DNA from: Tetmemena sp. SeJ-2015
Taxonomy: Eukaryota; Ciliophora; Spirotrichea; Sporadotrichida; Oxytrichidae
DNA: 64,000 nt
NCBI GenBank assembly: GCA_027382625.1
Contig: JAJKFJ010020844.1
Location: 58,087 to 122,086 of the forward strand
Reading direction: 5' to 3'
This document shows positions 1 to 64,000 of the stretch, piece by piece. The notes under the pieces are model-generated. The model searched no databases. It had not been told where the DNA came from and saw only the letters and a list, made by a program, of their open reading frames with translations. Position 1 is the stretch's first letter. Every line of letters starts with the position of its first letter. A program made the translations under genes and the position numbers.

Positions 1-3000
1 TTAGACAAAAGACTTCTGAACAAGTACTAAGAGATCTGCGATGAGTATCTATTTAACTAGAAGCCTACTAACATATCAGCTAACGCAGCCATCAACTCAT
101 CTTTTCAGAAGAGCAACTCAAATCTGGGGAAGCTGCAAGCCATTAAGCATTCACATCAACTCTCTCAGTCAAAAATAAACATTGTTCCTAATCAATCAAA
201 TTTGAATGCGAAGCTCACTGACATCGTTTAGTAGCAACAGTCCACTCTGCTCAACACGACTGCAGCCAGTCTTAAAGCTTCATCGAGAGCATAAGCATGA
301 ATGGAAGTGTTGATGTAGATGCTGGAGGAAGAGGGAGTGCAGTTAAAATTTAAGGCACAGTTAGACTAAATAATTCCAAGTCTCTAACAGTTCTTTCCTT
401 TAACCACTTCTATTCAAGAGAGATTCCTAAATGAAGGGCAAAACTTATAATGAGATCGATGATTTAATAAATTAATCGATTTCGATCAAAGACCAGCCTA
501 ATAATTTATCCACGATTTTCAACAGATCAGATAGACTCAATCAGTCTTATATCTCTCAGAAGCAAGAAAATTAAGGGAGCGCTGAGCAAGATAAATAAAT
601 AGGCATTGGGTTTTAAAGCAAATTTAGGGTTAGAGACTTCATTAAAGATCAGGTCAGGCAGATAAGTGTCAATTCAAAAATTCAAGCTCTCTAAAGTAAG
701 GAAGTAAAGCCCATTCCAGTTGAAGTGCAGAGTTTATTGCCTCAGATTAGCAAACTAGCAAGTAGAATTCACAACGGTGAGTATGAATCACTGGAACGGA
801 TAGAAACTAATGTTATCCCTGTGAATCTTAAGAGAGACTCTTTTCTCAACAAAGTATTCACGAACAGTAACTAGCTAGAATCCTTTTAAAGCAGGATGAA
901 TTCAACCTTTGACTCACGACAAGATGCCTATTAAGGGAATTATCAAACATTTTAAGGGTAAGAGACTAGAAATCCAAAGTATGAGTTCGTTAACAGCAGT
1001 GGCTATGGAAAAGCAAACTAGCACCAGCATTCTCAATCTGAGATTAAAGGGAGAAGTAAGAAAGTAGGAGGTGGGAAGGCCTCATCTTAGAAGCGCATTA
1101 CTTAAAAATATTCTTTGGTTTTTTAAGCCAGATGATTATTTCTAGAGCAAGAGAGGCCAACCCAAAGGGTTTCACCATTTATTATGTGCCTAGGAAATAA
1201 ACAATAACGAATAGAAAAAGCAGCATGGTCTGATGGGGGAGAAACTGAAAATTCAACAAGATCAAGAGGAATAGCAAAGAGCAAAGAAAGAGGAGCTTGA
1301 GAGATTAGGACTATCGGAGAAGTAAAAGCCTGGTAAAAGAGGAGTTGAGCAATAGGAAAGAGTCAATACACTCGAGAGAGTTAAATTCGATACTCCGTTT
1401 GGAGTGCTGCAAGCTGATGATAGATACGCTCATAATTCTTTGTCACTTCAACAAGCATCCAACAATAAATTCACTGACTCCTATTAAATTTTACAATGTA
1501 AGTATCATAATCAGTGTCACCACCTTCAATTTTAGATCATCAGCAACAAAATTTCTAAGTGGGTTAAGAAGCATCACTCCTCTTAGTCACCTCAAAAAGC
1601 AGTGCCTGCACTAAAGTTGCCAGATCAAAATCAGGGAGATCATTAGCATGAAAACGCAGTGGTTGATAAATAAAGTGCAAGAGAAACAGAGTTGGAGATC
1701 TTGAGATTTGCTAAGGAACTTTTCCGACTTTGGGATGTCAAAGAATACGGAAAGATAAAGCTCAAAGTTCTCATCAAAAACTTCATTGCCCTAGGTCTAG
1801 CTGCTGATGAAGATGTAGCTCTGGATGTAAGATTATTGCTTAAAGGCCTAACCATAAATTTAGTTTTTCAAATACATCATCAAAGATGATGGAGAACAGG
1901 AGGGCGCCAGATAATTTACTGGTGATCAATTGAAGAACCATGACATTATGCTTGAGGACTTTGTGAATCTTTTCAGGAGCCAGGACTATGAGGATAAGAT
2001 ACTAAAGGTTCTTAACTAAGAGATCAGAGACAGATAGAAAGACCAGGAGAATGTTTAGAAATCCAATCAGCTTATGAGGTAGTTGACTACCATAGATTAA
2101 AAAATGAGTTTCATATTATATGCATAGGAGCTAATAAGTTGAGGAAGAAGAGTTTACAATACAGTGAGGATGAATCTATGGTGGAGGACGAGTCATTAGT
2201 TCAATCAACCTATTTCAAACCTAAGTTAGACACGAGCAAGATCATCAATTCTAAGATTTAGAAAGGAGTACTGCAAATAGAAAGCATAGAGGTCTTCAAC
2301 CATTCCTAAGTCTCTACTCAGTATGGGCATCTTCATCCTCCAATCCATGGAATAGACCTACTCAAGAGTCAGAATCTACAATCCTAAAGGTCCAACAGTA
2401 AGCCTGATAGTTTCAGACAGCCCAAGAATAGATAACTACAAACTTAGGCTCCAAACTCTCAAAACCAAACTCATTTCCAGACTAAGTTCAAGAAGGTGAA
2501 TAAGATAAACTCTAAATACCACTCAAACATCAGGAACATATACCACAGAGACGACTCTGAAAATGATAGTGCAGCCTCAGAGAGGAAATTCATGGAGGAG
2601 ATCAATAGGAAGTATCAGCCTATCAGAGAAGAAGACAAGGAGCTTATACTTAAAGAGTACAAGATAAGTTTGAACAGACTTGACAAGGAGCAAGAGAACA
2701 TAAAGCAGTCCAATATCTATGAAGAGATCCAACAAGAGATTAGGAAACGTTACTAGACTTTCAAGGAGATTTAGACTGCAGAATAGAAGATAGAGGATGG
2801 AGGGCTCTTAGACTAGAAGGAGAGATTAATCGTGGTAGAGAGGAAGAAAGATTTCAAGCAAGCCTTGAGGGATAAGTACGGGTCTTTTGGGACCAAGATT
2901 TTCATGGCTATCTTCCTAAAGCTGCATGAATAAGAGATCTTCAACAATGCTCATACTCGTATTGGCTAAGGATTCTAAATGACTCCTCATCTTCTGATTA

Positions 3001-4513
3001 GCACTGCGCCTTAGTAAGTAGCCACTCTTATAAAAAGATTAGTGAAGGAGGTTTATAAGAGACAAAATGGAAATAATAGGCAGAAGAATGATTCCATAGT
3101 GTCCAAAGACTTTAAGTTTCCAAATGAGAAGTTGATTAACATGGTTGAGCTTGTGAGCGACTGGTGGTCTAATTTAGATTCTATGAAGCAGAAAGAGATC
3201 ACAAAGAAGGAATTCGCAACTTTCTTGCTTTAGAAGAAGCTGATTAGGAAGGAGCTAGAAATAGACAGAGTGATTAAGGTCATGATCAAGGAGCCACTAG
3301 TTGAAGGCACTGTTAAGCGAACACAGTTCATTAAACTCTTTACCAAGGCTATCCTCAAGGGCGCCATCATGAACATCTACTTTTATTGCAATCATGTTGG
3401 AAGAGCTGGCGATGATTAATTTTTATACTTCTAAGCTTTATGATATAGTCCCAACTCATCTGAAGGTGCTTAAATTTTAGAGAAACCTTCTGATCGGTGG
3501 TTTGAAACACGAGCAAGAAATGCTTGGAGTAGACTGCAACAACGTAATTACAGGCCTGGTGAAATAAAGTGCCAACGAGTAAAAGAAAAATCAAGTTCAA
3601 GAGGAGGAGTATAAATTTATTCCAGAGAATAACGCAAATGTTTAACAGAGAGTTTCAGTTAATCCCAATAGGAATCCAACAGTCACACTTACAGGGTAAG
3701 ATATATCTTTGCAATAATAATTTTTGTAGGATAAAGGAATTCATGAGTAGGAAGATGAATGAGTTGGACTAGGTCTCTCAAACTTTAACTGAGATGAATA
3801 AGCGGACACTTCAGAATTTGGACTTGAAGTAGAACATAGATGTCAAAGCTATCTTGGAAGAAGACTAACTCAAAAAGTAAGCAATAAATTAGAATTTGTG
3901 GATATTTTTTCTAAATTCCTTTTAGGCAGCAGCAAAAGGAGAAAGTTATGAACCTGAGCAAGGGAAGAAGGCAAAAGAAAAAGAAAGTGGACAAGGCTTT
4001 TGTGGAATTCTAGAAATTACACAAAGAGAAAATGGAAGAGAAGTAGTTATAAGCTCAGATGGATAAAGATTTGGACAAGGAATCAGAAATAACTCTCGAA
4101 TATGAAGAGCCTTTATTGTGAAAGAGCAATTGCCTATTCTATATTTAAAGATTTTAACCTGGATATTATAAATAGATTATATATGCATTTTGCAAGATCA
4201 TTTTTAGTCAATCGGAGCAAAGGGCTGGCAGACAGCAAGGATAAATCCCAACTACTAAGAATAAAGCAAAAGAAATGCTTATCTACAAAGAGTGGACAAA
4301 TCTAATTTCCAGCCTATAGATTCACCCCAGAGGTTTATTAAAAATCAGAATGAACTGAGTGAGCCAACTATCTTTCAATTGCCAAACAAGCTTATTCCAA
4401 GCAAGCACTATGACTCCACTCAAAGAATCGAGTTTGATCAGAAATAACGCCCTGAGTGTCTCAAGCAAACTGATATTCAGACATTCATTGACACCAAAAA
4501 GCAAAAGTATTGA
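1..4513 (+). CDS. Large EF-hand-like and coiled-coil protein (5' end outside window)
   Basis: A long reading frame, read with TAA/TAG as Gln, crosses the window start and ends at TGA 4511-4513. It is rich in Q, K and E. Around 1695-1990 the product has two helix-loop-helix stretches resembling degenerate EF-hands (motifs such as ELFRLWDVKEYGKIKL and FKYIIKDDGE). From about 2170 to 3400 it is highly charged and helical. Two GT-AG introns are clear: 3696-3729 (34 nt) and 3877-3925 (49 nt); removing them joins the frames. Further frame changes near 300-430, 1120, 1860, 3405 and 4110-4210 are probably unresolved IESs; the 4110-4210 one is AT-rich and about 100 bp. I do not recognise the family. 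Cytoskeletal or ciliary function is possible but is only a guess. Confidence 0.6.
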
Positions 4514-4561
4514 AGATTTTTAACCTGACATAATTAAAAGTCATTTTCTTTAATCTTCATT

Positions 4562-5699
4562 TCAATTAGAAGTTATGTTGAAAATGATCTGAAATGAAAG
4601 GTAGGGTTGGAAGCTTTTCCCAAGAGCAGTTATTCTATCTGGTTTAGCTTCGACTGTTAAGGAGAAGGACTGGCTTGAGCTGAGTTGAAAGTTTTAAACA
4701 TACCTGTTGAAACTCCAGCCGCGTTTCTTGAAGAAAATTACTTCCCAAGTTTAAGAGAAGAGTTTTCTTCCTCAGTTAATCTTAAAAATTCATAATAAAA
4801 ACTATCTCTTAAGATTTTTAAATCTATACTTTTACTGATATTAGGTGTTTCCCTTGAATGGAAGTTGGTAGTAAGGATACTGTGGCTCCTTTTAAACTAG
4901 TCTGTCTGTTTTTATGGCTGAGCTGGAGTCTTGATACAACTCTCGGTGAGAACTCTCTCTAATAAAACTTGAGCTATTTCCCTCCTTACCCCTGAGTATC
5001 TTACCTAAAGTGGAGTCACTGCTCTCTTACAAATTCAACTTCTACAACACCTGCTGCTCTATTAAAATTAAAATGAGACTTTGATCGCTCAATGATATCA
5101 AGAGCACTCTTTGACTTCATTAGTTTGTTGACTATTGCTTCCTTCCTCATTTTGGGCGCTTAATTTTAATAGCCTTTCAAAGGTGAGAGGAGTGAGTTAA
5201 TTTTAGAATCTTATTTAGGATGGTTCTCATATCCGTCAGTGGGAGTTCGATACAAGTAATTCTCCTGGTATGTGGAGCAGTCTTAACTATAGAATATATG
5301 TTTCATAATTGTCTTAGATTTCTTGTGGATTCTTCTTGAGAAGTATCTGTCTATTCTTATGCTCTTTCTCTAAATTGAAGGGCTCAGCTCTTATCTTCAG
5401 GTCCTTTGAATGCAGCTAAGTATTCAAATAAACTTATAAGTAGTATGCAGATCTGCCTAATAAATGTCCCTCTTGGATGAGTTACCTCTTTGGACGTTCT
5501 TGAATTCACTCTTCATGACAGTGGTGTAGGTGTTCTTCTTGAGTGCATGGATTTGATTGGGCACCACTCTTTCTAAGAAGGGCTGCTCCCTTGAAAAGTC
5601 AAATGGCATCTCCGTGGGTTTCTTGACTAAACAGCATAAGCAGTTAGGCGGGTGCAGACTTGTGGCCAGCTGTAGCTGCTTTTAAAGTGGCGAACTCAT
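4562..5699 (-). CDS. Unknown basic protein
   Basis: This is a minus-strand frame from ATG (5699) to TGA (4562-4564), tail-to-tail with the preceding plus gene and head-to-head with the next. The N-terminus contains a Cys-rich PPNCLCCLVKKP stretch followed by a charged region (DFSREQPFLERVVPNQ). The frame breaks near 5440, 5245 and 5000, where AT-rich inserts that look like IESs or introns lie; I could not fix their ends. The product is Lys/Arg- and Gln-rich. No family was recognised. Confidence 0.45.
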
Positions 5700-5907
5700 T
5701 CTTTAATGAATTTTTTAGGTTTGTTGGATATTTGGCAGAATTGCAAGTGAAGAAGACATCACTATATTGCTGCTTATTACAATTGTATTGTGATTTTATT
5801 GCGATTTTAATTTTTAGATCTACACTCTTTTTTAATATCCTTTCTCTAAAGTATAAGGAGGTAACTGATTTTGAAAGTAGCGAATATATTTTGAAATAAA
5901 GAATAAA

Positions 5908-8900
5908 ATGAGCGTTGACTCACGAGTTAACCCCTCAATACTCGCAGCAAACATGAGCACATCCACTACAAGAGAGGGCGGAGAGCTCAAACAGAGGAAT
6001 TTTGAGAAGGAGTTAAATGAACTGAAGTTGGAGTACATTAAATTCCTGAGAGAGTCTAAAGAACTGGACTAAATGTTTTAGAAGTAACTCAAAGAGGCAA
6101 ACGAGAAAATAGAAGAGAGTGAAAGAGAGAGGAAGTTCTGGCAAGATAAGGTAGAATACAACGAGATGGAGCATGACTCGCAGATCACACTACTTCAAAT
6201 TTAAAGAATGAGGGATTATTAAGTGTCTTAATTACTTCAGAGGAAGCATCAGGAGGAGACTGAGAAACTGATAAGTGAAAAAGCAAATGAGATAAGAGAG
6301 ATGCAGACATCACACAGAAGGGACAAACAGTTCTTAGAAGAAATTATTAGATAGACGCAACAGAGGCAGTAGAAAGGTAATTATGACAGTTAGATGTTCA
6401 TGGAGATGGAGAACAAGTAAATTCAAAATGTAAGATCACTTTCGCTTATTGAAGGTTAAAAATTAAGTTTACCTGAAAGACATAAAGGATTTGAACGACA
6501 ATTTTGAAGACTATAAAACTCGCATTTATAATAACCTTTTGAAATTCTTAGTCATAAACTCAAGTGGAGAAGCACATTCTATCTCCTCCTTTTTTAGCTT
6601 TCATTCAGTAAGTGTAGTCCGAGAAACTGTAACTTCAGAGTCAGAGTTAGGAGCAAGACAACTTGATAAACAAGTTGAAGAGACAAATGAGAAATAACAC
6701 CAATCATCATGAACTCAACAGTAAACGCATGCGTGATAAAATAACTGCGCTTGAGAATGAAAGTGTTGCACTCCAAAGTGAAAACTAGAAACTCACAAGC
6801 AAGATCAAACTACTCAAGCATTAAGTGTCCAGAATGGAGATTGGAAAGTCTACTAACTAGTAGTCAAGATATTTACTTATTTTTGGTAAATAGTCGAATG
6901 GTTAGAGTCTGAACTCATAGCTCAGAAGCTCTGCAGTATTCAACTCTTTCAACAACGCTTCCATGATAACAAGCAAGTCAAAAACTAAGAGCTTCGATGG
7001 ATCATGTCCTTCAATTTACTTTCATTTTTAATGTGCGAGGTAGAAAAGATTTATCAAGAAAGGCTAAAAGAACGAAGACTAGGAATCTAATGTGCAATCC
7101 CAGCCCTAAGTATAGTCACTAGACGAACAGTAGCTCATAAACAACTGCTAGACAAATATAACAAGCACCGTTTATGATTCACTGTGGTAGAATATCAACC
7201 ACAATTCTACACAACCATTGTAGATTTAAAATCAGTTCCATTCTTAGAACCTCTAAAACCCTCTGCTCTCCTCAATTGACATAAGATCTTCCACTATCAA
7301 CCTCAACCAAATCCTTTAGTCTGATCTTACATTGAAACAACCAAGAGAGTATGAAGAGAGAGTATCCAGATAACCAGGCGAAGTTGAATAACAGTTTAGG
7401 ACGCAAAAGGCCTTTCCTCTCTCATAAACTCGTGTGCCGAAGTTTAAGAAGGATAATTTAGATTTACCAAGAAACCTAACTCCTTAGAATAGAGGTGGAG
7501 AGTAAATTAGATTTGCTAGCAATCTGAGAAATGAGGATAATTTTGCAACCAGTCAGAATGAAGCAACCTCAGGACTGAGGTAACAACCATAAGCTTACCA
7601 TCCTCATACCTAATTTGTACCTACCCTTGCGAATAACTCCTCCAATAAGAATGGTGAGTAACCTGTTTTTGAAGTCAACAGATCTAATCCCTTCATCACC
7701 AATAACCGAACTATATTTTAAGATGAATTAAAATTTAACTGAGCTCACCTCAATAAGCAACAGTGCTAATAAAAATTTGCAGAGCATGATATAGATGCTT
7801 CGACCGATCAATCACTTGCAAGTCTCTCCTTCCTAGGTGATCATTGACTGCTAAAACCACCAGCCACTTGGAGACTATACTCACTCCGATAAATTAACCT
7901 TTACTTAAATTTATTCTTAAACTTAGTTGGTCAAGGTTTATTTACTAGATCATATATGATAACAGCAGTCACTTCAAATGCAAAAAGTGCAGGAAAGTCT
8001 ATGACTCAGATGCCATTCTCTATCATTTAAATTAACTTTGATTCTATAATTTAATGATTGAAAATATTTTGTAGGTGGGAAGTGCAAAGATGAGACAAAG
8101 AATGAGAGGAAAGATCTTTCAGCAGATAAGAACACGAGTCACATGCTCTGTCATCTCTCTTCTAGAGATACTTCTCTTTCACAAAGTGACTATTATTTTC
8201 CCCATTCTCTTTCTAAGAAGAAGCTAAACAAGAGAGAGTCATTGGTTTTCAAGAATAGCTTTTCGTAGTCAGTAAATAGTCTGGCAGCAACTGCAAAGAA
8301 ATCTCAGTAGGCAAATCGAAACTACCAATTCCTAACTTAGAATGCACAGACTAATAATCCTGCTGGCAGCAGTTAGACGGATTAAACTCAGCAGGCCTTG
8401 AATCAGACTATCAACTTGACGCAAGCGTTGCAACTAAGCTAAACTAAGAGCTAAGATGGAGGAAGGATGCTCTCCTCTGATGGAGTAAGAGGAAAGAACG
8501 CTTCGAATCAAAGATTGAATGACTATGTCACTTCTAGCTTAGATATTTCAAGTTAGATATCAATTTTAAACGAAAGATATCCAAACTCCGAAGACTCAAG
8601 AGATGAGAACTCAGTTTAACATGTTCCAAAATAAGGCAGTTGTTAATGATCTCAGATATTAAACTATCCGACGCTCCTGATTAACATCAAACATATTTGA
8701 ATCTATAATGAATCCCTGATTTTCAATTAAACTGTAGAGGAATTGAAAAAGGAGCTACTTCTCTTTTAAAGATTAAACAAGCAACTTCATGCTTAATTAG
8801 AAGCACTTATTAGCGAGCTCGATCATTTAAATGAGGCATATACTCTTCATATATCTATTCAATCAAAATAGCATTATGTAATAGATATACTAGACTGGAG

Positions 8901-10890
8901 TAAGAGAAGCAACAAAACGAGTAAGAGATGCAGAAGGAGATAAGATTCTTGCTGCAGTAGATAATTCAAATGAAAGATCAATTCATGGCTAATAGCAACA
9001 GTCATAACAACAATAATTAATCGGTTCACCAAAACTTCTCAGTTATAAACGACCACGACTATATGCGGAGGAGCACTGATCTTATTAACAACAATATAAA
9101 CATAGGTCATTCTCATCTCTCTTCAAGCTAAGCTTAATTCTCTTAGCAATAAACATCATCAGCACTCCCACAGCTACTCCAGCACCATGAACTAACTAAA
9201 CTAATCGATGAATAACAAAACTCAGTCTGTGTTTGCAATGACAAGAAATAAGCAAAGTGAACTTGTTGGGACCAAATCTCTTCAGGACTAGGTTGTGTTT
9301 AACAGAGTAGACAGAAATAATTCTGACCTTGAATAGAACTCTGAATATAGAATGAAGTTAGTTGGCAAGTCAGCTGAGCGAGCAAAGAAAGGCAATTTAA
9401 AATAATCTTTGGCTCAGAACAACAATAATCAAGAGAAGCCACATCATCATAGATATATCTCGAACATTAACTCAAATACCCAGAGTGTAGCTTCAGAACT
9501 AGGTATGAAATCTTATGACAACGAGTAAAATATGAAATCTGCTTTGAGAAGCAAAGAAAAATCTATAATTAAGAAATTTTCAAAGGTTAATGTTAATGGA
9601 AACATGATATACTTAAAAATGTAAGCTTCTTTAAATCTTCATTCAATTTTTATTGATGCCACTGATTTCTACGGTCATAGATTTGAACAAGGAAATAGAT
9701 TACAACGAATTCAGCGGCACCTCTGGAGAGAGTATCTTAAAGGAGCCTCATAGTCTGGGTGAGATGGTAAGCTTCAATTAACTTCAGAGCTCGCGGGATT
9801 CTAGAAACAACTAGAGCAGTACCACTCATCAAGCTTATTAAAATTCGGGTTTCTTGGCTTCTTCAAGCACCGTCAATTACAAAAAGGAAAATGCTTCGAA
9901 GATCAAGAATGCGGTGACTGCGAGCCTAACTGAGCAGAATTTAGTCAAGATATTTCAGGAGGGAAATCGAGAGTAGTTGAGAGGGGATGAGAATAAGATA
10001 AACACTAGGCAGCAGCATCATTTGAGAATCTTCTAGAATGAAATTGAAAAGGAAGAAGCAGAGGGGGAGGAGGATTCTGTAAACTTTGGAGAACATGAAA
10101 AGACGTTCACTACTATGTCCGAGGGATTAAGCAAGGAGGAAGCAGGGGATTAGTTATAAACTCAAGTAACTCAGCATGATGAAAACTTAGAAAACTACTA
10201 AGGATTCTTACCGATCAATCAGTGCTCCTATACACCAAGTCTCCATTCGAGATAGAATACTTGGCTACTCAAGGAAAAAGCGGAAACCACAAGCCGACCT
10301 CTTCCAAATTGACCTCAGATCGAGCTACTAAATGAATCCTCTTCTTACAAGTCACAACGTCAGTGTAGCTCAAACCAGCTAGATGAATCGAGAGACCAGT
10401 AACCCAGCCTCTATAAGGAAAAATCAGTAAGCTACAAATTAAAAGAACCTGAATCCAAGCGTCATCAACAGCTGTACTTGGATAGACGAATTCAAATTTA
10501 AGGGATAAGGATAACAACAGTCAATCATTTGTCTCGACTACCACCCTTTAGAAATAGAAGTCAGTCTAAAAGCTTACTTCATAAAAGCAAGGGGTCAATT
10601 AACTATAGCAAAATTCCAGACAGCTTGGATTTAAAGAAAACAATACTCCGCTTACTCTAGCTTCAATAACAACTTCATCTTACAACACGCCAGGATTGAT
10701 AAGCCAGTCTCAATCTGTGACCTAGCTTGCTTTATCTAAATAAGCTGTAAATAACAGAAAATAGTAGCAACAGTAGTAGAAGTATTTGAAAGGGTCTGTT
10801 GTGGAATCTGTAGCTCCGACAACTAAGGAATTAATAATAAAGTTAAGTCTACCTTCAAATGATGATGAGACAAATATTGATTAAATCAGC
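5908..10890 (+). CDS. Giant coiled-coil, Q/N/S-rich protein with C2H2-like segment
   Basis: It starts at ATG 5908 after an AT-rich leader. The first 170 residues are strongly coiled-coil (heptads rich in E, K, L, Q). A second coiled coil lies near 8720-8960, and the rest is Q/N/S-rich low complexity. Near 7961-8025 there is a Cys/His segment (FKCKKCRKVYDSDAILYH) that resembles a C2H2 zinc finger. Five IESs were resolved (pointers AAAAT, TGA, GAT, TATACT, GACCTC); each deletion joins two open frames. Other frame changes near 8035, 8650, 9150, 9620 and 10500 probably mark more IESs. The last recognisable coding sequence is at about 10886 and the exact stop is uncertain. It could be two genes, but the resolved IESs tie 5908-8030 together. 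Function unknown; the architecture suggests a structural or cytoskeletal protein. Confidence 0.55.
6430..6463. other. IES, pointer AAAAT (34 bp)
   Basis: AAAAT occurs at 6425-6429 and 6459-6463. Deleting the insert plus one copy joins the coiled-coil frame in phase (QNQVYLKDIKDL across the join). The insert starts with GTAAG but a GT-AG excision gives a TGA, so an IES fits better than an intron. Confidence 0.8.
7727..7742. other. Tiny IES candidate, pointer TGA (16 bp)
   Basis: TGA at 7724-7726 is repeated at 7740-7742. Deletion removes an in-frame stop and shifts into a frame that stays open for about 200 bp (DELTSISNSANKNLQSM). The pointer is only 3 bp, so the support comes from the restored frame. 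Confidence 0.65.
7951..7960. other. Tiny IES candidate, pointer GAT (10 bp)
   Basis: GAT at 7948-7950 and 7958-7960. Removing 10 bp joins the upstream frame to the Cys/His segment (LLDNSSHFKCKKC). Without it the frame ends at a TGA. Confidence 0.65.
8845..8891. other. IES, pointer TATACT (47 bp)
   Basis: TATACT at 8839-8844 and 8886-8891 flanks an AT-rich insert. Excision gives a continuous coiled coil (NEAYTRLEQEKQQNEQEM). Confidence 0.9.
10302..10316. other. Tiny IES, pointer GACCTC (15 bp)
   Basis: GACCTC at 10296-10301 and 10311-10316 with only 9 bp between. The insert carries an in-frame TGA; its removal leaves the flanking codons in phase (TTSRPQIELLNESSS). The 6-bp repeat makes this one of the clearest very short IESs in the window. 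Confidence 0.85.
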
Positions 10891-11099
10891 TAATTTTAAT
10901 TTATGCTATCAAATTAATTTAGAGATTAGGAGTACAATTTCAAATGCAGTAAGTAAAATTATTATAGTGATTTCAATTATCATAGGAATTTTGAATTTTC
11001 TTAAATTAAATTAATGTATCAATACTTACCTTTTTATAAAAGATTAGTGGTATTTAAATTGATTTCTAGATAAATCTAAAATTTTAATAATAGCAAAAT

Positions 11100-14000
11100 A
11101 TAATAACCTCATTTTAATTTTCTTAAAAAATTTGTGGAATATCATCATCAGCGTCATCTTCTTCCTCTTCAGTTTCTTCAATTATATATTCTACATCTTC
11201 TTCATCTTCTTCCTCCAATAGCTCCTATTACTTTATAACTTTCTACTGGGTCTTGTTTTCTGCTATTTATGAGGTTGCTGCTGAAATTCCAACTTACTTG
11301 ACCTGCTGGTCTTTGATTATGTGAACATTAGACAAAATAATTATCACTACTCTAAAAATTTAGACTCCATCTTCATCTTGCTCTCTTGTTTTTTCAAAGT
11401 AGCTGCTGAGCTATTTGGTTTGTTATCTGCTTTTACTATTATAAATATCAAATTATTTACTGAAATAGTTTAATCCTATTTGTATTTGTGAGAAGAGGAA
11501 ATTAAATAAAATTATTCAAAAATAAGTAAATGTGAATATATGAAAACAATAATGCACTAAATTTTTTTTCTTATATTGAATTTGAATTTAATGATGGTAT
11601 CCGACTTTTTTAATTTGTTTATATGATAAAGAGGGAATGATAGATTGCGACCCTAAAACAATTCCATCACTTCTTTGCAAGCCTTGGAAGCTCGAGCTAG
11701 ACACTTGAGATACCTTGGCTTAGGCGGCCGCTATATTAGAACTCTGCTGCTGAGTTTGCTTCTAGTTATTGGTCTATTGATCTTCTCTAGCTGACTCTAT
11801 TCTCCTCCTCCTCTTCCTCTTCAATGACGATCTCAGTCTACTGAGTTTACTCAGGCTCTGGCTGCTTTTCATTTTATCGCTTTCTCTCTTCCACTTACAA
11901 TTAGTTAGACACTAATGGCTTTTAGATGATAGTGTTCTCCTTGATTTACCTGATTTAGGATTATTCTACCTGGTTCTAAATGGGCTTCCCAGGAGCAGCT
12001 TAGTTAACTTTGGTCGCTGTAGATGAAACAAAATAATTTTTTGCAACTACAATTAATAGATTCTATGGATGAAGATGGAAGCTGGATTTGCTTCATCTGT
12101 TAAAACTTAGGAGATCCCCTTGCCAAACTGGAAAGCTAGGTAAAGGGATTTAGATTCTTTTCTTCACTCGCCATGAAGTTGTTTTGACTCTTAATTATAA
12201 AAAATAAGAAACCTTATTAGAATTATTTGCTGCTATTTGGGCTAATCTTAAGAGGAGATTATCAAAGGTGGTTTGTTAAGGATAAGAGAGGATTTACTTT
12301 GATCGGGCTTTTGAATTGGTGTGTTATCCTCCAACTCGTCATCTTGCTCTTCTTCTTCCTCCTCTTCTATTACTATCTCAGTTTCATTCACCTCCTTTTG
12401 CTCCTCCACTTATTGCTTTTATATAAAAATAGAACCTCAATTCTTAACAATAACTTTTACTACTGACTAGAGAGGAAAGGATTGGCTGCTTATTATTATT
12501 GCTATGGCTTCTACTTCTCTTCTTGAATGAATCCTTGTCTTTAAATTACAGGTGCTGAAGGTTTGTTGTTGCTATTCTACGTTTAAGCTTATTACTGCTT
12601 TTAATCTGGCTAGCTGATTATCAAGCTCTTGGAAGAGTGGGTCTGCAGCTCTTGGAGTTTTTACTTACTCACACTTTCATCTTAAGCTGTGACTTTGAGG
12701 GCTGACTATGTGGTAATAATCTCAACGGGCTCTTCAATTTCTTCCTCCTCTTCCTCCTCGATTACTATTTCAGTCTGATTCGTTTGCAGTACTTGACTAG
12801 ACTGAGACAAATATGCATTCATGGTAAAAATGGATGAAAGAGTAATTTTAAATGAGCTTACACGGCAGCTTGTACTAAGGGCTAGATCATTGCTGATTTT
12901 AGCTGTTGAGTTCGAGAAACTTGACCGTCACTAACTGTAGGCATACTCACTTGGCTCACAATATAAAAGTTAAATTTATCCTCACAGAGTGCTGCTCATT
13001 TGCGAACAGTCCTTGCATCTTAACAAGGTTAGGAGATTTGGGAACTTGATTTCCTCCTTCTTATCTTTGAGCTTCAACTGCTCTTTCAGTCTCCTCCTCT
13101 TCCTCTTCTTCTACCACTACTACTTCCTCCCCTACTTACAGCTCTTCTTCTAAGAGTTGGCGTGTGCTCTTGTCCATGATAACTACTCTTTGAGTGGTGT
13201 TCTTGCTTATAGCCTGTACAGAGCCAGAGTGCTGACTTGAGCTGATTGGCTAAAACTTCTAGACTGAACTTCCCTCTCCAAGGATCTAAATGTCAGTTGC
13301 GCTTTTGGATTGTTGATGTATGGCCTACTTTAAATTCGCTTGATTTGAGTTTGTAGTCTGTAGGGTTGTAACTGCCTTTTGAGGGGCATCTTGGTTCCTG
13401 CTTATTTAGGAATTGTTGAATAAGTTGTTAGTAGGTATACCCTAGTTACCTCCCAAGAAGGTGTTGGTCTTAACACTTATCTGTGACCTGGAGTGGGAGA
13501 TAGACTGAGAATGCGATTAGTCTAGTAATTGATCCTACTCGTTATCTGTCTCCTCTTCTTCTTCCTCCTCTACAACTATTACTTCCTCAACTGATTGCTC
13601 AATTGAAAGCTAATTACAATTAAGTTACTAAACTCATCTTGATTCAAAAGCGACTGTAATCCACTCTTTTCGAACTTTTAGGTGAAAGGAAGAACTTTCG
13701 TCACTTAGCCATTCATAGCCTCTTCCTCACTTGGTAGGAGAGGAGATGCAGAGACCATTGAGTTTTCTATAGGTTTAGCAGGTGGTTTCTATGATATGAA
13801 GGAGTTATTCAGCTTAGCTTGATTGTTCTTTCCAATTGTGGTGTTGTAAACCATTTTAAAAATGAACAAGAAGATCCTACAGTCTTCAAACATTTACTTA
13901 AGCTGATCTTTTTCTTCTTCTGAGTCAACTTCCTCCTCTTCTTCCTCTTCAATAACTATCTCAGTTGCGTTTGAGTCCTCAGCAATCTAACTATGCACTG

Positions 14001-17000
14001 TCACAGTTTTAACCTTGGAGACTTGAGAAATCTAGCTTGTATCATGTTTGATTATAACTTTAGATTGGGAGACTGGAGTTTTTGCCTCTTCGGGAACATT
14101 TTGAGGTATCTAACTCTTCTGCTACCAGTTTACTTAACTGAGAGTCATTCCAGCGGCTGTACTAGCGCCCATCTACTGAGAAGTAGTAGAAGATTGGGGC
14201 TTCTAAGTATAGGCGTAGTTTACCATACTAGTTTGCACAGTGGCCAGAGGCATGAACAAGGGATTAGCGGCCCCTGAATTGTTCTATTGCGATACTATCA
14301 TCGACTTTGAAGCAGCATCATCTTTGCTCATGTATTGGATAAATGGCTGCTCTTAATGCAGCTGCTACTGACTTGGGAGAATGAGTGAAGAGCTGAGTTA
14401 GTTGTTGTCAATAGTGCGATTATCATAATCAGCCTCGTTATCAGTAACTTCCTCCTCTTCACCTTCTTCAACTATCATCTCCTCGAGTCCTTTCTCTGTC
14501 TGAACTATCACTTGGTAAGTGCTTATAGACTTTACTATCTTCGTTTTCTTAGTTTGCTGTGACAAGTCAGTTATTTGTTGCTAACTCTATAGAGAGCTTA
14601 TTGTCTTCCCCATCATAGCAGCCTGTTAAAAATATAGAAGTATTATTAATGAAGGTTGCTATGGAATGGGAGCTGGAAGTTCCTCATGCTCGGATTCTTC
14701 CTCCTCTTCTTCAACGATTTCCTCGAATTCCTCTCCCTCTTTAATATTTTTTGATTCAATTAAAAATAACCATTCTTGCTTAAGTTACTACTACCTGTTT
14801 GATTGACTCTATACTTCACTTTCTGTGTCCCCTCCCAGAACCACAAAAGTTTTGCCGTTAATTGTGACCCTCTTAGGCTCGTCCTCGTCTTCTTCACTCT
14901 CTTTTACTTAAGAAATAGCAGTCTGAGTCTTACCGGTATGAGGGGTCCTTACTTGCGTTTAGTGTCCTGGCATTTGAACTCTAATCTCCATTCACACTTT
15001 GCTCTTCAAAATCATTACCTCCAAAAATTAATTACACATACTTGCGATATAATTCTCCTTCAATATATTTCTTTAAAGTAGAGATAAAAAAAATTTATCA
15101 AGCAACTTCGAGATATTAATCTAGCCGGTTGCATTCTTAGAGAGCTGATCTGGTTGAGTGATATGAGCTGTCGCATTAGGCTCAGTTTGCAAGGTCTAAG
15201 ACTCTTCTCCCTACCCAAATTAATAAGGGATAACCTAATCTACTCCAGTGATGCCCAAAAGAGAGTTGAGCTTTTGCACATGCAAATCATTTGAGTCATC
15301 ATTACTTGATTTATCGATTTCATCAGTTTCAGAAGGAGGGACGAATAATCCAATTTGAGTTTTGGAAACACGAGGATCCTTTTAGTCTAAAATATTTATT
15401 CATAATTTACATTAAATTATGTCTTAGACATTTTACGTCTTATTTGCTCTACTAAGCGAACTCTAATCATCGTAGGATGCTGATGGAGTCTGTGACTTAG
15501 CTTCCTAAGATCTCTCCTCATTTTATTCTAGGATAGCTTATTGCTCAATCACAACAGGAGGAATGTTTTTTCGCTAAAGTCCCTTCAATGATATTTTAAA
15601 GCGTTTGATAGATAATTTAAACATATTTTACGGGACTAAGCTTACCCACCTTAAATGTTGCTGTTGACTTCAGCATTTTAGGCATTTACATTCTAAACAC
15701 CATCTTGAGCACTCTCCTCCTTTATTACTAAAACACTTGTCCATTAAAATTATTCAATTAAACTCCTGCGAATCAATCACAAGCAATGAAGATTTGCTTT
15801 TCTCGTTTTGCTGAGTCCTTTACTCCTCGCTGCCTTTAGTTTATGATCTTTAATTAGCAGAGTCTTTCTGTAGAAGTTCAATTGGAGTGGGCTACACATG
15901 CGGTATTCCTTCAAAGTTTAACTGGGGGATCTATTCCTTGAACTTATGATGACTCTTTGACTGCTGAACTAGAGTTTAATCTACTGAGAGGCTCTTAGCA
16001 CTCTCCATAAGATAGATATTCAAAATATATGAGATCAGTCTCTTTGGGCTTCTCTGACTTGGAAGTCAAATTCTAAGGATAACCAGTTGTAGTCAAATGC
16101 TAGGAATGAGAACCAGGAGCACCACCAATCTTTTGCTTTAGAAACTGGAAAACTCCCTAGTCTTTAAGTATCCCACCTTTTTTCTTTCCATGTCCAGTCA
16201 TCATGATATCCTCCTCTTTAATTTCCTCTTCTGAAGATTAGGTGTGCATTACAAATTTGGCTGGCTTGGGAAGTGGCTGCAGAGTTTAGTTTTATTGAGT
16301 TTGAGTATATGGAATTTAATTGCTTTGTTTGCTGTTGATGGATTCAATTGCTTGATCAAGAGGTTGGTTCATACCCAGAGAGAGTCCTGATTTCCCATGC
16401 TAAGACTTGTGATAAAGCTCCTAAGTCTCCTAAATGTCTTAATTGTTAAGCCCACCATGAGAAACGAAGCCAAACTTTTCGCGTGGCATTTGAGATGGAG
16501 GTTATATTACACTTTACTATTTTTCAAGAGCATGAGCCTGCTGCTAAAGCTTTTGAATTTTAGCGTTTTCTTTCTACTTATCGATTTCTAACTGATTAAG
16601 CATGCTAATAGCATCCTCTCTCGCCCTAATTTAAAGGTCTTTCAAGTACTTTAATAATATAGGAGATAAGAGTTCTTAATAAATTATGCTTTGAAGAATG
16701 AGGTTCATTTGACAGCAGTTTCTCTGCTTGTTACCTCAGCAAATCAGCATTGCCTTTGTAAACCTCGCTTATCTTTATTTACTATTGCACCTCATTTTCA
16801 AGTCTGGAGATGAGAATTCTCTGCTTTTGCAACTCTAACTCTTGCTGTTAATTCTTGAATGACAATTGCCTCGCATGAGCTAGGTACTGTTCCTTTTGCT
16901 ACAAGAGCTGCATGTTCATAGATGTTTAAATTAATATAATCTGTGGGCTCTATGAGGAACCTCTCTATGATTTTGGTACCTCTCTCTATGGCAGCTGTCT

Positions 17001-17625
17001 TGAGAATTTCTATCTGATTCTGCTAGTGCTCTATCATGTTCTGCCTCTTTTAAATAAAAATGAGAATTATTAAACCTTAAATATCTCTCTTCACAAGTTC
17101 ATTTTCCTGAGTGAATAGTTTGTGCTGAATTTCCTTATCCTCTAAGTCGTTCTTGTTCTTCAAGAACGAGTTTATTAAATAAGTAAGAGTGACTAAAAAC
17201 TACTTATGAAGGAGTTTATTTGCTTGAGGATCAAGTTTTCCTTCAGTGACTCTTCGAGTTGCGATCTGACTGAGTTTAGCTCTGCTTGTAAAGTGGAGAG
17301 TTCAGAGTTGAGAGTCTCCAAGATCGGCTGCTGAGAAAATGTGGCCGTCGACAAGTCATTCAGAGTAGACTGAGAGTGATGCAATTAAAATAGCAGATAT
17401 TATAGTTGGCTTTAATCTATTTAAAATAGTGAATGACCTAGAAAGTGATTTGACGTCTCACCTGAGGCTATCATTTTCCTTTAGCATATACGAAAGCTTA
17501 TATTTGAGGGACTTATTCTCCAAGTCAGAATGGGATTAAGTCCTCTCCAGTCGAGATTGGTTTATAAAACTAAGCGACTGATCTTACTGCTGAATGTTGC
17601 TATGGTTTGCGTTTCGAGATTTCAT
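11100..17625 (-). CDS. Coiled-coil protein with C-terminal acidic repeats
   Basis: It starts at ATG 17625, 139 bp from the divergent gene at 17764. The N-terminal third (to about 16650) is coiled coil. The middle is Q/S/P-rich, with a Lys-rich KEKKKGG-like patch near 16180. From about 14730 down to 11150 a motif of the form TEIVIEEEEEE or EEVVVVEEEEEE recurs about nine times, near 14710, 14470, 13950, 13570, 13100, 12750, 12360, 11820 and 11170, separated by Q/S/T-rich linkers. Two IESs were resolved (pointers AATAAACTC and ATTTAA on the coding strand); further breaks near 17390-17460, 15600 and 15400 are unresolved. The exact stop is not fixed. I do not recognise the family; a scaffold or cytoskeletal role is only suggested by the coiled coil. 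Confidence 0.55.
11150..14735 (-). repeat. Degenerate acidic repeats (about 9 copies) inside a CDS
   Basis: On the plus strand this is a recurring pyrimidine block of the form CTTCCTCCTC...AACTATCTCAGT. On the minus strand it encodes (T/V)E(I/V)(V/I)(I/V) followed by 5-8 Glu. Spacing is irregular, about 240-650 bp. The copies are similar but not identical, and the linkers do not align obviously, so this is a repeated motif rather than a tandem DNA array. Confidence 0.75.
17056..17082. other. IES, pointer ATTTAA (coding strand; 27 bp)
   Basis: TTAAAT at 17050-17055 and 17077-17082 on the plus strand. Excision joins KRDI to QKRQNMIE in the minus-strand coiled-coil gene. Confidence 0.75.
17177..17220. 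other. IES, pointer AATAAACTC (coding strand; 44 bp)
   Basis: GAGTTTATT at 17168-17176 and 17212-17220 on the plus strand: a 9-bp direct repeat, the longest pointer I found here. Excision joins LKQINSF to LKNKNDLEDKEIQ in phase. Confidence 0.9.
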
Positions 17626-17763
17626 TTTAAATGCAAGTATTCTTATTCTTTAAATTTCTTAAGACCATCTTAAAGGTTGAGGGCTAAAAATAGAGAGATT
17701 CGAACCAATACTCAGAAGTCAAAGGAAATTATAATATATAAACAAGAAAAGTTTAAGCATAAC

Positions 17764-19695
17764 TATGGCAAGCGCTTACCCGTAGTTCATACAACCAACC
17801 TACAATTACACGCCCTACTAGCCATAATTGGCTTCTAGCGCCCCTAAGGACTTAGAGTCTGCTTCAGAGGTGTCAACCCCACCAACTTCAGTACCTATCA
17901 GCAAGACTGAGCAGATCAAGTTGCTGGCTGAGAATATGGTGCACCCTAAAGAAAGCTTGCCTTATCTCGAAAAGTTCCATAAGAGCGCTTTGAAAGTGGA
18001 GAATCTTTCTCAATCTCTTCATAAAGCCTCTTCTACCATTGGCTTTGTGAGCAGTGCTTTCTTTGTAGTGGCCCTTGGAAGTTGTGCCTACAACCTTCTT
18101 ACCTCCAATTATGAAGCTCAGACAGCTTAAATCTCTTCAAGATTGCATCTGCAAGCTGGCATGATGGAGGACATCGGCAAACAGCTTTTAAAGAATTCTA
18201 TAATATTGTAATAATTAATAAGGCTCAAGCTTGACAACGCTCATTTGGTGGATTCCTAATCTGGTAATGTCGATTTTAAAGGAGTTGCAAGTCTTCTCTC
18301 AGCCGTTTCATGGGGAGTCCTCGTAGCTAAAGCAAAGGCTGGCACTGTCGCAGCTGCATCTAAGCAGCACGCCACTGTCAAACAACAAATGATAAACGTT
18401 GTAATGATGGCTGTGGTTGCAGCTGTCATCGGGTTTGCTTAGTATTCCCTTAACAAGAGTGAAGGTACATCAGCTGTTGCCACTCCTAATTCTTTTATAG
18501 CAGCTCTTACTTACTTTCATTAATTCCTCTGGACGTAACTTGAAAGCCGAGATGTACTAATCCGACAACTTCCTTGGAGGTATTGAAGTGATTGACCATG
18601 ATGAGCTCTATAACAACGCAGTTAACGATTGGAAGAAGTCCCTTTAAAAGAAAACCACCCTTAAGAGTGAGTCCTCACCCAAAAAATCCACTAAGGTCTC
18701 TTCAAAGAAGACTAAACTTCACTCTTCTGCTCAGCAAGTCGACATCTTAAAAGGCATGAAGGACGCCTTCTCCTGGTTTATGTCAATTGCCTTTACCGGC
18801 GTCATCGGTGTCTACATTTACTTCTTCAAGCAGTATCATGACGCAGTCTAATCTCACCAAAACCTAGTCACTATCTTCAACAACCCTATGGCTAGAGTTG
18901 CTTCAGAGGAGGATGCCAAGAAGATCTATGAGATTCTTAATACCAAGGAGGAGCCAGTCTCAGTCCCTGTGCAACTACAAGCCGAGGCAACTCCTGAGCA
19001 GAAGAAAGCTGATCTTCACATGAAATTGCAAGCTATGATGCCTCATCTCTATCAACAGAAGCAAGACGCAGCCATGTTCGCAGCACCCACTCTTGCTAAC
19101 TTGCCATTCGGTAGAGGTAGAAGAAACAGCAACAACTTCAACTATTCACTCTGTGAATCCATTGATTACCAGAGAGAATCTCTTGGCACTCCTCTCATCC
19201 TTGAGAACGCCAACAGCAACTACTCAGTCGACTTTGTTAAGAAGGTATTGGGTCAGCAAAGCAAACTCAAGCCAGCCACTGACAATAACAACAAGGATCT
19301 CTAGCCCTTCATTTCTATCCCTGTTGATATCAAGCCTAAGAATAATGGCGTACAAAAGCAAGTAGTCTTCTCAGTTGCTCCTCAGCCTGAGACTGTCCAG
19401 CCTGTTGAAGAGAAGAAGTTGCAAGCAGCGGCCCCAGCTCAACCTCAAGTTGTGCAAGTTCAAGCTCTTCCTCAAAACATGGTTCAATACCTTGAGTCCA
19501 TCCCAGGCGCTAAGGTAGTTACCATGACCAAGGAGCAGTTCAATCTTCAGTATAATTCATTAAATGTAAGCATAGATAGTTCATTTTACAGTATGGATCT
19601 CTCGTTTCTTCTTTTAAACATCTTTATGAATTTTCTACTAGCATCCCCTGCGAGGCTGATGCTTCCACTCTCGCTCAAAGAAACACACTTGAATG
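17764..19695 (+). CDS. Predicted membrane protein of unknown family (608 aa)
   Basis: ATG 17764 to TGA 19693-19695. After removing two IESs (18493-18526 and 19574-19644) the length is 1,827 nt, or 609 codons, exactly in frame. The N-terminus is Pro/Tyr/Gln-rich. There are four hydrophobic stretches: near 18045-18105 (IGFVSSAFFVVALGS), near 18285-18340 (weak), near 18390-18440 (INVVMMAVVAAVIGFA) and near 18770-18830 (FSWFMSIAFTGVIGVYIYFF). A Lys/Ser-rich stretch precedes the last segment, and the tail is Gln/Pro/Val-rich. Codons are C-ending and well biased, which suggests good expression. The order resembles a tail-anchored or multi-pass organelle protein, but I recognise no family. Its start lies 139 bp from the divergent gene; a TATA-like ATATATAAAC at about 17731-17740 could serve as promoter. 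Confidence 0.75.
18493..18526. other. IES, pointer TAATTC (34 bp)
   Basis: TAATTC at 18487-18492 and 18521-18526. Excision gives ATPNSSGRNLKAEM in frame, and the whole gene becomes a multiple of three. Confidence 0.92.
19574..19644. other. IES, pointer AGCAT (71 bp)
   Basis: AGCAT at 19569-19573 and 19640-19644. Excision joins NSLNVS to IPCEADASTLAQ and leads to the natural TGA at 19693. Confidence 0.92.
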
Positions 19696-19959
19696 ATCAG
19701 GTGAGAGAGATTTTATAAGCACCTATATAACTCACAAACAAACAAAGATACCTATAAGTTGATCTTCAGAGAGTGAATCCTCATCTGATTCTAATCTCTC
19801 CTAACTTTAATTTAGATTAAAATTATAGAAACTAACTTCCTACAAATAACTATACTTAGTATATTATTGTTGAGCAGATATTGGAAGAAGGGGAAAAGAT
19901 TTGATTGCTCTTTAATTTGACTCTATAGTAATTTTAAGATAATTAAGCAACTATATAAC

Positions 19960-22900
19960 ATGAGCATGAAAGGAATAGATATAGTGGATGATGACATCGA
20001 CGAGGAGGGACATTCCCTCGCCTCTAGTAAGCACTCCAAGCATGACCGAAAGCCAACAGGAGACGACCCATACTCAGATTGGTTACTACGAATGTATTAC
20101 ATGATGAATCAAAGAAGCATGATCGGAGTCAAGGTGGGACTTGTGGCAACACCCTTCCTACTAATCTTCCTATTCAGCATTTTCGTGTCAGCCCAAACTG
20201 CTAATGTAATCGCATTCACAGCATTCGTGGTTTCATTTGCCTTCATGGTCTACAGTGTTTGGTTACTCTGTGAAATCTTAGATAAAGATCAAGGTACAAG
20301 AGAGATGCAGGATATCAGTGATCCAATTAATCCGATTGTATCTTCATCACTTAGTCAATCATTAATTAAGGAAGGATCTGAAGGATTCTTTATAACTCAG
20401 TATGGCACAATTTTCAAATTAGCACTTGTGTGCTCTGGTCTATTGTTCCTAGTTTATCTTTCCCGTTCTCCAGCAAGTGGACAGTCATCACTCCACCTCT
20501 ACCTCAGCCCCATGTCAATGGCTTTAATTACCTCCTTTAGTTTCTTATTGGGAGCTAACTTCTCAGCCTTGTCTGGATATGCTGGTATTTGGGTTAGTGT
20601 AAGAGCAAACGTTAGAGTCGCAGCAGCTGCCAGAAAATGCTACAATGACTCCCTCTAGATATGTTTCAGAGGAGGAGCCTTCTCAGCTATCATCAACGTT
20701 GCTTAAAAATTTGAAATGCTGATAAGCAAATTTAAGGTCTTGCTTTGGCAATTTTCGGAATCTCATTCATGTTTTTGTTGATGAGCGCAATATTTTACTT
20801 CAACGCCCCAGGCGATGGCAGAGACCCACCAATCTAGGAAATCCCAGTCATCCTAGTCGGATTCGGTTTTGGAGCTTCTTTCGTTGCTATGTTTGCACAG
20901 CTTGGAGGAGGAATCTTCACTAAGGCAGCTGACGTGGGAGCAGATCTTATTGGAAAAGTTGAGCAAGGAATGCAATTATAGCTTGATATGCATTTTTTCC
21001 TATTTCTAAGAATCCCTGAAGACGATCCAAGAAACCCAGCAGTCGTAGCAGATTTAGTCGGAGACAACGTCGGCGATTGCGCAGGTCAATGTGCGGATCT
21101 TTTCGAATCTATTTCTGCAGAAATTTTATCAGCCATGATTTTGGGAGGAGCACTTGCTGAGTCAGCAGGCCTCGATTTCGAAACCAAGTCTGGCTTCATT
21201 CTTTTCCCTCTTATGGTGCACTGCCTCGACTTGGTTGTCAGCACTATTGGAGTGTACTTTGTCCGCACCAAGCCAGGTCTTCCTCACCACCGCCATGACT
21301 ATGGAGAGCTAGAAGATCCTTTGACTGTGCTAAAGCGCGGCTACTACGTGTCTTTGCTACTCTCACTCATAGGATTGTTCTTCATCTGCAAGAACTTCCT
21401 ATTCATCAGCGCCTTCCCTTCAGCTTACTTCCAGTTCTTCCTCTGCTCAGTGGTTGGAGTAATCGTCTCTTTCCTCTTCATCAAAATCACTCAGTACTAT
21501 ACTGACTACACCTATGAGCCAGTCAGAAGCATTGCCAGAAGCAGCCAGATGGGCCATGCTACTAACATCATCACCGGTCTCTCAGTCGGACTCGAGAGCA
21601 CTGGACTCCCAGTCATTACTATCTCTGTCGCCATCATTACAGCCTTCTATTTAGGAGAAAGTTGCGGCATTACTGACTCTAAGGGACAAGCAATTAAGTA
21701 AAAAAAAGTGCTTAAAATGGTTTAATTGGAGGTCTTTATGCAACTGCTATTGCCACCATAAAAGTAATTATCAATAATCTCATTTGACCCATGGGTATGT
21801 TCTCATCAGGAGTATATGTGCTCTCTATGTCAGGATTCGGACCCATCGCTGACAACGCTGGCGGTATCGTTGAAGATGTCTGGCCAGGACAGATAAGTAA
21901 GAGAGATCACTGATAGATTGGATGCAGTAGGAAACGTTACAAAGGCCAACACTAAGGGCTACTCAGTCGGTAGTGCCTCACTCGCTTGCTTCTTGATGTT
22001 CTCAGCCTACCTCGACGAAGTGGAAATGTTCACAGGTCTTGAGTTCAAGCACATCGACATCGCAGTCCCCGAGGTCTATGTAGGAGGTCTACTCGGCTCT
22101 ATGACTGTCTTCGTTTTTAGTTCTTGGGCCATTGCTGCAGTTGGTATCGCTGCAGAGGATGTGATTAAGGAAGTACGACGACAATTCAAGGAGCACCCAG
22201 GCATCCTCACCTACCAAGAGAAGCCTAACTACAAGCAGTGCGTTGCCATCGTCAACCAAGCTGGTCTTAAACAAATGATCAAGCCAGGTCTCCTCTCTGT
22301 GCTCTCTCCCATCACCGTCGGAGTTATCTTCAGAATAATTAAAGATGAATTTTTTGCAATTGAGTTGAATTGTAATTAGGGTCAAAATACACGCATTATA
22401 AGGGTTTTTCATACTGTGAGGGCGTGTTTCAGTGTGCTTCACTCACCAATGCATCCTCTAGATTTTCAATGATTTCAGCTCTGGTTAGCAAATCTCTCTC
22501 TTGTGTATTGAACTTCTGAGTAGATTCTTCCTGAGATAAAGATGAAATTGTAGAATCTGAGAAGAATTTTAAATGCGTTTCAAATACTACACATATAAGG
22601 GTTGTTGTAAGCTCAAATTGTATTGTTCTTTGGCTCTCATCTTCGGAGTTTTCCAAGAGGGCTCAGCTTTTTATTGAATTGTTGCTCTGAATTCACCATA
22701 TGTTTCAGTAAGAATCGTCCAAGTCACTTGAGATAACACTAATGCTGAGTATATCAAAGTCATAGAACTCACTGCCAGTCTTCTCCTCTACTTTTCTCTT
22801 GCTGAAGCCATCAAATTGTTGAGAAATTAGTGATTTTGCTTGTTGATGCTGTCACTTGTGTTATCCTGCTCCATCAGTGTCTTCCATTCTTAATTGCTAA

Positions 22901-24089
22901 AACCAAATTAATTTAGAAATGCTTAATTACTTTATTAATCATTGCCTTTAAAATAATTAAGAATTAGCAAACTATAATTAAGTTTCTCATTATAGTTTTT
23001 AAGATGACTAAGAAAGGTAATATTAATAGAGAAATGATTTAAGAATGGGATTAAATAATTTTGCCTTAAAACATTAAGTGTTTTAAGAATTCTTAATTAT
23101 TTTAAAGGCAATGATTAATAAAGTAATTAAGCATTTCTAAATTAATTTGGTTTTAGCAATTAAGAATGGAAGACACTGATGGAGCAGGATAACACAAGTG
23201 ACAGCATCAACAAGCAAAATCACTAATTTCTCAACAATTTGATGGCTTCAGCAAGAGAAAAGTAGAGGAGAAGACTGGCAGTGAGTTCTATGACTTTGAT
23301 ATACTCAGCATTAGTGTTATCTCAAGTGACTTGGACGATTCTTACTGAAACATATGGTGAATTCAGAGCAACAATTCAATAAAAAGCTGAGCCCTCTTGG
23401 AAAACTCCGAAGATGAGAGCCAAAGAACAATACAATTTGAGCTTACAACAACCCTTATATGTGTAGTATTTGAAACGCATTTAAAATTCTTCTCAGATTC
23501 TACAATTTCATCTTTATCTCAGGAAGAATCTACTCAGAAGTTCAATACACAAGAGAGAGATTTGCTAACCAGAGCTGAAATCATTGAAAATCTAGAGGAT
23601 GCATTGGTGAGTGAAGCACACTGAAACACGCCCTCACAGTATGAAAAACCCTTATAATGCGTGTATTTTGACCCTAATTACAATTCAACTCAATTGCAAA
23701 AAATTCATCTTTATCACTCTGATCCATTTTTAATTGGAAGCTACACCAACAGACCTCTTTTGGGAGCTCAGGTGCTAGCTGGCTTCTTGATGTTCTCCAC
23801 CAGCACTGGCATCCTCATGGCCTTGTTCTTCAACAATGGAGGTGGTGCCTGGGACAACGCTAAGAAGTACGTTGAGACTGGTGTGTATGGCGGCAAAGGC
23901 AGTGACGCCCACAAGAGTGCAGTCACTGGAGATACAGTCGGCGACCCTTGCAAAGACACTGCTGGCCCCTCTATCCATATCCTAATTAAAAACCAATAAA
24001 ACTTTAAAGTAATTCAAAAAATTAAGCTGCTATCGACAATCACTTTGGTGCTAGTTCCACTTTTCTCGGGCCAAGTTGTTTCTCAATGA
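19960..24089 (+). CDS. Membrane-bound proton-pumping inorganic pyrophosphatase (type II-like)
   Basis: This integral membrane enzyme hydrolyses pyrophosphate and pumps H+ into acidic compartments (acidocalcisome or vacuole in protists). Coding segments are 19960-20704, 20746-20971, 21014-21695, 21728-21759, 21793-21897, 21902-22340, 23736-23989 and 24026-24089; they total 2,547 nt, 849 codons, a usual length. Signature motifs are present: [30 protein letters not shown], and near the C-terminus [12 protein letters not shown] and [26 protein letters not shown] carries Lys where K+-dependent enzymes have Ala, matching the K+-independent, AVP2-like type. In the C-terminal motif Cys replaces the usual Leu/Phe in GDP-x-KDT. 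Many hydrophobic helices are visible. The gene is cut by seven IESs, all with pointers, and no segment is scrambled. As it stands the gene cannot be expressed from this DNA; it needs IES removal. Confidence 0.97.
20705..20745. other. IES, pointer TTGCTT (41 bp)
   Basis: TTGCTT at 20699-20704 and 20740-20745. Excision restores [13 protein letters not shown] of the pyrophosphatase; the insert contains stops and no splice sites. Confidence 0.97.
20972..21013. other. IES, pointer GAAT (42 bp)
   Basis: GAAT at 20968-20971 and 21010-21013. Excision restores [14 protein letters not shown], the conserved substrate-binding region. Confidence 0.97.
21696..21727. other. IES, pointer AATT (32 bp)
   Basis: AATT at 21692-21695 and 21724-21727. 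Excision gives [15 protein letters not shown]. Confidence 0.97.
21760..21792. other. IES, pointer CCAT (33 bp)
   Basis: CCAT at 21756-21759 and 21789-21792. Excision gives [15 protein letters not shown]. Only 32 bp of coding DNA separates it from the previous IES. Confidence 0.97.
21898..21901. other. Minimal IES candidate: tandem TAAG (4 bp)
   Basis: TAAG at 21894-21897 is followed directly by TAAG at 21898-21901. Deleting one copy is required for the conserved [14 protein letters not shown] frame and for the total of 849 codons. It may be an IES with no spacer, a germline frameshift, or a sequence error. Confidence 0.6.
22340..22965 (+). repeat. Left arm of 626-bp inverted repeat
   Basis: Each base p pairs with base 46053-p. 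The registration holds from one end of the arm to the other, so there are no indels, and I saw no mismatch in the stretches compared. The match stops at 22966. Confidence 0.95.
22443..22874 (-). CDS. Mirror copy of the hypothetical frame in left arm
   Basis: Identical by symmetry to the plus-strand frame at 23179-23610, read outward toward the left end of the element. Whether either copy is expressed cannot be told from sequence. Confidence 0.3.
23088..23713 (-). repeat. Right arm of 626-bp inverted repeat
   Basis: Reverse complement of 22340-22965. Together with the 122-bp spacer 22966-23087, transcription across it would form a hairpin of about 626 bp. Confidence 0.95.
23179..23610 (+). 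CDS. Hypothetical 143-codon frame in right arm of foldback IES
   Basis: Open from ATG 23179 to TGA 23608-23610 with TAA/TAG as Gln. The product is basic with no recognised domain. A second frame (75 codons to TGA at 23622-23624, last in-frame TGA upstream near 23390) is acidic and Ser-rich; its upstream part also looks protein-like ([17 protein letters not shown]) but has several TGAs. One of the two may be the remains of a germline-limited gene. The same frames exist in mirror image in the left arm. Confidence 0.3.
23990..24025. other. IES, pointer AATTAA (36 bp)
   Basis: AATTAA at 23984-23989 and 24020-24025. Excision gives [20 protein letters not shown], the last transmembrane helix of the pyrophosphatase. 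Confidence 0.97.
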
Positions 24090-24315
24090 CTTTAGTCTTT
24101 AAATTGGTTTCTTTCATCTATAGAAAACCAGTGAATGACTTAATACAAATCTGTCTAGGATTGAGTGTATATGACTTATACTCTGTATAGTTTAAAATAT
24201 TAACTCCATCACAAGTGTTTCCTGCTTTCAAAGTATTGATTTTTTAAATTAAAGAGAGAAGATAATTAAACTTGAAATAAGAAATAAAAACCTTGTTCCA
24301 TATCTATAGTTTAAT

Positions 24316-27300
24316 TCAGATATCTCCTTCGCAAGCTCCTTCGTTTTTCCCAACTTCTACCTTCTTACTTAAAAAGAGTTTTAGTTCTCTGGCCTAGCGA
24401 GGCTGAATAATTTTCTTTAGCTCCTTTTTCCTTTCCATTTGACAGAGCTCTACCATATTCCTAACCTTGCTCGTTACCTGATTGATGTTACTGCTGTCGA
24501 TTCCGGGAAGCTTCTTTAGGAACTCACTAGGCATGAATCTGTTGAACTCGTCATCCTCTGCACCACCTTCATCCAATAAGGTCTCCACCATCACCACTCA
24601 AGTCTCCCACTTTACCAATCTTTGCAATCTTCTACAAGTCTGGATCTCGAGAGAGTCCAGTTTGAGTACGCTTCAACTCCTTGAAGATATCTGCTGTATG
24701 ATGAGGACCCTTGCTCCAGATTATCTACAGAGTTGGAAAGTGTAAAGTTAGTAGAGATATCTTAGAGATCACACTTGATGGGTTTATCTCACCCCCAGCA
24801 GTTTGATCAAAGCCTCCACCACTGATATCAGAGAGGCGGAATGGCACACTCTCGTCAAACTCTATCAAAAGCATCGGTCGCTTGTAAAAGCGAGTCATGT
24901 TAGTGATTTGCTACAGTAGCCGCCCACTTTTAAAAGACTCAAAGAGATCACCTGTGCAAACAGACTTCCTCTCGATACATATCTCATCAGAGAGCACATA
25001 ATCACCAACTGTAAGCACTAAGGGAATCAGCCAAAAGCCTTTTTCATAGAGAAAGATTGGAGTAGTGCAGGAAAATTCTCTGCTGTCAACTGCTATGATG
25101 TCTCTGTCTAGCTCACCAGGCAGAATATTTATTCAGCTAAGGTCTTAGGAATCTAGCCTCCCTTTTCCTAGAATTATCAAGCATGTTTTTTTGCTCCATG
25201 ATTTTCATCTCTTCCTCTAACTTGTAATCTTTGAGCTCTATGAATAGTTTCTATGAAAAAGATTAATAAAATGAGAGAGCTATATCTTACAGGTTTTATC
25301 TCAAGGAGCTTCTGAAAGGACCTTTTCTCTTTCTCAATGTTGTTCATGTGTTGATACTCCTCTGCGCTGTCCTCATAGAGCATAAGATGAACTTCAAGCT
25401 CTTCTAATGAGTCTGGATCCTCACTGAAGGTAACTCTCTCCGCATTATAGATCTCTACCATTCTTAAGAAGTCCAGGTTAGGCTTCATAGAAAATAACTA
25501 TCTTGGGATCGAACTGCCTCAAAGCCATCTCAAATTCGCAATTCTAATTTATCAGAAGTACGTGCACATGGTAACCTTCGATGATAGTTGAAGGCTTATA
25601 AAATCCTTCCTCCTACTCTTGACCAAAACAGTTAGAGCTATTGAAATTATAAGAGATGTTTGGATTGCTTGCCCCAGCCATCTCTATCCTTTACCTTTTC
25701 TTTGATTCTTAATATCCTCCATTGTTAAATTTCCCAAACCTTGCTCCCTAAAAGTCATACTTAGATTCCAAGAAAAGACTGAGCTTATTGAGAAGGTAAA
25801 TTTCAATCACTTGCTGGTTGCATTGCCTTCTTTAGGAGATAATTTATTCTCGCTTCTGACTCTCTTTGTGCGAAGAGAGAATATAGCGCAATTTTTCCTC
25901 ATAAAATGTCCTACCAGAATTATCAGACCTCACAAAGCAAGCGTTTAAATACTTTTGGAGATCAACCTGTATTTTATTAGACTTGACAGGGATAATTATA
26001 TTCTTAATTATCCTTTCTTAATTACTACCATCCTCTCTTTGCTTGCTTTTCCTTCCTGAGCTACTATGCTCTTCATCTTGATTCAACCTATCTTTTGTAT
26101 TCTTCTTGCTTCCGTTTGGTGTTTGATTAAACTTTTTTATCTTACTGTTACCTCCCTTCCCTTACAATTGAGCTTTCTTGTATTACTATTCAGCCTCTTT
26201 GAGAATAGCTTAAATGTTTTTCACCTTGGGTGCCTACTCAAAGTTTATTGCAAGGTCGTAGTCGCTCTCATACTATTAAATGTCCTCTACGCTTTTATAG
26301 GCCTTTTCTTAAAATCGTTTCCACCACACTTAGTGTCTTTCAGTCATTCTTCCATAGTCAGTCTCTAGACAAGACTTCTTTTAAGGCACTTTCTTTTGAG
26401 TCTGACCTCTCTTCGCTTCTGCCTTTCTAATCAGAGCCTCATAGTCTCCACAGTCCTGATTCTTATCTTCCTAATCTTCTTATTCCTTCCCCCTAAATAG
26501 AGTCATGAGAAGTGTTGAAGAGAGTTTGCTTCAACACTGTCTGAAATATTCGCTCCTTAGCTAACTTATGAAGACGCTCTATCTGCCGCATAGTCTCGTC
26601 ATCACTGAACTTAAAAATTGAGAAACTCTCGTTTAAGTCGTTGAAGCGGAGGTCATTTAAATAGGCATAGAAAGTTACACAGTCTGAGTTTAGTAAGAGC
26701 CACATCATGCGCTTGATCTCCCCTATATTTCTCATCAAGGACTTAGCTTTAAAGCCTAAGTACACAAAATTCTTTCCTAAAAGCCCTCTGAAAGAACCCA
26801 TGAAGGATCTTAAGAGTGCGTTTTAAGGGTCCAGGACTTCATCAGGTTCTCCTTGCAAGTTCTCAAATTTCTTGATCTGACTCTTCAATTCTTAAAGACA
26901 AGATGCTAGCAGTTCGATGAGTAAGATATGCATCTCATCCATTCTTTTAGTAAACTTTAAGGTGTTCTCCACTACCACTATCTTATCAATAGAATTGAGG
27001 GAATCTTTCACTGATTATCTGACCCTTGGGTATATGTTCAGGTTATTGACTTGCAAATTTTTCATCAGATTTTCAATACCGAATATACCGCCACCTCTCG
27101 CAACAGAACTAGCCTTATCTGAGATAGCTTTGATGAAAGCACCCTCTGGGTTGTCTCTTCTCAGTATCTTGCATAGAAAGCTCTCACAGCTATTCTCTTG
27201 AACTTTATGGGCGTCATTAACTATGAAGCCAGAAATGATTGATGGGGAAAGTCGCTTCGTCAACAAATCTAGGACTATGGCTTTGTAGCTCACAGAGAAA

Positions 27301-27752
27301 ATACCTCCTTTCAAGTACAAATCGATACGCTTATTGGTCATTGAGTCTGAAGTGCTGAATCTAGTCATAGGGAGTGGCGTTGCCTTTGGTTAAGACTCTT
27401 GGCTATCGCTCTTGTCTTGAGAGTTTATATAATCTATGTGTTGCTTTAGGTAATACTCAATGGCTGCATATTCTTGATCAGAGAAGTTGATTAAGAAAAT
27501 GAGGAAGGGCGAAGAGTGCACATTATTTCCGCAGTCGTAGGTCTGTCTATACTAGAAAAGAAAGGTTGCAACTTAACGAGTCAAACTAAAGCCCCTACTC
27601 ACAACTAGCAAGGAATTTTTAGTTGCATTCAAATCATGGATGATATTCTTTTCGAACTCTAAGAGCTTAAGTGAAGATTTTGGAGCTTCAGAAACAATCA
27701 TGCTGCCATCTTCTTTATCATTTTTGAGTTAGCTTGATATCGAGTTCTCCAT
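24316..27752 (-). CDS. XPF/ERCC4 (RAD1-type) structure-specific endonuclease
   Basis: This is the catalytic subunit that, with ERCC1, makes the 5' cut in nucleotide excision repair and trims recombination intermediates. Start at ATG 27752. The N-terminal helicase-like region is recognisable (LLEFEKNIIHDL; GGIFSVSYKAIVLDLLTKR; ISGFIVNDAHKVQENSCESF; EGAFIKAISDKA). The middle (about 26490-25600) is basic and Lys/Ser-rich. The nuclease domain carries IIAVDSREF, TVGDYVLSDEICIERK and RPMLLIEFDE. A C-terminal HhH2 motif is seen at FLKKLPGIDSSN. The active-site motif reads ERKSVCTGD, two residues longer than the usual ERKX3D. One GT-AG intron is at 25251-25290 (40 nt); the remaining length is not a multiple of three, so at least one more intron or IES is unresolved. 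It ends 226 bp from the convergent pyrophosphatase stop. Confidence 0.92.
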
Positions 27753-28070
27753 TCTCAGTATTTTAGGGATTTAAATTTGATTTATCAAACAAGAATTAAA
27801 TGGGAATTTAACTACAAACATTTAATTCCATTGTTTTCTTAGCTCAAGTTACATAATTACTCCTCCTCTTATGTGGAATTAAATACCTATAAATATAAGG
27901 CTCTTTATTTAAAGGCGTTGAGAGTTTTTTAATAAAAAAAATCATTGTGCTAAAATGCTATTTTTATCTTTTGCTAGCCTAATATTTAGTAAGCCTGCCA
28001 ATTATTTCAAATAGTTAGGCTGACGCCTATCCATCAAAATAAAATTTTAAGTTACGAGATGAATATAAAT
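27753..28070. other. AT-rich spacer between PRP19 and XPF
   Basis: 318 bp between the XPF start and the end of the PRP19 frame, both on the minus strand. It contains the XPF promoter by position. No coding frame, repeat or RNA gene was seen. Confidence 0.5.
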
Positions 28071-30053
28071 TCATTCATAATTGCGCCGAGTATTTAAGTC
28101 ATGTGAGCATATTTTTAAATTCGATTTATTTAAGTTTACAACGAGTTTGATTATATTCATTTGAACATCTCTTGAAAATTTGTTGAATTGCAACAACTCG
28201 AATAAAATATAATCTTCATAATATTCATCATAAATATTCATTTGAAAGAATCGAATTACCTGCTCTAAATAATCAACTATGATGAATGGGTGGTTTTTAA
28301 AATTAATTACTCTTAGTTTTGCTTTTGAGTTTGTTTCCTTCTCATCTTCAAAGAGTGAAGACCTTGAGGAATCTGTCCTCCCCTCCAGTGACACTTTAGT
28401 TCCACTAACGGAGAACTTAGCCACGTTCACTATGCCTTCATGGGCTTGAGTTGAGAATACAGGTTGACTCATAGTCTTGCCTCCGTAGATGCTGATACCT
28501 TGACCTGATCCGGCGAGGAGATAGCTTCCGAAATGATCGAAGCAGACACTCTGAGTGATAGTACCCTCTCCAAAAGGATTGAGTGGAGTTTGCACATCAT
28601 TGATCTTTCTGAGGTTGAAGACGAGAGGATCTTTGAGTTGAGACCAGGTGGCTGCGAATTGAAGTCCCTTGTTTGAGAAAGAGAGTGAGCTCACCTCACC
28701 ATAGCCTTACTTGTCCTCGTTCTTCATCAACACATCCTTAGTTCTCACATCATAAAGCTTTATCACGCCACTCTTGAATCCAACTGCAAGGATTAGGCCA
28801 TCGGGATGGAACTCAACAGAGGTTACTTCCTCCTCTTCTTGATAGCTCTTGAGCCTCACTCCCTGGAAGAGATTGTGGAGACTCCAGGTCTTGTCTCTTG
28901 AACCAACTACTGCATACTCATTCAGAGCCTGGAAAGATATTCCAGAGATTCCATGAGTGTGTCCCTTTAGAGAGTACTTCTCTTAATAAGTTTGATTCTA
29001 GTTGTCAAGAAGCCAGAGACTTGACTGGCCGTCTGCAGATCCGAACACGCTGTAGAGCTCGCTCTAGCCAGGCACAAACTTAGCAACTGTGATACCTACG
29101 GGCTGCTTCTTCTTTGACTCGAATACTTCAAACTTCTTAACGATTTGACCCTCAGCATGGTTGAAAAGAACTGCTTTGCCATCTCTGCCTCCAGAAATGA
29201 TGAAGTTTTCGTGCTAGGGATGGATGTCCAAATCAAGGATGCCTGGCTTGGTGCTTTCATGCAAAGGATAAGCTCCTGACTGTTTTAAAGACTTATAGCT
29301 CTCTAGTTTGGGATAATCTGCAGAAGGCTTTAAAGATTTTAAGGGTCAATAAAGAAAGAATGATAAAAGAGCAATGAATTTATATTTTCCACCCCACTAT
29401 TTTCTTTGAGTGAGTAATTGCTCAGAGAGTTTCTCCATTCTTGTAATAAGCTCTGGATAAATACCTTCATCCTCGTTCTCCTATCTGATGTATCCTGAAC
29501 CAGAAGCGCCACCTTGAACAACTTGAGATGCTAGCTCGCTCTTGTACTGCTCCATTTTATCTACAGTCAAGTTCAGCACATATTAAATTAAGTGTGTATA
29601 GTATATATATATAGATGATTAGCACATTTTGTAATTCTTCTTTCTCTTTCATGAGTCTGCAGATAACTCTACATGCGGCATCGTGCTGATAGAGTGCTTG
29701 AGAAAGCTCTTTTCTAGTCTGGTCAAGACTCTTCCTTAGCTGAAATACATCTAGCATCACGCTGTCCCATTCGCTTTGGAACAACTGAAGGATGCCAGGC
29801 ACATTATTTGCCACTAGAGGCTTGGGCAGGGCTGCGGGAGAGACCTGCAAGGCAACGAAATCAGATTCAAAGTTCAAGTCAACTCCAGTGAGTGGGCACT
29901 GACCAGTGTGGTCGAGATGCTTCTTAATAAGATCTCTTTCAAATACGTGCCTAGAGAGAAGAATGTTAATTTAGATAAGTCTTACCCTGTTTTAGTGCAA
30001 ACTATTGGATTGGTGAGTGGGAGGCCTGAGAGGGCGCAAGTGCTGACTGACAT
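28071..30053 (-). CDS. PRP19: PRP19 pre-mRNA processing factor, U-box and WD40 E3 ligase
   Basis: This is the core of the NineTeen complex; it activates the spliceosome by non-proteolytic ubiquitination. From ATG 30053: U-box (ALSGLPLTNPIV; HVFERDLIKKHL; GQCPLTGVDL), the diagnostic coiled-coil block (ELSQALYQHDAACRVICRL), then seven-bladed WD40 repeats (LDIHPQHENFIISGGRDGKA; GHTHGISGISF; GSRDKTWSLHNL). One intron, 29951-29985 (35 nt), and two IESs (29582-29627, 29341-29403). Removal leaves 1,839 nt, exactly 613 codons. The frame after the last blade runs on for about 100 AT-rich codons beyond the family's usual end, so the true 3' end may be near 28380, with an unresolved element making the extension. 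Confidence 0.95.
29341..29403. other. IES, pointer AAAAT (coding strand; 63 bp)
   Basis: ATTTT at 29336-29340 and 29399-29403 on the plus strand. Excision joins LLTQRK to SLKPSADYPK in PRP19. Confidence 0.93.
29582..29627. other. IES, pointer ATGTGCT (coding strand; 46 bp)
   Basis: AGCACAT at 29575-29581 and 29621-29627 on the plus strand. Excision joins EKEELQNVL to NLTVDKMEQYK in PRP19. Confidence 0.95.
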
Positions 30054-30129
30054 ATTTACTAATCCTAATGAAAATAGAAGATTTAATTATTCAAATTATT
30101 ATAAAATTTGCTAATGCATAAATAACCTA

Positions 30130-31771
30130 ATGTATTTTTATAAACTACGAGCTTGACTCATAAGTTCTTTCATCTTTACTCTATCTTTAAGTTTTAGCCG
30201 TTACATAGCTGCTTTGGCAGGCTCGACAGTGCCGCAACCGCTTTGCGTTTGATAAAGATCCTCACCCTTCTTACTTGCTTACTACCTGGGTCTGATCTGA
30301 CTTTGAGATTTGGAGGTCCTTCTTTATTGAAAGCTGAAGTATAATTGCTTTTCTTGGGCAGAGTCTTCCTCGCCCTCTAATTTAGGAGATTATTCGACTG
30401 GAGAAGTTCAGGGACCTTTTTGCTAACTGAATCTACTTGAGAATTGAGAAACTCAGTCTCTACAATCCGCTCTTATTAAGCTTTGTGGGGTTGATTATTC
30501 TTAGGATTATCAATGTTCAATTTGTAACGGGAGTCCAAGTGGTACTCACTATCTATCTGATTATAGAAACCGTTTGATCCCGAGGTTTACTAGAACCTAC
30601 TTGCATCGAAGGGAGTGTTAACCTTACTTGGACTAATCGGCGTCTATGACTACTCCATTAAATAAATTTACACCCCATCCTCTAGTAATTGATGATATCA
30701 TTCTCTACTGCGTTGACCTGAGTGTATCTCCTCTTCGCTTTTGAGAGTAGTCGTTTCTTCTTTCATGAGCAGTTTCCCTTGCCCACACTTATCTCAAGCA
30801 TGCTTCCTCCCCCAGTTGCTATCTTTTCCATCCGCTGATTCAGTTATTTGATCTCTCTCTGCTTCATCTTTTGGATTTGCAGCTGTATCTACTTGCCGAC
30901 AGGTGTAGTCGCAGCTTAAGAGTTGGAGAGGAAGTCTCTAATCAGGAATTAGTCTTTCGGCAGAATTGAATTCTCTATGCTCTAAATAGAAAACAAAGTA
31001 GAGTAGAGAAAGAAAATATTAATTATTAATGCATTTAGACATAGATGGTAGCTTGTAAGCTACAGCAGAGGTATCTGCTATAGACTATTTAAGCATGGAT
31101 TTTTATTTCAGGCTTGATGAATTTACAGTCGATTCCAAGTTCAAAGTCTTCTTGGCGAAGACTGAGGAGTTATTCAGCATCGGATTCTTAAGTCACGAAT
31201 GAAATATAAGTATTATAAATGACATATCATTCTTAAGCGAGTACTGGTTACTCTGTGGACGAGTGAGTGAGTTGAAGTTAGATATCTTGGCTTGCAGTGA
31301 ATTCGAGGGAAATATAGTCTGGTACGGACTTGACATCTATTTGCTGAGTTCATGATACTCCAGTTTAACTTAATGAGCTTTATCCTAATCCTAATTATAA
31401 AATGTACTCTAATGTATGCTATTTAATCAGTAGGGGGAATGATATCTTGATTGAGATAGTTGGTTGTATTATCATCATTCTCAATATGTTAGACTTTATG
31501 CTTCTTTACTTTGTTGCTCCTTAAAAACTGGCTTATTTATCGACTCTCGTTATTTATTAAACTTGAATATATAATGATAGATATTTGCGAAGTTGAGTTG
31601 CTTGGTAGTGTTTGAGAGAGTAGATAAATCCTCCTTATTAAGATTTTGCCTCCTGGGTTAACTCTTAGATTCTAGCTTGGACTTAGGCAGATTTATGGCG
31701 GCATTTCGAGATGTGACTTAATGAGGCGTTGAATTGCGACTCTTCCTAATTAGGAAAGTCTTAGCCATCAT
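30130..31771 (-). CDS. Unknown basic, Q/N/S-rich protein
   Basis: A minus-strand frame starts at ATG 31771 (MAKTFLIRKSRNSTP) and is Lys/Arg-, Asn- and Gln-rich. Frame changes near 31500, 31350-31200 and 31000 suggest IESs I could not resolve. The C-terminal part (30200-30950) is again basic and Ser-rich. It ends within about 120 bp upstream of the PRP19 start on the same strand, and the exact stop is uncertain (TGA candidate at 30170-30172). No family recognised. Confidence 0.4.
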
Positions 31772-32088
31772 TCAATATTACACTTACAAAGAATAAAATA
31801 AATATATATGCTTCTGGGGATTGAAGCATTCATTAATATCGGTTATAGTGTTATTTGTCTTTATAATTAACTTTCAATTAAAATAGTCCACCCCAGTTTA
31901 GCTATTTCTCTAGGTTAAATTAGGTGAGATTTTGTCAAAATTTAAATGATCTTACTTTTTATACCACTTTAAATAGCCATGAAGAGTGAAAGCAGTCGAT
32001 ATAATTTGTTGTGTGTGCGTGAGTTCTTATCTCAACAAAAGTTCCTTCATGTTTTATTTTGAGTTGTGTTATTTATTATTGTTGTTGT
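31772..32088. other. AT-rich spacer
   Basis: 317 bp between the transporter stop and the start of the unknown minus gene at 31771. No coding or structural signal was seen apart from poly-A/T tracts. Confidence 0.5.
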
Positions 32089-33657
32089 TCAAGAGTAGTC
32101 TCCTCTGGCAAGCTTAGACACCGAATAGTAGATGCTGTACATACTTCCCAGCACCCAAACCACAAAATGAAGTAGCAGAACAATAAATAAGAAAGCTAAA
32201 ATTAGAAAACTTTAATTATTTAGAACAACCTTCTTTGGAAAGTATAATTATTTGAATGCATCAAATGATTTATATGAAATTAAAGATATCCACTTGAACT
32301 GAGCCATGTAGAGAAGTTGTGGGAACACCATCGATACAGCTGCTGAACCTATCGAACCTGCGATGTTAAATAAAATCATAAATAATTGGGATGTTAATGA
32401 AATCAGTGAAGTTGGGTACAATAAGGCAGATTAAAGTGGTGCCCACTATGATCAGAGTTCTGCTCAGCAGTTTCTTCAGTTGATGGGCTGTCTCGCTCTC
32501 AGATTTGAATATAGAAAACTTCTCAACAATTGAGAACAAATATTTTCTTTTGAAAACTATTCACAATACTCTTTTTATGAATAGCAAACGCTGCTAGAAT
32601 TTGGATAGGGTAGGAGGTGAGCGCGTTGATGCAGACACAAGCAAATATAAAAAGCACGAGAGGTTGTGTTGGGTCTAAGTTCATAGTAAAAATAGGCTTG
32701 GATTCCTCTCTAAAGACCGAATAGCATATAGTTGAGAAGAAAATGAACAAAGTCAGTGCGAATATAATAGCTGCCTTCAAAATACGAGGGTATTACTTCT
32801 TCTCTCTGGCTTCTGCTCTGATATTGATAACCACTGCGTTGCCATCGAAAATGTACATTGCCAAGCCTATTCTGCCAAAAAAGCCTTCTATGTTAAACCA
32901 CTATATCGGAGTGCTTGATGTCACACCAAGAGTCACTTGTTGAAAGGAGTAATAAAAAATGGCCAACATGCCAGCAGTCGCAATAGTCACAGATGGAAGT
33001 GAAAGGTAGCTCAGATATTTGTAAGAGTCGAAGGAGCTGATGATGATTACTGGAATGATGAGCATGAACATATAAGTTGAGTTACCAAGACAAGTCTGTC
33101 CTAGTGAATTCCCGCATACCAAGAAGTCGAGCTGTGTGGAAATGAAATAGAGGTAAGAGATGCAAGCTCCCACCTGCTTGATAAATATACTCACGTCCAA
33201 AGCCCTCCTCCAATTTTTCCCTAGCACTCTCTAGCCCAACTCACTGAGGGATTTAATGTTGTGATGCATCTCAGATACTCTTAAGATCTGTAACATTGTG
33301 AATCCGTTTATTAGAATGACTGAAGTGAAGAGCACTATTCCTCCTATCATGCCTGCTTGAGAGAAAGTGTTGGGCATCGAAAGATAGGAGATTCCGAAGA
33401 ACAGCTTGACAGAAACCATAAAAAGTTGGAGCGTTGATTGCTTCTTCAGCTGTGAGTTCATACTCTGGTCAAAACTTCTTGTAGGGGATGGCGGCTACAA
33501 AAGCGATCGCTTCAGATCTTTCAAATTGTCAGTGTAGCTGTTCTCCTCATATTTACAATAGCAATAAATAGTGATCTGGTTATTTAGAATCAGGGTCATC
33601 GCTGTAATGACCAGATCCAGCGGATGATTATGTGGAGGAGTTCTTATCATTTAACAT
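32089..33657 (-). CDS. Amino acid/auxin permease family (SLC32/36/38-like) transporter
   Basis: A secondary transporter for amino acids, probably H+- or Na+-coupled, in a membrane not determined here. ATG 33657 to TGA 32089-32091. After removing three IESs the length is 1,458 nt, exactly 486 codons, normal for the family. About 55 hydrophilic residues are followed by 10-11 hydrophobic helices; helix 1 has the typical FGISYLSMPNTFSQAG, comparable to the G-x-G-x-L-x-x-P pattern of the family. The loop around NIRAEAREKKQYPRIL and the final helix LIVPNFTDFINIAGSIGS also fit. The C-terminus ends in a short polar tail. Which substrate it carries cannot be told. Confidence 0.88.
32370..32397. other. 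IES, pointer TTAACATC (coding strand; 28 bp)
   Basis: GATGTTAA at 32362-32369 and 32390-32397 on the plus strand. Excision restores TDFINIAGSIGSAA in the transporter. Confidence 0.95.
32531..32582. other. IES, pointer ATT (coding strand; 52 bp)
   Basis: AAT at 32528-32530 and 32580-32582 on the plus strand. Excision restores LAAFAIVEKFSIFKSESE. The short pointer makes the exact edges less certain, but the frame requires it. Confidence 0.85.
33556..33586. other. IES, pointer TAAAT (coding strand; 31 bp)
   Basis: ATTTA at 33551-33555 and 33582-33586 on the plus strand. Excision joins SDDPDSK to YEENSYTDNLKDLK. Confidence 0.92.
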
Positions 33658-33781
33658 AACTAGCTAGATTTTATAATAGTATTTACAACATTAAAAATAG
33701 ACTGTCACCTGGAAGAATATTATCTTCTCCTAGAGAAAATTTTTGAGAAGATTGAAAACTTTTTAAAATTCACTTAATTTC

Positions 33782-34648
33782 TCAAGTCTACTTCGAGAAA
33801 TCGATCTTTACGAGTTAAAGCTCTGAAGTTGGTATGGGATTTATTTTCTCAGAGACTTCAATTATTTTGTCTTAATCTTCATTATCCCTACTTTATAGTT
33901 GTTAGGGGCTTTAAGATTTGCTTTCCTCTATAGAGGGAGGTTTACGGTAAACGATAAGTAGGCTTTTCTTGATTGTGTTAGCTAGGCGTTCAAAAGCAGT
34001 GAGCTCTGTTAGCTTCATTTGAGAGCCGCTCTCAAGTATCTTGACCAAATATTTAGAATGGTAGATCATAGGATCACCCTAGTAGGCTAAGTAGTCACCT
34101 CCAAACTTCAATCCGCAAGTCAAGTAGAAGTTATGAGGAGCAAGAGTCAAACTCTTGAAAGTTTTGTATTAAATAGAGCTCAATAGCTCTTCATCTGATT
34201 TGATTGTAGTCTTTTATTATGAAGCTATTCTGCTCTCCTTGCTTAATATTTAAGACTTTATTTTTTTCAATTCCTTATTCTTACTCATCCTTCTCATGTA
34301 AACATTTTTGGATTCATTAAGAGATTATGTTTTGTGTTTTTATATTTAGCAGAAACCCTACACGCTAATTTTACTTTGGCAATAAAACATGCTAGTTTAA
34401 ATCTTACCTTACTCCACTAAAAACGCAATCTGGATGGCATTGATGACGAAGGGTGGAATCTTTACTTAGTTTAGTTAAGAATTGACAGTCATAGTGCCCA
34501 CAGCTTCAGCACACACTCAGTGCTTGAGTCGCATCTTCTCAAAGATATCGTAGCTGAAGAATATTCCAGTTTAAGAATCTGCTTTATAAAAGACACATTA
34601 TTCGATGCTGCTAGACTCTAGCTCCTTCGCTATGTTACTGCTTTCCAT
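33782..34648 (-). CDS. tRNA-splicing endonuclease catalytic subunit, TSEN34-like
   Basis: One of the two catalytic subunits that cut introns out of pre-tRNA. Start ATG 34648; TGA 33782-33784. The N-terminal domain shows FFSYDIFEKMRLKH and AEAVGTMTV; the C-terminal catalytic domain shows GLKFGGDYLAYQGDP, YHSKYLVKIL (catalytic His) and RLANTIKKSLLIV (catalytic Lys), and the Tyr lies in the first block. An in-frame TGA after KMRLKH can be removed as a 6-bp deletion between TG repeats, giving KHCAEAVGTM. A long Lys-rich linker (about 34215-34400) separates the domains and stays open. About 50 residues follow the catalytic fold. The assignment to the 34-kDa rather than the SEN2 subunit rests on the short N-terminus. 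Confidence 0.85.
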
Positions 34649-34759
34649 GTTTTTAATTAATCTCTCTACTTTATTATTTGAGTTTACTTCCCTCCCATAT
34701 TATTTTTTAATGATAAAGTGTAGTAGATTGGAGAAGAATAGAATGGACAGAGAAATGTG

Positions 34760-36192
34760 GTCCTTAGCAATATTTTGCCTTAGACTTAGACGGAATCTCT
34801 GCCCTCTCCCATTGGTCAGCCTACCACTAACCAAAGTCAAATTAAGCTCCTTCAACCTCAAATAACTTCAGCTAAAGTAACAAAGAGAGTCCATAAACCT
34901 ATCAAGAAAGAGGATCAGTCCACTGCTACCAATAACTAACTGCACTTCGCTCAAGAAAGTTCAAATACCAGCACAAGAGCCAAGTCAAATCTAAAGTCCT
35001 TAAATAAGAAGATGCTAATCTATAAGCACATACAAATGAAGAATCAGCTATATAGTGAGATAAATGTTCTTTATATTTTGAAGAATCAGGAGATAGCTAA
35101 GAATATCAAGAGTCAGCTTTTGGAGAGCAAAGAAATATAGGAACTGATTGAAGAGAAGGAACTGGAATTAAGTAAGGCCATCAGAGCGTCATAGTAGTTT
35201 CAAAAGAAGCCAGCAACACTTAACTAAACGACTATTATCAAAGATTTATCCACTGATAACGACAGAGGTCAAAGAGAAGGAGTTTATAATTCGAATATGC
35301 AAAGTAAAAGATTGAATGTCCATATAAGTATGAAAGGATATGCTAGGAAAATGTTTTGAGTCCATTCACTCTAACTTTCTTTCTAGCTGTTTCTCTTTTT
35401 AAAGTATGAATTAACTTATTTACTTCATTTCCCACTGAAAGCAAATTGATTGATTGACTCAGAGAATGATTCTAAGAAAGACAAGAACAAATCTGTTTCC
35501 TCAAACGCTTCCAGATCTATGAGTCAAAAACAAAGCATTTACTCTTTATAACTTATCTAAATTTTTATTTAGTAAGCACTTTTGGAGGAGTAGCGGGGAT
35601 GACTGGAGGAAAGCTGAGCATAGCTGCAGTCAGAGGCACAACAGGTAACAGCAATGTAAACAGGCAAAACTTAGTGAACTCTCAGCTCTCAGGAGGAGGA
35701 GAAGTTTTAAGCAGCACCAACAACATTTACCAGAGTAACGAAGCTAGCAAGCCCTCTTCCACAGTCAACCATTACAACCTTCACATTTGTTGAGATTTAA
35801 GATTGGGACTAATTTTGTTCACATCCCTCTGAAGTCCCTATCAAGTGACATTCAATATCCCAACCAGAACAGCAATGGTTTGCCCTTCTTGCAGAACTAG
35901 TACCTTTGCAGCAGCAGATTTCACATCAGATGCTTCAGCAAGACCCACTTCTCTCAAACTCCTAGAACAACTCAACTATGCGGGGAGACCATTCACTCTT
36001 CCGTGCACAGATGGACGGCGGCGGTATTAGCAATAACAACATCAACAACTTTAAGTAGCTTCAAAGGCCACTCTCAGGATGGCAGGCCAACAGAGCATTC
36101 AAAAGCACTCACACTTTCAATCTGCATCAGAACTCAGTCCCACTCACAGAGTCCTCCAAAAGAACTTTCAGCTAACCACCTCCTAAGTGATT
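34760..36192 (+). CDS. Unknown S/N/Q-rich protein with helical middle
   Basis: An open frame from about 34760, with no clear ATG, gives a Pro/Gln-rich N-terminus (ESLPSPIGQPTTNQSQ), a helical segment (LNKKMLIYKHIQMKNQLYSE) to about 35200, then a Ser/Asn/Gln-rich tail. It breaks near 35358-35455, 35570 and 35790-35850, where AT-rich sequence and TGAs suggest IESs. The last exon-like piece ends PPPK with TGA at about 36190. The family is not recognised; low complexity dominates. Confidence 0.4.
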
Positions 36193-36279
36193 GAAGCTAT
36201 AGGGTTGTTAATTTAATTACTGATTGATGTTGATGATGATAGTAGTATAATCCAAATTATTTTAAAGTTATAAGTTTTA

Positions 36280-37556
36280 ATGGGACAAATTATATTTAGA
36301 TATTGCAGAAACTATAAGCACATAAGAAGTGGTGGCCTCAAAGCCTAGCCTGCTCTAACTAGAGAACAGAAGTTTTATAATATATAAAGATATATACATT
36401 TGAAGTACCTTGCAGGGAGCAGTGAGAATCCTCACAAGATTTAGTTCGAGGAAGACGGGTTGACGATTCTGAAAGAGACTAAACAATACGAGGTGGACAT
36501 CTACGAGTGCATCTTCAATCCTGATAGGCTGCCAGCCTACACTCAGGAAGTCGACTAGGAGTGGATTGACTTCTACCATGGACTTCGAGAATTTGTGCCT
36601 CGCTACTATGGCTCCAAGCTAAGTGATCTGAAGCTGGGCAGATTCAGATCGAGACTTGAGAATCTCCTCAATATACAAAGGAACTATAGGTGCTAGCATT
36701 TAATCTTCATTCCATTTACTATTAAAAGTACGAGGACACTTTGGATTCAAGGTAGAAGCAGCGTTACCTCAAAGAAAGAGAGAAGAACACCAGAATCAAG
36801 TTATAATAAAATTCTTTTTTATCTGTAAGCAACCTTCTTACATTGACTTAAAGCTGGGGACCAATTGTGTACTGAGGAGCAAAAGAAGCAAACGATACAA
36901 GGAGTTTAGAGACATCGACCTCACGACAACCACAGTTGAATATGGGTTCAGACTGAATGGCTACTGCCTGTAGGAAGACAACCAAGTTTAAAAGCATATG
37001 AATGAGCAGTACAGCCATACAAGGACCTACGACCAAGTCAAGTCCATCTTCTTAGAAGCTATAACTAGCGGAGGAGGGTAATAGGAGAGCAAAAAGAAGT
37101 CTAATAGCGCAGATACGGATGAGAACTTTGAGGAACAAGAAGAATACTATGATGAGGAAGAGGATAAGGAGGGCTAAGATCAAGAAAATAGACAGATGAG
37201 CTTAACAAATTCATTATTGCTTTTTTCTTGTGGTTTAATTTCTTAAAAGAGAGGAGTCTTATGCCGAGGAAGTTCATTTTGGAACTGATCGCTCAACTCA
37301 GAACTCTTCTCCACTTTATCAAAGAAAAGGGGAGAGCTAAAATAATGGGAAGCAGTTTGTTCTTCGTGTTTGCCAGGGACTACTATAGCTAAGCAGATTA
37401 AAAGGATCAGAAGATGTATATTGCCAGAGCCAAGCTCATAGACTTATGTCATGTGGAGCATTTCTAAGAGGAGGACGAGTAAGATGAGGGTTTCATTCTT
37501 GGATTGCAAAATACCATAAAGATGTTCGAGGAGATCCTCTCTCAAGTCTACAATTG
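36280..37556 (+). CDS. Inositol polyphosphate kinase (IPMK/IP6K family)
   Basis: It phosphorylates inositol phosphates from ATP. ATG 36280 is the likely start; TGA 37554-37556. Family motifs in order: an N-lobe with DEEWIDFYHGLREFVPRYYG-like sequence (QEWIDFYHGLREFVPRYYG), LENLLNIQ, the inositol-binding PSYIDLKLGT (P-x-x-x-D-x-K-x-G), TVEYGFRLNGYCL, a Glu/Asp-rich insert (about 37100-37180), then FILELIAQLRTLL, IMGSSLFFVFA (SSLL-type motif) and KLIDLCHVEHF (IDF-type, metal-binding Asp). The frame breaks near 36390, 36690-36730, 36805-36850 and 37200-37250; these are unresolved IESs or introns. The C-terminus overlaps, or nearly meets, the convergent TPR gene. Confidence 0.85.
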
Positions 37557-37559
37557 ATT

Positions 37560-40500
37560 TCTTATTACTTACTGATCAATTCTTAATTTCCCCCTCCTTA
37601 CTTACAGTGATGATTGAGTTTCTTTCTCATCCTAGATCCTTGAGCTCTGCAACTTGGCGTAGTTCTAAATAGCTCTTTCGAATTCCTAGTCCTACCACTC
37701 TTGTTCCTTCTGGTCATCTGCTCTCTTGGTTGATGCATTCTTTAAATCATAGCCCTGAGTGGCAGCACTCTTGGAGAAGACATCTCCCAGTATTTTAGAA
37801 GCAATTGAGTTTCCCTTTAAGATCTTGGGGTCGACCTCTTCTTCAAAGTTTTCCTGCAGCTGCTAAGCGAACATAGTCTAGAATTTATCACTTAGAGTTG
37901 CCAGCTTAGCTGCAGTCATGGGTTTGCCAGTTTCACCTTTGCCACCTCTTGCTTGCAACTTCTATTCCTCTCTCTCCTTAATCTCCTTCTCGATGTTCTT
38001 GCTCAGATACAGCAGTAAGCAGGAAATCTATTGATAAAAAGATGAGATATTATATATTAATCTTCTGGACGTCCTCGTGGTCTGGCTTTCTTAGAATCTT
38101 CTTTCTAATCTCGTAGCACTCTTAGAATGCCTAGTAAGAATGCTTGTAGTTCTGCCTCTCTAAGTGGTACTTGCCCAACTCTTCCAAGATCTTGGCCACT
38201 GGCAATGAGTGAGGACCTATGCACTCTCTTTTAATGCTCAGCGCTTTCTCAAAGGAAGAGCAGAGCTTTTAAAGGTACCTGTAGTCGCTTGTATTAACAA
38301 AATATTTGATCTGAAATTATTTCTCAACTGCTTTAATTTGAGGATAGAGGATAGCCATGTTGAGGTAGCAGTCAGCGCAGGCAGGATGGTTGTCTCCACC
38401 AAGCTCCTTGGTCCTGTTGTAGAGACTCTTTATGAAACAGGCAAGACTCTTTTGCAGCTTCTCCTGCTCGAAGTAGTACAGCCCCACTAGGAAGTAGCAG
38501 TTGCTCGCCTCCAAAGAGTCCTTACCAAAGAACTTCTCAATCCACTGCACGTACTTTACATAAGCCAACTTTTATAATGTATGAGGTCCTTCATTTTTTA
38601 ATAAGCTAGTTCGCACCTCACCTAAGTTTCCAATAGCGTTGTAGAAAGGCAGCTATGGTGGCATAGGCTGACAACATCCACTTGTAGTCTGCAAAGGTTG
38701 GCACATTTGAGTAGCCAAGTCTGTTCTTGGCAGCACTTTGCTTCCTAGTGTGAGCTGAAGATCTGTCGTCACCAGCCACACTTCTGTTATCCGCCTTCTC
38801 TTTTTTGGCCTCTTGGATTTATTTCTTGATCTCCTTAATGCTGACCTTCATCTCAGAGAGGTAGTACTCGCACTCGTTCAGTAGCTCCTCCACTTTGGAA
38901 AATACATCGCTCTCTATATAACTTATAAAGGCTTGTGAAAGAATTACTCAATATTTTGCATTTGGCCAATAGCAAGCCCTCAGAGACCAGTCCATAAGAT
39001 GTCTCTAAGGCTCAGTGATTGAGAGTTGTTGAAATCCTTTTTCTTGTTTTCCTCTATCATCAGTCTAAATTGAATTAGTTGCAAATACTTTGCCTTACTT
39101 TCTGAGCTTGAACATCTCCTCTGCGTTGATGGTCGCACTATTGTAGTCATGCTTGGCCAAGAGTACAAGCATTTAAACCCACCTAGTTTCTCCCCTCTGT
39201 CTCAGGTTTATCTTTAAAAATGAAGTAATTTTATATTTAAGAAGATATCTCATAGAACTTATGCTTGTCATTCCATTTCATTGGTAGCTAAGAAGTTAAA
39301 TCTCCTTGGTTGGAGGAGTGGGATTTTTCGTTATTCAAGAAAGAAGGATTCATTTGAGTCTCAAATCTCTTGAAAGTTGCAGTTGCAGTGTGCTCAATCA
39401 GAGGGTCTGGCTAACTTTGTCTTCCCCTCGCTTTATCTTTACCCTACTCTCTCATCAATTCCTTAAATTAAAATCCATTCCATATTTTTGTTCCTGAGAG
39501 GCTTCCCTCATCTCTGGGGCAGTATTTTTCTTCTTCTTCTTTTCCAGCAAAAGTAATCTGCCTCCCTTACTCCCTCCCTCTACTATCTCCATCCTACCTG
39601 TAAGATTCATCTTCAAAAGAGTCTGATCTCAGACTGTCGTCATCTGCGAATTTCTTGCTCAAGCTGGGATTCTTTCTATGCCTCTTCTTGCTCTAAGAAG
39701 TATTAGCTTCTGTTTCCGTTTTCCTCTTAGATCTATTCTGGTGAGAACTTTTCATCTCTTCAGCCTCATCAAAACGGAATAAGAATTATGCATTAAATTA
39801 GGACATCACTCTCTTGCTCTCTTTAGTTTGACTTTTGCTTTTGTCTAGACTAGGCTGTCTAGTTAGAGGATGAGTAGTAGTCCTGAGGCAAGTCCTAGTC
39901 TACTTGTCTCCTTCTCTGCTCAGTTCTTCTAGTCCCAGTTCTCTTGTCTTAGTCATTTGCATCCTACCCTTCATCGCTGTCATCTTCATTTCTCATCTCT
40001 GTTTGTCCTCTTTACTAGCCACTGTTCTTATTGCTCTTATCCTGACCACTACCTCTGAGGCTACTGCTTTGAGCTCCCTAGGCCTTCCTCTAGGTTTTCT
40101 TACATAATCTGATCATGCTCTTACCAGTGACCCTCCTCCCAATGTTAATGCTAGTGCTCAGGCGAGCAGTAAGCTTTTAAAGGGGAGCAAGGACAGTGAG
40201 ACACAGTATCCCTGCCACACACCACACAGAACATAGCCATCTCATCTTGCTGCTCTTCATTTGCAACTCTGCCTATTGAAATCAGTTAGAATCTAAACTA
40301 GTGAATTACCATTTCTAAGGGTATATCCATTATCGTTCATAATTTAGGAGAAGGTGTCCTCTTGCACGAATTGCTACACAGAGTCTACCGATTAGTAGTG
40401 ATTAGTTTGAATATTTTACTATAAATAGTTGCTATTGTAGCTTTTACTTACTCTTATGGTCATGGTTAGAACTGTGTGAGTTGCTCTAATTCTTGTTTGC

Positions 40501-40788
40501 GGGTGAGTCTTATTGCGGCTTGGGATTCTGCTGCAAACTGTTGAGGCCTGAGCTTCCTGCCACAGCTGAGAAAGTAGGCTGATTATCTACCACAAAACTG
40601 ACTATGCGAGATGGCCTGGGCAAGAAAGACTAATTATTAAAGTTAGTGTTGTTATTTGCACTGCTGGTGTTGTTATTCAATAAAAATTGAAAATATCATA
40701 ATGATGTATTTAAGTATTTTTGATTGCTAATTGATGAGCCGTTAGTGTTAGTGCTATTGGCTAAAGCAGATTTATTGGCTTTACTCAT
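37560..40788 (-). CDS. Large TPR (kinesin light chain-like repeats) protein
   Basis: Start near ATG 40788 (MSKANKSALANSTNTNG). The first third is basic, Ser-rich and disordered with a Lys/Arg cluster near 39690 (KKRHRKNP). From about 39250 down it is helical with tetratricopeptide repeats: LAKHDYNSATINAEEMFKL, SNCYFLVGLYYFEQEKLQKS, SFEKALSIKRECIGPHSL, ILEELGKYHLERQNYKHS, giving kinesin light chain-like spacing. A Gln/Lys-rich helical tail follows. Breaks near 38040, 38320, 38590, 38930, 39100 and 39230 look like introns or IESs. TPR arrays usually bind partner proteins; the partner is unknown. The 3' end lies at about 37540-37600 and meets the convergent kinase gene. Confidence 0.65.
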
Positions 40789-41047
40789 CTTGATAGCTAA
40801 GATCTTTAATTAATTTTTATTATTCTCTCTCGCAATTCTAAAATCTCTTCCTCTAAAAGGGAAACTGGGAGAAATAGAATGCTAAAGTAAAAAGGTAGAG
40901 CCTATAGAAAAGAGGACTTATATACGAAGTAAGTAATCAGATAAAGGGAATTATTAAATTATAAGGATTATCTAATAAAAGGGAGAGTGAAAGTAGAGTA
41001 AGCTTTATAATTTCTAAGAGTACAATAAATAAAGCAAAATATTAATC

Positions 41048-43357
41048 ATGAACGCAGCAGTCCACTACAATCAAAGTAACTTATTCGTAAGTACACTCAA
41101 ATTTCGAACTTCGAAATCCTATACCTAGACTTGAGGTAGTCTTTATTTATAATCCTCTAAGAAAAAAACTCACTCTCTGTCTAGGGAAGCAGCAAGCAAG
41201 GGAATTACCAAGGAATGAATGATACGTTGTCACAAGCGCCGACCACTTCGCACTCAATTGTGATGGGAACACCTGCAAACAATAATCACTACAGCGGCCA
41301 GTCATTCTTCGACAAGTCTCAAACTATCTCACAAGCAAACTATTCCTCACAACCCCAGGCTTTCCAATAAAATCTGTCCCAAACTTTGGGTGCGACGAGC
41401 AGTAATCTGGAAACAGCCGGGATAAAGATCAATTAACGCTTGCTTAATCCCCAGCAGAAAAGGAAGTTATCCGATTTCTTAGATCGATTCCAAGGGAAAG
41501 TGAGCCAGATTTAGAAAGACGGTCATTTGGGCGTCGTTGCAAGAACGAGCAAGCCTATAGAGAAAGTATTTCTTATACTTATTATAAGTATGATGACTAT
41601 TAAAGTTGCCACACCGGATCAAAACTAAGTCTAAGCTAATAATAGACTCGTGAATAAACGCATTTCAAACCTAGATGATCAAGCATTCTTAATTTTCATA
41701 TATAACTTCATTTAATGAAGACTTTATGGAGGATGAGTAATCTGATTCTTAGTAGTAGTAATAACAATAAGCCTAGAGTAAATTCAAGCAAAAGAAATCC
41801 TTCCTTAAGGGTAAAATTAAGATCAATAATCCAGACTGGAAGAGCACACCACAGAGCATCGAAACCTCTGAAAAGAAATAGCAAATTAAAGGCAACGCTA
41901 AGTAGACACCACTCAACAGCAATATCTAGGACTTAGCGCAAAATATGGACCGAAATGACCGAGGAAGAGTTAATGCTATAGCAAATTCAAAGCATATGAG
42001 GAAGGGAGATAGTATGGTGAATTAAATCTCAAAGTATGAGTCAGATATTAAGAATAGAAATTCTGGTTCGCTCGCAGATATACAACAACAGATCAAGATC
42101 TTAGATTCGCAAGCACCAAACTCACCCTCAAAGCTTTATAATGTACTATGCACAGTTTTCATATTTTTAGCTAGAGAAAATCCATAGCCCACCTCTGATA
42201 GTGAGCATGAACGATTTTAGTTCAATGATGCAACAGCAGCAACAAAGCCACAATAATCAGTAGTATAAATCTTTCAGCGATACTTTCTAGTACAACCCAC
42301 ATAACTTTATCTAAAACTAGCCACAATACAATCAACTGAAGGATGGTTTCAATACTCAAATGCCTACAATGATGAGTCAACCATTCAACAGTAGCCACTC
42401 TAGGATGATGAATTAGAGTCATACCCCTTCCATGAGCCAAGACATGCTCAGCTACAGTATGCGGTTTCAGCAAAATGCTAATAATACGGGAGGCAGTTAC
42501 TAAAATCAACCCTCTTAAGCGATGATGATGCAGTCTATGAATAAATAAGAAGGACTAAATGGCACGTTTCTTAACTAGAATTCATTCTTTAAGATTTTAA
42601 TTTTTGATTAAGAATGGTTTTGGGCATAATGATTAGATTAACTACCAAAAATCAGCTTTTAGGTCAAACTCACTGGCATCTGAACTGCAACCAGGCTTTA
42701 ATGCCTAAAACTTTAGTTCCTACAATGGTGGTTAAACTCCTAATGGAGACATGGGTGGCTACAGCGCAAGCAAAAAGTTCGGCTTGTATAATAGCATCGA
42801 TCACTCTCTACAAAGATAGGGAGGTTTCGGTGCACTAGGTATGGGGAACGGATTGCAAGGAGGGTATCATCATATGAATAGTCTCTCTTACACTGCCGCA
42901 GACAAATTCATGATGACAACTCCCTCTCCAAAACAAGCCATCTTCTCTAACGTTAACCGTCAATTTTAGTTTTAATGTAAATTAACCATCCTATGAGAAT
43001 TTCTCATTCCGTTCAGAGAAAACCTGGCACCAGCAACGTAGTAGGAAGTGATGACTTTGGCCACTTTTAGAATTTAAAATTTGGAAATACAAATTTTTAT
43101 TTGAATATAGGGCAAACGATTATGCGTCGAACTGACTATAACTCTTCCTCTGCTGCTTAAATAGCTAACAGCGATCTTATATCTAATAACTCTATATTTC
43201 TAAATTAAATTTCATTATGAATAAGAAAGTGTTCAGCAGAGCCCGAGGCCTAGGACCAGCCAACATAGGGTCTGATGATTGGCTGAGGGCAAAGGAAAAG
43301 TAGGAACGCATGCAAAACTTTATCAAACAAATAAAAATTAAGGACGAGGTATCGTGA
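41048..43357 (+). CDS. Q/N/M-rich low-complexity protein with C-terminal helical motif
   Basis: ATG 41048; GT-AG intron 41087-41184 (98 nt) joins NQSNLF to GSSKQGNYQG. The product is Gln-, Asn-, Ser- and Met-rich (for example MNDFSSMMQQQQQSHNNQQ), with a short ordered block PQQKRKLSDFLDRFQGKV and a C-terminal basic-helical block (VFSRARGLGPANIGSDDW, then LRAKEKQERMQNFIKQIK) ending at TGA about 43355. One IES was resolved (42582-42615, pointer AGAAT); others are likely near 41565, 41690, 42150 and 43195. Prion-like composition suggests a condensate or RNA-associated protein, but no domain supports this. Confidence 0.5.
42582..42615. other. IES, pointer AGAAT (34 bp)
   Basis: AGAAT at 42577-42581 and 42611-42615. 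Excision joins GTFLNQ to NGFGHNDQINYQ. Confidence 0.88.
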
Positions 43358-43359
43358 TC

Positions 43360-45150
43360 TTATAGTAAATTATTGCCTTATTGACTGACAAGTGAGCATA
43401 ATAGTCTTGTTATAAATATACTCATTCTCTATATTAAGATGTATTATTCTATTTATCTTTTAACTTTCACTTCATTATAAATGCACTCGCATTTCAATTT
43501 CGAGAATATTTGAACATTAATAAATACTGCTATGAATAAGAGTTTTTTTTTAAAAATAAATTTGGTATTTAAATAAATAACTTTTGTTAATCATGCTTAG
43601 CTTTTCGTTTAATATTTTTTAATTAAATCTTTTGTGATTTAATCTTAAATTTTGATTTATGAGCTAAATTATTAAAAGTAATTGACTTAAGATTCATTCT
43701 TTTCGTTTTCTGTATTTAAAATATGTAAGTATTATAAGTAAAATCAATTGGAGAAATAACTTGCTAATTGAAGAAAAAATTAATTTAATATTAAGTTTAA
43801 TGAAAGGATATTTAAAATTTACCAATCATTAAAAATAACTAAGAATTTTTATCACTAATTTTACTATACCATTTATGCTTTCTTTGCCACTTAAATTTAT
43901 CATCAGTTATTTAAAAGAATTTTAATGTCATAAAATTAAAAAAATTAAAAATATTTTTTAAAAAAAACAAGATATTTAAATATGTATAAATATTAACATT
44001 TAACAATTATTTTTTAATTATACCTCACATTAAATGTAAAAAAAAAATATATTAATTTAAAATCTACTAAGGTTAGAAAAAATCAAATAAAAAACATATA
44101 ATATCATCATTTTAATTTAAGAGTTTACAACTGTAAAAATAAAAGTAATAATTTAAAAAATTGCAAGAAAAATTAAATATTATTTTACTCCGCAAATCTT
44201 AAAAACAAGTAAATATATTTCTATTTATAACAAATAATTTCAAACTTTGTAATTTGATCATTTCTTAAATGAAGTAAACTCATTTCTTATAAATTTTTTC
44301 CTATTTATACAAAATTTGAAGTTTAAAATTAATAAATTAAGAAATTTACATTTTTTTGTAAGTTATAAATTATCTAAAATTATTTTCGATAATTTAGACA
44401 TGTTTAGATAAATGTTTTTAACTAATTTAAAGAACAAGAAGTAACGCTGCTAATTAAATTTCACTAGTTATATATAACTAATTTTTAAGAACTATTAAAA
44501 TTTGATTGAACCTTATTTAATAATTTGTTAATATATTTTATATAAACATTTAGGAATAATAATATCTATTTAAATTTTCAGAGATTTATTTCTTTTATGT
44601 TTTCTAGGTAATTAAAGATATTTAATTTACCTTTGAATATCATCTATCAATTTCAAAAATAAAAAATAATTATACTTATATATTGTTGACTTTGCTTTTA
44701 TATATTTTAAGCTAATTATTGGCAAATTTTAATTGGTTAAGGAAATCATTATTTCCAAATATTTTTTATTTTCCCTTTTTGAAAACAAAAATAAATGGCT
44801 TTAATTATACTTTAGAATGCACATTTATATTTAAAAGTTATATCCCATTTATAAAGACTCATTTTTATAAAGAATAATTTATTGAAGCAAAATTAATTTC
44901 ATGACATACTTGAATTATCGATTAAGAGACACTCTTATTTAATTTAAATTACTAAAATCGTCTTTCATTAAAATCTGCTCAATATTAGAACTATAAAATA
45001 AAAAATCTTAGTTCAAATTAAATATTGCTAAAAATAAGCTTAATAATCTTATACGTATAGAAAAAAACTCTAAGTACGCGCAATTTAAAATATCGCAATA
45101 TTAATTTTGAACATTACTTATTACTTCTACTTATTTGTTGAAGACTCTGA
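43360..45150. other. Long AT-rich geneless stretch
   Basis: About 1.8 kb of very AT-rich DNA with dense TGA, TAA and homopolymer runs and no frame that looks coding on either strand. No telomeric, transposon-end or RNA gene signal was seen. It is probably germline-limited spacer removed between two macronuclear-destined loci. Confidence 0.6.
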
Positions 45151-45152
45151 TC

Positions 45153-48100
45153 ATGCAGACCGACCTCTTAATGAAGCAAAGCTAAGACCAAGCTCAAAAC
45201 AGCAGCGCCAACAATACCTTACAGGATCTTTACCATTAGTAGTTTGATGAGCCATCTGCTCTCACAGCCGCTATGGCTTTAGACTATCCGGACCAAGAAA
45301 CAAACACGATCAAATAAAGCTTGCAAGATAGTTATCACAAGCAGTCCAATAATTACAACCAGCAATATGAGAACTAAGAAAATGATGCCATGCACCCTCT
45401 CTTTCAAAATTTGTAAGATGCCTATAATTAATAGCATCAACTTCAGCAACAGTAGCAGCAGTTTCAGCAAAATAATATGCTAAATTAGATTGAAGGGCAA
45501 CAACAATATAGAGGAAATCTCTATGGTGCAAGTGAACAAAAGCTCCATTAAATGCTTTTGTAGTAGCAGTAGTAACTTCTAATGCAAGGAGAGCAGCTTT
45601 TACAAAACCAAGGAGGTTAGAATAATGAAGGCAACGGGCCGGCTGAATACTCTCAAGCCACTTTTAATTATTTTTAGCAAAATGGGAAAACCTAGCTTGA
45701 AGAGATTAATAGATTACCACCTGCTAACAATATAGCCATCTCAGCTGAGGAAGCTATGCTGAAGTAATTGGATGAGTCACTGATGAGAGATCAATTTTTG
45801 AGAATGCCAAAGAGCGATAAGTTCTAAGCAAGGGTAACGATTGCTGATCCAGGGATGAATGAACTAGCGATGATTGGTTATGGCTAGTTGCTAGGAAATG
45901 CAGGTCCTGAGGACAGTCAAAGAATGATTGGTGAAGAGGAATATGCTTTCAGAAGATACTATTGCTAAAATAAATTTATTTAAATAGTTTTAAGAAGTTT
46001 TATAATTTTATTCTTATCTTTATTTTAAACAAAATATATTTCCTAAAGAGAAAAATTAAAGTGAAAAAAATTGGAGAGAAGGCGAAGATTTCATAATTTT
46101 TTTTATTTAATATATCAATTTCATTTACAAAATTTGATTTTAAATGTTATTTAAGCAATAACTGGACAATTTTCGAGTAGATGAAATGAACAAGGATCGA
46201 TTAGAGACTTAAAGACTTATCAATGAGCATCACAAAGAGTATGTAGCAAATGGCGTAGTAGACTATGCTTAGAGCCTGGAGAGAGCAAGTGAAATGCAAT
46301 ACGATTTCCTGAATCCGAACTAAGACCAAATGAATCACGATATGGATAATCAAACTGTAGTAGGAGCTAAAAATGGACTCTATCAAGCAAATATCTATAA
46401 ACTTTTCAGTGAAGATTTGCCAGTTATAGGCTAAGTACCTCTAAGTAAGTTTAGCATTAGTGTCTAATCATGTTTTAGTGTTTTATATTCCGAAATGCAA
46501 AGGCTCAGCTAGATTGAAGGGACTTATTCACAAGCATGGTGGAATAGTCATACCCTAGATTGAGTGTTGTGCCCTGCAAATTATGCCAGATACCGATGAA
46601 GACCTCTCCTACTAATTTGGAAAGGGTTTCATCTTCTCTGAGAGATGGATCTATGAATCGATTGCTTCACAAAAATGCTTGGAGCCGGATGGCTATAGAG
46701 TAAACTTTGTGGAAGGCCGCAAGGAAGTATCTTTTAGTCGAACGAAGTTCACTATCAGAGAAATCATGAAGATCTTCGAAGTGATCTAAAAGAACCCTTA
46801 GAGAAGAACCAAAAATCCAGTCTATTGGAATTAGAGTATAGAGAGAGGCCACTTTCCAGGAAGATCAGTGCACTCAATTAATGCCTAGTGGTAGAAGTTT
46901 TGCACATACCATGATATGAGAGAGGCAATAAAGCAGTCTATAAGATTCAAGATGCCTTACTGCGTTAGCTTTAGGGAAATTCCAAGCCAGCCTGAGATTG
47001 TCGCGAATATCATTAGATCTCTAAAAAGCAAAAAGTAAGAGGTAATGAGACTGGAGCGAATTAAGAATGGTATATTTAGATATGAAAATATACCTCCTCA
47101 CTTAAGGCACCAATTTTAAGAGCAAGATTATTACAACAACCTCTAACAGCAAGAGGAAGATGATGAAGAGGAGGAATTTAACCAGCCACATTTGTCTCCA
47201 CAGCTCCTCAATCAGCAATAAAGAATGCTTGCCTAACCATCTAATGATAAGAAGATAGAAGAGCTTCTTGGGATTAAAGAAGAGCCACAGTCGTAACTGT
47301 TTGCGGGTAAGGGTGGAATCACTGGAAATCTCCTGAGTAAAAGAACGAGAGCACAAGCTTTTGAAGATCATCAAGAGAAAGAGGACCAGCCTAATCTACC
47401 TCAGACAGAGAATCCTCCTGTAAGAGGTAACTAAGGCAAAGAAGGAAGGAAAAGTAAAGCCAAAGGGGCTAGAAGAGGTTTTAGGGGAGTTAGTGGTAGG
47501 AAAAATTAGTTAAGTGCAGTTGAAGCTGAGCACCTCAGAGCCTTAATAGACTCTTAAGTTGAAAATATGAACATGCAAAATAGGTAAGACAAGCTGCAGG
47601 AGGAGAATAGATAAGAAAAAGAAGATGACGACGACACTTCTGTTTTTAACTTAGGTCTTCATAGTTTTGCCAATCAGTTAGCCTAGAAAGCAAAACTGGC
47701 CAGATTGCAAGTAAAGACTGAAAAATCATAAACTGCATGCGAGTTGGAGGCTCATAATTAGTAGAATCAGGAAAATGATCAGAACCTGATAAGAAGTCCT
47801 TCTCCTAATTACAATAGTCAAGATGAAGAGGATAGAGATAACTTCTTCAAGAACTAAAATTAAGTTGACCTCATGCGAGAACTGAGTCAATTTATTAAAG
47901 CTGAGCCAAATTAAAGGTAGAGGAATAGTTTTCAAAAGAAGAACTCGTTTAATCATAACCAAGCAGATTCTTAGTCTGAGATATCTAATTCAAACTCTTC
48001 ATTTGTCAGTAGCTTCAATAATGAGTATTCTAGATATACGAACAATAATACGAACTCGATTTTAACTCAATCGCTCTTTGGAGGTGGAGTCTGCACTCAG

Positions 48101-48829
48101 TAAACTCTACAAGCAGGTCCGATTGATAAGAGAAAGAAGAGTATGAGCTATCGTTACTCAGAAATAGATTTCGAGAGATAGCTGGCCTAAATGCAAGAGA
48201 TAAAATCTTTAGCCTATCAGAGGAAATATGGACACTCTTTACTAAAAGTTGAGGAAGAGGAGTTTAATCCATTCGTGTACACTTAGAAGTATAAAGATGC
48301 CTTGCTTGATCAATCTAATAAATTTAGAGTTGTGATTCAAAAATAAGAGGATCCAGATGAAGGAAAAGCTTATCAAAGAAAGGTGCTGATGAAGAGATTC
48401 GAAGTAAAGCCGATAGTTTGTGAAGTCTAAAGTGCAGAGGCTGAATGTGAATAAGACTAAAATAAAACATTCAATCTTTCTCTAATCAAGAAGTATACAG
48501 AAAACTCCGAGCTTGAACTAAACTCATTCTAAGCAGATGACCAGCTTATGCCATCATTTAATCAGCTCTTGAATCTGTATAAGAAATATTGTGATCCATA
48601 GATAAAGAGCATTGAAGAACTTCAAAAAGACTACCAAAGCGTTAATGAAGATATTTATACTTTGGAGCTACTGCTTTAAGGAGAAAAAGTAGTTCAATGG
48701 AATGACTTGGAGGATCATATATTGAGAAAGTATCCAGACCCAAGGACAATTGAAATGCAAATGATAATCAAATCTAAAGGTCAAGAAGAAGTACACAAAA
48801 GAAGGGCTTATCTTAAAATATAGTCTTGA
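45153..48829 (+). CDS. RAP1-like telomere-associated protein (BRCT + Myb/SANT)
   Basis: ATG 45153 to TGA 48827-48829. The N-terminal 260 residues are Gln/Asn-rich. An AT-rich break (about 45965-46160) is probably an IES, so the N-terminal part could instead be a separate gene. A GT-AG intron, 46445-46478 (34 nt), joins VPL to MFYIPKCKG. A BRCT domain follows (MFYIPKCKGSARLKGLIHKH, GGIVIPQ, GKGFIFSERWIYESI with the conserved Trp), then a Myb/SANT-type helix bundle (RTKFTIREIMKIFEVI; YWNQSI; FPGRSVHSINAQWQKF). A long Q/E/N-rich linker and an ordered C-terminal 250 residues follow. This order (BRCT, Myb, C-terminal domain) is that of RAP1/TERF2IP. I infer a telomere role; other BRCT-SANT proteins exist. 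Confidence 0.7.
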
Positions 48830-49146
48830 TTTTATAATTCTGCTGCTTATTTTAACTTAAACTTTAATAGTTAGTTGATTAAGAAAGATATCTACGATTA
48901 TAAGGTTCTTTAAATTTCTTTATTTTAAGGACTCAAACTTCATAATAGTTTGAGAATATTATATATCTTAAGAATCTTTAAGTTTTCCTTTAGAGTGCTT
49001 TTTCATAGAGATAAGGACTCCTGTATATTAGGACTGCTGTACAGTTAAGGCTTTAAGAGTCATATCCTTTATATTTTCATAGGTGGTGCGAAAAGTTAAT
49101 ATTGCGTCCGTTTAAGTCTTATTATATACTGTGCTTCATTCGCCGC
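48830..49146. other. Convergent intergenic spacer
   Basis: This 317-bp AT-rich interval lies between the RAP1-like stop and the end of the minus-strand kinase locus. No gene or RNA signal was seen. It contains a short inverted TTTAAG/CTTAAA-rich patch near 48900-48980 that is too weak to call. Confidence 0.5.
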
Positions 49147-55202
<6,056 letters not shown>

Positions 55203-56816
55203 ATGCATTTCTACAAGCAAGGCTCAGCTAAAAATAACCAAGACTTGAAAGGGAGCGTAGGTAGAATGAGTTAGGAACTGTAAAACAAGACTTTTTAGAT
55301 GAGAGAGCCAAGTGAGTATTCAAACTTTCTAAATCGCTATCGTTTCTTCAATTCTAAGTTGCAATTATTTATGAAACTCTTCCTTACATAGGACAATAAC
55401 TGATTTTCTAATTCAGTACGATAAGTGGTGTTTTAAGAAATTGATTATTAATTATATTCCTAAAATTTTACTTTACTTTTTACTATGAAACTCTTCTCTG
55501 ATATTATTGCACAGAGACTCTTTCCTTGATGATGAATAACAGCACCTGTCCTCATACTACTCCAAGCACTTAATAAACCACAAGCTAAAAAGCAAAGATT
55601 TTGGATCAATGAGTGGAGAGGGGTTTGAAAACAAGCAAGGTCCTATGAATTGCTCTTGCAAGGAAAAAAATGGAGTGAACTGTGAAAATGGTGCGACTTG
55701 TAATTCAGTGGTGTGCATTAATTTATAGCAGCAATTTGAATAGGACTCTGTTATTTCCAAGGACTAAATTAGACTTTAAAGTAGAGACAGTAAAAGTTTA
55801 ACTCGTTCTACTTGAACTTATTTTTAAGTGCTTCGGGGAACAGAGAAATCGTATTGAGTTAGAGATTCGATGGCTAGAGCTTTAAGTGATTTTAAATAAG
55901 GTATATTCAATTGAGCATTAGCAAGTTGAGGAACAACTTGGGTTCAAGTAACAGCCCTCACAGATAAGGCTTATCGACTAATTAGTAAAGTCCTGGTTAC
56001 AAAAATAGGATTGGAAAGCACAGGTCCTCAGAGTTCCACATCGAAGAGGAGCAAGACGAGTTTGCAATTATTTAGCAGTTTGCCTAAGATGTAACCCTGG
56101 ATTAATATGCTTTCAAATTTGCAGAATAATTCTTTTATAAGCCTTGATTAGTATACTAAAAGATAAATTTTTAACATTTTGAGGGGCTAGAGAACGAAGC
56201 GTCCTTAGAAAGAGGAGGATTTAAACTCAAACCTAGACCAAGGACAAACTACCGATTCAAGAAACCTAAGAAGAATGAGATAATTGAGGAGGGTTTTATA
56301 TCTCCGAATTAAAGGCACAGTCCAATTCCAAAACTGAAGGATTTGCTCACTACCAAGTCTTTACACAATTCTCAAGAGAGGGAGCAGCCTTATGCCTGGA
56401 ATAATTAGCTTCTTGATAACAAGTCAAGAGTAAGTAAAGTCAGGTTTGAAGAGCAAAAATGGCTTCAAAGATGTCAAACTTTTCGATATGCATTAAATAT
56501 GATCTTGCATTCTTTTTCTTTATGATGATAATCAAAGTTTGAAAGACTTAACTACCATATCTGAGGATCCTATGCTCACATAGCAGAGGCTCACTCAAGA
56601 AAAGTTCTAAACTTAAAAAGAAAAGGATATACCAGAGAATACTAACTTTTCAAAAGACTGGAATGGATAAAGGGCAAAGACTGGAAATTACAGGATTAGG
56701 AACAATTATTTCAAAACAGCAAACGCTCAAAGTAATTTCATCTATGGTGATGGGGATAAAATGAATTGTCCATAGAGGTAAAGATAAGGCCAGTAGATTG
56801 GATGAAGATTATATCT
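55203..56816 (+). CDS. Unknown protein, Cys-containing and basic
   Basis: ATG 55203 (MHFYKQGSAKNNQDL). A break at about 55312-55515 is AT-rich and probably an IES or intron. It continues with a Cys-containing segment (MNCSCKEKNGVNCENGATC), an acidic segment (HIEEEQDEFAIIQQFAQDVT), then a basic segment (KPRPRTNYRFKKPKKNE) and a Q/K/N-rich tail to TGA at about 56816. Breaks near 55800, 55900, 56140 and 56490 remain unresolved. It runs convergent to Kintoun with about 40 bp between ends. Family not recognised. Confidence 0.45.
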
Positions 56817-56854
56817 AGAGAATTAACACTTCAAAATAAAATAATAGTTTAGTT

Positions 56855-59522
56855 TCAGTATATTCTGAAAATAGTGGACGACTCCAGATTCATGAAAGTG
56901 AGTTGAGCTTGAGAGGCTTTTCTAATCTCGTTCTGTAACTATTCTAGCTACTGCTTTTCTAGCTCTAGATTAGCTTCCGCGACTGTTTGCTTATTCTCAG
57001 AATCTCCTTGATTTTCTTTGTCTTATCCGTCTACGGTATTTTGAGAGACTTATTTCTGAGCAACTTCAACAGGTTTTTCCACCTTTTTAAGGAAGTTAGA
57101 CTTCATCTAACCTCTCTGAGGGATGGTGAAGTCTCTAATTTCATAACCAAGTGAGTTCCAAGTTGCTTCCTTCTCTAGCTTCTTAAGCTTTATAGAAATG
57201 AAATCCACTAGGAGTTCAACGCTGCTCTGAGCCACGTCTACTTCCTTATGAAGAGTGTAGCAAATTCTGTGAACTTAAGGTGTAGATTGAGATGAAATGT
57301 TGCGAGCCGATGAGGGAGGGTATCTTACTTCTAGAAGCAGCTCGTTCTCTGAGAGAGCGTAGCGCACGTCAGTTTGTTTATTGTAGCCCTTAAAATTTAA
57401 GTTCAAGAACACGAATTCTTTCTGATGGAAGAACTAGAACTTTAAATTTCAATTAATCTTATTTGCATATTTAAAAGTGCTTTGCTGCCACTTTCTCTGA
57501 GGTTTCCCAATCGAACTTATTCTCTGCACTAGGTTCTTCACTCTAAACTTTCTATTCTTCGCTCAGCTTATCACTCTTTACTTCTTTTGCTGGTTCAATG
57601 TTTTTAATCTCTTGGATGAGTGGCTTTCTCATGCCGTTTTCGGTAACACCTCCTATTGAAATGCCTGAATCATTTACGAATTCACTCTCTTGCTCTTGTA
57701 AACTTTCCTTGAATTTAATGTCACCTGTGCTCAGTAGAGACTCTCTTTCTGAAACTGCTGTGGTCTTTCCAGTTAGGGACTCCTTATCTTGTGAATAGAT
57801 TTTCAAAAAGTTCTCTCTCTGAGCTCTCTGAGAAGGATCTTCATCTTAGTTGTCTTCTTCGAGTGCTTCTCTTCTTAGCTTCTTAAAACATGGAAAAAGT
57901 AATGAAAGCTTGTCAAGATCGACATCGTTAGCATCTCTCTTGTAGTCATCTCCTTATCCATTAACTACATCAATCATAGGGAGTACCTTAGAATCGGAAT
58001 GTCCCTCTGCTGCTGCTCCCAACTTGCCAAGGATTTCGGGAACCTCTGATTGTAGCTTTTATTCATTCTCTCTCTGTTGTCTTTCAAACTCCTCCTGCTT
58101 CTTTCTCTGTACTTCACTCAGCTCTTGTAATCTCTGCTTGTGCTACTCCATTAAGAGCTTTGATTCTTCAGTCAACCCAACTACAGGCACTCTTATCGTA
58201 AGTGTCTTCTTGGACTTATCAAACTTGGCTGAGCCGTTTTAGGAATCACATAGATATTTCAAGTTCAAGTCTAAGTAATAGAGCGAGGGGTACTCGAAGA
58301 TTAAGTTGCACTCGTTTATGTCTAGCCTTGCCAGCTTCATGGATTCCACAAAGGGAACTTGAATTGTGACTGTCAGCTCTTTGGGGATCTTGTTCTTCTC
58401 AAAGAGATTCTTGTCTTTGAACTCTTCATTGGTCGAGAAGCCTTCCCAAGCTTCCTCCATGTTGGCTGGATAGGAAAATACTAACTTGTACTTTGGCCTG
58501 ACTACTGAGGTTGGCATCTACTCCTCCTGCTCCTTATCTTCATCCTCCTCATCAATCTCTCCCAGCACTTTAGCATCTATGAATCAAGATAGTAAACTTA
58601 TTAGTTTATATATCTTGCTTTGCCTTGGCTCTGAGTTCTTCCTCTTCCTTCTGGAGGCGTTTGTACTCCTCAGTCTAATGGGAAACTTCCTTCTATAGCT
58701 GAGTCTCGTGCCTATTTACGTCTGCATTAGCAAGTAGCTTGTTCTCCGTAGCTACCTTGACTGTGAGTAGAGCAGGTTTGCCGCCTTTGCAATTTAGGTG
58801 CTTGAGGATCTTATAGTCAGCAGAGCACTTCTCCTTGTTCTCGGCCAGTACCTTGTTAACTCCGTCGATGGCAGTCTCAGCTACGAACTTCTTAAAGTCA
58901 TCATGGATGATAAAGCCTCCAATGTCAGTGTGGAATACTACATCCACAGTACTGCAGAGATCTCCCTTTTTATCTTGGTCGTGGCGGGGCTTACTTACTC
59001 TATAGGGAAGCTGCCAGCTATATCCCTTACGGCCATCTGGCATAGTAGCTTGCTATCTCATAGGCTTCTCCACATCTTCGTGGAAGCAGACGTTGACAAA
59101 TGTCTTCTGGTCGAAGTACTACTTGTTCAAGTCACTAATGAGTTTCACTATAACTCAATACGCTTTAAAGTTTGTTTCTTGGAACTTGTCTTGATGCAGA
59201 AGAGGGCGTTGGGCTGGATGAGCTTAGTACCTACTGGTAAGTCACCTGCATCCTCCAGCTGGCGGAGGTACTGCTCATACTCTGCCTTTTAGTTGGGGTC
59301 TGAGATTTCCTTGACATAGTCAGCTAGCATAGATTTGAACTCTGGTTGCTCCATGGCCTTGGTGAAGGCGCGCAGTTCCTGCTTGGACATGTCAATTTTC
59401 TTGCCCTCAAATAGAGGATGGTCTATTCCTGGAGCGTTATCTGCCTGAGGGGCTTGTGGGGCTGGCTTGGCCTGACCAGTAAGTTTGATTCTGTTGAAGT
59501 CTTCGGATGCGTATGGGTTCAT
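56855..59522 (-). CDS. Kintoun / DNAAF2 (PIH1 family dynein assembly factor)
   Basis: A cytoplasmic co-chaperone that preassembles axonemal dynein arms with HSP90/HSP70. ATG 59522 to TGA 56855-56857. After removing three IESs (59126-59181, 58579-58615, 57444-57483) the length is 2,535 nt, exactly 845 codons, close to animal Kintoun. N-terminus: MSKQELRAFTKAMEQPEFKS, GTKLIQPNALFCIKT; PIH1 core: FVNVCFHEDVEKP, SWQLPYRVSKPR, VDVVFHTDIGGF, DYKILKHLNCKGGKPALLTV; then the second conserved domain PKELTVTIQVPFVESM and CDSQNGSAKFDKSKKTLTI. The last 200 residues contain a p23/CS-like beta segment (FFHQKEFVFLNLNFKGY, YALSENELLLEVRY). Its presence fits a ciliated cell. Confidence 0.93.
57444..57483. other. 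IES, pointer AAAG (coding strand; 40 bp)
   Basis: CTTT at 57440-57443 and 57480-57483 on the plus strand. Excision joins TSEKVAAK to FQFFHQKEFVF. Confidence 0.92.
58579..58615. other. IES, pointer AGAT (coding strand; 37 bp)
   Basis: ATCT at 58575-58578 and 58612-58615 on the plus strand. Excision joins LRAKAKQ to DAKVLGEIDEED. Confidence 0.93.
59126..59181. other. IES, pointer CAAG (coding strand; 56 bp)
   Basis: CTTG at 59122-59125 and 59178-59181 on the plus strand. Excision joins FCIKTSSK to QYFDQKTFVNVC in the PIH1 domain. Confidence 0.95.
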
Positions 59523-59781
59523 AAATACAATACTCACTATTTGTTTATCATGTTTGTAGATATCTTGTGATGTTTTGTTGGTTGCTGAGTTATAGTTGCT
59601 ATGGAGTCTCTCTCTTTTTAAGAGTTATAAATTTGAATTATAAATTTATACTATCCCACCCCAACACACAAAGATAATTATTCAACTTGAATTTGATCTC
59701 CTTGATTCTCGAACATTCTCAGTTCTTTATCTGATTAATTAAAATGATTAAAGAAATTAGTAATTTAAAATAGATCCGAAA

Positions 59782-60111
59782 ATGCAAAACCAAATGGAGC
59801 ACCTGTACGCAAAGTACCATGGGTGCGGACACGCAGACCTCACCAAGTGGTAAGCAAACTTCAACTACATGGAATAAGAAATAATTTTAAATCCTGCTTG
59901 TAGGGAGTTCGCTACTGGAGTGCACAGAGACAGCTATGCTTCACACATCGGCCACTTCAGTAGACTGTCTTACATGGCAGTAGCTGAGGGAGAATCCATT
60001 GCAAAGACCAGACACAAGCTGCTTGAGGTAAATAATCTATCATTGATTGAAATATAGAAAATGGTTTAGCCATGTGGACCTCCTCCAGCTAAGAGAGACT
60101 CAGAGATCTGA
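59782..60111 (+). CDS. SF3B5: SF3B5 (SF3b 10-kDa subunit)
   Basis: A small subunit of the U2 snRNP SF3b complex that helps recognise the branch point. ATG 59782 to TGA 60109-60111. Two GT-AG introns (59850-59903, 54 nt; 60028-60057, 30 nt) leave 246 nt, 82 codons; the human protein is 86 aa. The product matches the family along its length: HLYAKYHGCGHADLTKWEF, HRDSYASHIGHFSRLSYMA, AEGESIAKTR, KMVQPCGPPP. No IES was found. The 59523-59781 interval (259 bp, AT-rich) separates it from divergent Kintoun. Confidence 0.97.
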
Positions 60112-60240
60112 TCCCATCCAGTTCATTTCTAATGGCTAGAGTTTGAACTTTAATTCTCTTTAACTCTTTGAGAAGATGTTTGAGCTATAGTTTTAATTAA
60201 TTTGATAATTCTCTTACAAATAATTAAGTTAATTATTAAA

Positions 60241-61347
60241 AATGAAGAGAACACAAGGACAAAAGTATAATAACCAGTCTGCTTATAGCAACTAATCTCA
60301 CAGCACATTCAATCCATAAAGGGTGTCCTAAGAAGAGAGAGAAGAGGAAAGATTGATGAGACCTGCTCTTCCTCTCGAGGGGAGGGATAGATTTCAAGAT
60401 GAGGAGTATGAACTGCCTGAAGAAGATGAGGAAGCCTTGAGATACTTGATGACTGTCAGACAAGAAGCTAAGAATCTGCTGACAAGCAATTAAAATTTTA
60501 CTGCATCTACTAGACACAGTGCAACTATAAAGGATGAGCAAAGTGTAGTGTTTAGAAGCACCAAGCACTCCAATTAAGTGGAAGATTTATAAAAAGTATC
60601 CTCAGATTAATCTCACGGCCACGATAGAGATTATATTCAGCACAGTCTAGCAAGGATGTACTTTCAGTCTTCTGAGCGAATTCTGAGTGACATCAAAAGT
60701 CAGAGTTAAGAACATATCGAGGGAGGAGGGGAACAACTATTAGAGGACGAAGATATTTACTAAGATCAAGATATAGTTAACCGCATCTTAAAATTTATAA
60801 ATGCATTTAGTGGAGTGATAAGTTTATCAGCAAGGCTTAGAAAGCCAGTCTTAGTGCTAAACTTTGGGATTAAAGCTGGATAGATGAAGTGCTAAGCCAA
60901 AGAAAGGTTTTTAGGAAGCAACTTATTCAAGCTTAGAAGGAAGCTCCCAGGTCGAAGAGATATAGAGATGCCCAAACCTTCTTCGACTTTTATAAAGAGT
61001 CATTGAAACTAGAAATCTTAAACGCTCAGTTAGTGCAGATATATTGCCTGGCCTCTGAGCTAGTTCTTTAAGAAATTTTTCAAATAATTGCTCTTGAGCG
61101 GGAAGAATATTGGGACGAATAGGAAGGCATCCCAGATAATGACTTGCAGTTTATGTTTGCGATGCTTTGTCTGTTAGACATGCCCTTGCTGCCAGACTAA
61201 GCAGCCGACTTGACCCAGCTTTTGAATATCATGCTGAAACATAGACAAAACATAGATGAGAGCAGCTAAGCCGGGAGGGAAAGACTTGCTGCCTTAGATG
61301 TCAATATTTGCGTTATCACTGAATACTTTAAGCAGAGATTCAAGTGA
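60241..61347 (+). CDS. Gemin2/SIP1-like SMN complex protein
   Basis: Gemin2 holds the Sm pentamer during snRNP assembly. ATG 60241 to TGA 61345-61347. The N-terminal part has ALRYLMTVRQEAKNLL, corresponding to the family's YL-x-x-V-x-x-EA motif. The C-terminal part has EREEYWDEQEG, FMFAMLCLLDMPLLPDQAAD and LDVNICVITEYFKQRF, matching the conserved helical end (CLV-x-RYF-x-Q). Near 60780-60835 the frame shifts, probably across an unresolved IES, into WIDEVLSQRKVFRKQL. The middle (60540-60770) is acidic and Ser/Gln-rich. It follows SF3B5 by 129 bp. Confidence 0.75.
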
Positions 61348-61429
61348 AATATTAAATTAATCTTTTATGGTACACTTTAACACTTAATTAAGCAAACTAA
61401 TTTCTTAAAAAAATGTTATGTTCCTATTT

Positions 61430-63435
61430 GATCTAATTGCTATGATGAGAAAGATTCTCCAGGGAGATAAGGAAAGGGCCAGAATCTGCCCAAAGAGAGG
61501 AAGTCTGCAATTCTTTCAGCCATGCAAAACAGATTTTCATTTGCACCAGGCTTGCAAGGAACCTCAAGACCAGAAGAAGATGAAGATGATGTGGAGAGGC
61601 TCATTAACAAGGGCTTTGATCAGTACTTACATATTCTCAAAACCTCCCTCTTTGAGAAAGTAGCGCCTCACCTAGTTGCTTTCCTTCTATGCCTTACAGA
61701 TAAGTAGCTGCTCACACTCTCTAAATGCCAACTGAACGGAGAGATGACAGCTCCATTGTACTTTCCTTAAGACTTCAAAGACATCTTGAATCCTTTCCAG
61801 TTGAACTTATTTACTAAGTCGCAAATTTGGAAGATCCCTAGAAGCAGGTTCCTCACGTACTAAACAACCAGTTGCCGTCAATTCAACTAGCTAATTTAAG
61901 CTACCCAGAACTACTTAATAAGCCTCAATACAGACAAGAGATTTAGAGGGACCATCGTTTCCTGCAGCTTCTTCAAGAGCTACCTGATTTCCTTTTGCTA
62001 CTGAGTGAGTCTTAGAAAGCTGTCCTTGGAAATGCCATCAAACATGATAATAGCATGATATAAATTATTTTCTTCATGAGGTGTTACTGAAATATTTCTT
62101 TGTGACTGTGAGTGTGGAGTAACTCGCTCAATTTGAAAACATGGTAGCTGCTCAAGCAAAAGAAGTAGAGCATGAGGAGCTACTTAGGGAACTGGCAACT
62201 CAAATGCCTATTCAAATGAAGGCTGTTAATGGAAAGAAAGGTGGAAACGGAGCCTCTATAATGGGTGATAAATCTGGAGACCCTCTTGTCAAGATCCTGG
62301 ATTATAAACAAGACATGTGCGCTCTGATTGACACCATCGCTAGTGTGGACGTCTTTAAGTCCATAGATATAGACTTACCTGATAACTACCTAAACAACGC
62401 TCAGTTTACTTAGATTCAGAGACTTACAAAGATCAGAGGAGAACTTGAGAAACAGAACCCTGACCTCAGGGAAACATAGAGTAGAATTATGAAGTGCATT
62501 TATAAGTTTTGTCTATATATATATATTAGAGTTTGCTGAAAAGGTTTATTATGGACTTGGATGTTAAAGAAGCTTACGAGTTTTCAATCCTCAATCCCTT
62601 CCTCCTTAATGAAGAAGAGTTAATGAACCTTATCAATTTGCATTTAGAGTATCTCTATGAAGGGATAACTATTTTTTCAATGACATCCAAGAAGAAGAGG
62701 ATGACTAGGCGCAACAGAAGGAGATTGAGCTTGAGTTGGATTTGAATAAACTGGTGGAGAGTAGCTCATCAGAGGATGAGGAAAACTAAGCCACTTCAAG
62801 AGATGGAGAGGACACTTCATATGATCGGCCCTTCAATAGAGATGGAGCTTTTAAAGCAAACAATGGTGCAGGTCAAGCAGCCATGAGTGCTTCAGGAAAA
62901 TAGAAAGGGAACAAGTAGCAAGCTTATAATCCTTATGGGGGAAGTGAAGATCTCAGCGAAAACTCTAGATAGAATTACAATACTAACATGCCAGCCCAGT
63001 TCTTGCAAGTCCCCACTCGCGGTCAGTAAGCAGCAGGTCCAAATGCAAAGGCAGTGATATAATGTATTAGATTATTCTAAAGTTTGTGAACTTCATCAGA
63101 AATAGCAACTCGAGAGCTAAGACTGGAAGAAAGAGTCTCATGAACATGGATCTTGGACGGATTGCCAACGATGTTCAGGCTAGAGCGTTAGACCCCTATG
63201 CTTAAAATTATAAGATGATTTGTTTGCTTAATCTGATGGGATGAGCTACAACGCTCTGAATATGATTCAAGAGCACAGAAGAAACTCAAGACAAAGGGAT
63301 TCAGACTCCGAGGATGAGGACGACTCAGATGAAGAGCAAGTCTCTGACCTCAGATCTAGATCAGGATTCTAACAACTTCAATACTCGCAGAATAATTTGG
63401 GCAGCGGCTTTGATTACAACAACTACTATCAGTGA
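61430..63435 (+). CDS. Unknown acidic-tailed protein
   Basis: The frame runs from about 61435 (no firm start) to TGA 63433-63435. N-terminal half: helical with hydrophobic segments (KTSLFEKVAPHLVAFLLCL), then MPIQMKAVNGKKGG and DMCALIDTIASVDVF. C-terminal half: acidic with Ser/Glu runs, GRKSLMNMDLGRIANDVQ, and a final DSDSEDEDDSDEEQ stretch. Breaks near 62005-62140, 62500-62550, 62660-62675, 63055-63080 and 63195-63240 are AT-rich and look like introns or IESs. No family recognised; the order suggests a nucleolar or chromatin protein but this is weak. Confidence 0.45.
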
Positions 63436-63488
63436 AGAATGATTTCTAAAACTCGCTCATGGATTTATTTTAATTTCTCAATTTCAAT

Positions 63489-64000
63489 TCATCGAATTCC
63501 CATAATATATATTTCTGAGTCGATGAGTTTGCTGGAGATGAACTCAAGCAGATGGCTGAGTGTGTTGTCATTTTCCACAAATAGCTCAATGATTCTTTTC
63601 TTGTCGTGAGCAGTTAAATTATCCTTGGTCATAGTTTAGGCATTCACTACACCCCCAGATTTGAAAGGATTACCGCCTCTAGTTTCATTCAATCCATCGT
63701 TGATATTATCGTTGAAGCCACTCTTGCCCATAGTGCTGTTGTTGAGAGTGCTGTTGCCATGAGCTGCAGTCATTGCTGCTCCCACTCTGTCCTTCTTATC
63801 CATGATAACTGCATCTATACAGTTCTTGAAAGTCTACACCAGCACCTCTGATTCTTGCTTCTGAGTTACGAACTAAAGATAAAATCGTGAAATAAACAAT
63901 TAATTAGAGATTCCTTTAAATATTTCAGAGCTCAGATTAAATATTCGGCCACGGGGCCAATTTAGTCCTTAAAAGCCAATAGCGATTGCTTACCTTATAA
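63489..64000 (-). CDS. Unknown protein, C-terminal part (5' end outside window)
   Basis: The frame runs in from beyond 64000 and ends at TGA 63489-63491. Below about 63870 it encodes an ordered-looking segment with TFKNCIDAVIMDKKDR, an Asn/Gly-rich linker (NSTLNNSTMGKSGFNDN) and a helical end (DKKRIIELFVENDNTLSHLL). An AT-rich break at about 63880-63950 is probably an IES or intron. No family recognised. Confidence 0.45.

Follow-up and report, generated by a model that had tools for sequence, protein, structure and literature searches.

The window analysed here, a 64,000-nucleotide stretch of a contig from Tetmemena sp. SeJ-2015, contains a long palindrome within a membrane pyrophosphatase gene. 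We read it, with a probability of about 0.7, as two nested foldback transposons, non-autonomous, MITE-like and with a TA target, that would leave the somatic gene as one TAATT-bounded IES. The initial annotation had described a single, near-perfect foldback IES in this pump gene. A long foldback is indeed the IES or part of it, and the palindrome is real; its arms are in fact perfect, and it is a composite of two elements. As points for the nested-pair history we counted the shared ends and loop, the composite anatomy, identical arms in 9 of 22 copies, the locus C3421, the flipped loop on contig C1632 and the frame at C2321. Counted against it were the lack of an empty site and of an autonomous partner, the number of composites (two), seven relatives with unlike arms, the position of the flipped loop at a contig start, and the possibility that insertion at GAGATA was chance.

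Palindrome and host gene

The two arms run from 22340 to 22965 and from 23088 to 23713, on either side of a 122-bp loop (Table 1). Over 626 bp each is the exact reverse complement of the other, 100% complementary with 0 mismatches and 0 gaps. The arm coordinates and indel-free mirror given earlier are therefore correct. Complementarity over 626 bp far exceeds chance. The element proper is bounded by TA at 22340 and 23713, that is, inside the stretch from TAATT to TAATT.

Table 1. Features of the palindrome and the surrounding gene in the window
Feature	Position	Strand	Basis
Pyrophosphatase coding segment, upstream of insertion	21900..22336	+	Code 6 frame; joined protein matches membrane pyrophosphatases
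Left TAATT repeat (pointer)	22336..22340	+	Sequence; frame kept on removal
Outer left arm: first 197 bp of A-subfamily foldback (TA-AAGATGAA...GAGATA), plus TA shared with B	22340..22538	+	Similarity to A copies
GAGATA motif of A; its TA is the A-B junction	22533..22538	+	Motif position common to representatives
Left arm of inner B-subfamily foldback (complete)	22537..22965	+	B copies C1981, C2952, C654, C2725, C1753
122-bp loop, akin to loops of other copies	22966..23087	.	70-89% to 17/21 other palindromic copies, 57-65% to remaining 4
Right arm of inner B foldback, mirroring the left arm exactly	23088..23516	-	Exact reverse complement
Outer right arm: mirrored A remnant, end CATCTT-TA	23515..23713	-	Exact reverse complement; A-copy alignment
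Rest of older 23-bp IES (inferred), with TAAT 22336-22339 and one TA	23714..23730	+	Frame arithmetic
Right TAATT repeat (pointer)	23731..23735	+	Sequence
Pyrophosphatase coding segment, downstream	23732..23965	+	Frame and match of joined protein

Excision in silico of the 1,395 bp between the TAATT repeats kept the pyrophosphatase frame. The joined 223 amino acids matched membrane pyrophosphatases over their full length (6afu_A, E 4.5e-47); 12 residues flanking the junction are unpaired in the plant enzyme. This fits the proposal that the TAATT repeats are pointers whose removal restores the gene. If only the element (1,372 bp) is taken out, 23 bp stay behind, a length not divisible by 3; the flanking frames agree without those 23 bp. 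The element thus apparently sits within an older 23-bp IES of the gene. Searches for empty sites gave no match to the inferred precursor within 3 mismatches and none for the copies C2321 or C2123; both the target duplication and the older IES are accordingly putative.

Removal from the somatic genome was judged from reading frames: in-silico excision restored the frame in the window and likely does so at C2321. There, a cut from TA to TA gives a long continuous frame that scores as coding-like to either side of the join, the only such case among six loci tried (C2123 was weak). An open frame ran across the join in five of the six, so an open frame by itself says little. At C679 the best frames do not fit TA-to-TA removal. 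Codon scores around most insertions were uninformative.

Composite structure

Query positions 1-198 and 196-625 of the arm match different foldbacks, each of which is complete elsewhere. The former matched the A copies C2579, C362, C3586/C1787, C1756 and C2819 at 91-95% and further copies at 74-84%; global alignment of the outer arm with both arms of C2579 and C3586 gave 89-94%. The inner 980 bp (22537-23516) are a complete foldback of subfamily B, placed at the TA of the GAGATA of a related foldback, of subfamily A, which survives only as the outer 197 bp on each side. GAGATA has the same arm position in all ten representatives, drawn from several subfamilies (at 194 in C2579, C2123 and C1752, at 197 in C3586). 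The three A arms in which TAs were counted hold 27-36 each, and insertion exactly at GAGATA could be chance.

A second contig of the locus, C1632, is 98% identical over 4.7 kb, arm included, and its right arm is present. Its loop has the opposite orientation to that of the window, and the contig begins within the loop. The flip thus lies at the contig start and is possibly an assembly choice.

Mirrored composites were worked out in two cases, the window and C3421; a third long palindrome, C2720, measures 1,914 bp. C3054 has inverted flanks, gapped and AT-rich, that were left out of the evidence. At C3421, a family element occupies a TA that lies 13 bp inside the loop of another foldback, of a second family; the outer arms, about 290 bp each, are alike except for 2 mismatches and a 2-base gap. 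These 13 bases of the loop stand on both sides of the family element there and on one side only in all three solo copies read. Such mirroring needs a transfer after insertion, and C3421 supports copying from arm to arm.

We propose that an A foldback would have inserted at a TA inside the 23-bp IES. A complete 980-bp B foldback would then have entered at the TA of A's GAGATA; the junction is seen, and the insertion may have begun in one arm. The half with the simple A-B junction may afterwards have been copied over the other half, by which about 583 bp from the interior of A (inner arms and loop) would be lost and a longer perfect palindrome formed. Either gene conversion or copy-back synthesis would have this outcome. 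Ongoing conversion between the arms would maintain their identity, inter-arm crossovers would flip the loop, and in development the whole stretch would be excised at TAATT, like the older short IES before it. The analysis would offer a worked case, and one further independent example, of a route by which a short IES can grow to kilobase size, through a foldback in an IES, a foldback in a foldback and copying between halves.

The element family

A search of the assembly for other copies of the arm, recommended in the initial annotation, revealed a dispersed multicopy family with matches on 83 contigs. This tally counts partial matches, duplicate contigs and ten contigs from a 14-mer end search, and leaves out a short match on C3748. 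Terminal inverted repeats are common to many dispersed copies, and ends and loop are shared. The ends are TAAAGATGAA or close variants, with no telomere-type repeat. Most copies read have TA at both ends; the right end of C3173 is TT. A single element is laid out as about 430 + 122 + 430 bp, mostly long inverted repeats around a short middle. We compared 22 palindromic and 7 asymmetric copies, leaving out the full composite of the window, C1787 (the same as C3586), and C2819, C2720, C2512, C2394, C779, C709, C1632, C823 and C3131 as incomplete, truncated or odd.

Although arm sequences diverge strongly, 14 of the 22 palindromic copies are 980-982 bp long; the other eight fall outside this range. 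Landmarks that intact lineages would hold at fixed positions are the ends, GAGATA at 194, CCATT at 348 and TAATTAAGAATT adjoining the loop. Among 11 representatives an arm offset of 0 was best in 33 of 55 pairs, or in 33 of 45 without C3586, which carries a 3-bp insertion. Between the two main groups, B/E and A/C/D (C3586 left out), offset 0 was best in 14 of 25 pairs, with identity about 0.3, which indicates common descent of those arms only weakly. Gapped alignment of distant pairs introduced many gaps. The results on offsets, gaps and length exceptions count against a reading in which length is locked.

A tentative and rather doubtful idea is that the element is selected for shape and not for sequence. 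The length of 980-982 bp, the landmarks, perfect self-pairing and a related loop would be kept, while the paired arms would drift almost to background identity without lasting indels. With arm-to-arm conversion, any new sequence in an arm would become self-complementary immediately, and palindromes could enlarge by engulfing each other. A transposon conserved in length and self-complementarity, and not in sequence, would open selection on structure alone to direct test.

The TA target points to a putative partner of Tc1/mariner type (DDE_3) that probably provides the transposase in trans. No autonomous element with the family ends (TAAAGATGAAATTG) was found at the three DDE_3 loci read: one was GC-rich and bacterial-looking, and two lacked the ends in the 2.6-2.7 kb read. 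DDE_3 genes are numerous; 150 of 921 candidates were scored and all 150 matched, at least one of them on a bacterial-looking contig. The 14-mer end search gave 56 hits, versus 7 for a reversed-pattern control. At 13 of 20 loci read there was no family match, and we read these hits as chance or other sequence rather than ends of an autonomous element. A scan for inverted partners at those 13 loci and L039 gave a partner-like site (at most 2 mismatches) at five of them, none convincing.

Arm identity and alternative explanations

The arms are identical in 9 of the 22 palindromic copies and at least 0.988 identical in 14. Between the nine identical-arm copies the difference is 1-45%. Identity of the arms is therefore no proof of recent origin, and a perfect palindrome in germline DNA is not necessarily young. 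Copying from arm to arm would explain the identity, and the identical arms are well accounted for by gene conversion. The annotation had offered recent origin or active gene conversion; conversion gains support from the copies, and recent origin is not shown by them. In seven relatives the two arms are unlike, which means that homogenisation either is not general or can cease. The flanks of C679 and C1720, and of C3014 and C3932, make each pair look like two versions of one insertion. Identity of the X arm of these asymmetric relatives with the A arm was not supported by comparison.

A single recent inverted duplication with no ongoing conversion would fit the zero differences between the window arms. 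We consider it quite unlikely, because among the 22 copies arm divergence is not in step with copy divergence, identical arms recur in copies that differ by 1-45%, and the mirrored loop bases at C3421 require transfer after insertion. B may instead have entered the middle of an A palindrome previously cut down to 197-bp arms, with no later copying between halves; an account of this kind fails at C3421, where one-sided bases became two-sided. Such an insertion would give the same exact structure in the window, with TA at the junction on both sides; no A shortened in this way is among the copies read, and the account is unlikely. An artefact of library making or assembly, in which an overlooked adapter or a chimeric read gave ordinary DNA a mirrored copy, is hardly credible. 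Some contigs do begin in an arm or loop (e.g. C1632, C823), and polishing could remove small arm differences. Yet the mirror symmetry stops at the family ends in unrelated places, most flanks beyond are unmirrored, loops are conserved, and the assembly also contains copies whose arms are 80-97% alike.

Two further alternatives give the palindrome a function. The arms might carry small genes, with ORFs running outward from the loop, of which the palindrome keeps two copies. In 14 of 19 copies an ATGG lies 351 bp from the end of the element, and in C1981 and C654 64-codon frames start at the ATG of that ATGG. Against this, no coding capacity was detected: codon periodicity was absent in 25 pairs, pooled pN/pS was 0.79-0.91 in all six frames (seven pairs, single pairs scattering from 0.37 to 2.11), and in-frame TGA stops are numerous in most copies. 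Small genes are accordingly highly improbable, and on the same grounds we rejected two tiny divergent genes around a shared promoter; a bacterial promoter scan is inapplicable, the host being a ciliate. Long hairpins feed Dicer in many organisms, and a transcript of the palindrome would make a 626-bp duplex, which might serve as a source of small RNAs steering its own elimination. This is very unlikely, and meets the difficulty that developmental piRNAs of Oxytricha, as described in PMC7374600, originate in the old macronucleus and mark DNA for retention. No known RNA family reached its gathering score within the window; a weak sub-threshold match to a long-hairpin microRNA family was seen, and the RNA fold of the loop is unremarkable (z -1.74).

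Comparison with known elements

FB and Galileo are foldback transposons, and the structure of that class, long inverted repeats dominating a short middle, is found here. The closest kinds are foldback transposons and MITE-type IESs ("MITIES"). MITEs are generally shorter than 500 bp and 14 of the 22 copies measure 980-982 bp, so we call the elements MITE-like and not strict MITEs. Tec elements of Euplotes have long inverted repeats and a TA target and are several kb long. They carry transposase and recombinase ORFs, whereas the present elements are about 1 kb without coding signal, and the genetic code of the host here is code 6, unlike that of Euplotes. TBEs are several kb long with telomeric repeats at their ends and three ORFs including a transposase; the present ends lack such repeats and the elements are again about 1 kb and noncoding, in accord with the earlier judgement, made from the ends, that this is not a TBE. 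The likeness is that TBEs, described in PMC9797194 as Tc1/mariner-type, are also germline elements of code-6 spirotrich ciliates.

MITIES/BogoMITE and palindromic IESs of Blepharisma provide a comparison system (Seah et al. 2023, PMC9942856). MITIES are about 389 bp, versus about 980 bp for intact single elements here (430-bp arms plus loop) in a code-6 ciliate. Bogo belongs to the pogo/Tigger elements, for which a single weak DDE_1 match was obtained here. Tetris, described in PMC4079207, resembles our family in its very long inverted repeats, lack of a conserved ORF, modular or rearranged forms and missing autonomous partner, and homogenisation of its subrepeats was suggested. It differs in a target of 8-10 bp, against TA here. 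The arms of the window copy are, as far as seen, not built of tandem repeats, and here nested palindromes have been made symmetric.

The composite foldback in the pyrophosphatase gene

The assembly searched comprised 5,213 contigs (146 Mb; designated C plus a number, with loci read from them as L). The initial annotation described a near-perfect palindrome with mirrored 626-bp arms, lying between TAATT pointers whose removal restores a pyrophosphatase. The arms are in fact an exact inverted repeat, 100% complementary, with a spacer of 122 bp. A TAATT-to-TAATT cut removes 1,395 bp, and the joined frame matches membrane pyrophosphatases across all 223 aa. This frame was read with ciliate code 6 (TAA and TAG as Gln), with which long ORFs are numerous; they are scarce with the Euplotes code. 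A separate shift of the same frame near ATAAGTAAGAG, as though by 4 extra bases, is probably a tiny IES or an error.

The palindrome is a composite. Positions 1-198 of the window arm retrieved one set of foldbacks, subfamily A (C2579, C3586, C1752 and others), and positions 196-625 retrieved another, subfamily B (C1981, C2952, C654 and others). The inner B element is complete at either end and is located at the TA of A's GAGATA motif. All 10 representatives that were compared have this motif at a constant place in the arm, with C3586 having it three bases further on. Only the first 197 bp of A remain on each side of B; about 583 bp, its inner arms and loop, are absent. A 1,914-bp palindrome in C2720 is possibly a third composite: its outer pieces are of B type but lack about arm 69-214, and its inner part has no match to the family.

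Table. Coordinates of the features (window positions unless a contig or locus is named)
Feature	Location	Remark
Window	C1924:58087-122086	
Palindrome arms	22340-22965 / 23088-23713	626 bp each
Inner B element (winB)	22537-23516	
Pyrophosphatase frame shift	21888-21905	
Low-GC stretch	43500-45000	1.5 kb at 15-20% GC, surroundings 30-40%; only two short tandem repeats
C2720 palindrome	L022:1505-3418	
Asymmetric relative	L032:1001-1963	B-type arm + arm X
Asymmetric relative	L037:8040-9001	B-type arm + arm X
Asymmetric relative	L034:1001-1861	B-type arm + arm X
Asymmetric relative	L047:8092-9001	B-type arm + arm X
Asymmetric relative	L048:1001-1891	B-type arm + arm X
Family Z copy	L064 (C2760)	
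Family Z copy	L065 (C3474)	
Family Z copy	L066 (C3207)	

Taking out the element alone, with one TA kept, leaves 23 bp and shifts the pyrophosphatase frame, and TAATT-to-TAATT removal does not. Because of this difference, A would appear to have inserted into a 23-bp IES that was already present; a genome search for this precursor without the element did not find it. Removal of 979 bp TA-to-TA from C2321 gives a 441-aa joined frame with coding-like scores on either side, and at C2123 support for a coding frame joined across the removal is weak. Since the join was also crossed by an open frame at 3 of 4 other loci tried, openness alone is weak evidence. Empty sites for C2321 and C2123 were looked for and none was found.

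The window locus has a second version on contig C1632 (98% identity over 4.7 kb, arm included). Counted from the arm, the first ~900 bp of C1632 are identical to the window locus, and the loop there has the reverse orientation with respect to the flank. The reversal fits a crossover between the arms; it is possibly an assembly choice, because the loop sits at the start of this contig.

A family with an apparently locked length and mostly alike arms

The search for other copies of one arm, suggested in the initial annotation, placed matches to the left arm at no fewer than 52 sites in this genome, with 40 of the 172 candidates from the first look scored. Further queries were the loop, for which 40 of 115 candidates were scored, an asymmetric arm, for which all 28 were, and an A arm, for which 40 of 112 were. 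Together with ten contigs of another search, they give a family on at least 83 contigs, partial copies and duplicate contigs counted in, which is a lower bound for the number of places. An intact solo copy is a ~980-bp foldback whose 430-bp arms enclose a loop near 122 bp; it starts TA-AAGATGAA and finishes TTCATCTT-TA, or close variants.

Length is 980-982 bp in 14 of 22 palindromic copies, spanning subfamilies with ungapped mid-arm identity down to ~0.3 (background near 0.27). When 81 offsets were compared, offset 0 came out best in 33 of 55 pairs (in 33 of 45 if C3586 is left out, and in 14 of the 25 pairs that set one main group against the other). There is no indel between winB and C654 (111 differing sites) or C1981 (76 sites). 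The arms within decayed copies (C2725, C2831, C3401, C1915) differ by 148 mismatches and 51 indel events. Gapped alignments of more distant pairs contain gaps, which may be alignment noise. That the arms are a gene is argued against by the absence of codon periodicity in 25 pairs, pooled pN/pS of 0.79-0.91 in all six frames (7 pairs) and frequent TGA in the element frames. The element is probably non-coding, and its length appears to be locked.

Within-copy arms are identical over 420 bp in 9 of the 22 palindromic copies; identity is at least 0.988 in 14, 0.96-0.98 in 4 and 0.79-0.92 in 4. When different copies are compared, gapped mid-arm identity falls from 99% to as little as 53%, which is what unrelated arms show. 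Seven additional relatives have unlike arms (0.525-0.60) and, where dissected, carry a B-like arm on one side, a different sequence X opposite and a shared central part between. The flanks suggest that C679 and C1720 are two versions of a single insertion, and that C3014 and C3932 are two versions of another. Loops are 80-98% alike for many copy pairs with unlike arms (94% for C1753, a B copy, vs C2579, an A copy). This likeness is not general: winB, C1981, C2952, C18 and C3421 are mostly 64-76% alike to A and C loops, and C2725, C2831 and C1915 are 52-71% alike to all others.

Putative transposase source and related elements

Because the target is TA, we infer that a Tc1/mariner source would have driven transposition. 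DDE_3 (PF13358) genes are abundant, at least 150, every one scored passing the cut-off (150 of 921 candidates scored); DDE_1 (pogo-type) gave one weak match. Two DDE_3 loci whose frames contain TAA or TAG lacked the family ends in the stretch read. Another DDE_3 locus, L049 (C3167), is GC-rich and bacterial-looking, with IS630-type transposase frames, within the ciliate assembly.

MITE-derived IESs, palindromic IESs and nested insertion are reported in Blepharisma (PMC9942856), and a foldback for which homogenisation was suggested is described in PMC4079207. By term count in two spirotrich germline-genome papers (PMC9797194, PMC10901763), "MITE" and "inverted repeat" have zero occurrences, and "palindrom" has one, in PMC10901763. 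A literature search, with most subscription papers outside its scope, found neither this foldback family nor mirrored nested foldbacks in ciliates. Z, a different foldback family that is also flanked by TA, is about 700 bp long, with ends CCTAAGAATTTAATGCAG, 280-bp arms and a loop of about 147 bp.
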